Shown: positions 1 to 64,000 of the stretch, one piece after another
Position numbering within the stretch: position 1 is the stretch's first letter
Layout: each line of letters starts with the position of its first letter
Source of the DNA: Streptomyces sp. NBC_01454
Lineage (GTDB): Bacteria; Actinomycetota; Actinomycetes; Streptomycetales; Streptomycetaceae
DNA length: 64,000 nucleotides
Assembly: GCF_036227565.1 (NCBI RefSeq)
Contig: NZ_CP109460.1
Span: 310,001-374,000 of the forward strand
Reading direction: 5' to 3'
The notes under the pieces: model-generated
Told to the model about the DNA's origin: nothing
The model's database searches: none
Seen by the model: the letters and a program-made list of their open reading frames with translations, nothing else
Made by a program: the position numbers and the translations under genes

Positions 1-1
1 C

Positions 2-787
2 GCCATCATCCAGGACGAGTTGGGCGACCGCGGTGCCGCCGTCGGCACCCCCGAACATCTCGGCGGGGTGGCCTACGACCGGCTCGGGGTCACCGGCTAC
101 GGAGTCGCCGAGGCCGCCGACGCCGCGGCACGGCACCAGGGGCTGTCCCTGGCCGGGTCCCGGGTCGCCCTTCAAGGCTTCGGTGCGGTGGGCAGCGCCG
201 CCGCCCGGCGCTTCGCCGCACTCGGCGCCACCGTCGTGGCGGTGTCCACCGCCCACGGGGCGCTGCACGACCCCAGCGGTCTCGACATCGACGCGCTGCT
301 GACGGCGCGTGCGGAACACGGGGACCACTTCGTCACCCGCCGGCCCAGCGGTACCGCGCTCGCCGCGGGCGGCGAACTCACCGTTGACTGCGACATCGTG
401 GTGCCCGCCGCGCTACAGGACGTGATCACCCACCGGACGGCTCATGAGATCAAGGCGAAGCTCGTGGTGGAAGGCGCCAATCTGCCCACCTCCGCGCAGG
501 CCCGGACCGTCCTCGCGGAGCGCGGGATCACCGTGGTCCCCGACTTCGTGGCCAACGCCGGCGGCGTGGTCGCGGCCGCCTTCGCCATGGACGCCCGCTA
601 CTCCGGCTTCCGCCCGGAGACCGCCGGCATCTTCGAGACGGTCTCGGCGAAGCTGCGCGCCAACACGGTGACCGTCCTGGACGAGGCCCGGCAGCAGGAG
701 GTCACCCCGCACACCGCCGGTCGCCGGCTGGCCGAGGCACGGGTGCGGACCGCCATGGAGAGCAAGGGACGTATCCCGCGCGGCTGA
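2..787 (+). CDS. Glu/Leu/Phe/Val dehydrogenase, 3' part
   Basis: The gene enters from the left edge, so the N-terminal domain and catalytic lysine lie outside the window; about 261 codons are visible. The visible part is the C-terminal dinucleotide-binding domain of the amino-acid dehydrogenase family, which oxidatively deaminates an amino acid with NAD(P). It carries the Rossmann glycine motif GFGAVGSAA, followed by LVVEGANLPT and VVPDFVANAGGVV, both typical of glutamate dehydrogenases. Substrate choice between Glu, Leu, Phe and Val cannot be settled from this half. The next gene, a MarR regulator, is convergent and appears unrelated. Confidence 0.9.
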   Translation, partial: AIIQDELGDRGAAVGTPEHLGGVAYDRLGVTGYGVAEAADAAARHQGLSLAGSRVALQGFGAVGSAAARRFAALGATVVAVSTAHGALHDPSGLDIDALLTARAEHGDHFVTRRPSGTALAAGGELTVDCDIVVPAALQDVITHRTAHEIKAKLVVEGANLPTSAQARTVLAERGITVVPDFVANAGGVVAAAFAMDARYSGFRPETAGIFETVSAKLRANTVTVLDEARQQEVTPHTAGRRLAEARVRTAMESKGRIPRG

Positions 788-868
788 CCGTGCTCCGGGT
801 GTGCGTAGTGGGGGGCGGTGGTGCGCCGACTGGAGGCACAGGCCCGCCCGGGGCCGGGGCGATGTCCG

Positions 869-1342
869 TCAGCCTGTGGGCGTGCCGATCCGGTGGCGTT
901 CGAGCACGGAGCGCAGCTTCGAGAGGGCGCGGAGGGCGGCCGAGGCGGAGGAACCGTCGAGCGTGTCTCCGATCAGCTCGGCGAGTCCATTGGTGAATGT
1001 CTTCTCCGCCGCGTCGACGAGCTGCGAGCCATCGTCGGTCAGGGCCAGCACTGAGGACCGGCGATCGGATGGATTCGGCTGCCGGACGACCCATCCCTGT
1101 TTCTCCAGACGGTCGACGCCCTTGCTGGTCGCCCCGACGCCGACGGCGAACTCGGCGGCGAGATCCGCCACCCGGGCTCCGGGTCGTTCGCGCAGGAAGC
1201 GCAGGAACTCGAACTGCGAGGTGACGATCCCGTGCTGCTCACGGAGACGGTCGTTCAGTGCGTTGTAGAGGCGCGTCTCGCACCGGACGAGGTCGGCGAA
1301 GAAGGCCGGCAGGTCGGCCGCAGCACGCGATGTATATTCCAC
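869..1342 (-). CDS. MarR-family transcriptional regulator
   Basis: A 157-residue winged-helix regulator starting at an ATG. The middle holds the recognition-helix and wing region (VADLAAEFAVGVGATSKGVDRLEKQGWV followed by PSDRRSSVLALTDDG), with the DRR wing motif of MarR proteins. N- and C-terminal helices would form the dimer. It is divergent from an alpha/beta-hydrolase gene only 42 bp away. It probably represses that gene and itself and responds to a small aromatic or ester-type ligand; the ligand is unknown. Confidence 0.88.
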   Translation of the reverse strand: MEYTSRAAADLPAFFADLVRCETRLYNALNDRLREQHGIVTSQFEFLRFLRERPGARVADLAAEFAVGVGATSKGVDRLEKQGWVVRQPNPSDRRSSVLALTDDGSQLVDAAEKTFTNGLAELIGDTLDGSSASAALRALSKLRSVLERHRIGTPTG

Positions 1343-1357
1343 GGCATATAGTGTACT

Positions 1358-1370
1358 GGAAGCTACTTCC
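1358..1370. promoter_or_regulatory. candidate MarR operator
   Basis: The 42-bp gap between the MarR and hydrolase starts contains GGAAGCTACTTCC, an inverted repeat with 5-bp arms and a 3-bp centre. It sits about 15 bp before the hydrolase ATG, next to AT-rich sequence unusual for this genome. The location suits repression of both divergent genes. Assignment is by position and symmetry only. Confidence 0.4.
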
Positions 1371-1384
1371 GCGGGAGCACCGTC

Positions 1385-2308
1385 ATGAGCAAGGCACAGC
1401 GCGCCGAGGTCGATGCGATGCTGCGGCAGCCGCAGCCCGAGGGAGCACGGTCGATCGAGGAGCTACGAGCCGGCTTCAGGGCATTGATGGCCCGGATGAC
1501 CGTGCCCGACACCATCCGCACCACGCGGACAACGCTCGGCAACCGACCCGCACTTCATGTCGAGCCGGACAACGGGCCCCGCGCCGGGACGATCCTGTAC
1601 CTCCACGGCGGCGGCTTTGTGTTCGGCTCCCCTGAGACCGCCCTGTCGCTGACGGGACACCTCGTGGCCAAGACCGGCTTCGGGTCGTATTCGCCGGACT
1701 ACCGGCTTGCCCCCGAGCACCCGTTCCCGGCCGCGGTCGAAGACACCCTGAGTGCCTACCGCGCCCTCCTCGACAGCGGCACAGACCCCTCGACCATCGC
1801 GTTCGCCGGCGACTCCGCCGGCGGCGGCCTCACCGTCACCAGCTGCCTCGCCACCCGTGACGCGGGCCTCCCCCTGCCCGCCGCCATCGTGGCGTTCTCC
1901 CCGGGCCTCGACGCCACCCGCACGGGCGAGAGCATGGACACCAAGGAAGGCATCGACCCGATCTTCACCCGTAAGGCCGTTGAGCACACCGGGACCATGT
2001 ACCTCGCCGGAGCCGACCCCCTCCAGCCCCTGCTCAGTCCGGCTGTCCTCGGCGACCTGACCGGCTTCCCTCCCCTACTGATCCAGGTGGGCACCAACGA
2101 GATCCTGCTGGACGACTCCACGCGCCTTGCCGCGCGTGCGAGGTCGGTCGGGGTGGACGTCATCCTGGACATCACCGCCGACGTGCCGCACGTGTTCCAG
2201 GCGTTCGCCGGCGTCCTGGACGAGGCGGACGAGGCACTGGACCGCGCGGCTCTCTTCCTCACCCAGCGCCTTCGCGCCGGGTCCACGGCGCACACGTCAG
2301 CGGAGTAG
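1385..2308 (+). CDS. alpha/beta hydrolase, HSL/acetyl-esterase type
   Basis: A 307-residue carboxylesterase of the hormone-sensitive-lipase family. It shows the oxyanion-hole motif HGGGFVFGSP near residue 75, the nucleophile elbow GDSAGGG near residue 140, and a C-terminal region (DVPHVFQAF) supplying the catalytic histidine. The start is an ATG. It lies head to head with a MarR gene, a common pairing in which the regulator senses the ester or its product. The natural substrate is unknown; small acyl esters are likely for this family. Confidence 0.9.
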   Translation: MSKAQRAEVDAMLRQPQPEGARSIEELRAGFRALMARMTVPDTIRTTRTTLGNRPALHVEPDNGPRAGTILYLHGGGFVFGSPETALSLTGHLVAKTGFGSYSPDYRLAPEHPFPAAVEDTLSAYRALLDSGTDPSTIAFAGDSAGGGLTVTSCLATRDAGLPLPAAIVAFSPGLDATRTGESMDTKEGIDPIFTRKAVEHTGTMYLAGADPLQPLLSPAVLGDLTGFPPLLIQVGTNEILLDDSTRLAARARSVGVDVILDITADVPHVFQAFAGVLDEADEALDRAALFLTQRLRAGSTAHTSAE

Positions 2309-2408
2309 GACCCGCCCCCCACTCCCGCTCGAAGCGCCGACGGAGTCGGCCAACTCCAGCAAGATCAATCTCGGCGGCACTTTCCGTACCTCAACCACTC
2401 ACACCCGT

Positions 2409-2423
2409 GCTCCGCGCCGGAGC
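2409..2423. terminator. weak hairpin between convergent genes
   Basis: GCTCCG-CGC-CGGAGC is a perfect 6-bp stem with a 3-nt loop. It lies between the end of the esterase gene and the end of the convergent PASTA-like gene. There is no T-tract, so this is only a possible terminator. Confidence 0.3.
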
Positions 2424-2435
2424 CGCGGTGGTGGC

Positions 2436-2768
2436 TCACAGCGGGCAGGACTCGCCGTTCTTGACGACGACGAGCGTGACCTTCCGGTCCTGCAGCGGTG
2501 TCCCCGCCTCCGGGCTCTGCGCGCAGACCTTCCAGCTCGCCGGCCACAGCACATGGCGCCCCGCGCCCCGCCCGTCCCTGAGCCGGAGTGAGGTGTCGTA
2601 GTGGAGGGCCTGGTAGGCGGAGACCAGCCCCTGGCCCGCCACCTGCGGCATCAGCTCCGGGCCGTCGGCATGTACCGGCCCGGCCGGGGCGAGAGCGAGC
2701 AGGACAAGGACCGAGGCGGTGACGATTCTCTTCACCACCTGGGAACGATCATCACCGGCAACGGTCAC
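2436..2768 (-). CDS. small exported protein with a PASTA-like domain
   Basis: A protein of about 110 residues. An N-terminal hydrophobic stretch (VTASVLVLLALAPAGPVHA) ends in an AxA-like cleavage site. After it comes one domain with PASTA-like features: a Met-Pro-Gln-Val start, an LxxAYxxL helix, a WKVCAQSPEAGT turn and a C-terminal VTLVVVKNGESC strand. Two cysteines could form a disulfide outside the cell. PASTA modules bind cell-wall muropeptides or beta-lactams, but single-domain secreted versions have no settled role. The first possible GTG is used; two GTGs ten codons later would give a shorter signal peptide. It is downstream of a kinase-like gene on the same strand. Confidence 0.65.
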   Translation of the reverse strand: MTVAGDDRSQVVKRIVTASVLVLLALAPAGPVHADGPELMPQVAGQGLVSAYQALHYDTSLRLRDGRGAGRHVLWPASWKVCAQSPEAGTPLQDRKVTLVVVKNGESCPL

Positions 2769-2789
2769 CGCGCGGCGGGTGGCCGCGGA

Positions 2790-3722
2790 TCAGCCGCCAC
2801 CCGCGTGGTCGAGGAGGACTTCCCGGATCACCTGCCGTGCGATGCCCGCCATGGCCGGGTGGGTGACCCGGTAGTAGCGGAGTTCCATGAGCGCGATGGA
2901 CAGCGCCCAGCCGCGCCCCCGCGTCCAGGTCGCGTCGTCCGCTCCCAGGGCCGTACGGAAGACGCCGCGCGCGTCGGCGGGCAGCAGGTACCACGCCGCG
3001 ATCACATCGACGGCGGGATCACCCAGGCCGAAGCACCCGAAGTCGATGACGGCGCTGAGCCGTCCACGGTCGAGCAGCACATTCCCCGGTTGCAGGTCGG
3101 CATGGATCCAGACGGCGGGGCCGGGCCAGGCAGCTGCCCGCAGGGCCGAATCCCACACCGCGGCCGCGGCTTCGGTGTCCACCATGCCGTCGAGTTCCGC
3201 CATCGCCGCACGCGTGGCGGTGTCCCGCGCCGACAGGGGCTCACTGCGGTAGGCCGGCGGACCGTCCATGGGAGCGATGCGCTGCAACGCGGCGACGAAC
3301 TCCGCGAGGTCCGCCGCGAACGGACCGGGTGCGGCGAGGCGGCCGAGCGCCGGGTTCCCGCCGTCGAGCCAGCGGTAGACGGACCACGGCCACGGATAGC
3401 CCTCGCCGGGCCTCCCCTTCCCCAGCGGTGCGGGAACGGCCACCGGGAGCGTGGGGGCGAGCCGCGGCAGCCAGCGGTGTTCCTTCTCCACGTCGTTGGC
3501 CGCCCCGGCGATGCGCGGGAGCCGGACGACCATGTCCGCGCCGAGCCGGTACATCGCATTCGAGGTGCCGACGGAGTCCACCGCCGCCGGCGAAAGGTCC
3601 GCCCACTGCGGAAACTGCGCACCGAGCAGCCGACGCACCAGGGACATGTCGATGTCCGCCTCATCGGCATGCACCTTGTGCGCACCCTCTCCGTGCGGTG
3701 CCACGAGCCTCTCGGATGTCAT
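2790..3722 (-). CDS. aminoglycoside phosphotransferase-family kinase
   Basis: A 310-residue APH/choline-kinase-fold enzyme. The catalytic loop HADLQPGNVLLD (residues about 200-211) contains the Asp and Asn of the family, and the metal-binding IDFGCFGLGDPAVD follows. The N-terminal lobe has the MYRLGADMVVRLPR strand. This fold phosphorylates aminoglycosides, macrolides, homoserine or other small molecules with ATP or GTP; the substrate cannot be told. It starts 65 bp from a second, divergently transcribed kinase of the same superfamily. Confidence 0.88.
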   Translation of the reverse strand: MTSERLVAPHGEGAHKVHADEADIDMSLVRRLLGAQFPQWADLSPAAVDSVGTSNAMYRLGADMVVRLPRIAGAANDVEKEHRWLPRLAPTLPVAVPAPLGKGRPGEGYPWPWSVYRWLDGGNPALGRLAAPGPFAADLAEFVAALQRIAPMDGPPAYRSEPLSARDTATRAAMAELDGMVDTEAAAAVWDSALRAAAWPGPAVWIHADLQPGNVLLDRGRLSAVIDFGCFGLGDPAVDVIAAWYLLPADARGVFRTALGADDATWTRGRGWALSIALMELRYYRVTHPAMAGIARQVIREVLLDHAGGG

Positions 3723-3787
3723 GCCGCGATCGTATAGCGACCCCAGAAACGCACGGCGGGCCGCCGCCGTCTGTCAGGATCGCCGTC

Positions 3788-4606
3788 ATGGTGCCCGAAC
3801 ACTGCACGCATACGGTCGAGTTACTGCCTGACCGAGTCATCAAGCGGTTTCGGGGGACGGATCGGGCGGGTGGTGAGCGTGAGTGGCGGGCACTGACCCT
3901 GCTGGCCGTGCACGCTCCCGGGCTGGCGGCCGAGCCGTGGGACTGCGATCTGGCCGCCGACGAGCCCGTGGTGGTGATGTCGCGGCTGGCCGGTGTGCCG
4001 ATGCGGGGGCGGGCCCTGTCGGACGAACAGGTCGGCGCGCTGGCGGCAGCCCTGCACAGGCTGCACGCCGCGGTGCCACCCGAGGCGCTGGGTCAGGTCC
4101 CGCCCCGGCCGGATCTCGCCGCGGAACTCGTCGCCAGGATCCACCGCTGGACGCCCCGGACGCGACCGGATGTCAGCGGGCCGGTGGCACAGGCCATGGA
4201 CGCCGGCCTCGCCTGGCTGGCGTCGGCGCACCTCGACGAGCCCGGCCCGCCGGCGGTTCCCCGGGTGTTGGGTGCCGGGGACGGCAATCTCGCGAACTTC
4301 CTCTGGGACGGCTCCACCGTCCGGATCGTCGACTTCGAGGACTCGGGCCGCAGCGACCGGCCCTTCGAGCTGGCGGAGATCACCGAGCATGTGGCGAGCT
4401 GGGCGGAGCACCCCCTCGATGTCTCCTCGTTTCTCGGCCACTTCGCGCTCACCCGGGCGGAGCGGGGCCGGTTGCGGGAGTACCGCCGTCTGCTTGCCCT
4501 CGTCTGGCTGTTCCTGTTGCTGTTCGACGCCAGGAACAGCAACCGGCGAAACCCTGCCGACGCGGTGGAGCGCCAGTCCAGGCGTCTGAGGGACCTCCTC
4601 GGCTGA
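3788..4606 (+). CDS. second phosphotransferase-family kinase, TTA-containing
   Basis: A protein of about 272 residues with the APH fold. The catalytic loop reads GAGDGNLANFLWD, keeping the Asp and Asn but with Gly-Ala in place of the usual histidine before Asp, and IVDFEDSGRSD follows as the metal-binding motif. The ATG at 3788 is chosen because an upstream extension would overlap the divergent kinase. Codon 12 is TTA, the rare leucine codon read by the bldA tRNA in Streptomyces, so translation may be limited to late growth. The substrate is unknown. Confidence 0.82.
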   Translation: MVPEHCTHTVELLPDRVIKRFRGTDRAGGEREWRALTLLAVHAPGLAAEPWDCDLAADEPVVVMSRLAGVPMRGRALSDEQVGALAAALHRLHAAVPPEALGQVPPRPDLAAELVARIHRWTPRTRPDVSGPVAQAMDAGLAWLASAHLDEPGPPAVPRVLGAGDGNLANFLWDGSTVRIVDFEDSGRSDRPFELAEITEHVASWAEHPLDVSSFLGHFALTRAERGRLREYRRLLALVWLFLLLFDARNSNRRNPADAVERQSRRLRDLLG

Positions 4607-4628
4607 GGCGTGCCCCCTCGGCGCCCCG

Positions 4629-6581
4629 TCAGGAGAGCGGACGGCACAACAGGGCGTCGGGGGTGCCCTGGTGGCCTGGGCGGTGGGTGTAGGCGATGCC
4701 GGCCGCGTAGGTGTCGGAGGCGCACTGGCCCTTGAGGCGGCCGTGGGCGAAGTCGCCGCCGGGGTCATCGGGCGGGCGGTGGTCGCCGCGGTCGAACCAC
4801 ACCGTTGCGCCACCGGCGCCGAGCGGGACCCGGGCGGGCATGCACAGGGCGGCGGAGACCCGCTCACCGCGCAGGCTGTAGCCGGTGAGGAAGTCGCCCT
4901 CGGGGCACTGGAGTTTGCTGTAGCCGGGAGCCCAGTCGCCGCCCGCGGGGACGTACCGCTCGTCGCGGACGACCTGAGGGACGCCGTCGGGCCGACGCAG
5001 GTCGCGGGCCGTGGGCGCGTCGGTGCACAGGCCCCGGCCCTGGGTGTGGCCGATACCGATCAGCCGTTCGCCGTCGGGGCAGGCCGCTTTGCGGGCGCCG
5101 TTGTCCCAGTCGCCCAGGGCCCGGGTGCTCAGGGACTGCACGAAGTCCCGGTGGTCGAGGGTGAGCATGTGCCACGCGGGCGTGAGCGGCACCGGGCCGG
5201 TCCTCTGCGGGGCCGTAATCAGCCGCTTCCATGCGGCCGCGCGCCAGTCGTTACCGTCCAGGACTCCGCTGCGCTGCCCGGCGTTGTCGTACCGCAGCAG
5301 GGCCCAGCTGTCGCCGCCCGGCCGGCCCTGGCCGTCGGTGCTCCACCCGACGAGCGGCCAGTAGGCGAAGTCGGTGTCGGTGTCGGCGAGGTAGTCGGTC
5401 AGATTGCCGAACCAGGCGCGGGCCGCGGCCCCCTGCTCCTCGGCGCCGACCCCGAATTCGCTGATCCACAAGGGTGCGGTGAAGTGCTGTCCGGTCTCCT
5501 GGGAGACGAAGAACGCCTGATCGTGCAGTACGGCGCGCAGCTGATCGCGGGACAGGTCCTGATAGCGGGGATCGCTGGTCTCCCCCAGCCCCGTGGCGCC
5601 ACTGTGGTGCGGGCCCGTGTAGCCGTAGAAGTGGGCCGAGTAGACGAGTTTGCCGGAGACGAGGAGGGTGTGCGAGAGGGTACGGGCGGGGGTGAGGGTG
5701 GGGCGGCCGTGCGGCAGGCCGTCCACGGGCAGGCCGGTCCAGTTGATGCCCTCGATGATGAGGAGGAGGCGGGGGGTGGCCTCGGTCTGGATCCGGTCCG
5801 CCGCCTCCTGGGCCGCGGCCTGCCAGTCGTGGTCGTCACCCAGGCCCCAGTTGGGGTCGTCCCAGACGTCGCGGCGCACTTCGTTGTAGAGATCCGCCCC
5901 GACGACCCGGGCGTTGTCACGGTAGCGGCGGGCCATCAGGACCCAGTCGTCGGCCCACTGCCGGGTGCTCTGGTGGCTGTTCCAGCGCTCGTTGCCGTCG
6001 AGGCCGCAGCACCATCGGGTGGTGTAGGTGTGGTTGTTGACGATGACGGCGAAGCCGTCCGCGGTCAGGGCCGCGATCACCGCGTCGAAGATCTGCAGCG
6101 GTGTCCTGCCGCGCAGTTGCGGGTTCGCGGCCACCGCGGCATCGGGTACCGGGGCGGTCGCACGGATCATCTCGTTCGAGAACGGCAGCCGGATGCTGTT
6201 GAGGCCCAGCGCGCGGAAGTCCGCCAGCAGCGCGGGGAGGGCGACGCGGTCCAGGCCGAGCGGAATGCCGTGGGAATCCTGGCCGCTGTGGTGGCTGGAC
6301 GCCTCATTGCTGTCACCCGAGCCGCTCCAGGAGCCCTGCGCGCCATCCCAGTTCCCCGCTTTCAGCCGGAAGCGTGTGCCGTCGGCGTCGACGAGGTAGC
6401 GGCCTCGGGTGGACAGCGGGGCGGTCCACGACCCGGCGGACGTGCCGGCGGCCCCGGGCGTGATGGCGGTCCGCGCGGCAGCCGGCGCGACAGGTGCCGC
6501 GCCCGCACCGGAGACGGCGATGCCCATGAGGACGAGGCATATCGCCAGGGCGCCGCACGCCGCACGCACCAAGGACTTCAT
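4629..6581 (-). CDS. secreted GH5 cellulase-like glycosidase with three-repeat C-terminal domain
   Basis: A 650-residue exported enzyme with an N-terminal signal peptide (hydrophobic stretch, then AGAAPVAP). Residues about 50-460 form a GH5 (beta/alpha)8 barrel. The acid/base glutamate is E234 in LYNEVRR, and the nucleophile E375 is in WISEFG. NNHTYTTRWCC and SAHFYGYTG are other conserved loop regions. Residues about 480-650 carry three cysteine-paired repeats (C501/C519, C559/C580, C620/C646), which may bind carbohydrate or stabilise the protein outside the cell. The likely substrate is a beta-1,4-glucan or a related plant polymer. No inverted repeat resembling a CebR box was seen upstream. 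Confidence 0.87.
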   Translation of the reverse strand: MKSLVRAACGALAICLVLMGIAVSGAGAAPVAPAAARTAITPGAAGTSAGSWTAPLSTRGRYLVDADGTRFRLKAGNWDGAQGSWSGSGDSNEASSHHSGQDSHGIPLGLDRVALPALLADFRALGLNSIRLPFSNEMIRATAPVPDAAVAANPQLRGRTPLQIFDAVIAALTADGFAVIVNNHTYTTRWCCGLDGNERWNSHQSTRQWADDWVLMARRYRDNARVVGADLYNEVRRDVWDDPNWGLGDDHDWQAAAQEAADRIQTEATPRLLLIIEGINWTGLPVDGLPHGRPTLTPARTLSHTLLVSGKLVYSAHFYGYTGPHHSGATGLGETSDPRYQDLSRDQLRAVLHDQAFFVSQETGQHFTAPLWISEFGVGAEEQGAAARAWFGNLTDYLADTDTDFAYWPLVGWSTDGQGRPGGDSWALLRYDNAGQRSGVLDGNDWRAAAWKRLITAPQRTGPVPLTPAWHMLTLDHRDFVQSLSTRALGDWDNGARKAACPDGERLIGIGHTQGRGLCTDAPTARDLRRPDGVPQVVRDERYVPAGGDWAPGYSKLQCPEGDFLTGYSLRGERVSAALCMPARVPLGAGGATVWFDRGDHRPPDDPGGDFAHGRLKGQCASDTYAAGIAYTHRPGHQGTPDALLCRPLS

Positions 6582-6631
6582 GTCAGCTGCCCGCTTCGCC
6601 GGGGGTACCCGTCGGGGCCATCCGGCGGGCC

Positions 6632-6658
6632 GCCCTCGGCGGGGACACCGCCGAGGGC
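6632..6658 (-). terminator. strong hairpin downstream of the monooxygenase operon
   Basis: GCCCTCGGCGG-GGACA-CCGCCGAGGGC is a perfect 11-bp stem with a 5-nt loop, located after the FAD monooxygenase stop and before the GH5 start. It has no T-run, as is usual for actinobacterial terminators. It could also be a leader hairpin of the GH5 transcript. Confidence 0.6.
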
Positions 6659-6705
6659 AGGGCCAAGGTAGCGGTGAGGGGTGAGGGGAGCCATACCATG
6701 TAGCT

Positions 6706-6760
6706 GATTCCCCGTCACTTCTTCAGGGAGCCAGCGGATTTCCCGTCATTCTTCAGGAAG
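6706..6760. repeat. imperfect tandem duplication of a gene 3' end
   Basis: Two copies of a unit of about 25 bp (6706-6730 and 6737-6760) share GATTYCCCGTCA and CTTCAGG. The copy at 6737-6760 contains the last four codons and stop of the FAD monooxygenase; the other lies just downstream. This looks like a local 31-bp slippage duplication. Confidence 0.6.
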
Positions 6761-8242
6761 TCTGCCGCGGGGGGGGGTCCAGTCCTCCAGTGCCGCGCTC
6801 ACCCCCGCCACGTCGGGAGCGGTCCAGGCGCGGGCGATATAGCCGTCCGGCCGGATCAGCGCGGCGGACAGTCCCGACCACGGCAGGGCCCGGACGACCT
6901 CGGCACCGTACGGGCGCAGGTGTCCGAAGGCGGCGTCGGGGGTGAAGTCGGCGAGCAGGAACCGGTCGACGGCCAGCCGGCGGTGCACGGAGCCGTCCGC
7001 CAGCGCGAAGTCCGGTGCACGGCAGCCCTCCAAGGGGTGCCCGGGGGTAGCGGGGGGATAGGAGTGGCCCAGCCCGGACAGCCAGGCGGCGAGGTCGTCG
7101 GCGGTCTCACCTCCCTTGGCGATCAGCCCGCTCATCAGGTCCCGCAGCGCCGCCCCCGCCGGGGTGAAGGTGGTGAACAGGGCTCCTTGCGCCAGGGTGT
7201 TGGCGGCCAGCCGGGCGGCGATGGGGGCCCGCTCACGCTCGTAGGCGGCCGGCCCGTCGATGAGCAGGGACGGCGCACGGCCCTGGATCTCGGCGGCCAG
7301 CTTCCATGCCAGGTTCGCCGCGTCCTGCATGCCGATGTTCATCCCCTGGCCGCCCGCGGGGAAATGGACATGGGCCGCGTCGCCGGCCAGGAAGACCCGG
7401 TTCCTCCGGTACCGCGCGGCATGTCGCGTCGTGTCACCGGCCTTGGACAGCCACAGCGCCTCGCGCAGCCCGTGGTCGGTGCCGGTCACGCGCCGCAGGG
7501 TGTCACGCACCTCCTCGACGGTCAGCGCCTGCGACTGACGCACGCGCACCTGATCGGGAGTGAGTCCGGTGTCCTCGGCCGCGGTGCCGAACACCCGGCA
7601 CCGGCCGTCCGGGAACGGGATGATGCTGACCTGGCCCAGCCGGTGATCCCAGAAGTGCCGCGCCCGGTCCGGAGGGTCTGCCAGGGTGACATCGGCGACG
7701 AATCCCACCGTCGAGGGCGGGGTCCCCGGGAAGTCGATGCCCGCCTCCCGTCGTACGAGGCTGCGCGCACCGTCCGCGCCCACCAGGTAACCGGCCTCAC
7801 GCAGGGAGCCGTTGACGGACACCCGCACGCCGTCGTCGTCCTGGGTGAACCCGGTGACCTCGTGCCGGTGGCGGACGGGCACGCCGCGCCGTTGCAGGTG
7901 TTCCGCCAGCACCCGCTCCGTCGTCGCCTGCGGGATCACCAGCAGGAACGGATAGGGCGTATCGAGCCCGGTGTAGTCGAGCGGGTCGGGCAGGACGGCG
8001 AAGTAGGCGACCGGTTCGGTGCGCCCGAGCGAGACCAGGACATCGGAGAGCCGCCGGCCGTCTTCGGTCCGCAGGACCGTGAGGACCTCCAGGGTCCGCG
8101 GGTGCATCACGGCGGCCTTGGAGTGCTCGCTCTGTCGGGCCTTGCTCTCCAGCACCTCGACGCTCACCCCCGCCGCGTCCAGGAGCGCGGCGGTCAGCAG
8201 CCCCACCGGCCCGCCCCCCGCGACGATCACCTCGGTGCTCAT
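6746..8242 (-). CDS. FAD-dependent aromatic monooxygenase (PHBH fold)
   Basis: A 498-residue class A flavoprotein monooxygenase. It has the N-terminal Rossmann motif VAGGGPVGLLTAALLDAAGVSVEVLE, a central DG motif (GADGARSLVRR), and the flavin motif FLAGDAAHVHFPAGGQGMNIGMQDA. A C-terminal thioredoxin-like tail (about residues 400-498) is typical of PheA/MhpA/RdmE relatives, which hydroxylate phenols or polyketides with NAD(P)H and O2. The ATG at 8242 is used: it overlaps the upstream gene by 4 nt (ATGA), showing coupling, and residues upstream of it are non-family. A MarR gene beyond the upstream partner probably controls the pair. The substrate is unknown. Confidence 0.88.
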   Translation of the reverse strand: MSTEVIVAGGGPVGLLTAALLDAAGVSVEVLESKARQSEHSKAAVMHPRTLEVLTVLRTEDGRRLSDVLVSLGRTEPVAYFAVLPDPLDYTGLDTPYPFLLVIPQATTERVLAEHLQRRGVPVRHRHEVTGFTQDDDGVRVSVNGSLREAGYLVGADGARSLVRREAGIDFPGTPPSTVGFVADVTLADPPDRARHFWDHRLGQVSIIPFPDGRCRVFGTAAEDTGLTPDQVRVRQSQALTVEEVRDTLRRVTGTDHGLREALWLSKAGDTTRHAARYRRNRVFLAGDAAHVHFPAGGQGMNIGMQDAANLAWKLAAEIQGRAPSLLIDGPAAYERERAPIAARLAANTLAQGALFTTFTPAGAALRDLMSGLIAKGGETADDLAAWLSGLGHSYPPATPGHPLEGCRAPDFALADGSVHRRLAVDRFLLADFTPDAAFGHLRPYGAEVVRALPWSGLSAALIRPDGYIARAWTAPDVAGVSAALEDWTPPRGRLPEE

Positions 8243-8652
8243 CGGCGCCCCCGCTCGGGGCGCAGCAGCCAGACGCCCGCGGCGAGACCGGTGGTGGAGG
8301 CGAGGTGCACCGCGAGTGCCTTGGCGTGGGGCGCCCAGACGCCCGTCGTGGGTCCGCCGGACCACATCGCCGTCGCGAAGCCGGCACCGGCGGCGGCCAT
8401 CGCTCCCCACAGCTGCCTGCCGCGCCGCGGCCCGGCCAGCACGCCGATCCCGACGGCCGCCAGGCTCCCCGCCGTGATCAGGGCCTCGCGGGCCATGTGG
8501 TACTGCACATGACCGGCGCCGTCCCGCACCTCGGGCGTCCGATAGGTGTCGTCCGTGATGTGGGTGACGGTCTGCCATACCGACGGCAGAGCCGCCGCCA
8601 TTCCGGCCAGGGTGACGACTTGGCCGAGCCTTTCACGCCCCGTGCGCGCCAT
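8239..8652 (-). CDS. small integral membrane protein, function unknown
   Basis: A protein of about 137 residues with roughly four hydrophobic segments (LGQVVTLAGMAAAL, ALITAGSLAAVGIGVL, LWGAMAAAGAGFATAMW, ALAVHLASTTGLAAGVWLL). The ATG at 8652 follows a GGAGG sequence; a GTG five codons earlier is less likely. It is the first gene of a two-gene operon with the FAD monooxygenase, overlapping by 4 nt. I do not recognise the family. A membrane helper for uptake, export or tolerance of the monooxygenase substrate is only an inference. Confidence 0.7.
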   Translation of the reverse strand: MARTGRERLGQVVTLAGMAAALPSVWQTVTHITDDTYRTPEVRDGAGHVQYHMAREALITAGSLAAVGIGVLAGPRRGRQLWGAMAAAGAGFATAMWSGGPTTGVWAPHAKALAVHLASTTGLAAGVWLLRPERGRR

Positions 8653-8670
8653 GCGGATCCCCTCCACTGC

Positions 8671-8704
8671 GTGAAGCCAATTGCCTTAACGTGAAGCTAA
8701 TTAA
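8671..8704. promoter_or_regulatory. direct-repeat element between operon and MarR gene
   Basis: GTGAAGCCAATT (8671-8682) and GTGAAGCTAATT (8691-8702) are two 12-bp copies, 11 of 12 identical, spaced exactly 20 bp apart, about two helical turns. They lie in the AT-rich divergent promoter region between the membrane-protein/monooxygenase operon and the MarR gene. This suits cooperative binding of the adjacent MarR protein. Confidence 0.55.
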
Positions 8705-8743
8705 TGTTCGCCTACCTGTCAACGCGCTGCTAGGATCCGGCGC

Positions 8744-9256
8744 GTGACCGAAAGTTCCCCCCGCGACCGCATCGACGGCATGATCGATGTCATCGCCCGT
8801 GCGCACGAAAGCGCCGACCTGGAATCCAAGGCGCTGGTGTACCGGCTGCGACGGGTGGCGCACCACATGGAGATCGAGCTCAAGCGCGAACTCGCGGGCC
8901 ATGGCATCGAGTTGTGGGAACTGGAGCTGCTGGCCTGCCTGTACAGGGCGCTGCCGCACCACCGCGTCAGCGCCAAGGATCTGATGGAACAGATGCAGCT
9001 CACCACCGGAGCCGTCACCAATCGCGTCTCCCGCCTCGAGGCCAAGGGATGGGTCAGCAGGGAAATCGCCCCGGATGACCGCCGCAGCATCCTGGTCACC
9101 CTCACCGAGCCCGGCCGCGTACGCGCCGCACAGGTCTTCGCCACCAAGACCGAGGCCGAACGCCGGCTGCTGTCCGCCTTCCCGGACGAGCAGCAGCGCG
9201 AGCTCAATGCCGCACTGCGTACGTTGCTGATCAGCCTGGAAGGACGTCACAGCTGA
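8744..9256 (+). CDS. MarR-family transcriptional regulator
   Basis: A 170-residue MarR protein starting at GTG. Helix-turn-helix residues (VSAKDLMEQMQLTTGAVTNRVSRLEAKGWV) are followed by the wing APDDRRSILVTLTEPG. The N-terminal 50 residues form the dimer helices. It is divergent from the monooxygenase operon, and the two 20-bp-spaced direct repeats between them are the probable operator. It likely derepresses the monooxygenase when an aromatic compound binds. Confidence 0.88.
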   Translation: MTESSPRDRIDGMIDVIARAHESADLESKALVYRLRRVAHHMEIELKRELAGHGIELWELELLACLYRALPHHRVSAKDLMEQMQLTTGAVTNRVSRLEAKGWVSREIAPDDRRSILVTLTEPGRVRAAQVFATKTEAERRLLSAFPDEQQRELNAALRTLLISLEGRHS

Positions 9257-9481
9257 TCAGGGCGGCCACCCGCGTCCCGTGACACCCGCCCGGCCGGGCC
9301 GCCGCGGCGCACGACGCACCCGGGCGGCGGCACGCTGACGGCCGCCGGCTGCGTCGACTCCGCCGGCCCGCCACCCCCGGGTCCCACGCAACCGCGAGAC
9401 GTCCCGGCCGGCACGTACAGTGATCCTTCCTCACTCGCCGTGCGCCACGGGCGCGCGGCGGCACCGGAGAAAGGGACCTGC

Positions 9482-10201
9482 ATGCGCGCTCGCCTCCTTG
9501 CCACGGCTGCCGTCCTGGCGGTCACCAGCACTCTTCTCGCCGCCGCACCCGCACCGGCGGACCCCTCCGCCGTCGCCGGACCGCCCGGCGCGCAGGCCGC
9601 CACCGGCCGCCGCGCCGGAAACACCGAGGTCCCCGTCGAGGGCGGCACGGCCCGCTTCGACGCTCCCCCCACCCTCCTCGCCGCCCTCAAGGACCACGGC
9701 GTGACGATCGCGGACGTCGACGCCGACGGCAGGATCAGCCGGCGCCACTCCGCCGGTGCGGGCGTGCGCCTGGACATCGAGGGCGGTGCGGTCACGAACA
9801 GCGGCGGAAAGGTCGGCGGTGAACTCCGGTTCGCCGAGACGGGTCTCGCGCTGCTCAACAGCGAAACCGGGAAATCCGTCAAGATCTCCGACTTCGTCGG
9901 CGACCTGTCCCAGGGCCTGCTCCGGGCCGGCATGAACCGCGGCCCGGACCTCACCCTGGGCACCTTCACCCGGCCCGCCACCCACGCCTCCGTCGACACC
10001 GATGCCGCGATGCTGCGGATGAACATGGGCATCACGGTCACCGCGGTCGCCGCCGCCAAGCTCAACGCCGCGCTCGGCACCAAGATCTTCACCGCCGGCG
10101 GACCGCTGCTGCACGCCCGCATCGACGCCCACCTCGACCCCTCCGTCGACCTCCGCACCGCCCTCAACCTGAGCCGCCGCCCGGCACGACGCGAGGAGTA
10201 G
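9482..10201 (+). CDS. secreted protein of unknown function
   Basis: A protein of about 239 residues. The ATG at 9482 follows GAGAAAGGGA and begins a signal peptide (MRARLLATAAVLAVTSTLL, then AAPAPADP). The mature part is strand-rich, with no cysteines, and includes a region with GGTARFDAPPTLLAALKDHGVTI, GAGVRLDIEGGAVTNSGGKVGGELRF and FTAGGPLLHARIDAHLDPS. I do not recognise a named domain; the repeated Gly-rich beta segments suggest an extracellular beta-sandwich or barrel. It appears monocistronic. Confidence 0.7.
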   Translation: MRARLLATAAVLAVTSTLLAAAPAPADPSAVAGPPGAQAATGRRAGNTEVPVEGGTARFDAPPTLLAALKDHGVTIADVDADGRISRRHSAGAGVRLDIEGGAVTNSGGKVGGELRFAETGLALLNSETGKSVKISDFVGDLSQGLLRAGMNRGPDLTLGTFTRPATHASVDTDAAMLRMNMGITVTAVAAAKLNAALGTKIFTAGGPLLHARIDAHLDPSVDLRTALNLSRRPARREE

Positions 10202-10236
10202 GGGTGGGCCGGTGGCTTTGCGCCGGCCGGAAGTGG

Positions 10237-10620
10237 TCACAGGGGCTGGAGCCGGGTGTGCAGGAGGCAGAATTCGTTGCCTTCCGGGTCGGCCAGGACG
10301 TGCCAGCTCTCGGTGCCGGTCTGGCCGACGTCGACGGGCCTGGCGCCGAGAGCGAGCAACCGCTCCCACTCGGCGTCCTGGTCGCGGTCGGTGGCGTTGA
10401 CGTCGAGGTGCAGTCGGAGCTTCCCGGTCCGCGGGGTGCTGCTGGGGCTGAGGACGAGGGTGGGCTGCGGGCCGCCGAAGCCGGCGTCGGGCGGCCCGAT
10501 CTCGATGCTTCCGTCGTCCTCCCGGCCGAGTTCGACGTAGCCGAGGACCTCGCTCCAGAACGCGGCGAGCCGGTCGGGGTCGGCGACGTCGATGACCAGC
10601 TCACTGATGCGGCATGCCAT
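10237..10620 (-). CDS. VOC-superfamily (glyoxalase-fold) protein
   Basis: A 127-residue protein starting at MACRISELVIDVADPDRLAAFW, the first beta-alpha-beta-beta-beta unit of the vicinal oxygen chelate fold. HLDVNATDRDQDAEWERLLALGARPV and SWHVLADPEGNEFCLL form the second unit. Members are metal-dependent lyases, dioxygenases or drug-sequestering proteins; a single small protein like this would act as a dimer. The function is undefined. It is convergent with the gene to its left and divergent from the metallophosphoesterase. Confidence 0.8.
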   Translation of the reverse strand: MACRISELVIDVADPDRLAAFWSEVLGYVELGREDDGSIEIGPPDAGFGGPQPTLVLSPSSTPRTGKLRLHLDVNATDRDQDAEWERLLALGARPVDVGQTGTESWHVLADPEGNEFCLLHTRLQPL

Positions 10621-10808
10621 GCCCGTCAGTGTACGTACCTCCGTGCCGCGTCCCCGGGGGCGGAGTGACGTACCGACGGGCAATGGGTGCGCCGCGTTCC
10701 GGGCGTGTTCAGCTAGCGGTCACGCACGTCACCCAAACTCTGGAACGAGACATTCCGTTTGGTGACACCGCTGTGGCCAGGCCTGCCGGCCACGGCACGG
10801 AGGGCCTG

Positions 10809-12620
10809 ATGGCCGGTATCGAAACCCACGTCCCCACCAACCGTCGTCGCTTCCTTCTCAGCTCCGGCGCCGCCGTCGCCGGAGCCGGTGCCGCATGGGC
10901 ACTGCCGAGCCAGCGCAGCAGCAGCGCGACTCCGGGCGCGCATCCCCTCACCCGCACGCCGCCGGCCCGTACGGGTGGTCGGCGGCCGGCCCCGTACGGG
11001 GTCACGACACTGGAAACCGCCGCACATCTCACCGGCAGCGGCGGCTACCGCCGCCTCGGCTCCGGCCCCGGATGGCCGCTGGTGGTCCGCGGCGACCTCG
11101 CCGCCGGCACGGCCGGTCGTCAGGACCGGCGGACCGCCCTGGCCTGTTTCGTCCAGTTCACCGATCTCCATGTGGCCGACGTCCAGAGTCCGTTGCGCAC
11201 CGAGTATCTGCGCGCCGGGTCGCCGGGGTCGTGGCGGGCGCAGGAGGCGCTGTCGGTGGCCGGCGCCGTGTCCCTCGTGGAGCAGGCCAACGCGCTGGGC
11301 GGCGGGCCTCACACCGGCCGGCGGCCGGCGTTCGTCATGTCCACGGGCGACAACATCGACAACCACTCCATGGTCGAGCTGGAGTGGTTCCTCACCCTCA
11401 TGAGCGGCGGCCGCATCACGCCGAACACCGGTGACCCGGCGGCGTACGAGGGCGTGCAGAACTGCGGCCTCCCGCTGTACTGGCACCCGGCCGACGGTCT
11501 GCGCGACCAGGACAAGATGCGGGGCCTGCCGTCGATACCCGGCTATCTCGACGCCGCGATCCGCCCCGTCACCAGTCCCGGCCTGCGGATTCCCTGGTAC
11601 TCGACGCCCGGCAACCACGACGATCTGCCGGGCGGGTGCCTGACCCCGCAGGACCCGGAGCTGACGGACTACATCACGGGAGCACGCAAGCTGTTCTCTG
11701 TACCGGACAGCGATGTGGCCGCGTTCGCCAAGGTGCTGGAGTCCGGCGACGATCCCAAGAGCACCGTGCTCAAGGAGATCCTCGGACGCAATGCCGCCGG
11801 AGCCCGGACCGTGACCGCGGACGAACGGCGCCGCATGTTCACCCCGCACGACTATCTGCGGGCGCATCTGAACCCGGCGTTCGCCGGCGCGGGGCCGGCC
11901 GGACACGGCTACACCGACGACCACCTCAACGACGACCGGATGTACTACACCTTCACCGTCGCGGAGGGTGTCCTTGGCATCAGCATCGACACCACCTACC
12001 GAAGCGGCCACTTCGAGGGGTCGCTGGGAACCGGTCAACTCCAGTGGCTGGAACAGACCTTGGCCGCCCACAGCACCCGCCACTACGACGCGGACGGCCG
12101 GCTGGTACGCAACGCCGGAGCCGATGACGCGCACATCCTGATCTTCAGCCACCACCACAGCCCGAGCATGACCCGGCGCCCCGACGCGGCCCGCGCGGAG
12201 GAGAAGCGGCACGACGGCGAGGAGCTCATCGCCCTGCTGAGCCGGTTCCCCAACGTGGTGGCGTGGATCAACGGCCACAGCCATGTCAACCGCATCACCC
12301 CGCACGCCCACCCGACGGCCGCCCGCTCCTTCTGGGAGGTCAACACCGCCTCACACGTGGACTATCCGCAGCACGCCCGGATCCTGGAACTCGTCGACAA
12401 CCACGACGGCACGCTGTCGCTGTTCACCACCCTCATCGAGTCCGCCGCTCCGCACCGCACGGATTTCGACGACCTCTCGGCGGTCGGCCTCGCCTCCCTC
12501 TACCGCGAACTGTCCTACAACGCCCCGGGCCTGGCCGCCGGCATGGGCGGCGGCGTCCACGAGGTGATGGCGGGCCGCCCGGCGGACCGCAATACCGAAC
12601 TCCTCGTCCACCGGGCGTGA
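10809..12620 (+). CDS. TAT-exported metallophosphoesterase (TIGR03767-like)
   Basis: A 603-residue exported hydrolase. The start ATG at 10809 is followed by a twin-arginine signal (NRRRFLLSSGAAVAGAGAAWAL), implying that it is folded and metal-loaded before export. Dinuclear-metal motifs appear in order: FTDLHVADVQ, STGDNIDNH, TPGNHDDLPGG, IFSHHHSPS and NGHSHVNR. The length and the unusual YEGVQNCGLPLYWHPAD insert match a family of actinobacterial metallophosphoesterases. Its natural substrate is unknown; it probably releases phosphate from an extracellular ester. It appears monocistronic. Confidence 0.87.
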   Translation: MAGIETHVPTNRRRFLLSSGAAVAGAGAAWALPSQRSSSATPGAHPLTRTPPARTGGRRPAPYGVTTLETAAHLTGSGGYRRLGSGPGWPLVVRGDLAAGTAGRQDRRTALACFVQFTDLHVADVQSPLRTEYLRAGSPGSWRAQEALSVAGAVSLVEQANALGGGPHTGRRPAFVMSTGDNIDNHSMVELEWFLTLMSGGRITPNTGDPAAYEGVQNCGLPLYWHPADGLRDQDKMRGLPSIPGYLDAAIRPVTSPGLRIPWYSTPGNHDDLPGGCLTPQDPELTDYITGARKLFSVPDSDVAAFAKVLESGDDPKSTVLKEILGRNAAGARTVTADERRRMFTPHDYLRAHLNPAFAGAGPAGHGYTDDHLNDDRMYYTFTVAEGVLGISIDTTYRSGHFEGSLGTGQLQWLEQTLAAHSTRHYDADGRLVRNAGADDAHILIFSHHHSPSMTRRPDAARAEEKRHDGEELIALLSRFPNVVAWINGHSHVNRITPHAHPTAARSFWEVNTASHVDYPQHARILELVDNHDGTLSLFTTLIESAAPHRTDFDDLSAVGLASLYRELSYNAPGLAAGMGGGVHEVMAGRPADRNTELLVHRA

Positions 12621-12636
12621 CCGGGGGTGGGGGCAC

Positions 12637-13257
12637 TCAGTGGCCGCCGGAAGGAACGTCGCAGCCTGAGTGGTCGGGGTAGCCGCCGAAGGCGTTCGCC
12701 CGGGTGGCCCCGCCGTTCATCGTGCCCTCCAGGCACAGCGGAGCGGCGTCGATGAGGAAGCCGACCCCCTCGGGGCCGTTCTGGTGCGACTGCACCTTCC
12801 CGGCGGGGTAGCCGAGGCCGGTGAGCACGCCGTGGGTATGCGCCGGGTCGAAGTCGCCGCTCTTGCGCAGCGGTTCGAGGGCGCGCTCGATGCGGCGGAC
12901 GGCCGCGAGCCCGTCGCAGCGGCGCTGACCGTGCAGCGGGAGGGGAACCCGGAAGCCGTGGTTCTCGGCGTAGTGGTCGGTGGGCGGCGCGGCCGGACCC
13001 GTGGGGCGCGCGGACCCCGTGGACTTCGGTGTCGCATGCGGTGTCGCATGCGGTGTGGACTTCGGCGTGGGGCTCTCGCCGGGGCACGGGAAGTCCGCCG
13101 GCCTGTGCGGCGCCGCCGACGGGTTCCGCGAGGGCGCGCCGCCACCGGCGTCCGTCCGCTCTCCCGCCCGAGGTGTTCCGCACCCCGCCACCAGCACTGC
13201 CAGCACCGCCACCGGCAGCATCGCGCGCCGGACCCCCGTCGTCCTGGTCATTGTCAT
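12637..13257 (-). CDS. lipoprotein, function unknown
   Basis: A 206-residue protein starting at MTMTRTTGVRR, with the RBS GGGAGG upstream. The lipobox LVAGC near residue 22 predicts lipid attachment. A Pro/Thr/Ser-rich linker with HATP repeats (nucleotides about 13022-13070) tethers a C-terminal domain of about 120 residues. That domain has several cysteines (RRCDGL, PLCLEG, SGCDVP) and a pattern AVRRIERALEPLRKSGDFDPAHTHGVLTGLGY. I do not recognise the domain. It is convergent with the metallophosphoesterase 16 bp away. Confidence 0.72.
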   Translation of the reverse strand: MTMTRTTGVRRAMLPVAVLAVLVAGCGTPRAGERTDAGGGAPSRNPSAAPHRPADFPCPGESPTPKSTPHATPHATPKSTGSARPTGPAAPPTDHYAENHGFRVPLPLHGQRRCDGLAAVRRIERALEPLRKSGDFDPAHTHGVLTGLGYPAGKVQSHQNGPEGVGFLIDAAPLCLEGTMNGGATRANAFGGYPDHSGCDVPSGGH

Positions 13258-13447
13258 GCACTGATCCTCCCCCGCCGCACCGCGGGCGTCAGGAGTTCCG
13301 CCGCACCGGGCCACGGCGACACGGATGACACGTCGTCAGCTCAACGGCACACCCCCATACGTCGACCGTCACAGATCATCCGGGGGACCCCCACGACGCG
13401 CTGCGCCCCGCCCACCAGGGTGCGCAGTACCTTCAGGAGGAACATTA

Positions 13448-13463
13448 CTGAAGATATCGTCAG
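13448..13463. promoter_or_regulatory. near-palindrome upstream of the PBP4-type gene
   Basis: CTGAAGATATCGTCAG is symmetric at 14 of 16 positions and lies 24 bp before the chosen ATG, just after an AGGAGG sequence. It may be an operator or leader hairpin. No regulator gene is adjacent. Confidence 0.3.
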
Positions 13464-13486
13464 AAAACACCCTTGGTGGAGTCCGC

Positions 13487-15094
13487 ATGGCACCCTCCGT
13501 CCTACGCCGGGCGACCCGACGGCGCATCGCCGGCACCGTGAGCGTGCTGCTGGCCGTCGGTGTCGTCCTCACCGGTCTGGTCCAGGCAGCGCCGTCCACC
13601 ACCCCCCACCGCCTCGACCCGCGCATCACGGCGGTCATGCGGAAGCCGGACTACCGCCATGCCCAGTGGGGCCTGTTCCAACAGAACCCGGACGGCGGCG
13701 AGGTGACGCAGTCCCGCTACGCCGACCAGTTCTTCCTCCCCGGGTCGACGGCCAAACTGTTCAGCGTCAGCGGCACCTGGCGCACCCTGGGCGGCGACCA
13801 TCGCTTCGTCACGCCGGTGCATGCCGTCGGGCAGCGCCGGGGCAGCACGCTCAAGGGCAATCTGGACCTGGTCGCGCAGGGCGACCTGACGCTCGGCGGC
13901 CGGACCCGCAAGGACGGCACCGTCGCCTTCACCACCATCGACCACACCTACGCCGACGACGTCCCGGGGGCCGCCCTCACCCCGGAGGACCCGCTGGCCG
14001 GTATCGACCAGCTGGCCCGGCAGGTACGTGCCTCGGGCATCCGGCAGGTCGACGGCGATGTGGTCATCGACGCGCGGCTGTTCCGTCCGGACCCGGTGCT
14101 CGACCCGACCCCCACCCCGCTGATCGTCAATGACAATGTCATCGATCTGCTGACCACACCCGGCTCCGGGGCCGGCACCCCGGCCGGGCTGGACTGGCGT
14201 CCGAAGGTCGCGCCCTACCACGTCACCTCGGCCGTGCGCACCGTCGCGGCGGGCCGACCCGCCGGCATCAACGTGACCAGTTCCCCCGACGGCACCCGCA
14301 TCCGGCTGTCCGGCACCATCGCCGCCGGCTCCGCGCCCGTCCTGCGGGTGTCCGGCATCAAGGACCCGAACGCCTTCGGCCGGACGGCCATGATCGAGGC
14401 ACTGCAGCGCGCCGGCGTCAGGGTCCGGGCGAAGGCGGTGGGCCCCAATTCCGCCGGCCGGTTGCCGCGCTCCTATCAGGGCGCGCCCACAGTCGCCCGG
14501 TACACCTCCCCGCCCTATGCCCAATACGCCAAGCTGATCCTCAAAGTGAGCCACAATCTCGGGGCGAACCTCGGGATGTGCCTGATGGCGACGACCGCGA
14601 AGAGCACCGACTGCGAGGACGGATTCCCCGTGCTCGCCGCGTTCCTGGACCGTGCGCGGGTGGACCGCAGGGCCGTACAGCTCGCCGACGGCCGGGGCGG
14701 GAACCCGGCCGACCGCACCACACCCCGCGCCCTGGCGCAGATCCTGACGTACTGGCAGCACTCCCCCGAGGCGGCACGCTTCCGTACCTCACTGCCGATC
14801 CTGGGCGTCGACGGGTTACTGGCGGACTCCTGCCGGCACTGCCCGGCGCGCGGTAAGGTCTTCGCCAAGACCGGGACCGTCGCGGGCGGTGACGCGCTCA
14901 ACGACCGGCTGGCGGTGGGCGCCGAAACCGCGGCCGGCTATCTGGAGACCCGTAAGGGCCACTTCGACGTGTTCTTCGACGGGGTGAACGGGGCGTCGAC
15001 GCCCCATGCCGATATCAACGGGGTCCTGACCATCGGCAACGACGTGGCCGACATCGCCGCCTACCTCCAGCAGCAGTCCACCGGCGGGCACTGA
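13487..15094 (+). CDS. dacB: D-alanyl-D-alanine carboxypeptidase/endopeptidase (PBP4, S13 family)
   Basis: A 535-residue exported penicillin-binding protein acting on peptidoglycan stem peptides. A signal segment (TVSVLLAVGVVLTGLVQAA) precedes the catalytic domain. The three penicilloyl-serine motifs are present: SxxK in PGSTAKLFS, SxN in VSHNLGANLG and KTG in FAKTGTVAGG. The ATG at 13487 follows GGTGGAG. Codon 444 (14816-14818) is an in-frame TTA, so full translation probably needs the bldA tRNA, tying it to developmental growth. Sporulation-stage wall remodelling is a plausible role but is inferred. Confidence 0.9.
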   Translation: MAPSVLRRATRRRIAGTVSVLLAVGVVLTGLVQAAPSTTPHRLDPRITAVMRKPDYRHAQWGLFQQNPDGGEVTQSRYADQFFLPGSTAKLFSVSGTWRTLGGDHRFVTPVHAVGQRRGSTLKGNLDLVAQGDLTLGGRTRKDGTVAFTTIDHTYADDVPGAALTPEDPLAGIDQLARQVRASGIRQVDGDVVIDARLFRPDPVLDPTPTPLIVNDNVIDLLTTPGSGAGTPAGLDWRPKVAPYHVTSAVRTVAAGRPAGINVTSSPDGTRIRLSGTIAAGSAPVLRVSGIKDPNAFGRTAMIEALQRAGVRVRAKAVGPNSAGRLPRSYQGAPTVARYTSPPYAQYAKLILKVSHNLGANLGMCLMATTAKSTDCEDGFPVLAAFLDRARVDRRAVQLADGRGGNPADRTTPRALAQILTYWQHSPEAARFRTSLPILGVDGLLADSCRHCPARGKVFAKTGTVAGGDALNDRLAVGAETAAGYLETRKGHFDVFFDGVNGASTPHADINGVLTIGNDVADIAAYLQQQSTGGH

Positions 15095-15191
15095 ACATCC
15101 GGACGCGGTCACGGGTTCGTGAGGACGGCCCGGCCCCCTTCGCACCGACGGCGGGAGCCGCCTCCACGGACCAGTCGATGAGACCGGATTT

Positions 15192-15223
15192 AATTGGCAT
15201 CTTGAATGCCACTTCTGTACTGT
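15192..15223 (+). promoter_or_regulatory. nsrR promoter with overlapping NsrR operator
   Basis: A -35-like TTGGCA (15194-15199), an 18-bp spacer and a -10-like TACTGT (15218-15223) place the transcription start at about the GTG at 15230, so the mRNA is probably leaderless. The spacer and -35 are covered by AATTGGCATCTTGAATGCC (from 15192), whose GCATCTTGAATGC core (15197-15209) recurs before hmp. This predicts autoregulation by NsrR. Confidence 0.72.
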
Positions 15224-15229
15224 ACAAGC

Positions 15230-15676
15230 GTGCGACTGACCAAGAGCACCGACATCGCCCTCCGTATTGCCATGCGCCTGGCGGTGCTCGGCAACAAGGA
15301 CGATGCGCCCACCACCCGCGAGGTGGCGAGCGCCGTCGAGGTGCCGTACACCCACGCCGCCAAGGTGGTCAGCAAGCTCCAGCACCTGGGCGCCGTCGAG
15401 GCACGCCGCGGGCGCGGCGGAGGACTGACGCTCACGGCCGCGGGGCGTACGGGCTCACTGGGAGAGCTGGTACGTGAACTGGAGGGGGTCGACGATGTCG
15501 TGGGCTGCGAGGACGACCCACCCTGTCCACTGCGCGGCGGCTGCCGACTGCGCGGTGCGCTGCGGGCGGCACAGGAAGCGTTCTACGCCTCGCTCGATCC
15601 GCTCTCGATCGCCGATCTCGTCGAGAGCCCGACCGGCCCGATCCTGCTCAGCCTGACCTCCCGCCCCGGGGACTGA
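15230..15676 (+). CDS. nsrR: NsrR, nitric-oxide-sensing Rrf2 repressor
   Basis: A 148-residue Rrf2-family repressor. Starting at GTG 15230, Asp8 and Cys93, Cys99 and Cys105 fall at the positions known to hold the [4Fe-4S] cluster in Streptomyces coelicolor NsrR (three Cys plus an Asp from the partner subunit), which strongly supports this start. The winged helix (TTREVASAVEVPYTHAAKVVSKLQHLG, RRGRGGGLTLT) is intact. Nitric oxide nitrosylates the cluster and releases DNA. The gene precedes hmp, which detoxifies NO, and both carry the same operator core. Translation is probably from a leaderless mRNA. Confidence 0.95.
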   Translation: MRLTKSTDIALRIAMRLAVLGNKDDAPTTREVASAVEVPYTHAAKVVSKLQHLGAVEARRGRGGGLTLTAAGRTGSLGELVRELEGVDDVVGCEDDPPCPLRGGCRLRGALRAAQEAFYASLDPLSIADLVESPTGPILLSLTSRPGD

Positions 15677-15787
15677 GCCCACCACCGGGCACCACGCCGC
15701 ACACCCCGCACTCGCTCCCACACCCCGCACACCCCACGCACCGCACACACCGGCCTCTCGATCCCACCTCGACCCCGCATGGCCATA

Positions 15788-15810
15788 AATACGCATCCAA
15801 GATGCAAGTT
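15788..15810 (+). promoter_or_regulatory. NsrR operator upstream of hmp
   Basis: The core GCATCCAAGATGC (15793-15805) is the reverse complement of the nsrR-promoter core at 12 of 13 positions, and the A/T-rich flanks also match. It is an inverted repeat with GCATC/GATGC arms. It lies about 55 bp before the hmp ATG and is the expected site of NO-relieved repression. Confidence 0.72.
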
Positions 15811-15863
15811 TCATCTCCCTCCCCTCCCCCCCTTCTCCTTCCTTCGAGAATCAGGAGCAGTTG

Positions 15864-17087
15864 ATGCTGTCGACCGAGTCCGCCAAGACCATCACCGCTA
15901 CCCTCCCCGCCGTGCGCGGAGCCCTCGGTGAGATCACGGCGCTCTTCTACGAGAAGCTCTTCACCGCCCGCCCCGAGCTGCTGCGCGACCTCTTCAACCG
16001 CGGCAACCAGGCCAACGGCAGTCAGCGGCAGGCCCTTGCGGGATCGATCGCCGCCTTCGCGGGCCATCTCGTCGCACACCCGGCCAGCCGGCCGGACGCC
16101 ATGCTGGCGCGGATCGCACACAAGCATGCCTCGCTCGGGGTGCGTGCGGACCAGTACCCGATCGTGCGGGAGCATCTCTTCGCGGCCATCGCCGAGGTGC
16201 TCGGCGACGCGGTGACGGACGAGGTGGCGCGGGCCTGGGACGAGGTGTACTGGCTGATGGCCCATGCCCTGATCGCCGTCGAGAAGCGGCTCACCGCCGA
16301 GGCCGGCGTCCAGGGCGGCGGCGGGTGGCGGCCCTATCGAGTCGCCGGCCGCGTCCAGGAGACCGAGGAGGTCGCGACCTTCCTCCTGCGGCCGGCCGAC
16401 GGCGCCCCCGTCCCGCCGTCCCGACCCGGCCAGTATGTCTCCGTACAGGTCCAACTCCCAGACGGGGCACGGCAGATACGCCAGTACAGCCTGTCCGGGC
16501 AGCTGGACGGCGGACTGCAGATCTCCGTGAAGCGGGTGGCGGCCGGCCACCGGGCCGGGGAAGCGTACGAGGACCCCGCGGGCGAGGTCTCCAGCCATCT
16601 GCACGCACACGTCCACGGCGGGGAAATCCTGCACGTGAGCCCGCCGTTCGGCGAGGTGGTGCTCTCCGAGGACGGCGAGGGCCCGCTGCTCTTCGCCTCG
16701 GCGGGCATCGGCTGCACGCCGGTGATCGGCATGCTCTCGCATCTCGCCGCCGCCGGCTCCCGGCGCCGGATCATCACCGCCCACGCCGACCGGTCGCCCG
16801 CCACCCATCCGTTCCGCACGGATCTGCGCCGGCTCACCGACAAGCTCTCCGACGCGACGGCGGCACTCTGGTACGAGGAGGAGCTCGGAGGCGGGGACGG
16901 GAAGGGGGCGGTGACCGTGCGCGCCGGTCTGATGGATCTGACGCAACTCGCCATTCCGGCCGGGACCACCGCGTATCTCTGCGGGCCGGTGCCGTTCATG
17001 AAGGCGGCGATCGCCCAACTACTCGCCTCGGGACTGCCCGCCGAACGGATCCACTACGAGGTCTTCGGTCCGGATCTCGGCCTGTAG
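15864..17087 (+). CDS. hmp: flavohaemoglobin, nitric oxide dioxygenase
   Basis: A 407-residue three-domain enzyme that converts NO and O2 to nitrate with NAD(P)H. The globin domain (about 1-135) has the proximal histidine in ARIAHKHASLGV and QYPIVREHL. The FAD domain (about 150-260) has RQYSLSGQ. The NAD domain (about 265-407) has FASAGIGCTPVIGMLSHL, YLCGPVPFMKA and the ending YEVFGPDL. The ATG at 15864 is chosen because AGGAG (15853-15857) is 6 nt upstream; a TTG one codon earlier is possible. It forms an NO-response unit with the upstream nsrR. Confidence 0.95.
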   Translation: MLSTESAKTITATLPAVRGALGEITALFYEKLFTARPELLRDLFNRGNQANGSQRQALAGSIAAFAGHLVAHPASRPDAMLARIAHKHASLGVRADQYPIVREHLFAAIAEVLGDAVTDEVARAWDEVYWLMAHALIAVEKRLTAEAGVQGGGGWRPYRVAGRVQETEEVATFLLRPADGAPVPPSRPGQYVSVQVQLPDGARQIRQYSLSGQLDGGLQISVKRVAAGHRAGEAYEDPAGEVSSHLHAHVHGGEILHVSPPFGEVVLSEDGEGPLLFASAGIGCTPVIGMLSHLAAAGSRRRIITAHADRSPATHPFRTDLRRLTDKLSDATAALWYEEELGGGDGKGAVTVRAGLMDLTQLAIPAGTTAYLCGPVPFMKAAIAQLLASGLPAERIHYEVFGPDLGL

Positions 17088-17211
17088 CGGATGCGGGGGA
17101 ACGGCACCGCCGGCGGCGCGCCATACACCGGCCTGATCTCCGTACCCTGACTGATCGCCCCCCTGCCTGATATCCGTTGCCTGCGGCCGGAGCACACCGC
17201 ATGATGCGGTC

Positions 17212-17745
17212 ATGGCTGCCAACTCACCCTCTGCGTCACTCACCGTCGTCCCGCTCGCGCGCTACACCAAGAAGGAATTGGGCGAGATCCTCGGGGAGGT
17301 GGAGGACCCGTTCGGGGTCGCGTACACCGGACTGACCTGGCTGGCCAAGGAGCGGCACTTCGGCATCAGACGCGACGGGCGGCTGGTGGCACACACCGGT
17401 CTGGTGACGCTGCCCGTCGCGGTCGGCACGGTCGAGACCGAGGTGGTCGGCTTCGGCGGGGTGGCCGTCGCTCCCGATCTGCGGGGGCAGGGACTGGCGC
17501 GGCTCGTCGTCACCGGCGCACGGGAACACGCCCGCACCATGGGACCGCGGTTCGGGCTGCTGTTCTGCCGGCCGCACCTCGTGCCCCTGTACCAGCGGCT
17601 CGGTTGGCAGGCACTTCCGGGGAAAGTACACGTCGAGCAGCCCGAAGGGCCCGCGGTGATGCCGCTTCAGACGATGTGGACACCCCTGCGGGACGGAGAG
17701 CGCTGGCCCGAGGGGCCGGTGCGGCTCCGCTCGCTGCCCATGTGA
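17212..17745 (+). CDS. GNAT-family N-acetyltransferase
   Basis: A 177-residue acetyl-CoA-dependent transferase. Motif A, with the pyrophosphate-binding loop, is seen in VAVAPDLRGQGLARLVVTGAREHA near residues 83-106, and the C-terminal part has LYQRLGWQAL. The N-terminal segment resembles the aminoglycoside 2'-N-acetyltransferase branch only loosely. The acceptor is unknown. It appears monocistronic, and no clear RBS precedes the ATG. Confidence 0.82.
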   Translation: MAANSPSASLTVVPLARYTKKELGEILGEVEDPFGVAYTGLTWLAKERHFGIRRDGRLVAHTGLVTLPVAVGTVETEVVGFGGVAVAPDLRGQGLARLVVTGAREHARTMGPRFGLLFCRPHLVPLYQRLGWQALPGKVHVEQPEGPAVMPLQTMWTPLRDGERWPEGPVRLRSLPM

Positions 17746-17872
17746 GCGGCAGACATGTTCGAACCCGCTTCGTCAGCCCGGGAGTCCCACGGGAGTTCGC
17801 ATCTGTCCTTCGTCCGCGTGGAGCCTCGGCGCGTCGTTTGGACAGCCCACGAGCCTCCGACACCGTGAGAGG

Positions 17873-18409
17873 GTGCGCCCTCTCCTTCTTCGTCTCGTCA
17901 CCGCGACCGCCGTCCTCCTGGCCACCAGCGGCTGCGTCTCCCTCCCGGCCGGTGGATCCCTGCACGGGCCCGGTCCCGCACCGGGCGGCCGTACGGTCGC
18001 TCCGGCCAGGCCCTCACCGCTGGTGATGCCCAGCAAGGGGTCCTCGCGGGACCGGCTGGTGGATGTGGCCTCCGCACGGCACAAGCCCGGACGGCGACCG
18101 AAGGTGCACAAGAAAAGGGCACACAAGAAAGACGTCATCCGACGGCACGCCGCTGCGGGCAACGGCCGGGAGCGGCCCGGGAGTCGGGCCCTGCCACGCC
18201 ACCCGCGTTCCGCACCGCCCAGGGCGCGTGTCCGGCTCCCCGCGCACACGGTGCCACGGCAGCGGCACGCCGGGGGTGCGCAGCGGCGGGCGCTTCCCGC
18301 ACCAGGGCGGCGCGGGTCGTCGGTCGACCCGGGGGTGATGTGCCGGATGGCGTCCGGCCGGGTCCGCGCGGACCTGGTGCAGTTGTGCCACAGCGCTTAC
18401 GGACGCTGA
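17873..18409 (+). CDS. small basic lipoprotein, function unknown
   Basis: A 178-residue protein starting at GTG after GAGAGG. Its signal peptide ends in the lipobox LLATSGC. The mature chain is highly basic and low in complexity (KPGRRPKVHKKRAHKKDVIRR, Arg/Pro/His-rich), with a short C-terminal block DPGVMCRMASGRVRADLVQLCHSAYG containing two cysteines. I do not recognise a family. The C-terminal block is the part most likely to be folded and conserved. Confidence 0.65.
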   Translation: MRPLLLRLVTATAVLLATSGCVSLPAGGSLHGPGPAPGGRTVAPARPSPLVMPSKGSSRDRLVDVASARHKPGRRPKVHKKRAHKKDVIRRHAAAGNGRERPGSRALPRHPRSAPPRARVRLPAHTVPRQRHAGGAQRRALPAPGRRGSSVDPGVMCRMASGRVRADLVQLCHSAYGR

Positions 18410-18455
18410 GCCCGCCGGGCCCGGCCTCGCCGCCCCGGCCGCCGGCGCCACTGCG

Positions 18456-19445
18456 TCACCCCAGATCGATCTCCCATCCCACCGACCGCTCCCGTGCGGC
18501 CGCGACGACCAGGGCCGCGGCCGCGGCGTCCTGCACGGCGACCCCGACGGACTTGTAGAGGGTGATCTGGTCCGGTGCGGTGCGGCCCGCTTTGCCGCCG
18601 GTGAGGAGTTCGCCCAGCTCGGCGTGTACGTGTTCCTCCGTGATGACGCCCTCGCGGAGCGGCTGCAGCAGGTCGTTGCTGCCCGCGGGGAACGGGGCCA
18701 GTGCCGCCTGCCGCGATTCGACGCACACCAGCGCCTCCGCGATCGTGGCGTCGTCGATCTCGCGACCGTCCGGGTTGAAGCCCACCGAGGTCACATGGAC
18801 GCCGGGTGAGAGCCAGGAACGGCGGATCACGGGATCGACGGCATGGGTGGTCGCGGCGGCGATGTCCGCGCCGTCGAGCGCCTCGGCGTAGCCGGCGAAC
18901 GCCGTGGCGGGGACCTGGAGTTCGGCCGACAGCGCCTCGGCCAGGGCGGCCGCCTTCGCACGGTTCCGGCCCGCGACCCGGATCTGCCGGACCGGGCGGA
19001 CCCGGCACATCGCCGCGGCGTGCGCCCGGGCCTGTGCGCCGGTGCCCAGGAGCGCCAGCACCGAGGCGTCGTCACGGGCCAGCAGGCGGGCCGAGAGCGC
19101 GGAACCCGCGGCGGTACGGGCCGCGGTGATCGCCGTACCGTCCAGCAGCGCGTCGGGCTCTCCGGTGTGCGGATCGAAGGCGACGATCAGCGCCTGATGG
19201 GTCGGCAGACCGGTGCGGCCGTTGTGCGGGAAGACGGAGACCAGCTTGGTCATGAGCATCTCGGCGGACGGCACGTGGCCCGGCATCGCCGCCAGGAAGC
19301 CGTCCCGTTCGGCCACCCTCACGGCCACCCGGTCCGGGGCCGCCGCGCGCCCCGCGCTGAGGTCCGTCATCGCCGACGCCAGGGCGTCGATCAGCGCATC
19401 GATGTCGAGCAGCCCCTCGACCTGCGCACGTCCGAGAACCAGCAT
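18456..19445 (-). CDS. ornithine cyclodeaminase/mu-crystallin-family protein
   Basis: A 329-residue NAD(P)-dependent enzyme. A lysine in MLMTKLVSVFP near residue 70 and the Rossmann motif LALLGTGAQARAHAAAM near residue 130 define the family. Members convert ornithine to proline, reduce ketimines, or make amino acids such as 2,3-diaminopropionate with a partner. There is no partner synthase next door, so the substrate is open. The ATG at 19445 follows GGGAGG. It is divergent from a WhiB-like gene across a 419-bp gap. Confidence 0.87.
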   Translation of the reverse strand: MLVLGRAQVEGLLDIDALIDALASAMTDLSAGRAAAPDRVAVRVAERDGFLAAMPGHVPSAEMLMTKLVSVFPHNGRTGLPTHQALIVAFDPHTGEPDALLDGTAITAARTAAGSALSARLLARDDASVLALLGTGAQARAHAAAMCRVRPVRQIRVAGRNRAKAAALAEALSAELQVPATAFAGYAEALDGADIAAATTHAVDPVIRRSWLSPGVHVTSVGFNPDGREIDDATIAEALVCVESRQAALAPFPAGSNDLLQPLREGVITEEHVHAELGELLTGGKAGRTAPDQITLYKSVGVAVQDAAAAALVVAAARERSVGWEIDLG

Positions 19446-19864
19446 GCTTCGCACCCTCCCGATCACCGCGTACCGGCCCGGAGTCACGCCGGGCCGAGAG
19501 GCCGACCGTAACCCGCTGTCCGGGACGGGTGACAAGTGTGTGGGGGGGGAGGCGGGAGCCTGAGACGGAGGGGCACGTCCTACGGGTGCCTGTGACGTCC
19601 CGTGACGCCGGCGATGTCGGTGATCCCGGTGATGCCGGTGATGCCGGCCCAGGGCTCCGACTGCGTCCGCCGCTCCGGCAGGCCACCGGGGGTGAACGAG
19701 CGGGCAAATCCGTTTGCCCCGTAGGGACGACGCATTGCGCGCGCAGGATCGGGCACGCGAGGACAGCGAGGCGCCGTCGCAGGACGTGTAGGCAACCAGC
19801 GGTTCCGGCGCCGTGCCGCATTGCCTGTGGACCGCGTTCCACCGCGGAGAAAGGGAGGGAATCC
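19446..19864. other. intergenic region between OCD-like and WhiB-like genes
   Basis: This 419-bp gap holds no convincing gene. It contains a 9-bp tandem repeat (19604-19648), a moderately AT-rich stretch near 19700-19720, and the WhiB-gene RBS GGAGAAAGGGAGG at its right end. It should carry two divergent promoters, but no clear -35/-10 pair was identified. Confidence 0.6.
19604..19648. repeat. five tandem copies of a 9-bp unit
   Basis: The units GACGCCGGC, GATGTCGGT, GATCCCGGT, GATGCCGGT and GATGCCGGC follow each other without gaps. The 9-bp period is a multiple of three, so it could encode a repeat peptide, but no supported reading frame covers it. Confidence 0.7.
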
Positions 19865-20122
19865 ATGGACTGGCGCCATGACGCCGTGTGCCGTGAGGAG
19901 GACCCGGAGCTGTTCTTTCCGGTCGGCAACACCGGCCCCGCGCTGTTGCAGATCGAGGAGGCCAAGGCCATCTGCCGCCGCTGCCCGGTGATGGGACAGT
20001 GCCTGCAGTGGGCGCTCGAATCCCGTCAGGAATCGGGGGTCTGCGGCGGGATGAGCGAGGACGAGCGGCGTGCCATGCGTCGCCGGGCCGCACGCAACCG
20101 GGCGCGCAGTGCCGCCGTTTGA
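19865..20122 (+). CDS. WhiB-like (Wbl) iron-sulfur transcription factor with W-to-C turn
   Basis: An 85-residue Wbl protein. Cluster cysteines are C9, C37, C40 and C46, ligands for a [4Fe-4S] cluster, and the basic tail RRRAARNRAR suits DNA contact. Overall it resembles the WblE/WhiB1-like branch (FFPVGNTGPALLQIEEAKAICRRCPVM). The beta-turn that is normally G-V-W-G-G reads G-V-C-G-G here (C60, TGC at 20042-20044), a one-base change from Trp. Wbl proteins act by binding sigma region 4. The RBS is GGAGAAAGGGAGG. Confidence 0.92.
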   Translation: MDWRHDAVCREEDPELFFPVGNTGPALLQIEEAKAICRRCPVMGQCLQWALESRQESGVCGGMSEDERRAMRRRAARNRARSAAV

Positions 20123-20395
20123 CGGCGACGCAGCCGCCGGGGACCGCACCGCTGCCCCGTCTTCCCGAAACCGTCACGGGCGGTGGCGGAGCACCATCCG
20201 CCACCGCCCCTCCGTCGCGCTCGTGCGGGGTGGGGCCACGGCGCCCGGCGCCCGCGGGACTCAGGGCCGGGCGGGCGCGGCGCCGTGGGTACCCGGTTTC
20301 CCGGCCCCGCGCCGGTACGCTTCCGTCACCCCCGGACGCTGACCCGGCGCGTGCGGCAACGGGCTCCCGGGGCACGGTGCCGGAAGGACGTCACC

Positions 20396-21055
20396 ATGAC
20401 CACGGAGGGACACCCCGGTGCGCTGCGCGTCCTCGTGCTCGGCGCCGCACTGCGCACCGGATCGACCAATGCCCGGCTGGCTTCGCTGGTGGCGCGCATG
20501 ATGACCGAGGCCGGCGCCGATGTCGACCTGGCCGCGATGCGGGAATTCGACATGCCGCTGTACGACGGTGACGTGGAGGCCGCGGAGGGAGTACCGGCGG
20601 GCGCGCTCGCGCTGCGCGACCGGCTCGAGCGGTGCGACGCCTTCGTCCTCGCCTCCCCCGAGTACAACGCCTCCGTTCCGGGCGTGGTGAAGAACGCGAT
20701 CGACTGGGTCTCCCGCATCCGGCCGCAGCCGTTCAAGACCAAGCACGCCCTGCTGCTTTCCGCCTCGCCGTCCCTGGTCGGCGGCAACCGGGGGCTGTGG
20801 GCGCTGAGGGTGCCGCTGGAGCACCTCGGCACGCGGGTCTACCCGGACATGTTCAGTCTCGCCGGCGCGCACAACGGGTTCACCGAGGACGGACAGCTGA
20901 CCGATCCCGCGCTGGAACAGCGCCTGAACGAGACCGTCACCGCGTTCCTCCACCTCGTCGAGGCCGATGCGCGCTATGTGTGTCTGCAGCGCCGCTGGTA
21001 CGAGTTCCTCGGCGACCGCACCGGGGCTCCCGTCACCCAGCGGGCGGAGGACTGA
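20396..21055 (+). CDS. NADPH-dependent FMN reductase-like flavoprotein
   Basis: A 219-residue flavodoxin-fold protein. The FMN phosphate loop LGAALRTGSTNARLA is at the N-terminus, and SPEYNASVPGVVKNAIDWVSR is the hallmark second flavin-binding loop. Such enzymes reduce FMN, quinones, azo dyes or chromate with NADPH. The ATG at 20396 has GGAAGGA upstream. It could supply reduced flavin to monooxygenases, but no direct partner is adjacent. A strong hairpin follows it. Confidence 0.87.
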   Translation: MTTEGHPGALRVLVLGAALRTGSTNARLASLVARMMTEAGADVDLAAMREFDMPLYDGDVEAAEGVPAGALALRDRLERCDAFVLASPEYNASVPGVVKNAIDWVSRIRPQPFKTKHALLLSASPSLVGGNRGLWALRVPLEHLGTRVYPDMFSLAGAHNGFTEDGQLTDPALEQRLNETVTAFLHLVEADARYVCLQRRWYEFLGDRTGAPVTQRAED

Positions 21056-21090
21056 GCCGCTTCCCCGGAGCGCGCCGGTAACGCGCCCCG

Positions 21091-21130
21091 CGCACGTACG
21101 CCCCACCCCGGGACGGGGCGTACGCGTGCG
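21091..21130. terminator. bidirectional terminator hairpin
   Basis: GTACGCCCC pairs with GGGGCGTAC (9 bp), extended by CGCAC/GTGCG across a 2-nt bulge, around a 10-nt loop. It lies between two convergent genes (flavin reductase and lipoprotein), so it can serve both. Confidence 0.8.
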
Positions 21131-21134
21131 GCGT

Positions 21135-21374
21135 TCAGCGGTCCGCGGCCGCGTCGGAATCCGCGGCGTCGGCCGCGCTCGCGGCGTCGTCCACCAGCTT
21201 CTGTATCTCCGCCGTGCCGGTGGGCGAGGGCGCGGCGGAGGACGGTGCGGCGGACGAGGGTGTCGCGGCGGGAGCGTTGCCCTCGGTACGTACCCCGTTG
21301 CCGCATCCGGCGACGAGCATGCCGCACAGCAGGGTGGTCACCACGAGCACCCCGCACTGTCCGGTGCGGGTCAC
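21135..21374 (-). CDS. small lipoprotein, function unknown
   Basis: A 79-residue protein starting at GTG 21374, which overlaps the stop of the upstream gene by 4 nt (GTGA). The lipobox LVAGC is near residue 22, followed by a Ser/Ala/Pro linker and an acidic Ala-rich helix (KLVDDAASAADAADSDAAADR). There is no enzymatic motif. The overlap ties it to the secreted protein upstream. Confidence 0.7.
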   Translation of the reverse strand: MTRTGQCGVLVVTTLLCGMLVAGCGNGVRTEGNAPAATPSSAAPSSAAPSPTGTAEIQKLVDDAASAADAADSDAAADR

Positions 21375-21781
21375 GAGGAGGTCGTGTCGTGCTGCGTACG
21401 GCACCAGGAGGCGACCTTGGCCAGGTCCTTCTGCCGCTGCTGGAGCGTGGGGATCAGGGACTTGCGGTGGGCGAGCTTGTGGCTGAGGAAGGTCTCGACC
21501 TCGTTGTGCCCGGCGGCCTTCGCCTTCGCCACCCGCTTCTCCAGGCGGGCGACGGAGCCACGGACGTCGGCGTTGCCCTGGAGCCGGTGCAGTGCCTTGG
21601 TGAGGCGCTTGTCGATCTTGGGGGCGCGCTTGCAGAGCGCCCGCGCGCCGTCGCCCGCGCCGTGCTTGGCGGACGCGGAGGGCGCCGGGGTGCTGCTGTC
21701 CGCCGCGGCGGCGGTGCCCACGATGCCGAGCAGGGCGGTGCAGGCGGCCACCGAGGAGATGGCGAGGTTGCGGGTGCGCAT
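21371..21781 (-). CDS. secreted helical protein, function unknown
   Basis: A 136-residue protein. A signal peptide (NLAISSVAACTALLGIVGTAAAA) is followed by a Lys/Arg-rich helical domain with two cysteines (ARALCKRAPKID, ASWCRTQHDTTSS). Repeated heptad-like helices (SVARLEKRVAKAKAAG, LSHKLAHRKSLIPTLQQRQKDLAKV) suggest a helical bundle. It is downstream of the sensor kinase (52-bp gap) on the same strand and may be a target or accessory of that two-component system. Confidence 0.72.
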   Translation of the reverse strand: MRTRNLAISSVAACTALLGIVGTAAAADSSTPAPSASAKHGAGDGARALCKRAPKIDKRLTKALHRLQGNADVRGSVARLEKRVAKAKAAGHNEVETFLSHKLAHRKSLIPTLQQRQKDLAKVASWCRTQHDTTSS

Positions 21782-21833
21782 GGCAGGTCCTCCTCACAGG
21801 AAGGCGGGCACGGTGCCCGTCCGTGCGGAGAAA

Positions 21834-23327
21834 TTAGGGGTGTTCCTTGTGGAAACCTTGTGGCCCCTCCGCAGGGTCCGCCAGCCAGTCCCGGTGCGCG
21901 GGCAGCGCCGGAGGGCGGGGGCGTCCGGGCCGCTCGGCGGGGAACGTCACCTGGAAGCGGGCTCCTTGGCCTCCGGGGCCGTCCAGGACCCGCAGCTCCG
22001 CCCGGTGCAGGGCGGCCTGCTGGGCGACCAGGGTGAGCCCGAGGCCGGAGCCGGGGCTGTCCGGGCGGCGGTGGAAGCGCCGGAAGACCTCCGCCCGCCG
22101 CTGCGGGGGGACGCCCGGGCCGCGGTCGTCGACGCTGAGGACGATGCGGGGCGAGGCGGCCTCGCCGGCGGTGCGCAGGGAGAGGACGACATACCCCCCG
22201 TTGCCGGCGGACCGGCCGTGGACCAGCGCGTTGGTCAGGAGGTTGTCGAGCATCGACCGCAAGCCGGGGCGCCATCCGTGGACCGTCAGCCCCGGGCTGC
22301 TGTCGACCACCACCTCGGCCGCGGGATGACCGCGCCGCAGGCCGGCGGCCGCCTCATCGGCGAGGTCGGCCATGTCGATGGCCTCGAACGATTCCGCCTC
22401 GACCAGATCGCCCTGCGCCAGTGCGCGCAGCATCACCAACAGGCCGAGCAGGCGGGCGTGTTCGTGCCGCAGGTCGTGCACGGTCTCCGCCCGGTCGGCG
22501 GCGTCGAGATCCTGGAACGCCTCCAGGATGTCGAGGTTGGTCTGCATGCTCATCAGGGGCGTGCGCAGTTCGTGGGAGGCGGCGGCGGAGAACGAGCGGG
22601 CCGACGCCAGTGCTTCGACGGTGCGGGCGGCCTGCTCGTCGTAGCGGGTCAGAAAGGTCTGCAGCGTCCGGGCGAGGTCGTCGACCTCGGTGATGCCGGT
22701 GGGGGTGTGCGCCAGCCGGGCGGCACTGGTGTGCGGGTCGAGGCCGCCGGCCGTCTGCTGCAACCGGCGCAGCGGCCGGGCCGCGCGGGCCGCGAGCAGC
22801 CAGCCGATGCCGCCGGCGAGCGGAGCGGCCAGCAGGGCCACCGTGAGCACCCTGCGGCGCACCAGACCGAGTTGCGCCTCGCGCGCCGTGTCCGGGGAGA
22901 ACAGCCACAGCATGCCGCGCGCTCCGGGGCCGCCGCCGTTCACCGGTACGGCGAGCACCCGCCAGCTCTGTCCGTGCGACCGCACGGTGGCCGGGCGGGT
23001 ACGCTCCCCGGGCAGCGGCACCGGCCCGGCGGGCTGCGGGCCGTCCCGCAGGGTGCCGCCGGGGCCGGTCAGCCGCACTCCGACGTCCAGGGCGGAGGTG
23101 AACAGCTTGCGCTGGCGGGCCTGTTCGAGGCGCGGCCGGTCGTGCGAGGTGGCGCGCAGCAGGCCGCGGGCCGCCACCGCCACGCTCTGCGCCCGCGCGG
23201 CGAGCCGCTGGTCGGCCTGGGCGCGCAGATCCTTGCCCACCAGTGTCACCAGGACCCAGCCGGACGCCACCACCAGCAGCGGCACCACCGTCCCGGCCAC
23301 CAGCGCGATCCGGGTGGACAGCCTCAT
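21834..23327 (-). CDS. sensor histidine kinase (HisKA/OmpR-partner type)
   Basis: A 497-residue membrane kinase. It has one N-terminal transmembrane segment (ALVAGTVVPLLVVASGWVLVTLV), an extracellular domain of about 130 residues, a second segment (VALLAAPLAGGIGWLLAARA), then a HAMP region. The phospho-acceptor is in SHELRTPL, and the ATPase motifs [17 protein letters not shown] and GSGLGLTLV follow. The Pro/Arg-rich C-terminal tail is unusual. It overlaps the response-regulator gene by 4 nt, so the two are coupled. The signal is unknown. Confidence 0.92.
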   Translation of the reverse strand: MRLSTRIALVAGTVVPLLVVASGWVLVTLVGKDLRAQADQRLAARAQSVAVAARGLLRATSHDRPRLEQARQRKLFTSALDVGVRLTGPGGTLRDGPQPAGPVPLPGERTRPATVRSHGQSWRVLAVPVNGGGPGARGMLWLFSPDTAREAQLGLVRRRVLTVALLAAPLAGGIGWLLAARAARPLRRLQQTAGGLDPHTSAARLAHTPTGITEVDDLARTLQTFLTRYDEQAARTVEALASARSFSAAASHELRTPLMSMQTNLDILEAFQDLDAADRAETVHDLRHEHARLLGLLVMLRALAQGDLVEAESFEAIDMADLADEAAAGLRRGHPAAEVVVDSSPGLTVHGWRPGLRSMLDNLLTNALVHGRSAGNGGYVVLSLRTAGEAASPRIVLSVDDRGPGVPPQRRAEVFRRFHRRPDSPGSGLGLTLVAQQAALHRAELRVLDGPGGQGARFQVTFPAERPGRPRPPALPAHRDWLADPAEGPQGFHKEHP

Positions 23328-24034
23328 CGCGCCGCTCCGTTCTCGTCGTCACGCAGCACGAACCCCACTCCGCGCACCGTGTGCACGATCCGGCTGCGCC
23401 CGCCCGCTTCCAGCTTGCGGCGCAGATAGCTGACGAAGGTGTCCACGGCGTCGGTACGGACCTCGAAGTCATAGCCCCAGACGCGCTCCAGGAGCTGGTC
23501 GCGGGTCAGCACCTGCCCGGCGTTGCGGGCCAGCACCTCCAGCAGGGAGAACTCCCGCCGGGTCAGGGTGAGCTCCCGGTCGTCGAGCCGCGCGCGGTGC
23601 GCCGCCGCATCGAGCGCCAGGCTGCCGACGTGTACGGCGTCGGTGTCGGCGGGTGGCCGGCGGCGCAGCAGCGCGTGCAGGCGCAGCACCAGCTCGTCCA
23701 GGGCGAACGGCTTGACGAGGTAGTCGTCGCCGCCGGCCTGCAGCCCGGCGACCCGGTCGGCGACCTCGTCGAGCGCGGACAGCATCAGGACCGGTATGTC
23801 GTTGCCGCTCTCCCGCAGCCGCCGGCACACCGTGATGCCGTCGAGGTCCAGCATGGAGATGTCGAGGACCATGACGTCCGGCGGTGACTGCGCCAGCCGT
23901 TCCAGCGCGGCCCTGCCGCCCTCCGCCAGTCCCACGGTGAAGCCGTTCAGCCGCAGCCCGCGGCCCAGCGACCGCCGGATCGCGGCGTCATCGTCCACCA
24001 GCAGGACCCGTCCGGTACCGCTTTGTCCGTACAT
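23324..24034 (-). CDS. OmpR-family response regulator
   Basis: A 236-residue protein. The receiver domain (about 8-122) has acidic DDDAAIRR, the phosphorylated Asp in MVLDISMLDLDG, and Lys in YLVKPFALDEL. The winged-helix output domain (about 135-230) has LTRREFSLLEVLARNAGQVLTRDQLLERVWGYDFEVRTDAVDTFVSYLRRKLE. It is the first gene of the two-component operon. It likely controls its own operon and perhaps the two small exported proteins downstream. Confidence 0.93.
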   Translation of the reverse strand: MYGQSGTGRVLLVDDDAAIRRSLGRGLRLNGFTVGLAEGGRAALERLAQSPPDVMVLDISMLDLDGITVCRRLRESGNDIPVLMLSALDEVADRVAGLQAGGDDYLVKPFALDELVLRLHALLRRRPPADTDAVHVGSLALDAAAHRARLDDRELTLTRREFSLLEVLARNAGQVLTRDQLLERVWGYDFEVRTDAVDTFVSYLRRKLEAGGRSRIVHTVRGVGFVLRDDENGAAR

Positions 24035-24256
24035 GCACCCCTCCGTGGTGACGGCAGCCTGCCGAAAGCATGCGGCATGGGCTCGGCGCGGCCATGGCCG
24101 CGGTCGGGGGAGCCCGACGGCCGGGAGGGGATTGCCCCGGATACCGGCGATTCATCGGTAACCGTCCTGAACATGCCCTCATGGGGAGTCCGTCCAGGGA
24201 GCGGTGGCGGGACGGTCGGGTGAACGGGCGACTGGGCGACCGGGCGACCGGTCGCC

Positions 24257-26506
24257 CTACAGCAGGTGCTCGATCCTGATCGGCAGTTCCCGTGCCCGGT
24301 AGCCGGTCGCGTGGAAGACGGCGTTGGCGATGGCCGCCGCGGCGCCGACCATTCCGACCTCGCCGAGCCCCTTGACGCCCAGCGGGTTGACGACCTGGTC
24401 CGGCACCTCCACGAACTCCACGTCGACGTCGGGGGCGTCGGCGTTGACCGGCAGCAGGTACTCCCCCAGGCCGGCGTTCGCCCAGCGGCCGTCGCGGGGG
24501 TCGACCACGGTGCCCTCCAGCAGCGCCTGGCCGATGCCCCAGAGCATCCCGCCCATGGCCTGACTGCGGGCGGTCTTGGCATTGAGGACCCGGCCGGGGG
24601 CGAAGGCGCCGACCATGCGGCGCACCCGCACCAGCCCGAGGTCCTGGTCGACGGCGACCTCGGCGAACTGGGCGCCGAAGGTGGCGAGCCCGTAGGGGAT
24701 GTCGGGTGCGGGCGGGCTCCAGCTGCCGAGCGCGTCCATGTCGGTCATGAAATGACGCTCCATCAGCTGGCGGTAGGTCTCGCCGGTCCCGGAGTCGTCC
24801 CGCAGCTCCATCCGCCCCTGGCGGACGACGACGGTCGCCGGGTCGGCCCGGTGCAGCGGGGAGCCGGGGTCGGCGACGGCCTGCGCGATCAGCTGGTCGC
24901 GCAGCGTGGTGACCGCGGTGTGCACCGCGGCGCTGATCATGCCGGCGCCCGCCGACCCGACCGTGGCCGCGACATTGGGCAGATCGGTGTCGCCGTACTC
25001 GAAACGGACCCGGTCCACGGCGACGCCGAGGCCGTCCGCGGCGACCTGGGTCATCACGGTGGCCGCTCCGGTACCGAACTCCTGCGTCCCGGCCTGTACG
25101 ACGGCGGAGCCGTCGGCGTAGAGACGGGCGCGGGCGCGCTGCGGCTGCATGGGGAAGAACACCGGGTAGCCGGCGGTGGCCATGCCCTTGCCGATCAGCC
25201 AGTTGCCGTCCCGTTCGGAGCGGGGTGCGGGATTGCGGGACTGCCAGTCGAAGCGGGCCGCGCCGCGGCGGTAGCACTCCGCCGCGCCGTCGCTCGACCA
25301 GGGGTGGCCGGTGTGGGGGTCGGCCTCGGCGTGGTTGCGCAGGCGCAGTTGCACGGGGTCGACGCCGATGCGGTGAGCAAGCTCGTCCATGGTGCATTCG
25401 AGGGCGAACATCCCCGTGGTCTCACCGGGGCCGCGGGTGAAGGTGGGCGTCATGGTGTTGCTGCGGATCAGCCGGTACACGCCCTCGTAGTGGGGGCAGT
25501 CGTACGCCTGGGCGGCCATGCCGAGCGAGGGTTCGGCCCACTCGTCGAACGGCGAGGTCAGCGAGAGCTTGTGGTGGCGCAGTGCGGTGAGCCGGCCGTC
25601 GGTCGTCGCCCCCAGCTCGATGCGTTGTTCCTGCTCCTCGCGGTGGCCGCAGGAGGTGCACATCTGCTCCCGGGTGAGCGCCAGTTTGACCGGGCGCCGC
25701 ACCCAGCGTGCGGCCATGGCCGCCAGGGTCACATGGGGCCAGATCATGGCCTTGCAGCCGAATCCGCCGCCGACGAACGAGGCCCGCACCCGCACCTTCG
25801 ACGGGGGGATGCCCAGCAGGGCCGCGACGGTGTTCTGGCTGGCCACGATGCCCTGGGTGGCGTCGTAGAGGGTGAGCCGGTCGCCGTCCCAGACCGCCGT
25901 GGTGGCGGAGGGTTCGATGGGGTGGTGATGGTTCGCGGCGAAATGGTAGGTGGCGTCCAGGTGGTGGGCCGCCGCCACGAAGCCGGCCTCGACATCACCG
26001 CGCACGCTGCGGGCGGGAACGAACCCCGCGAAGATCGCCTCGGGTTCGTAGGCCTGGTCCCGGCCCTCGTCCAGGGTGGTGACGGAGGCGCCGCGCGCGT
26101 AGTCGACATGGACCTGCCGGGCCGCGAACTGGGCACGTTCACCGGAATCGGCGATCACCATGGCCACGGGCTGGCCGAAGTAGTGCACCACCTCGTCCTG
26201 CATCGGGAAGAAGCTCTCCCCGGGGGCCGCATGACCGGCCAGCGAGGGCAGCAGATGCGGCGGGGCGGCGACCTTCGGCAGGTTGCGGTGCGTCAGCACA
26301 GCCAGCACCCCGTCGGCGTCCTCCGCGGCGCGCGTGTTGATGCCGGTGATCCGCCCGTCGGCCGTACGGGCGCCCACGAGGGCCGCGTAGGCGGTGCCGG
26401 GGAGGGTGAACTCCGCCGCGTAGCGGCCGCGTCCGGTGACTTTGGCGGGGCCGTCGACCCGGTCGAGGGGCCGGCCGAGGGCTTCGAGAGTGCTGCCCGT
26501 GGTCAT
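24257..26506 (-). CDS. molybdenum hydroxylase large (Moco) subunit
   Basis: A 749-residue xanthine-oxidase-family subunit holding the molybdopterin cofactor. GPAKVTGRGRYAAEF opens the chain. GGGFGCKAMIWPHVTLAA is the conserved Moco loop, RGPGETTGMFALECTMDELA the substrate-channel segment, and KGLGEVGMVG carries the catalytic glutamate near the C-terminus. ATG 26506 overlaps the FAD-subunit stop by 4 nt. With the two upstream genes it forms a complete three-subunit hydroxylase, arranged like PaoABC aldehyde oxidoreductases. An aldehyde or N-heterocycle substrate is likely. No maturation chaperone gene is seen beside it. Confidence 0.92.
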   Translation of the reverse strand: MTTGSTLEALGRPLDRVDGPAKVTGRGRYAAEFTLPGTAYAALVGARTADGRITGINTRAAEDADGVLAVLTHRNLPKVAAPPHLLPSLAGHAAPGESFFPMQDEVVHYFGQPVAMVIADSGERAQFAARQVHVDYARGASVTTLDEGRDQAYEPEAIFAGFVPARSVRGDVEAGFVAAAHHLDATYHFAANHHHPIEPSATTAVWDGDRLTLYDATQGIVASQNTVAALLGIPPSKVRVRASFVGGGFGCKAMIWPHVTLAAMAARWVRRPVKLALTREQMCTSCGHREEQEQRIELGATTDGRLTALRHHKLSLTSPFDEWAEPSLGMAAQAYDCPHYEGVYRLIRSNTMTPTFTRGPGETTGMFALECTMDELAHRIGVDPVQLRLRNHAEADPHTGHPWSSDGAAECYRRGAARFDWQSRNPAPRSERDGNWLIGKGMATAGYPVFFPMQPQRARARLYADGSAVVQAGTQEFGTGAATVMTQVAADGLGVAVDRVRFEYGDTDLPNVAATVGSAGAGMISAAVHTAVTTLRDQLIAQAVADPGSPLHRADPATVVVRQGRMELRDDSGTGETYRQLMERHFMTDMDALGSWSPPAPDIPYGLATFGAQFAEVAVDQDLGLVRVRRMVGAFAPGRVLNAKTARSQAMGGMLWGIGQALLEGTVVDPRDGRWANAGLGEYLLPVNADAPDVDVEFVEVPDQVVNPLGVKGLGEVGMVGAAAAIANAVFHATGYRARELPIRIEHLL

Positions 26507-27501
26507 GCCGGCTCGCCTCGCAGGGCGGCGGCGGTCCGCAGCGCGCGGACGACCGTGCGCCGGGCGAGCTCGGCCTTGAAGGCGTTCATCGGGCGGGTGA
26601 CGGCGGGCGCCAGCTCCGCGGCCGCGGCCCGCGCGAAGGTGTTCTCGTCGGCGGGCTGCCCCAGGAGCATCTCCTCGGCCCGGTGCGCCCGCCACGGCTT
26701 GGTCGCGACCCCGCCCAGCGCCAGCCGGGCCCCGCGGATCACCCCGCCCGCCACCTCCAGCGCCACCGCCGCCGAGGCGAGGGCGAACTCGTAGGACTCC
26801 CGGTCGCGCACCTTGAGGTAGAGCGACCTGCGCGCCATGCGGAGCGCCGGGACCTCGATCTCGGTGATCAGTTCGCCGGGGGTGAGGGGGTGTTCCCGTT
26901 CGGGGGTGTCCTCCGGGAGCAGGAAGAAGTCGTCGACCGGGAGGGTCCGGGCTCCCCGGACACCCTCCACGTGCACCACGGCATCGAGCGCGACGAGCGC
27001 CACCGCCAGATCGGAGGGGTGGGTGGCGATGCAGTGCTCGCTGGTCCCGAGGATCGCATGGCCGCGATGGACGCCCTCCAGCGCCGAACAGCCGCTGCCG
27101 GGAACGCGTTTGTTGCAGGCGGATTCGGGGTCACGGTAGTAGGAACACCGCACCCGCTGCATCAGATTTCCGCCCATCGACGCCATGTTCCGCAGCTGGG
27201 CGGAGGCCCCCAGGAGCAGCGACTGGGACAGCATCGGGTACCGCTCGACGACACCCGGCGCCTCGGCCACCTCGCTCATCCGGGCCAGCGCGCCGATGAC
27301 CAGTCCCCCGTCGGCCCGGTCCTCGATACCGGCCAGCGGGAGTCGGTTGATGTCCACCAGCCGGTTCGGCCGCAGCACGTCCAGCCGGATCAGGTCGACT
27401 TCCGTGGTGCCGCCCGCGAGGAAGGAACTGCCGGGGTCGTTCGTCACCGCGGCGACCGCGCCGGTGACGTCGGTGGCACGGGTGTAGCTGAGGGCACGCA
27501 C
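26503..27501 (-). CDS. molybdenum hydroxylase FAD subunit
   Basis: A 332-residue FAD-binding subunit. FLAGGTTEVDLIRLDVLRP is the N-terminal flavin loop, and LGASAQLRNMASMGGNLMQR the second flavin motif. The segment RCSYYRDPESACNKRVPGSGCSALEG contains cysteines that in PaoB-type subunits bind an extra [4Fe-4S] cluster. The start is GTG. It sits between the 2Fe-2S subunit (one base apart) and the Moco subunit (4-nt overlap), so all three are one transcript. Confidence 0.92.
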   Translation of the reverse strand: MRALSYTRATDVTGAVAAVTNDPGSSFLAGGTTEVDLIRLDVLRPNRLVDINRLPLAGIEDRADGGLVIGALARMSEVAEAPGVVERYPMLSQSLLLGASAQLRNMASMGGNLMQRVRCSYYRDPESACNKRVPGSGCSALEGVHRGHAILGTSEHCIATHPSDLAVALVALDAVVHVEGVRGARTLPVDDFFLLPEDTPEREHPLTPGELITEIEVPALRMARRSLYLKVRDRESYEFALASAAVALEVAGGVIRGARLALGGVATKPWRAHRAEEMLLGQPADENTFARAAAAELAPAVTRPMNAFKAELARRTVVRALRTAAALRGEPA

Positions 27502-27502
27502 G

Positions 27503-28048
27503 TCACTGTCCTGTCTTCCGGTCGCGCATCTCGCGTATGGCGGAGCGGATATGGGGATAGGCCGCGCACCGGCAGATGTTGCCGCTCATCCACTCGGCGA
27601 TCTCGCGGTCGTTCTCGGCATGCCCCTCGTCCAGCAGCGCGACGGCGGACATGATCTGGCCGGGGGTGCAGTAGCCGCATTGCAGGGCGTCGTGCTCGAG
27701 GAACGCGCGCTGCATCGGGTGCAGCTCATCCCCCTCGGCGAGCCCCTCGATGGTGGTGACGTCGCGGCCCTCGCAGGTGACGGCCAGCGTCAGGCAGGCC
27801 AGCACTCTGCGCCCGTCGACCCATACCGTGCACGCCCCACAGGTGCCCTGGTCACAGCCCTTTTTGGTACCGGTCAGCGCCATGTGCTCACGCAGTGCGT
27901 CCAGCAGGCTCACCCGCGGTTCCAGGTACAGGGCGCGCGAGACGCCGTTGACGACGAGGTCCATCTGCACGCCGTCGGGCCCGCGGATCTCCATGGCGGA
28001 GGGCTTGGCGACGGATAGGGACGCGCCTTTGTCTGCCACGACACTCAC
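27503..28048 (-). CDS. molybdenum hydroxylase 2Fe-2S subunit
   Basis: A 181-residue electron-transfer subunit with two [2Fe-2S] clusters. The plant-ferredoxin-type cluster has GCDQGTCGACTVWVDGRRVLAC. The helical-domain cluster has LQCGYCTPGQIM and SGNICRCAAYP. The start is GTG 28048. It is the first gene of the three-subunit operon and is divergent from an Rrf2 regulator, 133 bp away, which may control it. Confidence 0.93.
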   Translation of the reverse strand: MSVVADKGASLSVAKPSAMEIRGPDGVQMDLVVNGVSRALYLEPRVSLLDALREHMALTGTKKGCDQGTCGACTVWVDGRRVLACLTLAVTCEGRDVTTIEGLAEGDELHPMQRAFLEHDALQCGYCTPGQIMSAVALLDEGHAENDREIAEWMSGNICRCAAYPHIRSAIREMRDRKTGQ

Positions 28049-28159
28049 CTCGGAGTCGATGCCGTACGTCGAGCGTCCGTCCGGTCGCCGGAGCGCGCAA
28101 CCGGGCGGGGGAGATGGTCAGGACGGGGACGCGGATGCCCCGGAGGGCTCGTGCGGCAC

Positions 28160-28174
28160 CCCGTACGGGATAAT
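28160..28174 (+). promoter_or_regulatory. palindrome and -10 of the Rrf2 gene
   Basis: CCCGTACGGG (28160-28169) is a perfect 10-bp palindrome that runs into a GATAAT -10-like hexamer (28169-28174). The next ATG (28182) is 7 nt further on, so transcription may begin at the start codon. The palindrome position suits autorepression. Confidence 0.5.
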
Positions 28175-28181
28175 GCGGGGC

Positions 28182-28640
28182 ATGCGGATCTCAGCCAGAG
28201 CGGACTATGCCGTGCGTGCCGCGCTGGAACTCGCCGCCGCCCGGGAGGCGGGGCCGCTCAAGGCGGAGGCCATCGCCCACGCCCAGGACATTCCCCATAA
28301 GTTCCTCGAAGGCATCCTGAACGACATGCGCCGGGGCGGGCTGGTGCACAGTCAGCGCGGCGGCAACGGCGGCTACCGGCTGGCCCGGCCCGCGGAGGCG
28401 ATCAGCATCGCCGACGTCATCCGTGTCGTGGACGGGCCGCTGGTGTCGGTCCGCGGCGTGCGCCCGCCGGAGCTGTCCTACAGCGGCCCCGCCGAATCCC
28501 TGCTGCCGCTGTGGATCGCCCTGCGGGCCAACGTCCGGGAGATCCTCGACGGGGTGTCGCTGGCCGATGTCGCCTCCGCCGGGCTCCCGGCGCGGGTGTC
28601 CGCACTGTCGGAGGACCCGGCCGCCTGGGCCAACCCGTAG
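28182..28640 (+). CDS. Rrf2-family transcriptional regulator without cluster cysteines
   Basis: A 152-residue Rrf2 winged-helix protein. The N-terminus (RISARADYAVRAALELA) and the recognition region (IPHKFLEGILNDMRRGGLVHSQRGGNGGYRLAR) are typical. It has no cysteines, so it cannot hold the Fe-S cluster of NsrR or IscR and is more like CymR. An ATG at 28173 is an alternative start. It is divergent from the molybdenum hydroxylase and upstream of a DszC-like monooxygenase. Either could be its target; a sulfur-related signal is a guess from CymR. Confidence 0.87.
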   Translation: MRISARADYAVRAALELAAAREAGPLKAEAIAHAQDIPHKFLEGILNDMRRGGLVHSQRGGNGGYRLARPAEAISIADVIRVVDGPLVSVRGVRPPELSYSGPAESLLPLWIALRANVREILDGVSLADVASAGLPARVSALSEDPAAWANP

Positions 28641-28680
28641 GGCCGGTCACCGCGGTCCCGGCCGGCTCGCTCCTCGCACC

Positions 28681-28701
28681 TGGTCTCGTATCCCAAGACC
28701 A
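28681..28701 (+). terminator. weak hairpin after the Rrf2 gene
   Basis: TGGTCT pairs with AGACCA (6 bp) around a 9-nt loop, 40 bp after the Rrf2 stop. It could end that transcript, but the stem is short. Confidence 0.3.
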
Positions 28702-28767
28702 CCTTGTCCACGCTGTGAACGCCCCTTGCTCCGCGCGCAGTCGGCGCAGCATGCTTACCTCTTCATA

Positions 28768-28787
28768 TTCCTATTAATCCAGTGGGA
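28768..28787 (+). promoter_or_regulatory. AT-rich promoter/operator region of the DszC-like gene
   Basis: The 40 bp before the gene are strikingly AT-rich (TTCATATTCCTATTAATCC), with TTCC and GGAA arms (28768-28771 and 28784-28787) flanking TATTAATCCAGT. The upstream Rrf2 protein is a candidate binder. No precise -35/-10 assignment is made. Confidence 0.35.
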
Positions 28788-28811
28788 AAACTAGGGAAGA
28801 GGGGAGCGGCT

Positions 28812-30176
28812 GTGCCCACGGCACGGCGTTCCGTCTCTCCGGCCGGTGGCGCGGCCGCTCCGTCCGCGCCCGACACACCCGACACACCCGACAGGACGGT
28901 GCACCGCGCCATGCCGAAGAAGTCCGCAGCACGGCCCGGTCCCGCGCCGGCCGACCAGTGCGCCGGCGAAGCGCTCCGGCCGCGCCTGACCCGTGAGGTC
29001 GCGGACGATCTGGCGGTGGATGCCCTGCTGCGCGACCGGGCGGGCAAGCCGCCGTTCGACGAGGCCGCGCGGCTGCGCGAGGCGGGGCTGCCCGCGCTGC
29101 TGACCCCGCCCGGCCCGGACGGCCGGGGCACCGACTGGCGCACCGCCTGTGCGGTCATCCGCGAGATCGCGGCGGCCGACAGCTCCATCGGCGAACTGCT
29201 GGGCCGGCACTACGCGCTGTCGTGGAGCGCCCGCTTCTTCGCCACTTTGGAACGGGCCGACCGGCTGGAACGCCGGGCGGTGGCGGAGCAGTGGCTGTGG
29301 GGCGGGAGCACCGACCTCCCGGGCGCCGAGTCGGCGACGGAGCCCGGCCTCACGCTCACACCGGCCGACGGCGGATACGTCCTCGACGGGCGCGCCACCC
29401 TCGCGGCGGGTGTGCAGGTCTCCGACCGGCTGGTGCTCGGCGGGGTGGACACCGCTACCGGCGACTGGCTGATGCTGTGTCTTGACCCGGAGCGTCCCGG
29501 CGTGACGGCCGACGCCGAGCACGACCGCCTCGGCCAGCGGCTGACGGGAGCCGGCAGCCTCACCTTCGACGGTGTCCCGGTCCCCGTGGCGGAGGTGCTC
29601 GGCACCGTCCCCCGCGACGAGCACGCCGTCTCCCCGTTCGCCACGCTCGCCCCGCTGGCGCTCCGGCTCGCCCTGGTCCATGTCAGCCTGGGCACCGCCG
29701 AAGGCGCATTGGCCGAGGCACGGGACGCCGACCGGGCCGCACCGGGCCGTTGGCCGGGGGCGCGGCCGGACGAGGGGGCCTACCCGGACCGCACCGGTGC
29801 GGATCCCTATCTCCTGCTCGCGTACGGGGAGCTGGTGACGGCGGCTCATACCGCTGCCGCGGTGGTGGAGTCGGCGAGCGAGGCGCTGGCGAGGGGGCTG
29901 GTGGCCGGGCCCGGCTTCGGGGTCGACGAGCGGGCCGACATCGCGGTGCGGGTGGCCGCGGCGGAGGCCGTCACCAGCCGCTCCGCGATGCGGATCACCA
30001 CGCGCGTCCTGGAACTCGCCCGGGCCGCCGGTTCCTCCGCCGACTCCCTGGGCCTCGACCGGTTCTGGCGCAATGCCCGCATCCTCACGGCGCAGGCCTC
30101 CCCCGCCCACCGGCTCCGGGACATCGGCGACCACTATCTGAACGGCACGCACCCGCCGTTGACGCTGCGCGCCTGA
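28812..30176 (+). CDS. acyl-CoA dehydrogenase-fold flavin monooxygenase (DszC/SfnB-like)
   Basis: A protein of about 454 residues with the acyl-CoA-dehydrogenase fold used by two-component flavin monooxygenases. VIREIAAADSSIGELLGRHYALSW is the substrate-pocket helix typical of DszC/SfnB relatives, followed by LTGAGSLTFDGVPVP and the C-terminal HRLRDIGDHYLNG. These enzymes use free FMNH2 to oxygenate sulfones, sulfonates or aromatics. The GTG at 28812 is preferred, with GGGGAG 6 nt upstream; the first 35 residues look unstructured, so ATG 28911 is possible. A flavin reductase is needed; the NADPH-FMN reductase at 20.4 kb is one candidate. Confidence 0.82.
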   Translation: MPTARRSVSPAGGAAAPSAPDTPDTPDRTVHRAMPKKSAARPGPAPADQCAGEALRPRLTREVADDLAVDALLRDRAGKPPFDEAARLREAGLPALLTPPGPDGRGTDWRTACAVIREIAAADSSIGELLGRHYALSWSARFFATLERADRLERRAVAEQWLWGGSTDLPGAESATEPGLTLTPADGGYVLDGRATLAAGVQVSDRLVLGGVDTATGDWLMLCLDPERPGVTADAEHDRLGQRLTGAGSLTFDGVPVPVAEVLGTVPRDEHAVSPFATLAPLALRLALVHVSLGTAEGALAEARDADRAAPGRWPGARPDEGAYPDRTGADPYLLLAYGELVTAAHTAAAVVESASEALARGLVAGPGFGVDERADIAVRVAAAEAVTSRSAMRITTRVLELARAAGSSADSLGLDRFWRNARILTAQASPAHRLRDIGDHYLNGTHPPLTLRA

Positions 30177-30321
30177 CGCTCGGGGCTGCCGGGCGGCGCG
30201 CGGCGGCGGGGCAAATCGCCGGGGCGTCGGCGCAGCTTCAAACGGATCGGCGCCAGGGGCTGCTACATCTCGTGTGTGCATCCCCGAGCGGGGGAGCCCG
30301 TCGGTCCTGTGAGGTGGCGCC

Positions 30322-30843
30322 TTGTCAGAAAGCAGCAGCGTTCCGGTACACCGGCCCCGCCGGCGGGAGGAGGCCCTCCAGCGGCTGCTGTTCGGCGGGG
30401 TGTACGGTTCGGTGCTCGCCAGCGCGCTGGCGGCGGCCCTGGACCACGAGGGCCGGCCCGCGGACCCCGGGTACGACGCGCTGTGGGTGACGCTGGCGGC
30501 GATCGCGTCGGCCGCGGCGCACGGCTATGCGCACTCCATCGCGCACCGGACCGAGGAGGACACCCAGGTCACCGCGAGCGCGGTGCGTTCGATGCTCACC
30601 GAATGGCCGCTGGTGGCCGCGGTGGTGCCGACGGTGGCCGCCCTGCTCGGCTCCTATGCGCTTTGGTGGAGCGAGGAGAGTGCGGTCGAAGTCGCCCTGG
30701 GCGTCAATATGGTGGCGTTGTTCGGCTGGGGCGTGTGGGCGGCCCGGGTGGCGCGCCGGGGGTGGCCGGCGTCGCTGCGGGTCGGTGGTGTGGACGTGCT
30801 GATCGGGCTGTTCATCGTGATCGCCAACGTCGTGAGCAAGTAG
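30322..30843 (+). CDS. integral membrane protein, function unknown
   Basis: A 173-residue protein starting at TTG. It has about four to five hydrophobic helices (LLFGGVYGSVLASALAAAL, ALWVTLAAIASAAAHGYAHSIAH, LVAAVVPTVAALLGSYALWW, VALGVNMVALFGWGVWAARVA, VDVLIGLFIVIANVV). Histidines cluster in HGYAHSIAHRTEED at the end of helix 2. The family is common in Streptomyces but unassigned. It is convergent with the graspetide ATP-grasp gene, with about 60 bp between. Confidence 0.75.
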   Translation: MSESSSVPVHRPRRREEALQRLLFGGVYGSVLASALAAALDHEGRPADPGYDALWVTLAAIASAAAHGYAHSIAHRTEEDTQVTASAVRSMLTEWPLVAAVVPTVAALLGSYALWWSEESAVEVALGVNMVALFGWGVWAARVARRGWPASLRVGGVDVLIGLFIVIANVVSK

Positions 30844-30902
30844 CCGGACGGCGGCAGGCCCGGGCCGGATCGCGGTCCCTTCGGGGCACGTGCCGCCCCC
30901 GG

Positions 30903-31832
30903 TCACAGCGGTGCTTTCACCGCCAGCCAGTCGGCGATGGCCTGGGCGATGGGCTGGTCGGTCTCCAGCTGGACGAAGCCGAACTGGCCGCCCTGGTTGC
31001 ATTCCAGGAACCACCAGGCCCCCTCGGGGTCCTCGGCGAAGTCGAAGGCACCGTAGGCGAGTTGGGCAATGCTCATGTACTGGAGCACCGCCTGGTGGAT
31101 GGCGTCCGGCGCCTCGACGGCCTCCCAGGTGCCGTGGTGGGTGAAGCGGCTGTCCACTTCGTCGGGGTCGGCCTTCTTGCGGGCGGCGAAGAGCTGGTCG
31201 CCGACGCAGGTCAGCCGGATATCCGCCGCCTTGGGGACATGCCGCTGGAGCAGGGTCGGGCCGGCCGCCACCCCGGAGAAGTCCGTGTCCGGGCTGATGC
31301 GGGTGGTGGGCAGCACCATCGGCGGGTCGCCGGGGTGCTTTCCGCTGACCGACTTCACCACGAGGTCCCGCTGGGCGGCGGCGAACTGGCGGGCGGCGGA
31401 CGGGAAGGAGGTGAGCAGTGTGGGGGGTACGAGGAAGCCGCTGCGATGGGCGATATGGAGCTGCCAGGGCTTGTAGCGGGCCTGTGCGGCCACGGTGGGG
31501 TGGTTCATCCACCGCGCCCGGGTGCAGCTGAGCATGCCGTACAGCGCCTGCTCGGCCTCGGCCGTGATCCAGGCGGACTGTTCGGCCGAGCGTGCTCCGG
31601 GAGCGCCGGGCCGGCGGACCCATACCGAGCGCAGGCTGTTCAGGCTCACCATGCGTTCGCCCGACTTCAGATATCCGTGGAAGTCGTTGTCGGTGTACTC
31701 CGCCGACAGGGAGACGCGCCCGGGGAGGTCGGCGGGGTCGAGACGGACGAGCGGCACCCCGAGTTCGTGCAGCGTCGCGACCACGATGTCCGCGGTCAGG
31801 TCTTCCTCACAGGTGAGGACCAGGACGGTCAT
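30903..31832 (-). CDS. tgmB: graspetide ATP-grasp ligase (TgmB)
   Basis: A 309-residue ATP-grasp enzyme of the RiPP-maturase branch that makes side-chain ester or amide links in a precursor peptide. The N-terminal domain begins MTVLVLTCEEDLTADIVV. ATP-grasp elements include RDLVVKSVSGKHPGD (nucleotide Lys), RHVPKAADIRLTCVGDQLFAARKK, and the metal-binding YGAFDFAEDPEGAWWFLECNQGGQFGFVQ. It starts 6 nt after the precursor gene tgmA, so they are co-translated. No methyltransferase follows, unlike many loci of this group. Confidence 0.93.
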   Translation of the reverse strand: MTVLVLTCEEDLTADIVVATLHELGVPLVRLDPADLPGRVSLSAEYTDNDFHGYLKSGERMVSLNSLRSVWVRRPGAPGARSAEQSAWITAEAEQALYGMLSCTRARWMNHPTVAAQARYKPWQLHIAHRSGFLVPPTLLTSFPSAARQFAAAQRDLVVKSVSGKHPGDPPMVLPTTRISPDTDFSGVAAGPTLLQRHVPKAADIRLTCVGDQLFAARKKADPDEVDSRFTHHGTWEAVEAPDAIHQAVLQYMSIAQLAYGAFDFAEDPEGAWWFLECNQGGQFGFVQLETDQPIAQAIADWLAVKAPL

Positions 31833-31838
31833 CGGTGC

Positions 31839-32030
31839 TCAGTCGTCGAAGTGGGTCTTGGAACCGGCGGTGGAAGCGGTGGTCCCGGTGGCCAGCAGCA
31901 CGGCCCGGCTGCAGGTGGCCGGGCGTCCGTCCGGCAGGACGTTGAGTTGCCGCGTGGCGTCGTAGCTGTACGGGGTGCTGGTCGCCGACTTCACCGCCGG
32001 GCGGGCGTAACTCAACGCAAACGGTCGCAT
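31839..32030 (-). CDS. tgmA: graspetide precursor peptide (TgmA)
   Basis: A 63-residue precursor starting at ATG 32030, with a near-perfect RBS (AAGGAG, 4 nt before the ATG). The leader (1 to about 43) has the family signature PFALSYARP and YSYDATRQLNVLPDGRPA. The core (about 44-63) is rich in Thr/Ser and ends in two aspartates (T50, T51, S53, T54, S57, K58, T59, D62, D63). D62 and D63 are the only acidic residues in the core, so at most two ester or amide bonds are expected. One cysteine (C40) lies in the leader. The ATP-grasp partner is immediately downstream. Confidence 0.92.
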   Translation of the reverse strand: MRPFALSYARPAVKSATSTPYSYDATRQLNVLPDGRPATCSRAVLLATGTTASTAGSKTHFDD

Positions 32031-32246
32031 GCCATCTCCTTCAAAAATCGGTTTCCAAGCCTTAGGCACGGGGCAGAGGTGGAAAGCCCCGCCTTATGAC
32101 TCTGCACGGAAGACGCGACAATCTGGCCGTTTAGTTGCTTCTTTTGCTCGTTTCCAGCGTTCCCCTTGACTGAAAAGCGGCGAACGCGTACTCACTGTCT
32201 TCGTTATGTGTCGCCGTGTAGGCGCCGGGACCCGAGCGCGACGGAA

Positions 32247-32270
32247 AGCCCCGCCCGGGCGGGCGGGGCT
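32247..32270 (-). terminator. perfect 10-bp terminator hairpin
   Basis: AGCCCCGCCC-GGGC-GGGCGGGGCT is a perfect 10-bp stem with a 4-nt loop, 27 bp after the alpha/beta-hydrolase stop. Read on the minus strand it is followed by TTTCCG. It separates that gene from the tgmA promoter region. Confidence 0.82.
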
Positions 32271-32296
32271 GACGGGTCATCAGTTACCGGTGGGGC

Positions 32297-32998
32297 CTAC
32301 TCCGGAGGCACCCCGCCGACCGCGTCCCGCACGGGTGTGCCGTCCAGGAGGGCGGCGACGAGGTCCACGGTCAGCCGGTGCCAGTGGCGGGCGCCCCGGA
32401 GCATGGTGTGTCCGCCGCGCGGCATGGCGACCGTGTGGACCCGGGCCCCGGACCGCCGGGCGCGGTCGGCGAAGTGCCAGGAGGCTTCCGCGTCGGTGAT
32501 CCGGTCGCGTACGTCGTGCAGCAGCACCAGCGTCCGGTCCCGCAGCTGGGTGACGGGTTCACCGGGCGGGCACCACGGGGCGAGCGCGATCACGCCCCGC
32601 ACCGCGGGGTGCCCGCCGGTGCGCAGGGCGGCCCGGCCGCCCATGGAGTGGCCGACCAGCACCACCGGTACGTCCGGGGCCTGCGCGACCAGTTCGTCGA
32701 GCGCCGCGCGGGCGTCCCGGGCGGCGTCCGCCTGCGGCCCGTTCCACCCCCGGTAGCGGTAGCGCACGGAGGCGAGCAGTACCTCTTGCCCGCGCGGGGT
32801 GCGGGAGATCGCGGAGCCGAACGGCCGCATCCGCAGCGCGGGGAGGTTGAGCCGGGCGGGCGGGGTGCGGTCGTCGGGGCGCCCTCCGTGCAGCAGCAGC
32901 ACCGCCGCCTGCGCGGTGTCGGGGCCGCGGTGCACCACCAGCGGCCGGTGCGGCTGCCCGCCGTCGGGTTCCGGGGGCCGTGCTGTTCCTGTCGTCAT
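32297..32998 (-). CDS. alpha/beta hydrolase
   Basis: A 233-residue hydrolase. AVLLLHGG gives the oxyanion strand, VVLVGHSMGGRAAL the nucleophile elbow, VLLHDVRDRIT the Asp and MPRGGHTML the His, so the triad is complete. The ATG at 32998 is chosen because residues upstream of it are Pro/Gly/Arg-rich and non-family. The substrate is unknown. It is on the same strand as the sigma/anti-sigma pair, with a 137-bp gap. Confidence 0.85.
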   Translation of the reverse strand: MTTGTARPPEPDGGQPHRPLVVHRGPDTAQAAVLLLHGGRPDDRTPPARLNLPALRMRPFGSAISRTPRGQEVLLASVRYRYRGWNGPQADAARDARAALDELVAQAPDVPVVLVGHSMGGRAALRTGGHPAVRGVIALAPWCPPGEPVTQLRDRTLVLLHDVRDRITDAEASWHFADRARRSGARVHTVAMPRGGHTMLRGARHWHRLTVDLVAALLDGTPVRDAVGGVPPE

Positions 32999-33135
32999 GG
33001 GCGGGGATCCTCGGGGTCGGGGTGCCGGCGTGCCGGCAGGGGGAGAATCCGCTGGTGCGGGCCGGCCGGCCCCGCCGCCGCGGACCGGCGGCGGGGCCAA
33101 TCAGCCGTGAGCGGGGGGCCGGTGGTGCGCGGCGG

Positions 33136-33882
33136 TCACACCCCGAGCAGGCCCAGCGGCGGGCTGGTGGGCCGGCTGGAGCCGCCCGGCGGTTCCGCGG
33201 TGATGCCCACGCCGTCGGCGCCCTGCGGTCCGCCGGTCAGCAGCATCGCGCCGCTGGAGCGGCCGGTCTCGACGAGTCCGGCGGGGACCATCGAGCCGTT
33301 GCGGCTGTACCAGAGTTCGTAGACCCGCTGACCGGACAGCGCCGGCAGGCCGTGGTAGAGGAACGCGGTGCGTCCCTGCCGCTTGGAGGCCACGACCGTC
33401 CCGCTGCCCCCGCCCTTGAGCGCCGTGGTGTGGAAGGTGGCGTCCGGAGCGGCCAGCAACGCGCTCACCGCGGCCGCCTGTTGCTCGGCGCGCACGCTGC
33501 GGTCCCGTTGCGCGTCGGCGTCGTGCCGGGCCTGGACGGCGTACCCGCCGGCGACCGCGGCGGCCACCAGACAGGCGGCGGCCGCCAGATAGGGCAGCCG
33601 GTGCCGCATCCGCCGGCGCATCGGCACCACGCTCGCCGCGTGCTCCACCGGCGGCAGTTGTCGGACCTCGGGCAGGGCGGCCATCACCCGGGTACGCAGG
33701 GCGGCCGGGGGGACCTCGGCCACCGCCAGGGCCAGCCGGGCCGCGGTCTCCTGGAGTTCGCGTACCTCCTGGGTGCAGGCCACGCACCGGTCGAGGTGGC
33801 GGGCGAACTCCGCGGCCTCCCGGCCGGTCAGCGCGCCCAGGGCGTAGGCGCCGGTCAGGGTGTGCAGTTCGACGGTGCTCAT
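33136..33882 (-). CDS. zinc-binding anti-sigma factor (RskA type)
   Basis: A 248-residue single-pass membrane anti-sigma factor. The N-terminal cytoplasmic domain has the HxxxCxxC motif in HLDRCVAC that binds zinc and clamps the sigma factor. A transmembrane helix (LPYLAAAACLVAAAVAGGYAV, about residues 97-117) leads to an extracellular RskA domain with AFLYHGLPALSGQRVYELWYSRNG. It overlaps the sigma gene by 4 nt (ATGA). Release is expected by regulated proteolysis or by a redox signal. Confidence 0.93.
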   Translation of the reverse strand: MSTVELHTLTGAYALGALTGREAAEFARHLDRCVACTQEVRELQETAARLALAVAEVPPAALRTRVMAALPEVRQLPPVEHAASVVPMRRRMRHRLPYLAAAACLVAAAVAGGYAVQARHDADAQRDRSVRAEQQAAAVSALLAAPDATFHTTALKGGGSGTVVASKRQGRTAFLYHGLPALSGQRVYELWYSRNGSMVPAGLVETGRSSGAMLLTGGPQGADGVGITAEPPGGSSRPTSPPLGLLGV

Positions 33883-34469
33883 GCCGATACCCCCAGGCAG
33901 TCGCGGAGCCGGATCAGCCCGTCCCGCAGCCGTGTCTTGACCGTTCCCAGTGCCGTGCCGAGCAGGTCGGCGGTCTCACGGTAGGTGTACCCGCGGTAGT
34001 AGGCGAGCGTCACCGACTCCCGCTGGAGCTCGGTCAGCTGTCCCAGGCAGCGCCGGACCTGTTCGCGCTCCAGCCGTCGTTCGACCTGCTCGCTGACCTC
34101 GTCGAACGCCGCGGTGTAGCCGTACACCGCGGCCCGGTGGTCACGGTCGGCCGCCGCCTGGGCCGAGCGCACCCGGTCCACCGCGCGGCGGTGCGTCAGC
34201 GTCATGATCCAGGCCATGGCGCTGCCCTGCCGCGGGTCGAAGCGGGCCGCGGTCCGCCACACCTCGATGAGCACCTCCTGCGCGACCTCCTCGGACTGCG
34301 CCGGGTCCCGCACCACCCGGCGCACCAGGCCCAGTACGGTCCCGGCCACCGCCGTGTAGAGACTCTCGAACGCCTGCTGATCGCCCCGGGAGACGCGGTC
34401 GAGCAGGGACTCCAGGGCACCGGCGTGCGGCGCTGAGGAGCGGTCGCCGCGGCGGGCTGCGACGGGCAT
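33879..34469 (-). CDS. sigK: ECF sigma factor, SigK-like
   Basis: A 196-residue ECF sigma factor. Region 2 (about 25-95) has FESLYTAVAGTVLGLVRRVVRDPAQSEEVAQEVLIEVW. Region 4 (about 135-190) has LTELQRESVTLAYYRGYTYRETADLLGTALGTVKTRLRDGL. ATG 34469 follows GGAGG; a GTG at 34475 would overlap the RBS. It is co-transcribed with its anti-sigma factor. The oxidoreductase and carotenoid genes next door are possible targets, by position only. A 17-bp palindrome lies just upstream. Confidence 0.92.
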   Translation of the reverse strand: MPVAARRGDRSSAPHAGALESLLDRVSRGDQQAFESLYTAVAGTVLGLVRRVVRDPAQSEEVAQEVLIEVWRTAARFDPRQGSAMAWIMTLTHRRAVDRVRSAQAAADRDHRAAVYGYTAAFDEVSEQVERRLEREQVRRCLGQLTELQRESVTLAYYRGYTYRETADLLGTALGTVKTRLRDGLIRLRDCLGVSA

Positions 34470-34482
34470 GGACACCTCCGGA

Positions 34483-34499
34483 CTGTGACGTGGTCACAG
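34483..34499. promoter_or_regulatory. 17-bp inverted repeat before the sigma gene
   Basis: CTGTGAC-GTG-GTCACAG has perfect 7-bp arms. It ends 14 bp before the sigma ATG, just upstream of the RBS. It resembles a Crp/Fnr-type site (TGTGA...TCACA) but with a 5-bp rather than 6-bp centre. It is a likely operator or leader element. Confidence 0.5.
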
Positions 34500-34624
34500 C
34501 TGATTCGGCGCCGGATGACACCTGGATTGGTGGAGAGAGGATTCTTGCCGATCGCCCGGCGGACACCGCACCCGCCCCGGGGCCCGTACCGCCGGCCCGC
34601 CGGCCCGCCGGTACGGGGTACGGG

Positions 34625-35866
34625 CTACCGGCCGAGGTCGCGCAGGATCTCGCGGGCCGCACGGGCGCCGGAGGCCAGCGCCCCCTGGACGGAGCCGGTC
34701 GCCCGGTGGTCCCCGCACACATAGCGGCCGGGGCCGATGCGCGACGGCCGGCTCAGTGGCTGCGGCGGCAGCATCGCGGGCAGCGCGTCATGGACGGTGC
34801 GGACGGTGAGCAGCTCCCATGCGGCGGTGTCGGCGTCATAGCCCTCGGCCAGCGCCGTACGCAGTCCGTCCTCCCGGCCGGGGGTGTCCGCGCCGAGCAC
34901 CGAGGTGGCCACCAGGCTGTAGCCGTCCGGCGCGTGACCGGGGACCACCTCGCTCAGGACGCAGGTGTGCAGAAACCGCCGGCGGACGTCGACGAGCAGG
35001 GTCGGCTCGGCCAGGGGTGTCACGGTCGCCGCGTGGTAGTAGGTCGTGACCTCGCGGTGCGGCGGGATGTACAGCCCGGGCAGCAGGGAGGCGGCCGCGG
35101 CGGCTCCGGTGGCGACCACGACGGTGCGGGCCGCGAGGTGCTCGCCGCCGGCGGTCATCACCCCGTCGTCGGTGAGCCGGGCGACGGGGCAGTCCAGCCG
35201 CACCGCGTCCGGCGGCAGCACGCCGGCGAGCTGCCGGGGCACCGCGCCGATGCCGTCGCCCGGCAGGCACAGGGTGCCGCGCAGCATGCTGCGCCACACC
35301 AGATGGAAGAAGCGGCTGGAGGTCTCCAGTTCGTCCTCCAGGAAGACCCCCGACAGGAACGGCCGGAAGAACCGCTCGACGAACTCCTCGGACACCCCCG
35401 CCGCGGCGAGCGCGGTGCGGGTGGTGCGCTCCGTGCCGCGTTTGAGGAGGGCGGCCGGCGCCAGCGCGTCGCGGGCCGACAGCGCGCCGAGCGCCAGCAG
35501 ATCCCGGGGGCCGGCCAGCCGGCCCGGCAGCAGATCGGCCGCCCGGCGCGGCTCGCGGCTGGGGTCGGCGAAGCGCAGCCGGCCCTTCCCGGTGTGCACG
35601 AGCACGGCCGGCGAGAACGGGTGGAGCCGGAGCGCGCGTCGCTGGATCCGCTTTTTGACCTGGGGGTAGGCGGTGTTGAACACCTGGAATCCGCGGTCGA
35701 TGACGAACCCGTCCACCCGGTCCGAACGCATCCGCCCGCCGACCCCGTCAGAGCCTTCGAGGACCTGGACGGTCAGTCCGGCCGACCGCAGATCACCGGC
35801 GCAGGCGAGCCCGGCCGCTCCCGCACCGACGACCAGGACATCGACCGCACTGCCGGCTGCCGTCAT
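34625..35866 (-). CDS. FAD-dependent amine-oxidase/phytoene-desaturase-like oxidoreductase
   Basis: A 413-residue flavoprotein. It has the N-terminal VLVVGAGAAGLACAGDLRSAGLTVQVLEGSDGVGGRMRS dinucleotide motif and the C-terminal GRYVCGDHRATGSVQGALASGARAAREIL flavin motif. GFQVFNTAYPQVKKRI and FFRPFLSGVFLEDELETSSRFFHLVW place it near carotenoid and protoporphyrinogen oxidoreductases. The start is ATG 35866. It is divergent from crtY (200 bp between), so it may modify a carotenoid end group, but a non-carotenoid role is possible. Confidence 0.82.
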   Translation of the reverse strand: MTAAGSAVDVLVVGAGAAGLACAGDLRSAGLTVQVLEGSDGVGGRMRSDRVDGFVIDRGFQVFNTAYPQVKKRIQRRALRLHPFSPAVLVHTGKGRLRFADPSREPRRAADLLPGRLAGPRDLLALGALSARDALAPAALLKRGTERTTRTALAAAGVSEEFVERFFRPFLSGVFLEDELETSSRFFHLVWRSMLRGTLCLPGDGIGAVPRQLAGVLPPDAVRLDCPVARLTDDGVMTAGGEHLAARTVVVATGAAAAASLLPGLYIPPHREVTTYYHAATVTPLAEPTLLVDVRRRFLHTCVLSEVVPGHAPDGYSLVATSVLGADTPGREDGLRTALAEGYDADTAAWELLTVRTVHDALPAMLPPQPLSRPSRIGPGRYVCGDHRATGSVQGALASGARAAREILRDLGR

Positions 35867-36066
35867 GGGGCACCGCCTTTCGCCTCGGGCACCGTGTCCG
35901 CACGCCGCGGGCCGGCGGGGCCGGTGCGCCGCTGTGGGCTCTTCGTACCGTCCCGCCGCGACGCCCGGCCGGATCCGCCGGAATTCCCGCGCGTCGCACC
36001 CCGCCGCCCGGCCGGGAACTGCGCAAGGATCACCGTCGGGGCACCGAGGCACGGAGAGGACCGGGT

Positions 36067-37254
36067 GTGCGGGACGCGGATGCCGTCATCGTCGGCGCGG
36101 GAGCGGCCGGGCTCTCGCTCGCCCACCGGCTGTGCGCCCCGGCGGCGGGTCCCGGGCCCCGGGTGCTGCTGGTCGACGCACCGCCCGGACCCCGCACGCC
36201 GCCGGAGCGCACCTGGTGCTACTGGGAGACACCCGGCGGCGCCTTCGACGGCGCGCTGACCGCCTCGTGGGAACGGCTGCGCGTCCACGGGCCCGGCGGC
36301 GCGGCGACCGTGGGCAGCCCCGCGCCCTTCCGGTACAAGATGCTGCGCTCGCGTGATTTCGAGGCCCTCGTCGGCGCCCGGCTCTCGGGTGAGGACGGTG
36401 TGGTCCGGATCGAGGCGACCGTGGATTCCGTACGGGACGCCGCCGGTGGGGCCGAAGTACGAGGGCGCGACACGGCGGGGCGGCCGGTGCTGCTGCGGGC
36501 GCGCTGGGCCTTCGACTCCCGGCCGGCCGGCCGCCTGCCGTTGGCCCGCACGACGCTCCGGCAGCATTTCCGCGGGTGGTTCGTGCGGACCCGGCGGCCC
36601 GCGTTCGACCCCGCGACGGCGGATCTGATGGATTTCCGCACCCCGCAGCCCGCCCACGGTCTGTCGTTCGGCTATGTGCTGCCGCTGGGCGAGTGTGCCG
36701 CGCTGGTGGAGTACACGGAGTTCTCCCGCCGCGCCGCGGACACCGCCGCCTACGAGCGGGCCCTGCGCCACTACACCGAACAGGTGCTGCGCCTGGGCGC
36801 GTTCCGCGTCACCGGGACCGAGCAGGGCGTGATCCCGATGACCGACGGGCGCTTCCCGCGGCGGGGCGGACGCGCGGTGTTCCGCATCGGGACCGCGGGC
36901 GGCGCGACCCGTCCGTCGACCGGGTACACCTTCGCCGCCGTGCAGCGGCAGAGCACGCTGATCGCGGCGGCCCTGCGGGCGGGCCGGACGCCACTCCCCC
37001 CGCCCGCGCACACTCCGTGGCACCGGGCGATGGACGCGGTGCTGCTGCGGGCGCTGGACAGCGGACGGGTGGACGGGGCCGAGTTCTTCACCGGGCTGTT
37101 CCGCACGGTGCCGACGGCGCGGCTGCTGCGGTTCCTCGACGGCCGCTCCCGGCTGTGGGAGGACGTCAGCATCGGCCTGCGCACGCCCGTGCTGCCGATG
37201 CTCCGCACCGTCGCCGAACTCCCGCTGCTGCCCCGCCGTTCCGCGCCCTGGTGA
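36067..37254 (+). CDS. crtY: lycopene beta-cyclase (CrtY type)
   Basis: A 395-residue flavoprotein cyclase that closes the beta-ionone rings of lycopene. The Rossmann motif AVIVGAGAAGLSLAHRL, the family motif ERTWCYWE, and RIGTAGGATRPSTGYTFAAVQRQS are diagnostic. LPLGECAALVEYTEFS is the conserved core with catalytic acidic residues. The start is GTG after GGAGAGGA. It is followed after 79 bp by crtU on the same strand, giving a lycopene to beta-carotene to isorenieratene order. Confidence 0.93.
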   Translation: MRDADAVIVGAGAAGLSLAHRLCAPAAGPGPRVLLVDAPPGPRTPPERTWCYWETPGGAFDGALTASWERLRVHGPGGAATVGSPAPFRYKMLRSRDFEALVGARLSGEDGVVRIEATVDSVRDAAGGAEVRGRDTAGRPVLLRARWAFDSRPAGRLPLARTTLRQHFRGWFVRTRRPAFDPATADLMDFRTPQPAHGLSFGYVLPLGECAALVEYTEFSRRAADTAAYERALRHYTEQVLRLGAFRVTGTEQGVIPMTDGRFPRRGGRAVFRIGTAGGATRPSTGYTFAAVQRQSTLIAAALRAGRTPLPPPAHTPWHRAMDAVLLRALDSGRVDGAEFFTGLFRTVPTARLLRFLDGRSRLWEDVSIGLRTPVLPMLRTVAELPLLPRRSAPW

Positions 37255-37333
37255 CCCGTCCCCCTTCCCCGGCGCCGGGCGTCCGCCGCGCCTGCGCCCT
37301 TCGCTCCTCGTACCGACCCCTTGAGGAGGGCTC

Positions 37334-38899
37334 GTGACACCTCGACAGCGGCACGACGGGGCCGCGCGGCGCGGACGTGACCGGCGGGCCCACCGGGTGC
37401 CGGGGCCGCCGGGGCGGGACCGGGCCGCGCCCGAGGGGCCGTGCGTGGCGGTGATCGGCGGCGGCATCGCGGGCCTCGCCGCCGCGACGGCGCTGGCCGA
37501 GCGGGGTGTGCGGGTGACCCTGTACGAGCGGGAGCGGAGCCTCGGCGGCCGGCTGGCGGGCTGGCCGGTGCGGCTCGCCGACGGCTCGCGGGCGACCATG
37601 AGCCGCGGGTTCCATGCGTTCTTCCCGCAGTACTACAACCTGCGGGGGCTGCTGCGGCGGGCCGACCCGGGGCTGGACGTGCTCCGGCGGCTGCCGGACT
37701 ATCCGCTGCACCACCGTTCGGGCCTGCGGGACAGCTTCGCGCGGGTGCCGCGGACACCGCCCTGGAGCGCGCTGGGTTTCGCGGCGCTCAGCCCCAGCTT
37801 CGGCTGGCGGGACCTGGCGCGGATGCACCCCGGGGCGGCGCTGCCGCTGCTCGACGTGCGGGTGCCGCAGGTCTACGAGCGGCTGGACCGCACCAGCGCC
37901 TGGGACTTCCTCGCCCGCATCCGGTTCCCCGAAGCCGCCCGGCACCTCGCGTTCGAGGTGTTCTCCCGGAGCTTCTTCGCCGATCCGCGGGAACTGTCGG
38001 CCGCGGAGCTGGCGTTGATGTTCCACATCTACTTTCTCGGCTCCAGCGAGGGCCTGCTGTTCGATGTGCCGCGCGAGCCCTTCCCGCAGGCCCTGTGGGA
38101 GCCCCTCGGCCGGTACCTCGCCGGACACGGGGTGGCGCTGCACACGGACACGGAAGTGGCGGGGGTGGAACCGGCGGCGGACGACGGGCTGCGCGTCGCC
38201 GTCTGCGGGGAGCGCGCGGAGCGCCGGTTCGAGGCGGTGGTCCTCGCGCTGGACCCCGGCGGGCTGCGCCGGCTCGTCGCCGCCTCGCCCCGGCTGGGGA
38301 ACGCCGCCTGGCGGGCGCGGGTCGGGCGGCTGCGGACCGCGCCGCCCTTCGTGGTGTCCCGGCTGTGGCTGGAGCGCCGGGTGTACGCCGACCGGCCCGG
38401 CTTCCTGGGGACCAGCGGTTACGGTTCGCTGGACAACGTCAGCGTGCTGGAGCGCTGGGAGGGGGAGGCGGCCCGCTGGTCCGCCCGTACCGGCGGCTCG
38501 GTGCTCGAACTGCACGCCTACGCCGTGTCCCCCGATGCCGACCGTGGGCGCGAACAGCGCCGTCTGGTGAGCCAGTTGCACGCCCTCTATCCGGAAACCC
38601 GCGGCACCCGGATCATCGACCGGCGCCATGAGTGGCGCGCGGACTGCCCACTGTTCCCGGTGGGCGGCTACGGCGACCGGCCCACCGTGCACACCCCCGA
38701 CCCGCGGCTGGTGGTGGCGGGCGACGCGGTGCGCACCGCGCTCCCGGTGGCACTGATGGAGCGCGCCGCGACGACCGGGTTCCTCGCGGCGAACGCCCTG
38801 CTGGCGCGCTGGGGCGTGCGCGGCCAGACCTTGTGGACCGTGCCGGGCAAGGGGCGTTCGGCGGTGCTGCGGTGGGCGGCCCGGCAGACCGGAGGGTGA
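37334..38899 (+). CDS. crtU: carotenoid phi-ring synthase/desaturase (CrtU)
   Basis: A 521-residue FAD enzyme that desaturates and migrates a methyl group on beta-rings to give the aromatic phi-rings of isorenieratene. It shows CVAVIGGGIAGLAAATALAERGVRVTLYERE, GFHAFFPQYYNLRGLLRR (a CrtU hallmark), SEGLLFDVPREPFPQALWEPL and the C-terminal GDAVRTALPVALMERAATTGFLAANALL. The first 35 residues are a basic, likely disordered extension; the GTG at 37334 could be replaced by a later start. It is downstream of crtY and convergent with the Rieske gene. Confidence 0.92.
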   Translation: MTPRQRHDGAARRGRDRRAHRVPGPPGRDRAAPEGPCVAVIGGGIAGLAAATALAERGVRVTLYERERSLGGRLAGWPVRLADGSRATMSRGFHAFFPQYYNLRGLLRRADPGLDVLRRLPDYPLHHRSGLRDSFARVPRTPPWSALGFAALSPSFGWRDLARMHPGAALPLLDVRVPQVYERLDRTSAWDFLARIRFPEAARHLAFEVFSRSFFADPRELSAAELALMFHIYFLGSSEGLLFDVPREPFPQALWEPLGRYLAGHGVALHTDTEVAGVEPAADDGLRVAVCGERAERRFEAVVLALDPGGLRRLVAASPRLGNAAWRARVGRLRTAPPFVVSRLWLERRVYADRPGFLGTSGYGSLDNVSVLERWEGEAARWSARTGGSVLELHAYAVSPDADRGREQRRLVSQLHALYPETRGTRIIDRRHEWRADCPLFPVGGYGDRPTVHTPDPRLVVAGDAVRTALPVALMERAATTGFLAANALLARWGVRGQTLWTVPGKGRSAVLRWAARQTGG

Positions 38900-38911
38900 A
38901 CTGGGGGGGGG

Positions 38912-38931
38912 CGCCCGCCGGGCTCCGGGCG
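38912..38931. terminator. weak hairpin between crtU and the Rieske gene
   Basis: CGCCCG pairs with CGGGCG around an 8-nt loop, in the 41-bp gap between the convergent crtU and Rieske genes. It is a modest candidate for a shared terminator. Confidence 0.35.
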
Positions 38932-38940
38932 TGCTGCGCC

Positions 38941-39945
38941 TCAGCCCGGGTGGCGTCCGCTGTTGCGCAGTTCCCAGCGGCGCTCGGCGTAGGCCATGTC
39001 GTCGCGCCACAGACGGCCCGCGGCGGCGCGCATCAGCGGGCGCAGGGCGGGCGCGGCCGCGCGTGCCAGGGCGAATCCCGGGCGCCGGGAGGTGGCGACG
39101 ATCGCCTCGACGACGGCGGTGCGCGGGCGTCCCCGGTCGTCCGGGCCCAGCGGGGTGGCGTGGGTCTCCACCACCGAGCCGCGCCCTTCGCCGGCCACGA
39201 TGTGCATCACCACGGTGCGCGGCTCGGGGGCGGTGAACCGCGCCGTGACCGGCACGACGGCCCGGCCGGCGACCTTGAACGAGACCTCCACGGTGAAGCC
39301 TTCGGCCGGCTCGCCGTCGGCCGGGGAGCCGGCCACGGTGAGGTCGGCGAAGGAGTAGGGGTGGAACCACGCGCCGTGCCAGGGATCGAGGCGGTTGGCC
39401 ACCACGTCCTCGGGTTCGCAGACGCCGGTGGCGGTGTGGACGGCGGCGACGGTCCCGCCCGGCCGCGGCCGGGCGGGGAGGACCGGCGCCGGCAGCGGCA
39501 GTTCGCCGCCCGCCTCGTCCAGCCGCACCCAGGCCAGCAGGCCGTCGTCGTGGGCGGGAAACGGCTCCCAGCCGGCGAACGGGGCGCCGTCCAGGGCGAG
39601 TCCGTGCCACCGGCAGCGGAGGATGCCGCAGTGCACCGGGCCGAGCGCGAGGGGCGCGCCCAGGTGGGGGCACGCGCCGGGGCCGGCGACCAGGCGGCCG
39701 GCGGCGTCGCGCCAGGCGACGACCTCGACGCCGGCGACGGTACGGCCGAAGGCGCGGCCGGCGGCGATGTCGCGTGCCGCGCCGAGGACGAACCAGTTGC
39801 CGGAGGGGCGGGCGAGCGCGGTCTTCACGGCGCCGGCGATGACCGCGGGCCGGGCGTCACGCCAGGTGGGGCGCTGCTGTGCCCAGGGCTGCGGCCGCCG
39901 CAGCCGCAGCGGGAGGCGTGGCTGGGGGCGGGGCGCCCGGCTCAT
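38941..39945 (-). CDS. Rieske 2Fe-2S protein of the carotenoid cluster (DUF5914-like)
   Basis: A 334-residue protein. The Rieske motif [24 protein letters not shown] (Cys-x-His and Cys-x-x-His ligands) lies near residues 95-120, followed by a C-terminal domain with [22 protein letters not shown] 39945 overlaps the crtB stop by 4 nt. Such proteins recur in Streptomyces isorenieratene loci, but I know of no settled reaction. An oxygenase acting on the carotenoid is a reasonable guess. Electron donors are not encoded nearby. Confidence 0.85.
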
Positions 39946-40955
39946 GGGGTCTGCTCCGACACCGACACCGACGCGTGCGCCGGAGCGGGCCGCTGTGGTC
40001 TGCCGGGCGGCGCGGCGGGCCGCCCGGCGGTGAGGCGGGTGGCGGCCAGGCGGGCCAGACCGTCCGCGACGGTCGCCATCCGGCGCCGGCGGGAGACCAC
40101 CGCGCGGCGGTGCAGCACGGCGTAGCCGTCGTCGCGCACGGCGTCGAGGATGGCGCGGTAGAGGACGTACGCGGTGCGGATGCACGGGCGCGCGGACGGC
40201 TCGAGCAGGGCGAGGCCCGGCGCCGCTTCGCGGTAGACGCCGTGGGTGAGGTCGGCGGCGGCCATCAGGGCCGCGGTGATCCGCGGGTCGCGTGCGCCGG
40301 TGTCCCGGCTCCAGCGGAGCAGGTGGCGGTCGACGCCGTGCGCCGCGAGCAGATCCGCGGGCAGATAGATCCGGCCCCGGTCGAGATCCTCGCCGACGTC
40401 GCGCAGGAAGTTGGTGAGCTGGAAGGCGATGCCGAGGGCCGCGGCGTGCGGCGCCGCCTCCTCCTGCGGGACGACCGTGCCGAGCACCGGCAGCATCTGC
40501 AGCCCCATCACCGCGGCCGAGCCGTGCATATAGCGGCGCAGCTCGGCGTAAGTGGGGTAGTCCGTCACCGTCAGATCGCTGCGCATGGACGCCATGAAGT
40601 CCAGGAAGTGGCGGTGGTCGATGCCGTACCGTGCGGCGGTGTGCGCCACCGCGCGCACCACGGGTTCGGTGGTCGGGGCGCCGCGCAGGCCGTCTTCCAG
40701 GCACTGCCGCAGGGCGTCGAGCGCGGCGGCGCGGCCGGCGGTGGTGCGGCCGGCGCCGGGCTCGTCGACGAGGTCGTCGGCCCAGCGGGCGAAGCCGTAC
40801 AGGGCGTGGACGGCCGGCCGGCGGGCCGCGGGCAGCAGCCGGGTGGCGAGGAAGTAGGTCTTGCCGTGCCGGGCGTTGAGCCGGCGGCAGTGGGCGTAGG
40901 CGTCGCGCAGGAGGGGATCGGTGACCCCTGCGGCGTCCAGTTCGCGGTCGGTCAT
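39942..40955 (-). CDS. crtB: phytoene synthase
   Basis: A 337-residue head-to-head prenyl synthase that joins two GGPP molecules into phytoene. The two Asp-rich metal motifs are [14 protein letters not shown] and [32 protein letters not shown] is the N-terminal substrate helix. It overlaps crtI by 4 nt upstream and the Rieske gene by 4 nt downstream, so the three form one translationally coupled unit. GGPP must come from a synthase outside the window. Confidence 0.95.
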
Positions 40956-42487
40956 ACCGGGATGCCTCTCTTCGCGGGACGGGCCGGGCCGGCGGCGGAG
41001 CGGGGCGGCCGGAGTCCGGTGATGCGGGCCGCGGCGAGCTTGCCGGAGAGCACGACGGTGGGGATGCCGACGCCCGGGGTGGTGCCGCAGCCCGCGAGCA
41101 CGGCGTTCTCGGTGCCGCGCACGAGGTTGCGGGGGCGGAAGGGGCCCGTCTGCGCGAAGGTGTGGGCGACGGAGAACGGGGTGCCGGCGGCGAGTCCCTG
41201 TGCGGTCCAGTCGGCCGGGGTGACCAGGTGCTGCTCCTCGATGGCGGCGTCGATACCGGTGAGTCCCCGGCGCTCCAGCACGGCGAGCAGGCTGTCGCGG
41301 TAGCGGGGGGCGAGGTCGTGCCAGGTGCGGGCGCCGGGGCCGGTCTCGGTGTTGGGGCAGGGCGCCAGGATGTAGTGCAAGTGGCGTCCGGGCGGGGCGA
41401 GTTCCGGATCGGTTGCGGTGGGGCGGGTGAGCAGCAGGGAGGGGTCGCTCATCAGCCGGCCGGTGCGGGTGAGTTCGTCGAAGGTCCGCTCCCAGGCCGC
41501 ACCGAAGGAGAGCGTGTGGTGCGCCAGGTGCGGCCAGGTCCGGTCGGTGCCGGCGTGCAGGATCACGGCGGACGGCGCGTGGCGCAGGGGCATCGGGCGG
41601 TGCGGCCGCCGGCCGAGCAGCCGGTGGACGACGGGCAGATCGGGGGTGAGCACGACCGCGTCACAGGGGATCCGCTCGTGCGCGGTGACCACCGCCGTGA
41701 TCCGGTCGCCGGCGCGCTCCAGGCCCGTCACCCGCTGCCCGTAGCGGAAGGCGGCGCCGGCGTCCGCGGCGGCCTCGGCCATGGCCTGCGGCAGGGCGTG
41801 CATGCCGCCGCGGGGGAAGTACACCCCGGCGACGGTGTCCATGTAGGCGATGACGGCGTAGGCGGCCAGGGCGCGGGCGGGCGGCACCCCGGCGTACAAC
41901 GCCTGGAAGGAGAAGACCCGGCGCAGCCGCGGGTCGGGCAGAAAGCGGCCGATCCGGGCGTCGAGGCGGCCGAATCCGCCGAGGGCGGCGAGCCGCACCA
42001 GGTCGGGGTGGAGCAGTTGGAGGGGCGAGTCGAAGTTGGTGTCGATGAAGCGGTGCCGCTGGACGGCGTACATCTGCTGGAGCCAGTGGCGCAGCCGGCG
42101 GTAGCCGTGGGCCGCCCGGGCTCCGGCGAACCGTTCGACCTCGGCCTCCATGGCCGCCGGGTCCGTGTGCACCGCCAGCTCGCTGCCGTCGGCGAAGCGG
42201 GCGCGGTAGGCGGGGTGCAGTGCCCGCAGTTGCACCCGGTCGCTGAGGCGTTCGCCGACCGCGGCGAACGCCTCGTCGAGGAGGTCGGGCATGGTCAGCA
42301 CGGTCGGTCCGGTGTCGATGCGGTAGCCGTTGCGCTCGATCCGGCCGGCCCGGCCGCCGGGCCGCTCCTCGCATTCGACGACCGTCACCCGGCGGCCGGC
42401 GCCGAGCAGATGCAGTGCGGCGGACAGTCCGGAGAGCCCGGCTCCGACCACCACCACGTGGTCGGTGCGGCCCGGAACGGCTCTCAT
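40952..42487 (-). CDS. crtI: phytoene desaturase
   Basis: A 511-residue FAD enzyme converting phytoene to lycopene in four steps. [28 protein letters not shown] is the dinucleotide motif, and [19 protein letters not shown] and [17 protein letters not shown] are CrtI landmarks. The C-terminus has [27 protein letters not shown]. It lies 99 bp after the ketosynthase gene on the same strand; that gap holds 13-bp tandem repeats. It precedes crtB with a 4-nt overlap. Confidence 0.95.
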
Positions 42488-42548
42488 ACGTCGCTCCCTT
42501 CGGCGCGGCGGATCGGGACGGCGGGGGACGGCGGGTCGGAACGGCGGG

Positions 42549-42587
42549 GTGGAGCGGCAAGGTTGAGCGGCGGGGTTGAGCGGCGGT
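42549..42587. repeat. three 13-bp tandem units between ketosynthase and crtI
   Basis: GTGGAGCGGCAAG (42549-42561), GTTGAGCGGCGGG (42562-42574) and GTTGAGCGGCGGT (42575-42587) follow each other, ending at the ketosynthase stop. They sit in the leader of the crtI message. Confidence 0.65.
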
Positions 42588-43816
42588 CAGACGGCCCGGA
42601 AGACGAGTGCGGCGTTCTGGCCGCCGAAGCCGAAGGACGTACTGGCGGCGGCGGACAGCGGCGTGCTGCGCGGGGCCTTGGACACGATGTCCAGATCGAT
42701 GTCGAGGTCGCGGTCCTCATGGTTGGCGGTGGGCGGGATGCAGGACTCCTGCAGGCTCATGACGGTGACCGCCGCCTCGATGGCGCCGGCCGCTCCGATG
42801 GCGTGCCCCAGGGCGCCCTTGAGGGAGGTGACGGCGGGCGGCGTGGGGAAGACCGTGTGCAGGGCTCTGGCCTCGGCCAGGTCGTTCAGGCGGGTTCCGG
42901 TGCCGTGCGCGTTGACGTGGTCGATGTCCCCCGGCGTCAGACCGGCGTCCGCCAGGGCGGCGGTGAGGGCCGCGGCGGCGCCCCGGCCCTCCGGGTCGGG
43001 GGCGGCGTAGTGGTAGGCGTCGCAGGTCGCCCCGTAGCCGGCCAGCTGTGCCCGCGGGCGGGCGCCGCGGGCCCGGGCGTGGGCAGGGCGTTCCAGGACC
43101 AGGACCGCGGCGCCCTCGGAGAGCACGAAGCCGTCGCGGGCGGCGTCGAACGGACGGCAGGCGCCCGCGGGGTCGGCCACCCGTGCGGAGAGGGCACCCA
43201 TGCGGTGGAAGCAGGCGGCGGGGATGGGGTGGCGGGCCGACTCCGCGCCGCCGGCCAGCACGATGTCGCAGGTCCCGGCGCGCAGCAGATCACGGGCGAC
43301 GCCGAGGGCGCTGCTGCCGGAGGCACAGGCGGTGGACACGGCGAAGTTGGGGCCCTGGGCCGTCAGGTCGAGGGCGATCTCGGCGGCCGCCATGTTGGGC
43401 ACGCTGCGGGTGACGGCGAGCGGCGAGATGTCCAGCGGGCGGCCGGCCGCGAGCTTGGCGAACTCGCCGACGTAGCGCTCCATGCTGGCCGTTCCCGTCC
43501 CGATGACCACGCCGACGCGGGCGGCGTCCCAGTCGCCGGGGACGAGGCCGGCGTCGGCGACGGCGTGCCGGGCGGCGAGGAGGGCCATGGCGACGAAGCG
43601 GTCCAGCCGCCAGGCGGCCTTCCGGCCGACCAGCCGCGCGGTGTCGAAGTCCGGCACCTGGCAGGAGATGTCCACCGGCAGCCCCGCCAGGCCCGGGTCC
43701 CGGGCGGCGGTGGACCGGCCGGTGAGCAGACCGTCCCAGGTGGCCCGGGCGCCGATACCGGCCGGGCTGACGACGCCCAGCCCGGTGACGGCGACCTCGC
43801 GGCAGGCGCCGGGCAT
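42587..43816 (-). CDS. beta-ketoacyl-ACP synthase (FabF/KS-like)
   Basis: A 409-residue condensing enzyme. It has the catalytic Cys in STACASGSSALG, the two histidines in NAHGTGT and GALGHAIGA, and the C-terminal SFGFGGQNAALVF. A full Cys-His-His triad means it is not a chain-length factor. The start overlaps the ACP stop by one base (TGATG), so the two are coupled. No ketoreductase, dehydratase, acyltransferase or chain-length-factor gene is beside it, so it may make a short beta-ketoacyl product or borrow primary fatty-acid enzymes. Its placement next to crtI is unusual. Confidence 0.92.
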   Translation of the reverse strand: MPGACREVAVTGLGVVSPAGIGARATWDGLLTGRSTAARDPGLAGLPVDISCQVPDFDTARLVGRKAAWRLDRFVAMALLAARHAVADAGLVPGDWDAARVGVVIGTGTASMERYVGEFAKLAAGRPLDISPLAVTRSVPNMAAAEIALDLTAQGPNFAVSTACASGSSALGVARDLLRAGTCDIVLAGGAESARHPIPAACFHRMGALSARVADPAGACRPFDAARDGFVLSEGAAVLVLERPAHARARGARPRAQLAGYGATCDAYHYAAPDPEGRGAAAALTAALADAGLTPGDIDHVNAHGTGTRLNDLAEARALHTVFPTPPAVTSLKGALGHAIGAAGAIEAAVTVMSLQESCIPPTANHEDRDLDIDLDIVSKAPRSTPLSAAASTSFGFGGQNAALVFRAV

Positions 43817-44079
43817 CAGTGGGTGCTGTTCGGTGCGGCCGTCAGCGCCTGCTCGGTCCCGGCACGGTCCATGAGGGCCGCCAGCCCGCCGATGGTCGTT
43901 TGCAGGGGCACGTCCTCCAGCGAGATGCCGGTCCGCTCCTGCAGCATCAGCCCCATCTCGACCAGGGCGAGGGAGTCCAGGCCCAGTTCCTCGAAGGTGC
44001 GCCCGGGGCTGACCTCGGACGGGTCGAGGTCGAAGGTCTCGGTGAGGGTGGTGGTGATCAGCTCGGTGGTGGTGGGCAC
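43816..44079 (-). CDS. acyl carrier protein
   Basis: An 87-residue carrier starting at GTG after AAGGAG. The phosphopantetheine serine is in ELGLDSLALVEMGL, within a standard four-helix pattern (TELITTTLTETF, ALVEMGLMLQERTG, GLAALMDRAG). The coupled ketosynthase downstream is its obvious partner. The type II thioesterase upstream could clear misloaded groups from it. Confidence 0.93.
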   Translation of the reverse strand: MPTTTELITTTLTETFDLDPSEVSPGRTFEELGLDSLALVEMGLMLQERTGISLEDVPLQTTIGGLAALMDRAGTEQALTAAPNSTH

Positions 44080-44327
44080 GGATGACTCCTTCGGTGGATG
44101 GGGTGGTGCCGGACGCGGGCCCTGGACGTAGGACGCCGGTGGGGACAGGTCTCCGGTGTCCGTGCGCGGGCGCATGGGGCCGTGCGGATGCGGACGGGGT
44201 GCGGCATCGCGGCTCCGGACGGGCGGGCGGCACCGCGGGCGGTGCGCGGGGGTCGGTCGGCGCGTCTTCCACTGTCGCCGACCGGGTCCCCGGGCACCGG
44301 GCGTGAAGGCACCTCCGAACGAGTGGC

Positions 44328-45932
44328 TCATCGCCCGGTGGCGCCGGGTGTGCGCTCCCGGTCCGCGGCCATGGCGGGCGGGGCCGGCGCCGGTGTGGCG
44401 CCGTACTCGGCAGGGGGACGGGGCGGCCGGCCGAGCCAGCGGGCGGCCGCCACGGCCGTGAGCAGGGTGACGGCCCCGGCGACGACGGCGGTGAGCGTCA
44501 TCGCGTCGGTGAAGGCGCTGCGGGCGGCGGCCAGCACGCCGGCACGCAGTGGTGGGGGAAGGTGCCGCGCCTGTTCGGGGACGGACAGCATGCTGTGTTC
44601 GGCCGCCGCCGTCACGGGCGCGGGGGCGTGCAGACCCGTCAGGGACGTACTGAACCGGGAGGTGAAGACGGCCGCGAGCAGGGAGCCCTGAACCGCCACG
44701 CCGAGGGCGGAGCCGACCTGGCGGGTGGCGTCGTTGATGGCCGATCCGAGTCCGGCCCGTTCGGTGGCGACCGAGCCCATCACCGACTCGGTGGCCGCCG
44801 CCGCGACGAGCCCCGCGCCGACGCCCGCGACCAGCTGGAAGGCCGCGCAGTGCGGGTAGCCGGAGTCGGGGGTGGTGGTGGCCAGGACCGCGAAGCCGGC
44901 CGTGACGAGTGTCAGGCCGGCGACGACGGGGACCCGGCCGCCCAGCCGGTTCCGCAGGGGCACGGCGCACCCCGCGCCGAGCGCCAGTCCGCCCGGCAGC
45001 GGCAGCGTCCGCAGACCGGCCTGCCAAGGGCTGAAGCCGAGCACCCCCTGGAGATAGAGCGTCAGCACGAACAGTGCCCCGAACATGGCGAAGGACATCA
45101 ACGCCAGGGCCGCCGCCGCCACTCCGATGCCCGGCACCCGCAGCAGATACAGCGGCAGCATGGGGGCGGGCGTGCGCAGCTGCCGGGCGACGAAGGCGGC
45201 CAGCAGCAGCGCGGCGGCGGCGAATCCGGTCAGGGCCGCCGGGCTGGTCCAGCCGCGGTGCGGGCTCTCGGTGATGGACCACACCAGCGCCAGCAGCCCC
45301 GCGGCGGACAGGACGGCGCCGGGCACGTCGAAGCCGGCGCGGCGCACCGTACGGGACTCGGGCACCAGCACCAGGGCGAGGACGACGAGGACGCCGGCGA
45401 GTGGCAGATTGATCCAGAAGGCGGCGCGCCAGGAGAAGTGCTCCACCAGCCAGCCCCCGATGACCGGACCGCACAGGCCCCCCATGCCGCCGACCGCGGC
45501 CCATGCGGCGATCGCCCGGCTGCGCAGCCGGGGTTCGGGGAACAGGTGGTGGAGGACCGCCAGGGTCGCCGGCATCAGCAGCGCGGCCCCGGCCCCCATG
45601 ACGCAGCGGGCGGCGATCACCTGCCCGGGGTGGCCGGCCAGCGCGCCGACCGGTGAGGCGCCCGCGCAGACCGCCACTCCGCAGACGAAGGAGCGGCGCC
45701 GGCCCCAGGCGTCAGTGAAGGCGCCCACGGCCAGCACCGTTCCGCCCAGGACGACGGCGTAGCCGTCCACGATCCACTGCACCTGGGCGGTGGAGGTGTC
45801 GAGGTCGCCCTGGAGGCCGGGGACGGCGACATTGAGGACGGTCAGATCCAGGCCGAGCATGAACAGCCCGAGGCACACCACGGCGGCCGCGCCCGTACGC
45901 CGGGCACCTCCGGCCTGCCCGGTGGCCGTCAT
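44328..45932 (-). CDS. MFS exporter, DHA2 (EmrB/QacA) family
   Basis: A 534-residue transporter with about 14 transmembrane helices. Motif A-like loop GAFTDAWGRRRSF follows helix 2, and motif C-like GPVIGGWLVEHFSWRAAFWINLP is in helix 5; LDLTVLNVAVPGLQ opens helix 1. It uses the proton gradient to export drugs or metabolites. It overlaps the thioesterase gene by 4 nt and lies upstream of the ACP and ketosynthase. It is the likely exporter of their product. Confidence 0.92.
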   Translation of the reverse strand: MTATGQAGGARRTGAAAVVCLGLFMLGLDLTVLNVAVPGLQGDLDTSTAQVQWIVDGYAVVLGGTVLAVGAFTDAWGRRRSFVCGVAVCAGASPVGALAGHPGQVIAARCVMGAGAALLMPATLAVLHHLFPEPRLRSRAIAAWAAVGGMGGLCGPVIGGWLVEHFSWRAAFWINLPLAGVLVVLALVLVPESRTVRRAGFDVPGAVLSAAGLLALVWSITESPHRGWTSPAALTGFAAAALLLAAFVARQLRTPAPMLPLYLLRVPGIGVAAAALALMSFAMFGALFVLTLYLQGVLGFSPWQAGLRTLPLPGGLALGAGCAVPLRNRLGGRVPVVAGLTLVTAGFAVLATTTPDSGYPHCAAFQLVAGVGAGLVAAAATESVMGSVATERAGLGSAINDATRQVGSALGVAVQGSLLAAVFTSRFSTSLTGLHAPAPVTAAAEHSMLSVPEQARHLPPPLRAGVLAAARSAFTDAMTLTAVVAGAVTLLTAVAAARWLGRPPRPPAEYGATPAPAPPAMAADRERTPGATGR

Positions 45933-46744
45933 GCCGTGGCCACCGGGTGCCGGGTGACCGTGCCGAGGACGCCGGTCAGGTGCCCGACCAGTTCCTTGGC
46001 CGCCGTCTGCGGATAGCTGTGCCCGCCGGGGAAGAGGTGTACGTCGGCCGGGGTGGTGACCAGGTCGCTCCAGGCCTGGAGCTGGCGCGGATCGGTGACG
46101 GGGTCGTGCTCGCCGCCGTAGAGCACCAGGGGCACCTGGAGGGGCGGCTCCGGGTGGTGCCGGTAGTGCAGGAGCAGCAGCAGGTCGGCCAGCAGCGGGG
46201 TGCAGGCCGCGGCCATCAGGCGGGCGTCGGCGAGCAGTTGCTCGGGGATCGGGCCGACGAGTTCGTCAAGGCCCGCGAGACCGGCCGTCAGACGCGGCGG
46301 CAGGTCCGCGGTGTAGGCGTCGAGATGCGGCGCCGACAGGGAGGACACCGCCAGCAGCGCGGGCGGGCGGCCATGGGTGCGCCGCAGATGGCGGATCGCC
46401 TCGTAGGCCAGCAGCGCGCCCGCGCTGTGCCCGAAGACCGCGAACGGCCGGGGGTCGGTCCAGTCGTCTAGCACCGCCGCCAGCCGGGCGCTCAGATACG
46501 CGGGATCGGTCAGCGACGGTTCCCCGGCGCGGGTGCCACGGCCGGGCAGCGCCACGGAACACAGCTCGACCCAGGGCGGCAGCAGCGGCACCCACCGCAG
46601 ATAGCAGTCCGGGCCGGCCCCGGCGGGCGGCAGGGCGTACAGCCGCATCGAGGCCCGCGGGCGGGCGGCCAGCACGACGCGTTCCGGCACCGCCGACGCC
46701 GCGGCCGACGCCGTGGCCGTCTCCTGTGGGAAACCGACACCCAT
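45929..46744 (-). CDS. type II thioesterase
   Basis: A 271-residue alpha/beta hydrolase of the thioesterase II family that edits acyl carrier proteins of PKS or NRPS systems. The catalytic Ser is in AVFGHSAGALLAYE, the Asp in YGGEHDPVTD and the His in FPGGHSYPQ; the N-terminal RLYALPPAGAGPDCYLRW is typical. It is the first gene of the thioesterase-MFS pair (4-nt overlap). Its presence suggests that the ketosynthase/ACP belongs to specialised rather than primary metabolism. Confidence 0.92.
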   Translation of the reverse strand: MGVGFPQETATASAAASAVPERVVLAARPRASMRLYALPPAGAGPDCYLRWVPLLPPWVELCSVALPGRGTRAGEPSLTDPAYLSARLAAVLDDWTDPRPFAVFGHSAGALLAYEAIRHLRRTHGRPPALLAVSSLSAPHLDAYTADLPPRLTAGLAGLDELVGPIPEQLLADARLMAAACTPLLADLLLLLHYRHHPEPPLQVPLVLYGGEHDPVTDPRQLQAWSDLVTTPADVHLFPGGHSYPQTAAKELVGHLTGVLGTVTRHPVATA

Positions 46745-47150
46745 GACTCACGCCCTTCGCCTCGCGCTCCGCCGTTCGCCGCTCCGCCCCGGCCCCGCCG
46801 TCCGCCCGGCAGAGCCGCGGACGGCCGTGGTACTCCGGCCGGGCACCGCACCGGTGCCCACGCCGACCCTGCACTCCCCCGCCCGCTCACTCCACACACC
46901 ACGCAAGGCGCCGGGCCCGTCTGACACCAACGGCGGCAGCCGTCGCCGTCAGCGGACGCCGGCCCCGGGGGTGCGGGGCGCGTCGCACCGGGCCGCCGTG
47001 CGCCGTCCGTTCGGGGGCGCCGCCCCCTACCCCTAGTACTTGAGAGCCAGGCGGGAAGTGCGCTCCCGGGCGGGACGTGGATCAACCGGTGCGCTTCATA
47101 GCGTGCGTCCCGGAAGCACGACGGCTTCCGTGACGGAAGGACCGATCCCC
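46745..47150. other. divergent intergenic region, thioesterase and secreted hydrolase
   Basis: A 406-bp gap with no supported gene. It should hold the promoter of the thioesterase/MFS genes (minus) and that of the secreted hydrolase (plus). CCCCTAGTACTTGAGAG near 47031-47047 is the most AT-rich part and contains the palindrome AGTACT. A hairpin at 47111-47130 is listed separately. Confidence 0.55.
47111..47130 (+). promoter_or_regulatory. inverted repeat in the hydrolase leader
   Basis: CGGAAGC-ACGACG-GCTTCCG has perfect 7-bp arms and ends 20 bp before the hydrolase ATG. It may be an operator or an mRNA hairpin affecting translation. Confidence 0.4.
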
Positions 47151-48119
47151 ATGGCGTCCCGCCCGCGCAGCGGCAGACTGCTGCGTACCCTGCTCGCCGC
47201 GCTCGTGGCCGCCTCGGTGGCCGTGCCCGTGTCCGGCGCGGCCCGCCCCGCGGCCGTCCCGGCGCCCGCGCCGGTGGCGCTCGCCCCGTTGCGGGCGGTC
47301 GGCCCCGGCGGCCTCGCCGGGCGCTATGCCGTCAACCGTGCCGGCATCCGCGCGGCGGCCCGGATGGCCGAGGGCCACGGCGACCGGGCACGGGTCCGGG
47401 CGCTGCGCCGGATGGCGGGCCCGGAGCGGCAGTTCCTGTCCTTCGACGGCCGCGGCGGGGGCCGCACCGCCGAGGTCCTCGGCGATCTGACGCGGGCCGA
47501 GCGGATCGCCGTCCTGGTACCGGGCTCGGACACCAACCTCGACACCTACGAGCGGTTCCTGAAAGGCGCGACGGCGCTCCGGCGGTCGCTGGACGCACGC
47601 ACCGCCGTGGTCGCCTGGCTCGGGTACGAGACGCCGGGCACGGTGAGCCCCGACGTGCTGACGACCGGGCTCGCCGACGCGGCCGCCCCGCAACTCCGCG
47701 CGTTCCTCGGCGACATGGCGGCACTGCGGCCCGCGGCCCGGATCTCCGTGCTGTGCCACTCCTACGGTTCGGTGGTCTGCGGCCGCGCCGCGCCGGGGCT
47801 GGCGGTGGCGAACCTCGTGCTGTACGGCAGCCCCGGCGCCGGGGCCGAGAGTGCCTCCGCCCTGCACACCCGGGCGGCCGTGTGGGCCGGCCGGGGCGCG
47901 GACGACTGGATCGCCCACGTGCCGCACGGCCGGCTGCATCTCCCCTTCGCCACCCTGGGGTTGGGCGCCGATCCGGTGTCGGACGCCTTCGGGGCGCGGG
48001 GCTTCGCGGCCGGCGCCGGCGGCCACAGCGACTATCTCGCGCCCGGCTCCGTCGCGCTGCGCAACATCGCCCGGATCGTCTCCGGACGGGCACCGTCCGA
48101 GGGGCATCGTGATGCGTGA
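47151..48119 (+). CDS. secreted alpha/beta hydrolase (DUF1023-like)
   Basis: A 322-residue exported hydrolase with an N-terminal signal peptide (LLRTLLAALVAASVAVPVSGAARPA). VLVPGSDTNLDTYERF is the oxyanion region, ISVLCHSYGSVVCGRAA the nucleophile elbow with Ser, and AGGHSDYLAPGSVALRNI the His-bearing end. These features match the actinobacterial DUF1023 group. Its ATG follows GGAAGGACCGATCCCC. It overlaps the acyltransferase gene downstream by 8 nt and heads a four-gene run ending in a two-component system. The substrate is unknown. Confidence 0.87.
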   Translation: MASRPRSGRLLRTLLAALVAASVAVPVSGAARPAAVPAPAPVALAPLRAVGPGGLAGRYAVNRAGIRAAARMAEGHGDRARVRALRRMAGPERQFLSFDGRGGGRTAEVLGDLTRAERIAVLVPGSDTNLDTYERFLKGATALRRSLDARTAVVAWLGYETPGTVSPDVLTTGLADAAAPQLRAFLGDMAALRPAARISVLCHSYGSVVCGRAAPGLAVANLVLYGSPGAGAESASALHTRAAVWAGRGADDWIAHVPHGRLHLPFATLGLGADPVSDAFGARGFAAGAGGHSDYLAPGSVALRNIARIVSGRAPSEGHRDA

Positions 48120-49281
48120 GCTCGCCCGGCGGATCGCCGCCGCCACTCCGGAGGGCCGGGACCGTGCCGTCGACGCCCTGCGGGCGCTCGCCATCCTGGG
48201 TGTGGTGCTCGGGCACTGGCTGGTGACCGCCCTCGTGACGGACAGCGGCGCGGTGCACGGGGCCAGCCCGCTGCACTCCATGCCGCAGCTCACGCCCGTC
48301 TCCTGGGTCTTCCAGACCCTGGCGGTCTTCTTCCTGGTCGGCGGCCGGGTGGCGGCGCGCAGTCATGCCTCGGCCCGTGCCCGGGGCGAGAGGTACGGGC
48401 GGTGGCTCGGCGCCCGTACGGCCCGGCTGTTGCGGCCGGTCGCGGCCGTGCTGGTGCTCTGGGGCGTGGTGGCGGTCGCCCTGCTCGCCTCCGGAGCCCG
48501 GGTGGAGACCGTCAGCACCCTGGGCACCCTGGTGTGCTCCCCGCTCTGGTTCCTGCTGGTCTTCACCGCGCTGACGGCGGCGACCCCGCTGGTCGCCCGG
48601 CTGCACCCGTTGTGGCCACTGGCCGTCGTCCTCCATGTCGACCTGCTCCGCTTCGGGTTGGGGGGTCCGGCGTGGCTCGGCTGGATCAATGTGCCCGTGG
48701 GCTGGCTGGTTCCGTACTGTCTGGGCGCGGCCTGGGCGCACGGGCGGCTGGCCGGCCGCTCGACCGGCTGGGTGCTGTTGCTCGGCGGCGCCGCCGCCAC
48801 CGCCGGCCTCGTCGGGTGGGCCGGATATCCGGCCGCGATGGTCGGGGTGCCGGGCGCCGCGATATCCAACCTCAACCCGCCCACCCTCGCGGTCGTCACC
48901 TTCGGTCTGGCCCAGTGCGGGGCGGCCCTGCTGCTGCTCGGTCCCCTGCGCCGGGTCCTGCGGCGCCCCCTGGTCTGGGCGCCGGTGGCGCTGTTGAACC
49001 TCGCGGCGATGACGGTCTTCCTGTGGCACCAGACGGCGATGATGGCGGTCACCGCGCTCGGCCTGCTCGCGGGCCGGCCGCTCCCCGGACTGCACACGGC
49101 CCCCGACGGCGCGGCGTGGGTGCTCGCCCGGCTGGCCTGGCTGCCGGTGTTCGGGCTGGCGCTGCTGGTGTGCCTGGCCGCGTTCCGGGCCTACGAGCAG
49201 GGCCGCGCGGGGCGGCGCGGGCGTTCCCGGCCGGTATCCGAGCTGCGCCCCGCCCGGCCGGCGCAGACACCGCGTGTCTAG
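48112..49281 (+). CDS. membrane acyltransferase (OafA/acyltransferase-3 family)
   Basis: A 389-residue polytopic protein with about ten helices. The family motif RAVDALRALAILGVVLGHWLV near the N-terminus contains the catalytic-type histidine, and FFLVGGRVAARSH follows. Later helices include FLWHQTAMMAVTALGLL. It acylates cell-surface sugars or lipids. It overlaps the secreted hydrolase gene by 8 nt, which suggests acylation and deacylation of one envelope substrate. A GTG just before ATG 48112 is an alternative start. Confidence 0.85.
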   Translation: MRELARRIAAATPEGRDRAVDALRALAILGVVLGHWLVTALVTDSGAVHGASPLHSMPQLTPVSWVFQTLAVFFLVGGRVAARSHASARARGERYGRWLGARTARLLRPVAAVLVLWGVVAVALLASGARVETVSTLGTLVCSPLWFLLVFTALTAATPLVARLHPLWPLAVVLHVDLLRFGLGGPAWLGWINVPVGWLVPYCLGAAWAHGRLAGRSTGWVLLLGGAAATAGLVGWAGYPAAMVGVPGAAISNLNPPTLAVVTFGLAQCGAALLLLGPLRRVLRRPLVWAPVALLNLAAMTVFLWHQTAMMAVTALGLLAGRPLPGLHTAPDGAAWVLARLAWLPVFGLALLVCLAAFRAYEQGRAGRRGRSRPVSELRPARPAQTPRV

Positions 49282-49291
49282 GGTGGTTCAC

Positions 49292-50608
49292 ATGGTCACG
49301 GGGGGCGGGAAAAGCGGGGAACCGCGGCTGCGGGCGGTGCTGTTGGCGGTGCCGCGTACGCTGCGCGACGATCTGTGGACGGCGGCGGCCGATCCGCTGC
49401 CGAGGATGCGGGGGCCCCGCCTGCTGGCCCGGCTGCCGCATGTGGTGATCGGCGTCCTCGTCTATGCGACAGCCGTCCTCAACACGGACTTCCTCGCCCA
49501 TGTCTACGGGCTGGAGATGGGCCTGGCGCTGCTGCTCTCGCTGTGTCAGTCCCTCGCGCTGTTCGCGGCCATGTTCCGTCCGATACCGGCCTGGTGGGTG
49601 TCGACGGCGGCGATGGTCGTCGCGGCGCGGGCCGCGGGGAACGGGCTCCCCGGGCCGGAGGGCTTCCCCTGGACCGAACCGGGTCTCCTCGTGCAGGCCG
49701 CGACGGTGTTCCTGCTGGCGCTGCGGGTACGCCCGCGGGTCGCGGCCGAGGCGCTGGGTCTCCACGTCCTGGCCGGACTGTGCTGTCTGACGTTCCTCGG
49801 ACCGGGCCACCACGAGAACGTGACGCAGGCAGTCCCGCTGCTGATCATCGCGACGGTGCTGGGGGCCGCACTGCGCGGCCGCCGGGTGGCGCGCACCCAG
49901 CTCGTCGAACAGGAGGAGCTCACCGCCGAGGAGCGGGCCCGGCGCACTCTGCTGGAGGAGCGCCACCGGATCGCCCGGGAGCTGCACGACGTGGTCGCCC
50001 ACCACATGTCGGTGATCTCCATCCAGGCACAGGTCGCCCCGCATCTCGTCGCGGACCCCACCGACGAGCTGAAGGAGAACCTCGCGGGCATCCGCACGAA
50101 CGCCGTCGACGCGCTGCGCGAACTCCGCCGGGTACTGGGCGTGTTGCGCTCCGAGGACCCTGCGGCGGAGGGCGTACGGCATGCCCCGCAGCCCACCCTG
50201 GACCGGCTGGACGAACTGCTCGACAATGTGCGGGCGGCCGGACTGGCCGTCACCACCGAGTCCACCGGCGAGCCGCACGCGCTGTCGCCGGGGGCCGAGC
50301 TGTCGGCGTTCCGCATCGTCCAGGAGGCACTGAGCAACGCGATGCGGCACGCGCCCGGCGCGGCGGTGCGGGTGCGGCTCGGATACGCACCCGACGGTCT
50401 CACCCTCCACGTCACCAACACCGCGCCGGCCGGGCCCGCCCCGCCCTCCCCCGGCTCCGGGCACGGGCTGCTGGGCATGCGCGAACGCACCGCGATGCTC
50501 GGCGGCGAACTGGCCGCCGGCCCCACCCCGGACGGCGGCTACGAGGTGGCCGCCCTCCTGCCCGCCCCCGCGAGACAACCGGCCGAGACCGGTGAGGACA
50601 CCCCATGA
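49292..50608 (+). CDS. sensor histidine kinase, NarL-partner (HisKA_3) type
   Basis: A protein of about 438 residues. Several N-terminal membrane segments (LPHVVIGVLVYATAVLN, LEMGLALLLSLCQSLALFAAMF, WWVSTAAMVVAARAA, AATVFLLALRV) precede a dimerisation helix with the phospho-acceptor in ERHRIARELHDVVAHHMSVI. The ATPase part has ALSNAMRHAPGAAVRV and GSGHGLLGMRERTAMLGG. ATG 49292 is used; GTGs at 49274 and 49283 would overlap or abut the upstream stop. It is coupled to the response regulator by a 4-nt overlap. Confidence 0.92.
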   Translation: MVTGGGKSGEPRLRAVLLAVPRTLRDDLWTAAADPLPRMRGPRLLARLPHVVIGVLVYATAVLNTDFLAHVYGLEMGLALLLSLCQSLALFAAMFRPIPAWWVSTAAMVVAARAAGNGLPGPEGFPWTEPGLLVQAATVFLLALRVRPRVAAEALGLHVLAGLCCLTFLGPGHHENVTQAVPLLIIATVLGAALRGRRVARTQLVEQEELTAEERARRTLLEERHRIARELHDVVAHHMSVISIQAQVAPHLVADPTDELKENLAGIRTNAVDALRELRRVLGVLRSEDPAAEGVRHAPQPTLDRLDELLDNVRAAGLAVTTESTGEPHALSPGAELSAFRIVQEALSNAMRHAPGAAVRVRLGYAPDGLTLHVTNTAPAGPAPPSPGSGHGLLGMRERTAMLGGELAAGPTPDGGYEVAALLPAPARQPAETGEDTP

Positions 50609-51276
50609 CGACCATCCGTGTGCTGATCGCCGACGACCAGATGATGGTCCGCCAGGGATTCACCGTGCTGCTCAACGCCGAACCCGGGATCGAGGTCGTC
50701 GGCCAGGCCGTGGACGGTCTCGACGCCGTCGCGAAGACCGCCGAACTCGCCCCGGACGTCGTCCTGATGGACGTCCGGATGCCCCGCCTCGGCGGCATCG
50801 AGGCCACCCGCCGCCTCACCGGGCCGGCCGGCGCCACCGTCAAGGTCCTCGTCCTGACCACCTTCGACCTCGATGAGTACGTGTACGAGGCGCTGCGCGC
50901 GGGCGCCTCCGGCTTCCTGCTCAAGGACGCCTCGGCGGCCGAACTCGCCCAGGCGGTACGGGTGGTGGCGGCCGGCGACGCCCTGCTCGCCCCGAACATC
51001 ACCAAGCGCCTGATAGCCGAGTTCTCCCGGGTGACCAGCGCCCCGCGCACCCCGCTCAAGGACCGGGTGGGCACTCTGACGGAACGGGAGACCGAGGTCC
51101 TGTCACTGATCGCCCAGGGCCTGTCGAACGGGGAGATCGCGGAGCGGCTGGTGGTGGCGGAACAGACGGTGAAGAGCCATGTGGGCCGCATCCTGGTCAA
51201 GCTGGGCCTGCGCGACCGGACCCAGGCCGCCGTCTTCGCCTACGAGACGGGGCTGATCCGGCCGGCCGGATACTGA
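50605..51276 (+). CDS. LuxR/NarL-family response regulator
   Basis: A 223-residue protein. The receiver (about 1-120) has IADDQMMVRQGF, the phospho-Asp in VLMDVRMPRLGG and Lys in GFLLKDASAAEL. The output helix-turn-helix (about 150-215) has LTERETEVLSLIAQGLSNGEIAERLVVAEQTVKSHVGRILVKLGLRDRTQA. It probably regulates the upstream hydrolase-acyltransferase operon. Confidence 0.95.
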   Translation: MTTIRVLIADDQMMVRQGFTVLLNAEPGIEVVGQAVDGLDAVAKTAELAPDVVLMDVRMPRLGGIEATRRLTGPAGATVKVLVLTTFDLDEYVYEALRAGASGFLLKDASAAELAQAVRVVAAGDALLAPNITKRLIAEFSRVTSAPRTPLKDRVGTLTERETEVLSLIAQGLSNGEIAERLVVAEQTVKSHVGRILVKLGLRDRTQAAVFAYETGLIRPAGY

Positions 51277-51350
51277 ACCTCGGCCTGCGGCACAGGTACC
51301 GGTCCGCCACCCGCACACCCCCGGCAAGCGGACCTCCGCCGGCCGATCGT

Positions 51351-51372
51351 CAGTCGGTCGCCAGTCGGTCGC
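51351..51372. repeat. 11-bp tandem duplication
   Basis: CAGTCGGTCGC occurs twice in immediate succession between the convergent response-regulator and MarR genes. It lies about 75 bp after the response-regulator stop. Confidence 0.6.
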
Positions 51373-51387
51373 CACCGACGCCGGACG

Positions 51388-51840
51388 CTACTTCACGTCC
51401 TTGAAGGGCCCCTCATCGAGGAACTTGCGCAGATTCCGGGCGAAGGACCGCGCCTCCCCCTCGGGCCAGGAACTCAGGGACTCCTCGATGCGCGCGGCAA
51501 GGCGCGTGCGCATCAGCGCCACCGTCTCGGTGCCCTGATCGGTGAGCGTCAGCAGAACGGCCCGCCGGTCGGCGGGGTCCGGTGCGCGCCGTACGAGGCC
51601 GGCCGCCTCCAGACGTGAGGCGCGTCGGCTGACGCCGGACCGGTCCAGGCCCACCGCGGTGGCCAGGTCGGCGGCGCTGCAGGGTCCCGTTCTGGCCAGT
51701 CCGCTCAGCACCGGATAGGTGACCTCGTCGACGCCCTCGCCGATGTTCTCGGTCAGGGCTTGGTACAGGTTGGCCCGCAGGGTGCGCTTGAGCAGGTCGC
51801 CCAGGGCTTCGGCGACCGCGTGACCCATCTCGTTTTCCAT
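51388..51840 (-). CDS. MarR-family transcriptional regulator
   Basis: A 150-residue MarR protein. The recognition helix (CSAADLATAVGLDRSGVSRRASRLEAAGLV) and the wing (PDPADRRAVLLTLTDQG) are standard. ATG 51840 follows GGGGG. No gene sits directly divergent from it; the next gene leftward is convergent and a TetR gene lies upstream on the same strand. Its target is therefore unclear. Confidence 0.88.
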   Translation of the reverse strand: MENEMGHAVAEALGDLLKRTLRANLYQALTENIGEGVDEVTYPVLSGLARTGPCSAADLATAVGLDRSGVSRRASRLEAAGLVRRAPDPADRRAVLLTLTDQGTETVALMRTRLAARIEESLSSWPEGEARSFARNLRKFLDEGPFKDVK

Positions 51841-52033
51841 ACCCCCAGGATAGCGTGCGCCGCGCACACATGTGGTGCCGGTTCCGGCGCATCGAGGAAA
51901 CCACGCTCATGCTGGACGGCAGCGAAGCGGACCGAAACCTCGGAAGCGCTCGCTGAGCGGCGCCGCCGACGGGAAGCACTCCACCACGGGGCACAATCCG
52001 GCCTGTACGAACGCTTCCTGACGGAAAGTCAGG

Positions 52034-52765
52034 TCACGGACGCCCGGGCCCCTGGAGCCCGAAGGAGTCGGCCAGGGTGTCGATCTGCGCGACGAGGAGC
52101 GTCGACGCCTGGTGTCCCATGCCGGCGTACTGGCCGGACACCTCCAGGCCGACCGTGCCGTGCAGCTGCGACCAGGCCAGCACCGTACCGGCGAGGGCGA
52201 TGGCCGCCGCCCCGTCCTGCGGTGGCAGCCCGGTGTACTGCGCCACCCAGTCGGCGATGCCGGCGTCCTTGCGCACCCAAGCGGCCATTTCGGCGACGAC
52301 CGGCCGCATCGCCTCCGCGGGCACACCGGTGGCGAACACCGTCAGGAACGGTCCCAGCACGGCCCGCGCGCGCCGCAGGGTGTCGGGCGGAGCCGCGTAA
52401 CCGGGGAGCGGGGTGCCCTGGATCAGGAGATAGCGGTGCGGCTGCGCGACGGCCCAGCCCCGGTAGGCGTCGGCCAGGGCATGCAGGGCCGCCCGCGCGT
52501 CCCCGGCGGACGCTGCGCCGCCGACCCCCTCGGTGACCTGCGCGACGTCGTCGTAGGCGTCCCGGATCAGCTCCCCCAGCAGATCGTCCCGACCTGCGAA
52601 GTAGCGGTACAGGGCCGGCCCGGAGAGCCCCAGCTCCTTGGCGATCCGGGTGAGCGCCACCGCCTGCACGCCACCCTCGGCGAGCTGCTGCAGCGCGGCC
52701 GTCTTGATCTCCGCACGGTTCTGCTCGCGGTAGCGCGCCCGGGGGCTTCGTACCTCGGCGGCCAT
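52034..52765 (-). CDS. TetR-family regulator
   Basis: A 243-residue repressor. The N-terminal helix-turn-helix (KTAALQQLAEGGVQAVALTRIAKELGLSGPALYRYFAGRDDLLGELI) is typical, and the C-terminal ligand domain (HALADAYRGWAVAQPHRYLLIQGTP) resembles the TetR_C_33 group. The RBS AGGAGGAG lies immediately before ATG 52765. It is divergent from an epimerase-like gene that it probably represses. GTTA-TAAC half-sites lie between them. Confidence 0.9.
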   Translation of the reverse strand: MAAEVRSPRARYREQNRAEIKTAALQQLAEGGVQAVALTRIAKELGLSGPALYRYFAGRDDLLGELIRDAYDDVAQVTEGVGGAASAGDARAALHALADAYRGWAVAQPHRYLLIQGTPLPGYAAPPDTLRRARAVLGPFLTVFATGVPAEAMRPVVAEMAAWVRKDAGIADWVAQYTGLPPQDGAAAIALAGTVLAWSQLHGTVGLEVSGQYAGMGHQASTLLVAQIDTLADSFGLQGPGRP

Positions 52766-52860
52766 GTTCTCCTCCTGCGTCGCGGCGGGGTGGGACGGCA
52801 AGCGTGAGCCGCCCTCGCGCATCGTATCCATCACCTCTCTTGCGATGCTCCATCACAATA

Positions 52861-52875
52861 GTTATGGTCTCTAAC
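52861..52875. promoter_or_regulatory. candidate TetR operator
   Basis: GTTATGGTCTCTAAC carries GTTA/TAAC arms around a 7-bp centre, within an AT-rich segment (ACAATAGTTATGG) about 100 bp from either gene start. Position and symmetry suggest a TetR site. Confidence 0.4.
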
Positions 52876-52976
52876 AGAAGCGAGGAGGGGCAACGGAATC
52901 CCGCTGTACCGCCCCTCACCCGCCTTCACCCGCTCCCGCTCGGCTCCACCCGCCGCTCCACAGAGAAGGAATCGCC

Positions 52977-53933
52977 ATGTCTACTGCCGCCCGCCCTCTC
53001 CACGCCGTCCTGGGTGCCGGTCCGGCCGGCACCACGCTCGCCGCCGAACTCGTCCGCCGGGGGCACGCCGTCCGGCTGGTCAGCCGCTCGGCGCCGGAGA
53101 ACGCCCCCGAGGGCGTGCAGTGCCTGGCCGCCGATGTGAGCACGCCGGAGGGGGCGCTGACCGCCGTCGAGGGCGCCGAGGTGGTGTACCACTGCGTGAA
53201 CGTCGCCTATCACCAGCAGGTCGAGGTCATGCCCCGGGTCCAGCAGGCGGTGCTGGCCGCCGTCGGGACCACCGGCGCGCGACTGGTCGTCCTGGACACG
53301 CTGTACCCCTACGGCCGTACGCACGGCGAGGTGATGACGGAGGACAGCCCCTGGCAGGCGACGAGCCGTAAGGGTGTGATGCGGGCGCAGCTGGACGAGG
53401 CCTACCTCGCCGCCCACCGCGCGGGGCAGGCCCATGTCGTCCTCGGCCGGTCGGCCGACTTCGTCGGGCCCGGCGTGCTCAACTCGACGCTCGGCGGCAC
53501 GGTGTTCCCGCCCGCGCTGACCGGCGGCGAGGTCCTCGGGCTGGGCGACGTCGACCTCCCGCACAGCTACACGGCCATCCAGGACGTGGCGAAGGGACTG
53601 GCCGTCCTCGGCGAAGACCCGGCAGGCGACGGCCGCGTATGGCACCTGCCCACCGCGCCCGCCCGCACCACCCGCGAGATCCACTCGATGATCGAGGAGC
53701 GGGTGGGCCGCCCGCTGCAATCGGTGATCCTCACCGAGCCCCGCCCCTTCGGCCCGTTCGACGAGACCTTCATGAACGAGTACGCGGAGATGTTCTACCA
53801 GCACACCGAGCCGCAGATCGTGGACTCCTCGGCCTTCGCGCGCGCCTTCGGCATCCGCCCGACGCCGCTGGAGACCACGCTCGACGTCACCCTCGACTGG
53901 TACCGCGCGCTGCTGGCCGGCACGCGGAACTGA
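52977..53933 (+). CDS. NAD(P)-dependent epimerase/dehydratase-family protein
   Basis: A 318-residue extended short-chain dehydrogenase. AVLGAGPAGTTLAAELVRRGHAVRLVSRS is the cofactor-binding Rossmann motif. VVYHCVNVAYHQQ and LVVLDTLYPYGRTHGE follow; the usual YxxxK pair is not obvious, so it may be an atypical NmrA/epimerase-like member. ATG 52977 follows GAGAAGGA. It is divergent from the TetR gene and likely induced by that regulator's ligand. Confidence 0.85.
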   Translation: MSTAARPLHAVLGAGPAGTTLAAELVRRGHAVRLVSRSAPENAPEGVQCLAADVSTPEGALTAVEGAEVVYHCVNVAYHQQVEVMPRVQQAVLAAVGTTGARLVVLDTLYPYGRTHGEVMTEDSPWQATSRKGVMRAQLDEAYLAAHRAGQAHVVLGRSADFVGPGVLNSTLGGTVFPPALTGGEVLGLGDVDLPHSYTAIQDVAKGLAVLGEDPAGDGRVWHLPTAPARTTREIHSMIEERVGRPLQSVILTEPRPFGPFDETFMNEYAEMFYQHTEPQIVDSSAFARAFGIRPTPLETTLDVTLDWYRALLAGTRN

Positions 53934-53981
53934 GCGGCCGCGGGGAGCCGTTGACGCCCCTGGGCGGACGGACGCACAGAC

Positions 53982-54016
53982 ACCGGGGGCCGACGCGTGA
54001 TGCGCCGGCCCCCGGT
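53982..54016. terminator. strong bidirectional terminator
   Basis: ACCGGGGGCCG pairs perfectly with CGGCCCCCGGT (11 bp) around a 13-nt loop, between two convergent genes. It can terminate both the epimerase-like and DUF4232 transcripts. Confidence 0.85.
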
Positions 54017-54030
54017 CGTTGTGGCTGCGG

Positions 54031-54573
54031 TCAGGAGGCGCTGGGCGGGGTTGCCGACCAGGCGGTCACGGACAGGGCGGCGCCGTCGACGTCGTTGGCG
54101 AAGGGCAGGATGCCGTGGGCGTTGCCGCCCGACGGGGAGACCTGGAGGTACTTGGCCTTCGCGGACGGTCCGGCGTGTGTCCAGACGAGATCGGCGTAGG
54201 CGCTCTTGCCCGGCTTGAGGGTGACGCGGTGCGCGCCCGGGTCCTTGGCGAAGTAGGTGTCACCGCGGTGCACCGTGGTCTTCATGGCCGAGTGCCCGGC
54301 GCCCTCCAGCGCCAGCCCCGGGTAGCCGGATATCGCGCAGGTGCTCGTGCCGGTGTTGGTCACCCGCAGGTAGGTGCCCTGGTGGTTCATGCCGGCCTGG
54401 CTCGAACCCGCGGTGGTGGTCGTGACCTTCAGCGTCCCCGGACCGCACGCGCCGGCGGCCGCCCCGCCGGATCCGGCCGGGCCCGCCGCGGCGGCGATGC
54501 CCGCACTCGCCCCCGCGGCCAGCACGACAGCGGCGGTGACGGTGACAGCGGTACGCAGACCACGGATGGTCAT
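54031..54573 (-). CDS. secreted DUF4232 protein
   Basis: A 180-residue exported protein. Its signal peptide (TAVTVTAAVVLAAGASAGIAAAA) is followed by an immunoglobulin-like beta-sandwich with two cysteines (GACGPGTLKV, STCAISGYPGLAL) matching DUF4232: LRVTNTGTSTCAISGYPGL, VTLKPGKSAYADLVW and LQVSPSGG are characteristic. An AAGGAG sequence lies about 10 nt before the ATG. The role is unknown; these proteins are common in the streptomycete envelope. Confidence 0.87.
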   Translation of the reverse strand: MTIRGLRTAVTVTAAVVLAAGASAGIAAAAGPAGSGGAAAGACGPGTLKVTTTTAGSSQAGMNHQGTYLRVTNTGTSTCAISGYPGLALEGAGHSAMKTTVHRGDTYFAKDPGAHRVTLKPGKSAYADLVWTHAGPSAKAKYLQVSPSGGNAHGILPFANDVDGAALSVTAWSATPPSAS

Positions 54574-54926
54574 CAGTCATCAACTCCTTCTTCTCCGGCA
54601 TCCGGAGACATGGTGGTGCCCGGCCCACCCCCGGTCCCGCACGGTGCGGCGCGCTGCCGCCGCGCGGGGCACCGGGCAGGGTGCCCCGCGGGCGGCAGCG
54701 CAGGACCGTCGGTCCCGGCGGTGGGTTGTGCTTTTCCGCGCCCCCCACCCTGGGCGCCCCCACTGATGCTCGACTAACGCCTCACTAACACCCGAAATAC
54801 GCAAAGGGGCCGAGCAGCTCAGGGAGGAGGGGAAGGGGTGCGGGGCGCGGATCCGGCAGGTGGGGTGCGGTGTGGTGCGGCCGGGCCGGGCACGAGGCGG
54901 CTGAAGCCGGTCCGAGCAGACGTGCG
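54574..54926. other. intergenic region before the FUSC-like gene
   Basis: A 353-bp gap between divergent genes. It has two ACTAAC repeats near 54774 and 54784 in an AT-richer patch. Nothing convincing as a gene was found. The true start of the downstream gene could extend into the right end. Confidence 0.5.
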
Positions 54927-57239
54927 ATGCTGGGGCACCGGGGATCATGGCAAGAAGTGGGAGCGTACGGCAGCGTGGTGGCAGCGATACGACGGGCTGG
55001 TACGAACACCTGGGACCGCTTCGCGGCATCCGACCCGGGGTTGCTGCGGCTGATGGCGGGACTGCGGACGGTCGGGGCGATCGTGCTCACCCTCCTGGTC
55101 CTCGCACTGCTCGGCACCGGCGTCCCCTTGATGGTCGCGGGCGCGATGGTCGCCATGGTGTCCACCTTCGCGATCCGGGAGAAGGAGGTGCGCGGCCAGG
55201 CGGTCACACTGGCGCTCGGCCTGCCCGTCGCGCTCACCGCGATGTCGCTGGGTGCGCTGCTGCACGCCCTGGTCGTGGCCGGCGATGTGTTCTTCGTGCT
55301 GCTGATCTTCGGCGCCGTCTACTCCCGCCGCTTCGGTGACCGCGGCACCGCACTCGGTCTGATCGGGTTTCAGGTCTACTTCATCTCGCTGTTCGTGCAT
55401 GCGAGCGTCCCCACCCTTCCGGTGCTGTATCTGACGCTGGCCGTCGCCTTCGGGTGCAGCGCCCTCGTCCGGTTCGCCGTCGTCCCGCAGACTCCCCAAC
55501 GCACCCTGGGCCGGCTGCGCGAGGCCTTCCGGGCCCGTCTCGCCCAGCTGCTGGCCACCCAGCACGAGCTGCTGGACGTGGAACCCGACGAGCTGGACAA
55601 GGTCCTCGACGACCTGCGGCGGCACACCGCCCGGCTGCACGAGGCGGCGCTGATGATCCAGGGCCTCCTGGAGGAGGGAACGCGGGACGAGGCCGCGGCG
55701 GGGCTGATACAGCGCCGCGTGGCGGAGGCCGAGATCGCCGCCGAGCGGCTGGGCATGCTGCTGCTCAACGCCCGCAGCGCCGGGCGCGCGGACACCCTCA
55801 CCATGCATCTGCCGCATGCGCCCGTGCCCGCCACGGGCACCCGCATACGGACCGAGGACGACGCGATCCGCACCCTGCGCCGGGACCTCAACGCCCTGCT
55901 CCTGCTGATCGCCCGGACCGCGCCGGGCGAGCGCGGCACCGCACTCGCGCATGTACGCAACCGGCTGCTCGGCTACCGGGACGAGGACAATCTGCCGCCG
56001 GCCTCCCCCGCCGTCCAGGACGTCTTCCGCGGGCTCGGTGAGGCCGCGCGTTCCGTCCTGGGTCTGCGGCTGGCACTGGACGGGCCGCAGGACGAGTCCG
56101 ACGACAGCCCGGCCACCACGCGCTCACGCGAGGAGTTCGACGCCGAGGACCTCGCGATCGTCGTCGCCGAGGAGGCCGAGGAGCCGGCGGACGACCGTAC
56201 CGGGCTGCAACGGCCCACCACCCGGGCCGCGTTCCAGGTCGCCGTGGGCTCGACCCTGGCCATGATCGGCGGCGAGTTCCTGTCCAGCCAGCGCTGGTAC
56301 TGGGCCGTGCTGACCTGCTGGGTGGTCTTCCTCAACACCGCGTCCACCGGCGAGATCCTGGTCAAGGGCTACCGCCGGCTGGTGGGCACGGTGCTCGGCG
56401 TGGTCGCCGGTGTCGCGCTCGCCGGGCTCGTCGGCAACCACACCTGGATCGCGTTCGCGCTGGTGCTGCTCTGCATCTTCGGGATGTTCTTCACCGCGCC
56501 GCTGTCCTACGCGCTGATGTCCTTCTTCGTCACCACGATGCTCGGACTGCTCTACACCCTGCTCAACACCTACAGCCTCGATGTGCTGGTGCTGCGCATC
56601 GAGGAGACGGCGCTGGGTGCCGCCTGCGGGATCATCGGCGCGGTGCTGGTGCTGCCGGTGCACACCGACCGCCGTACGGACGAGCTGCTGGGCACGGTGC
56701 TGGTCCGGCTGCGGGACGTGGTGTCCGCAGCGGTGGAACAGCTCAGCGGCGGGCCCGCCGTCGACCTGCTGGGCAAGGCACGCGATCTGGACGAGGCGCT
56801 GGACGAGCTGCGCGCCTCCATCCAGCCGCTGACCCACCCGATCACACCGCTGCGGGTGCGGCGGCGGACCGCCCGCTATCTGGTGGCGCTCCTGGAGACC
56901 TCCGCCTATCACGCCCGTTCCCTGGCGGCGACCGCGGAACTCGTCCCGTTCAGCAAGACCATCGCGGCCGACCCGCGCCTGGAGCGGGCCGGCCGGCGGA
57001 TCGCGTACAACATCGATCTGATCGTCGCGCGGGTGCTGGAGGAGCGCACCGACGGCGAGGTCCAGTCCGGTGCCAGCATCGCCTCGATGCTGGAAACCGC
57101 CGGCTCCGGCGCGCTGCAGTCGGGCACGGTCACCTTCCGCGTGCTGCGGCATCTCCAGCGCCTCGACGAGGGGGTGGTGGGTATCGCCCGCCCCCTCGAC
57201 GTGCCGGTGGCCGGCCCCGGCGGCGGCAAGGCTTCCTAA
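54927..57239 (+). CDS. FUSC-family (aromatic-acid-exporter-like) membrane protein
   Basis: A protein of about 770 residues with two membrane bundles. The first (about 45-180, LRTVGAIVLTLLVLALLGTGVPLMVAG onward) and second (about 435-580, RAAFQVAVGSTLAMIGGEFLSSQRWYWAVLTCWVVFL onward) flank a long soluble helical region, and a C-terminal cytoplasmic domain follows. This matches FUSC/YccC transporters of aromatic or phenolic acids. The start is uncertain: ATG 54927 is used, and GTG 54975 is possible. Its stop (57237-57239) lies inside a 9-bp repeat that also flanks the IS110 element, so the gene is intact. Confidence 0.85.
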   Translation: MLGHRGSWQEVGAYGSVVAAIRRAGTNTWDRFAASDPGLLRLMAGLRTVGAIVLTLLVLALLGTGVPLMVAGAMVAMVSTFAIREKEVRGQAVTLALGLPVALTAMSLGALLHALVVAGDVFFVLLIFGAVYSRRFGDRGTALGLIGFQVYFISLFVHASVPTLPVLYLTLAVAFGCSALVRFAVVPQTPQRTLGRLREAFRARLAQLLATQHELLDVEPDELDKVLDDLRRHTARLHEAALMIQGLLEEGTRDEAAAGLIQRRVAEAEIAAERLGMLLLNARSAGRADTLTMHLPHAPVPATGTRIRTEDDAIRTLRRDLNALLLLIARTAPGERGTALAHVRNRLLGYRDEDNLPPASPAVQDVFRGLGEAARSVLGLRLALDGPQDESDDSPATTRSREEFDAEDLAIVVAEEAEEPADDRTGLQRPTTRAAFQVAVGSTLAMIGGEFLSSQRWYWAVLTCWVVFLNTASTGEILVKGYRRLVGTVLGVVAGVALAGLVGNHTWIAFALVLLCIFGMFFTAPLSYALMSFFVTTMLGLLYTLLNTYSLDVLVLRIEETALGAACGIIGAVLVLPVHTDRRTDELLGTVLVRLRDVVSAAVEQLSGGPAVDLLGKARDLDEALDELRASIQPLTHPITPLRVRRRTARYLVALLETSAYHARSLAATAELVPFSKTIAADPRLERAGRRIAYNIDLIVARVLEERTDGEVQSGASIASMLETAGSGALQSGTVTFRVLRHLQRLDEGVVGIARPLDVPVAGPGGGKAS

Positions 57240-58534
57240 TGAAGTTGTCAAGCCGCTGTAGCCACTGGGGGTGCGACCTCGTAGCACCGTCGGTCACGGA
57301 TCAGGGCCCACAGGACGTTGACGCGGCGGCGGGCGAGGGCGAGCACGGCTTGGACGTGCTTCTTTCCCTCGGCGCGTTTGCGGTCGTAGAACTTCCGCGA
57401 GTTGGGGTCGCAGCGGACGCTGACGAGCGCGGAGGTGTAGAAGACGCGCTGGAGTCTTCGGTGGTAGGCGACCGGCCGGTGGAGGTTGCCGCTGACCTTG
57501 CCCGAGTCGCGAGGCGCGGGCGCAACGCCGGCGAAGGCCGCCAGGGCGTCCGGAGAGTCGAAGTCGTCCAGGCTGCCGCCGACAGCGGCGAGGAATTCCG
57601 CTCCCAGCACGGCACCGATGCCGGGGACGCTCTGGACTATGTCGGCGAGTTCGTGCTCGCGAAACCGGCCCTCGATGAGCTTGTCCATCTCGGAGATCTG
57701 CTCGTTGAGGGTCATCACCTCCCCGGCCAGGGTGTGGACCAGCTTGGCTATGGTCTTCTCCCCGGGGATGGCGGTGTGCTGCCGCTCTGCTGCCTCAACG
57801 GCTGCTTCGGCCAGGGATCTTGCGTTGCGGACGGTGCGGTTGGCCAGCCACTTGGTCAGCCGTGTGACCCCGGCGCGGCGGATCGAGGCCGGACTCTGGT
57901 ACCCCGTCAGCAGCTTGAGCGGGCCGGTGTTGGTCACGTCCAGGGCCCGTTCCAGGGCGGGGAACATGCTCAGCAGGGTGCCGCGCAGGCGGTTCACGGT
58001 GCGGGTGCGGTCCTCGACCAGGTCGGCGCGGCGTCCGGTCAGCAGCTTCAGCTCGATGGCGGCTTCGTCGCCGGGGCGGATGGGCCGCAGGTCGCGGCGC
58101 ATCCTGGCCTGGTCGGCGATCACGTAGGCGTCGCGGGCGTCGGTCTTGCCCTCGCCGCGGTAGCCGTCGGAGGCCCGGTTCACCAGCCGGCCGGGCATGT
58201 ACAGGATCTCCTGGCCGTGGTTGACCAGCAGGGCCAGCAGCAGTGCGGGTTCTCCGCCGGTCATGTCGATGGCCCAGGTGACCTGACGCCCGTCGGCCAG
58301 GTCGAGGACGTCACCGAGCAGTTTCAGCAGCTCGGGCTCGTCGTTGGCGACCCGCCGCGACAGCAGTGTTTTGCCGTCGGTGTCCAAGGCGAGGCCGTGG
58401 TGGTGGCCCTTGCCGCTGTCGATCCCCGCCCATATCCGGCTCATCGTGCTCCTGACGTTCGTGTTCGTACTGTTCGTGCCACGGACGACTTCGCCGGCAT
58501 TGCTCTACGCAGCGACTTGTTCGCACTTCCTAAT
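57232..58534 (-). mobile_element. IS110-family insertion sequence with 9-bp flanking repeats
   Basis: CTTCCTAAT occurs at 57232-57240 and 58526-58534, just outside the transposase gene on each side, giving an element of about 1.29 kb. Only 7 nt separate the transposase stop from the left repeat; about 82 nt lie between the transposase ATG and the right repeat. No terminal inverted repeats were seen, as expected for IS110. Removing one repeat plus the element rejoins FUSC-gene 3' sequence to CGGCGGCC, keeping the FUSC stop codon. The repeats could be a target duplication or a shared recombination core. Confidence 0.78.
57248..58444 (-). CDS. IS110-family transposase (DEDD recombinase)
   Basis: A 398-residue DEDD transposase. 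The N-terminal RuvC-like domain has D9 in WAGIDSGKGHH, VTWAIDMTGG and GEGKTDARDAYVIAD. The C-terminal Transposase_20 domain has VQSVPGIGAVLGAEFLAAVG and the serine region FAGVAPAPRDSGKVSG. AGGAG precedes the ATG. IS110 recombinases of known type use a bridge RNA encoded in the element's non-coding end; the 82-bp upstream end here is short for that, so the RNA might overlap the coding region. The gene is full length and may be active. Confidence 0.94.
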   Translation of the reverse strand: MSRIWAGIDSGKGHHHGLALDTDGKTLLSRRVANDEPELLKLLGDVLDLADGRQVTWAIDMTGGEPALLLALLVNHGQEILYMPGRLVNRASDGYRGEGKTDARDAYVIADQARMRRDLRPIRPGDEAAIELKLLTGRRADLVEDRTRTVNRLRGTLLSMFPALERALDVTNTGPLKLLTGYQSPASIRRAGVTRLTKWLANRTVRNARSLAEAAVEAAERQHTAIPGEKTIAKLVHTLAGEVMTLNEQISEMDKLIEGRFREHELADIVQSVPGIGAVLGAEFLAAVGGSLDDFDSPDALAAFAGVAPAPRDSGKVSGNLHRPVAYHRRLQRVFYTSALVSVRCDPNSRKFYDRKRAEGKKHVQAVLALARRRVNVLWALIRDRRCYEVAPPVATAA

Positions 58535-58707
58535 CGGCGGCCGAGTCGTCGTGGGGTGCCGGGCGGCGAAGCCTCGCAAGCCACAAGGTGGCAGCCGCCT
58601 GACAGCCACACCCAGCACCCCTGGGCGACCCAACCCTACGAATGGCTCGATCAACCCGATCAAGAAGGTAGAGCCGCCTGAGCCGGTCGGCCGCACACCG
58701 GAGTGGG

Positions 58708-61128
<2,421 letters not shown>

Positions 61129-61455
61129 CGTCTGTCCATCTGTGAGGCGGAGCCGCCTGCGCGGCCCCCGTCGGCGTCGCCCGGCTCGGTCCGACCGGCT
61201 TCGAGCAGGAGAGCCGGCGCTCCTCGGCCGGCGCGATCGCGGCAACGGTACGCCGTCCGGCCGACCGGCGGTATCGGCCGGGGTGGCCGCGCTGGGCTGC
61301 CCGCCTGTCGTGCGGGGTGGCGCGACACCCCGGCCGGGCGGCGCGCGCACCTCGCGCCGGGCCCGGATGCGCGCGGGGGTGGATGCCGGGCGGGGGTCGA
61401 TGCCGCGCGGGGGTGGCTCAGCCCCGGACGGACGGCCGGAAGCGGGGCCCTTCGC
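61129..61455. other. gap between VOC and UvrA-like genes
   Basis: A 327-bp non-coding stretch, very GC-rich, containing tandem 17-bp units (61373-61416). No promoter is obvious. Both flanking genes are on the minus strand, so it holds the UvrA-like promoter or the VOC 3' end. Confidence 0.5.
61373..61416. repeat. 17-bp tandem repeat, 2.6 copies
   Basis: GCGGGGGTGGATGCCGG (61373-61389) and GCGGGGGTCGATGCCGC (61390-61406) are followed by a partial copy GCGGGGGTGG. It lies in a non-coding gap. Confidence 0.7.
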
Positions 61456-61812
61456 TCACGGGTCCTGGAGCAGCCCGAGGACGTTGCCGTCGGGGTCGGT
61501 GACGGTGGCCACCAGGCGGCCGCCACCGACGTCGCGCGCGGGCTCCTTCAGCGTGGCACCCGCGGCGGTCACCTCGGCCAGCTTCGCCTCGATGTCCGGC
61601 ACGTGCCAGTAGGCCACCGGTGCGGTCATGCCCTGCGCCGCACCGCCCGGCACCAGCCCGATGTGCTGGCCCCCGATGTCGAAGCCGACGTAGTAGGACT
61701 CGTCGGCCTGCGGCGGTGCGCCGAGCAGGGCGGTGTACACCTCCTTGGCCGCCGCCAGGTCGGACACGGGATGCAGCACGGTCTTGATTCCCTGGGTGGA
61801 CGAGCTGGTCAT
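61456..61812 (-). CDS. VOC-superfamily protein
   Basis: A 118-residue glyoxalase/bleomycin-resistance-fold protein. KTVLHPVSDLAAAKEVYTALLG opens the first module, and YYVGFDIGGQHIGLVP and ATVTDPDGNVLGLLQDP are typical of the second. The start ATG is preceded by GGAGGGACC. It could be a small resistance or isomerase protein. It is upstream of the UvrA-like gene on the same strand but 327 bp away. Confidence 0.87.
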   Translation of the reverse strand: MTSSSTQGIKTVLHPVSDLAAAKEVYTALLGAPPQADESYYVGFDIGGQHIGLVPGGAAQGMTAPVAYWHVPDIEAKLAEVTAAGATLKEPARDVGGGRLVATVTDPDGNVLGLLQDP

Positions 61813-61905
61813 GGTGGTCCCTCCTGACGTCGTGGGGTGATGCCCCTGCCGTCACGGTAGCCGCGGGCCGGGGAGTCCGCGCCTTCCCGTTCCCGGCCGG
61901 CCCGG

Positions 61906-62643
61906 TCAGCCGCCTGCCGTGGCCGGGTCCGTCCCGCCCGCGCCGGAGCGGCACGCGGGGTGCCCCCAGCCCTCGTCGTTCTTGGAGATCTGCTCGCCCA
62001 CCGCGTAGGAGCGGCCACAGCGGCAGCGCCCGGGGAACTTGGCCTTGAGCGTGCGCATCGTCTTGCCCGCGCCGCGCCGCTGCGGCGTCGAGGCCGTCCC
62101 CGCGGTGGCGCCGGAGGCACCCCGACGGGCGCCGGCGGGCCGCGCGGCAGCCGGGGCGGCGGGCGGCGACGGGGAGCCGAGCTCGCTGCCGGCGGCCTCC
62201 TGGGCGGTCGCCGCCTGGCTCGCGGCCCGGTCGGCGAAGTCGTTCAGCGGATCGCCGTCGACCTGGTGCGCGGGCACATACCGGAACTCCACGGAGCGGC
62301 CGGTGAGCAGCGCGTCGATGCGCATCACCAGTTCCTGGTTGGCGACCGGCTTGCCCGCGGACGTCTTCCAGCCCTTGCGCTTCCAGCCGGGCAGCCAGGT
62401 CGTGACGGCCTTCATCGCGTACTGGGAGTCCATCCGGATCTCCAGCGGCATGGCCGGATCGGTGGCGGTCAGCAAGCGCTCCAGCGCCGTGAGCTCGGCG
62501 ACGTTGTTGGTCGCGGTGCCCAGCGGGCCGGCCTCCCACCGCACGACGGTGTCCGCACCGTCGGCGATGACCCAGGCCCAGCCCGCCGGCCCGGGGTTTC
62601 CTTTCGACGCGCCGTCACATGCGGCACTCACGCGTTCAGCCAT
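61906..62643 (-). CDS. ribonuclease HI with a cysteine-rich C-terminal extension
   Basis: A 245-residue protein. The N-terminal RNase H domain (about 1-145) has the four acidic catalytic residues in ACDGASKGNPGPAGW, NNVAELTALERL, IRMDSQYAMK and DFADRAA, and it cleaves RNA in RNA-DNA hybrids. After an Ala/Pro/Gly linker (about 146-200), a C-terminal module KFPGRCRCGRSYAVGEQISK with a following HPAC has a Cys-rich, zinc-ribbon-like look. The family is recurrent in Actinobacteria. ATG 62643 is used; an earlier ATG at 62655 is possible. Confidence 0.87.
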   Translation of the reverse strand: MAERVSAACDGASKGNPGPAGWAWVIADGADTVVRWEAGPLGTATNNVAELTALERLLTATDPAMPLEIRMDSQYAMKAVTTWLPGWKRKGWKTSAGKPVANQELVMRIDALLTGRSVEFRYVPAHQVDGDPLNDFADRAASQAATAQEAAGSELGSPSPPAAPAAARPAGARRGASGATAGTASTPQRRGAGKTMRTLKAKFPGRCRCGRSYAVGEQISKNDEGWGHPACRSGAGGTDPATAGG

Positions 62644-62746
62644 GCGCGCGATCATGCCAGGCGGCGGCGCCCCGGGGCCAAGCCGCCCGGGTCTCCGCCC
62701 CGCGCCGGGGGCAGGGGGACGCCCGCACGGCGTGGCTGGAGTCGTC

Positions 62747-63034
62747 ATGACCTACCGGTTCCACGAGAACGATCAGTTCCACCACGAGATCCTGCCGGCC
62801 CTGGGTTCCGCCTGGCGGCAGGGCGCGGACATGGTCGAGGTGCCGGCCGCCGCGTCCGCCACGTCCGCCACGTCGGACGGCGATGCCGGGGCCTGACTGT
62901 CGACCTGGTCGGCAAAGGAACTGGCCCCCTTCTCCGCGGCGGAGGGCGCGCACCTGCACTGCGAGCCCATGGGCCGCGCGCTCTTCGAGCAGCGGGTCTT
63001 CGACCGGCTGGACGCCCGCCTGTCCGAGACGGAG
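62747..63034 (+). pseudogene. decayed alpha/beta hydrolase with internal deletion
   Basis: One frame reads as the two ends of a larger alpha/beta hydrolase. The first 49 residues (MTYRFHENDQFHHEILPALGSAWRQGADM and on) match the N-terminus of DUF1100/FrsA-like hydrolases, then a TGA at 62894-62896 interrupts where Trp is usual. The same frame continues AAEGAHLHCEPMGRALFEQRVFDRLDARL, which matches the C-terminus. The whole catalytic middle, about 250 residues, is missing. A pseudogene is the best reading. Confidence 0.75.
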
Positions 63035-63101
63035 GGACCGCGGGCCGGAGACCGGGATGCGGCCGGTCCTGAGACCGCCGCCCGTTGTGTCTGCCGCAAG
63101 G

Positions 63102-63779
63102 TCAGTTTCCGGTCGACTTCTCCGGACGGAGCTCGCTGGGCCGCACGATGACGAACCCCTCACCGTCCAGCCGGAGTTGGACGGCCTCGCCGGAGCCGCC
63201 GCGGAGCATCGAGCCGAGGCTCTGCGAACGGTGCAGTCCGGTCCGCAGCGCGCTGCTCCAGCCGACCACGGCATCGGTGTCGACGAAGACCGGGGACCGC
63301 GGGGAGACGGGTATGACGAGGGGGTTGCCCTCACACATCACGCCCAGCTTGCCCTGGCCGCTGAAGACGGAGTTGAAGAGTCCGCCGCCGATCATGCCGG
63401 CGCCCTTGACCACCTTGATCTCGTAGGAGAGGGACGGGTCGAAGCACAGCACGTTGCGGCCGTTGACGGTGAGGCCGTCGCCGGCGGCGAGGTCGATGAT
63501 GAAGCAGTTGGCGGCCTCGTGCGCGAACCACACCTCGCCGCGGCCCCGGACGGCCATCAGTGCCAGCCCCTCGCCGGTGACCGCGCGCTTGAGGAACTTC
63601 CCGACGCCCTGCCCCTGCTTCTCGAAGTGCAGATCGCCGCGGTAGGCGATCATCGCGCCCTGTCTCGCGTAACACTCCCCGTCCAGCGCGTATTTGAGCG
63701 ACTTCGCGTTCTGCTGCACCATGCCGGGTGTGGTGGCCTGCGTCGCCATGTTCTCGGCGGCAAAGAGATCACTGTTCAT
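63102..63779 (-). CDS. AIM24-family protein
   Basis: A protein of about 225 residues. The N-terminus MNSDLFAAENMATQATTPGMVQQNAKSLKYALDGECYARQGAMIAYRGDL and the motif GKFLKRAVTGEGLALMAVRGRGEVWFAHEAANCF are characteristic of AIM24 beta-prism proteins; KVVKGAGMIGGGLFNSVFSGQGKLGVMCEGNPLVIPV follows. Its cellular role in bacteria is undefined. ATG 63779 is chosen; ATG 63788 is equally open, and no good RBS is seen. The 3' end lies beside the pseudogene on the other strand. Confidence 0.85.
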   Translation of the reverse strand: MNSDLFAAENMATQATTPGMVQQNAKSLKYALDGECYARQGAMIAYRGDLHFEKQGQGVGKFLKRAVTGEGLALMAVRGRGEVWFAHEAANCFIIDLAAGDGLTVNGRNVLCFDPSLSYEIKVVKGAGMIGGGLFNSVFSGQGKLGVMCEGNPLVIPVSPRSPVFVDTDAVVGWSSALRTGLHRSQSLGSMLRGGSGEAVQLRLDGEGFVIVRPSELRPEKSTGN

Positions 63780-63896
63780 GAGGGGCATGCTAAAGCGGGG
63801 CGCGGCAGGGCGGCCCGGAGACGTCCGACGACGGGTGCCCCAGGCCCACTGCCGGGCCGGATTCCCCCGCCGGCGAGGCGGCTGAAACCGGATCGT

Positions 63897-63926
63897 GTGT
63901 TCCCTGGCTTGTAAACAATGGGACAC
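63897..63926. promoter_or_regulatory. nested inverted repeat in AT-rich DNA
   Basis: GTGTTCCC (63897-63904) pairs with GGGACAC (63920-63926) except for one extra T, and inside lies TTGT-AA-ACAA (63909-63918). It sits in an AT-rich patch about 120 bp upstream of the AIM24 ATG and at the right edge of the window. It may be an operator for AIM24 or for a gene beyond the window. Confidence 0.45.
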
Positions 63927-64000
63927 AAGAACACTCAAAATAGGTAAACCACAGCAGTCAGGCGCAACGTGCTCTAGCGTCACGTCCGACACGGGGCGGT

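Follow-up and report, generated by a model that had tools for sequence, protein, structure and literature searches.

Judged from its sequence, the tgmA-tgmB pair in the window (the whole stretch of DNA that was analysed, 64,000 nucleotides) is a real and intact graspetide locus of the PF14404 family, of an ordinary sort and made up of two genes. The pair very probably directs the formation of an unmethylated peptide carrying up to two links, made by the side chains of D62 and D63 of the precursor. An earlier note on this DNA had described a 63-residue precursor adjoining an ATP-grasp ligase at a distance of 6 nt, and the list of open reading frames and direct translation confirm the coordinates and lengths, as well as the 6 nt between the tgmA stop and the tgmB ATG. 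The full TgmA sequence is MRPFALSYARPAVKSATSTPYSYDATRQLNVLPDGRPATCSRAVLLATGTTASTAGSKTHFDD. The ribosome site of its gene, AAGGAG, ends 5 nt before the ATG and was rated good.

Table 1. Features of the tgmA-tgmB locus, in positions of the window
Feature	Position	Strand	Description
Conserved region upstream of tgmA	32031-32170	minus	putative regulatory DNA, in which no known box was recognised
tgmA	31839-32030	minus	63 aa, ATG start; PF14404 (Strep_pep) graspetide precursor
TgmA core, about residues 49-63, GTTASTAGSKTHFDD	31839-31886 (codons and stop)	minus	near-invariant block
tgmB	30903-31832	minus	309 aa; ATP-grasp graspetide synthetase, TIGR04187
Unclassified small protein	30322-30843	convergent with tgmB	downstream neighbour of tgmAB

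Family membership and surroundings of the locus

Both proteins match their families far above chance level. The PF14404 model is matched by TgmA over 63/63 positions at 114.6 bits (cut-off 25; E 2.2e-33), and TIGR04186 at 53.4 bits (cut-off 25). TgmB scores 372.9 bits with TIGR04187, the SAV_5884-like model (cut-off 350), and lies far below the cut-offs of both MvdC and MvdD. With the TIGR04187 and TIGR04186 cut-offs exceeded, the previous assignment to the SAV_5884-like group was right. The leader reads MRPFALSYARP...PYSYD...QLNVLPDGRPA, and the only acidic residues after it are D62 and D63, the last one before them being D34, so the translation bears out the description of a core that ends in Asp-Asp and has no other acid. 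The locus combines a full-length PF14404 match, a TIGR04187 gene directly downstream and the ending STAGS(K/Q/A)THFDD; in whole-model match, gene order and core it has no essential difference from other PF14404 precursors with TIGR04187 synthetases.

A scan of species genomes yielded 410 relatives, and the best 80 of the 410 were fetched with their flanks, some of which stop at contig ends. The tgmB match starts 7-28 nt past the tgmA stop in 80/80 fetched PF14404 loci. Besides tgmA and tgmB, no gene family was called in more than 33/80, which rules out an obligatory third gene. One family is found upstream of tgmA in 29/80 loci (for example L067:9456-9881), on the same strand in 27 of the 29, and the single member scanned is a DUF1232 protein.

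In the window, an alpha/beta hydrolase gene lies upstream of the pair on the same strand, and scans for sigma-70 promoters and terminators at the locus found none. A phage origin was rejected, TgmA having no PHROG match and TgmB matching only a general RimK-like family. Elsewhere in the window, positions 33136-40955 contain a SigK-subfamily ECF sigma factor accompanied by an anti-sigma factor of the RskA type, beside genes resembling those of lycopene cyclase, phytoene/presqualene synthase and FAD desaturase, all below curated cut-offs; from these resemblances, the region is likely a carotenoid cluster. Positions 24257-28048 contain molybdenum aldehyde or xanthine oxidoreductase-like genes, two subunits of which were scanned and gave PaoC- and PaoA-like best matches, below cut-off.

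Among solved structures, TgmB is best matched by PDB 9BOU (402 bits), an MvdD-like pre-ATP grasp domain-containing protein that belongs to a different clade of the family, on which no publication was found in the literature. In alignment, 9BOU is near-identical to the TgmB encoded at L053, a PF14404 locus of S. ardesiacus (688 bits), so a structure from the PF14404-linked sub-family exists. Residues K160, R206, R218, D264, E277 and N279 (TgmB numbering, which is the alignment-row numbering + 1) are invariant in 22 aligned rows, and by analogy with ATP-grasp enzymes they are taken to be the metal and nucleotide residues. TgmB appears to be an ATP-grasp enzyme of the MvdC/MvdD/TIGR04187 type with these residues in place, as looked for in the graspetide class.

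Absence of a methyltransferase gene beside PF14404 loci

The earlier note had remarked that loci of this group often have a third gene, for a methyltransferase, and that none is here. The absence stands: in a profile search, none of the 17 TIGR04188 matches of the genome lies in the window. The implied loss does not, since the PF14404 relatives are also without one and their synthetases form a branch of their own. In 24 genomes, chosen for carrying PF14404 in few contigs, a TIGR04188 match (E below 1e-40) within 2.5 kb was found for 0/25 PF14404-linked TIGR04187 genes over the cut-off, and TIGR04188 lies beside 22/23 other TIGR04187 genes of the same genomes, at a roughly estimated distance of about 100 nt or less. 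The 23 include partial matches over the cut-off. One gene (G007 C1:3846052) was reassigned to the PF14404-linked set, the earlier counts being 24/24 without and 22/24 with a methyltransferase; eight TIGR04187 matches below 350 bits (3 with a methyltransferase near) and seven shorter fragments were left out. A scan of the 80 fetched PF14404 loci with six methyltransferase queries, for which the TIGR04188 search serves as the independent test, gave a match in 1/80, 8.3 kb away. In a quick, unrooted tree of 53 synthetases, made without bootstrap, the 37 that are PF14404-linked (window included) are split from the 16 that are methyltransferase-linked with an SH-aLRT of 100. Two loci, L145 and L146, were placed on the PF14404 side by hand: they adjoin PF14404 matches, and their Ala58 core had been missed by the motif test. 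In screening, the absence of a methyltransferase is no sign of novelty among PF14404 loci.

The genome of the window contains three more TIGR04187 loci above the cut-off and one that is broken, each with an adjoining methyltransferase. These four share TIGR04187 with TgmB and are methyltransferase-linked like the graspimiditides (group 13), a set of graspetides with a PIMT-type methyltransferase gene that comprises fuscimiditide, amycolimiditide, albusimiditide and SsfA. In the characterised graspimiditides the methylated Asp sits in a loop, according to the accessible part of PMC13001092, and fuscimiditide is described in the corresponding part of PMC12291112 as having two acceptors 4 residues apart in the stem. 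The window locus differs from them in that it has no adjacent PIMT-type methyltransferase (TIGR04188), no loop Asp for an aspartimide, the core Asp residues being D62 and D63 only, and predicted acceptors that are adjacent at the C-terminus.

The same genome has, at C1:4740927-4742721 (L014, L015, L001), a TIGR04187 synthetase in a 276-aa frame that is without about profile positions 177-263. This truncated synthetase adjoins the best-scoring TIGR04188 methyltransferase of the genome.

An origin of the window locus from a group 13 locus that lost its methyltransferase would agree with the leader and enzyme families in common and with the adjoining TIGR04188 gene of 22/23 other TIGR04187 genes, but it is unlikely. 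The PF14404 relatives have no methyltransferase either (0/25), a result on which loss at the window locus is rejected, the PF14404-linked synthetases stand on their own branch, and a loop Asp is missing from the TgmA core. The gene may have been lost before the PF14404 clade as a whole arose, the tree being unrooted, yet such a loss would not be specific to the window locus. On the preferred reading of a two-gene PF14404 locus, no methyltransferase would act on TgmA, since its core is without a loop Asp and no such gene stands beside any PF14404 locus examined, and the product would be unmethylated.

The conserved core and its predicted links

The boundary between leader and core is a putative one, placed from conservation. 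The window core conforms to the near-invariant PF14404 signature GTTxSTAGS(K/Q/A)THFDD, in which T51, S53, S57 and T59 are invariant, residue 54 is T or K, and residue 58 is K, Q or A. HFD is found near the end in 296/296 PF14404 sequences tabulated and the ending HFDD in 295/296, counts that include the same gene met twice across collections (the distinct set has 235 sequences). With A52 and K58, the window core is of a common subtype, and exactly the same core is shared by 37/296 sequences. It had been called unusual, a description that is not borne out; the core was rejected as an oddity because it equals the PF14404 consensus. Nine of the 153 loci entered into the tabulation yielded no sequence: L120, L171 and L181 are ordinary precursors outside the pattern, all ending THFDD, L177-L179, L183 and L184 are weak matches within other long frames, and L176 is apparently out of frame.

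Substitution rates were compared in the window gene and the 80 fetched genes (81 in total, 79 distinct as DNA), a set in which conservation is biased because the loci were retrieved through the words TAGSKTHF or QLNVLPDG. The pN/pS ratio is 0.063 in the core (residues 49-63), 0.26 and 0.32 in two motifs of the leader, and higher in the spacer (0.78) and in the linker adjoining the core (0.68). Checks on the word bias used loci found via the Pfam model and the 34/80 fetched loci with the leader word QLNVLPDG, in all 34 of which the core keeps THFDD. Purifying selection on the core is strong across the PF14404 family, and the new observation is how much slower its evolution is than that of the preceding linker.

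The chemistry, the number of links, their donors and the lack of methylation are predicted here from the family. Graspetide synthetases phosphorylate a carboxylate, which is then attacked by a nucleophile (PMC13097080, accessible part). TgmB would bind the conserved TgmA leader at PFALxYARP and at the YxYD...QLNVLPDG segment, and would use ATP to phosphorylate the Asp62 and Asp63 side chains. Core Ser/Thr (or Lys) side chains would then attack the activated Asp62 and Asp63, and the outcome would be one or two rings close to the TgmA C-terminus, closed by an ester or an amide. Leader removal and export would presumably be carried out by enzymes encoded elsewhere.

By sequence, the only possible carboxylates in the TgmA core are D62, D63 and the C-terminus. 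The earlier limit of at most two links holds for the side chains. With the C-terminal carboxylate counted in, two links are no strict ceiling, since SsfA, with four Asp and no Glu among its last 12 residues, was inferred to have a fifth link of the side-to-end type (PMC10787088, accessible part). A third link in TgmA, through the C-terminal alpha-carboxylate, is nevertheless decidedly improbable, because the precedent is single and structurally unproven and nothing in the TgmA sequence demands such a link.

The candidate donors are the invariant T51, S53, S57 and T59, plus residue 54. The core is so invariant that donors are unreadable from its variation, residue 54 excepted. Of the 235 distinct sequences, 229 have Thr at position 54 and six have Lys; position 58 is occupied by Lys (181 sequences), Gln (43) or Ala (11), and all six Lys54 sequences carry Ala or Gln there. 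A tree was made of 71 synthetases, thinned from 142 by dropping only near-copies with Thr54/Lys58; on this quick tree, which has no bootstrap and for which the direction of the residue 54 changes is assumed, residue 54 changes between Thr and Lys twice and residue 58 changes five times, both residue 54 changes falling where residue 58 is not Lys. Lys58 was rejected as an obligatory amide donor, given Gln or Ala in 54/235 distinct sequences. Residue 54 is put forward here, for the first time, as a candidate link donor and the likeliest of the set, since a swap between Thr and Lys would keep a donor and turn an ester into an amide. Alternatively, Lys54 stands in for a lost Lys58 donor, four residues off. 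The best guess at the ring pattern, offered tentatively, is a nested hairpin with links from 53 or 51 to 63 and from 54 to 62. In Gra-4, which has TxxKxxDD repeats, the data suggest both Thr and Lys links (PMC9576775, accessible part), and this peptide serves as a precedent for adjacent Asp pairs with one Thr and one Lys. The swaps at residues 54 and 58 lead to cheap, testable predictions on the ring pattern.

The remaining readings are very improbable. One has another methyltransferase of the genome act on TgmA in trans; the genome does have 8 strong TIGR04188 matches (E below 1e-40), but 4/8 adjoin other TIGR04187 genes, none of the 8 comes closer to the window locus than 2.2 Mb (a weak match of 25 bits lies 1.2 Mb from it), and the core offers no Asp beyond the two predicted to accept links. 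It is just as hard to credit that the locus is expressed but its product unlinked, or that it is decayed: there are signs of decay in the family, where the PF14404 precursor L176 (genome G085) appears to lose its reading frame before the core and the tgmB match of L045 falls into two pieces that overlap (14-493 and 454-945 nt past tgmA), as in a broken frame. At the window locus, by contrast, neither frame is interrupted, tgmA has a good ribosome site and TgmB keeps the putative ATP-grasp residues; family-wide, purifying selection strongly constrains the core.

Distribution, upstream DNA and possible role

PF14404 graspetides are a very common but little-studied RiPP family of Streptomyces. 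In genomes sampled from the genus (Streptomyces, judged from named relatives), PF14404 is above the cut-off in at least 161/295, a lower bound since 20 candidates were scored per genome. A class-wide sample has it in 22/394 genomes, all of one genus among 137 genera; further named relatives come from Actinacidiphila, Wenjunlia and a record that bears the label Kitasatospora. Protein searches returned 61 relatives for the TgmA sequence and 610 for an alignment. Some genomes have two PF14404 loci, namely G063 (L114, L182) and also G001, G007 and G049, and in G063 the two PF14404-linked synthetases fall in different clades of the 71-synthetase tree.

Literature searches found no product of the window locus or proven PF14404 member, no statement of the biological role of the family and no text combining ATP-grasp with the core word KTHFDD; two of the papers searched name PF14404 or Strep_pep. 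The prunipeptin cluster, which is suspected to belong to PF14404, reportedly has two genes. Prunipeptin, from Streptomyces prunicolor (MIBiG BGC0002725), is by a title cited in PMC13097080 (accessible part) a bicyclic peptide from a cryptic Streptomyces cluster, and its cluster family is given 3,589 members, 99.53% of them Streptomyces, in the accessible part of PMC11888242.

Upstream of tgmA, about 140 nt are conserved in 12 loci (the window locus and its 11 nearest fetched relatives), most of their neighbours differing. Of 46 invariant columns in these 12 loci, 44 belong to the upstream stretch or the start codon, and the ribosome site and ATG account for 9 of the 44. A BldD box, TNAC(N)5GTNA as defined in the accessible part of PMC4151990, was looked for with a longer consensus at first and later in this exact published form. 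None was found upstream of the window tgmA, and a BldD box was rejected for this locus. In the sister group with MQP precursors, an exact box, often TTACGCAGCGTAA, is present near -133 or -73 in 28/49 loci (L030-L095). After thinning of near-copies, boxes are found in 7/9 MQP loci against 0.22 expected from shuffles, and in 4/24 of the remaining thinned loci, window included, against 1.04 expected, a significance that is overstated because the motif was seen by eye and then tested on the same sequences. These boxes suggest BldD control in the MQP sister group, as a lead and not as proof.

The near-frozen core and the conservation upstream of tgmA suggest a function in the producing organism. 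On a speculative reading, which as a whole is rather doubtful, the product may be an in-house Streptomyces peptide, a developmental signal or an inhibitor of one of its own proteases, and not a diversifying weapon, with expression tied to development and a donor switch between Thr54 and Lys54. Among other graspetides, microviridins and plesiocin are inhibitors of serine proteases. The in-house reading draws on the core that is near-frozen genus-wide, on the gene pair kept in changing surroundings, and on the BldD boxes of the sister group and the different conserved upstream block in the group of the window locus. The locus itself is ordinary, and its interest lies in belonging to a very common family whose peptide is almost unchanged across many Streptomyces species.
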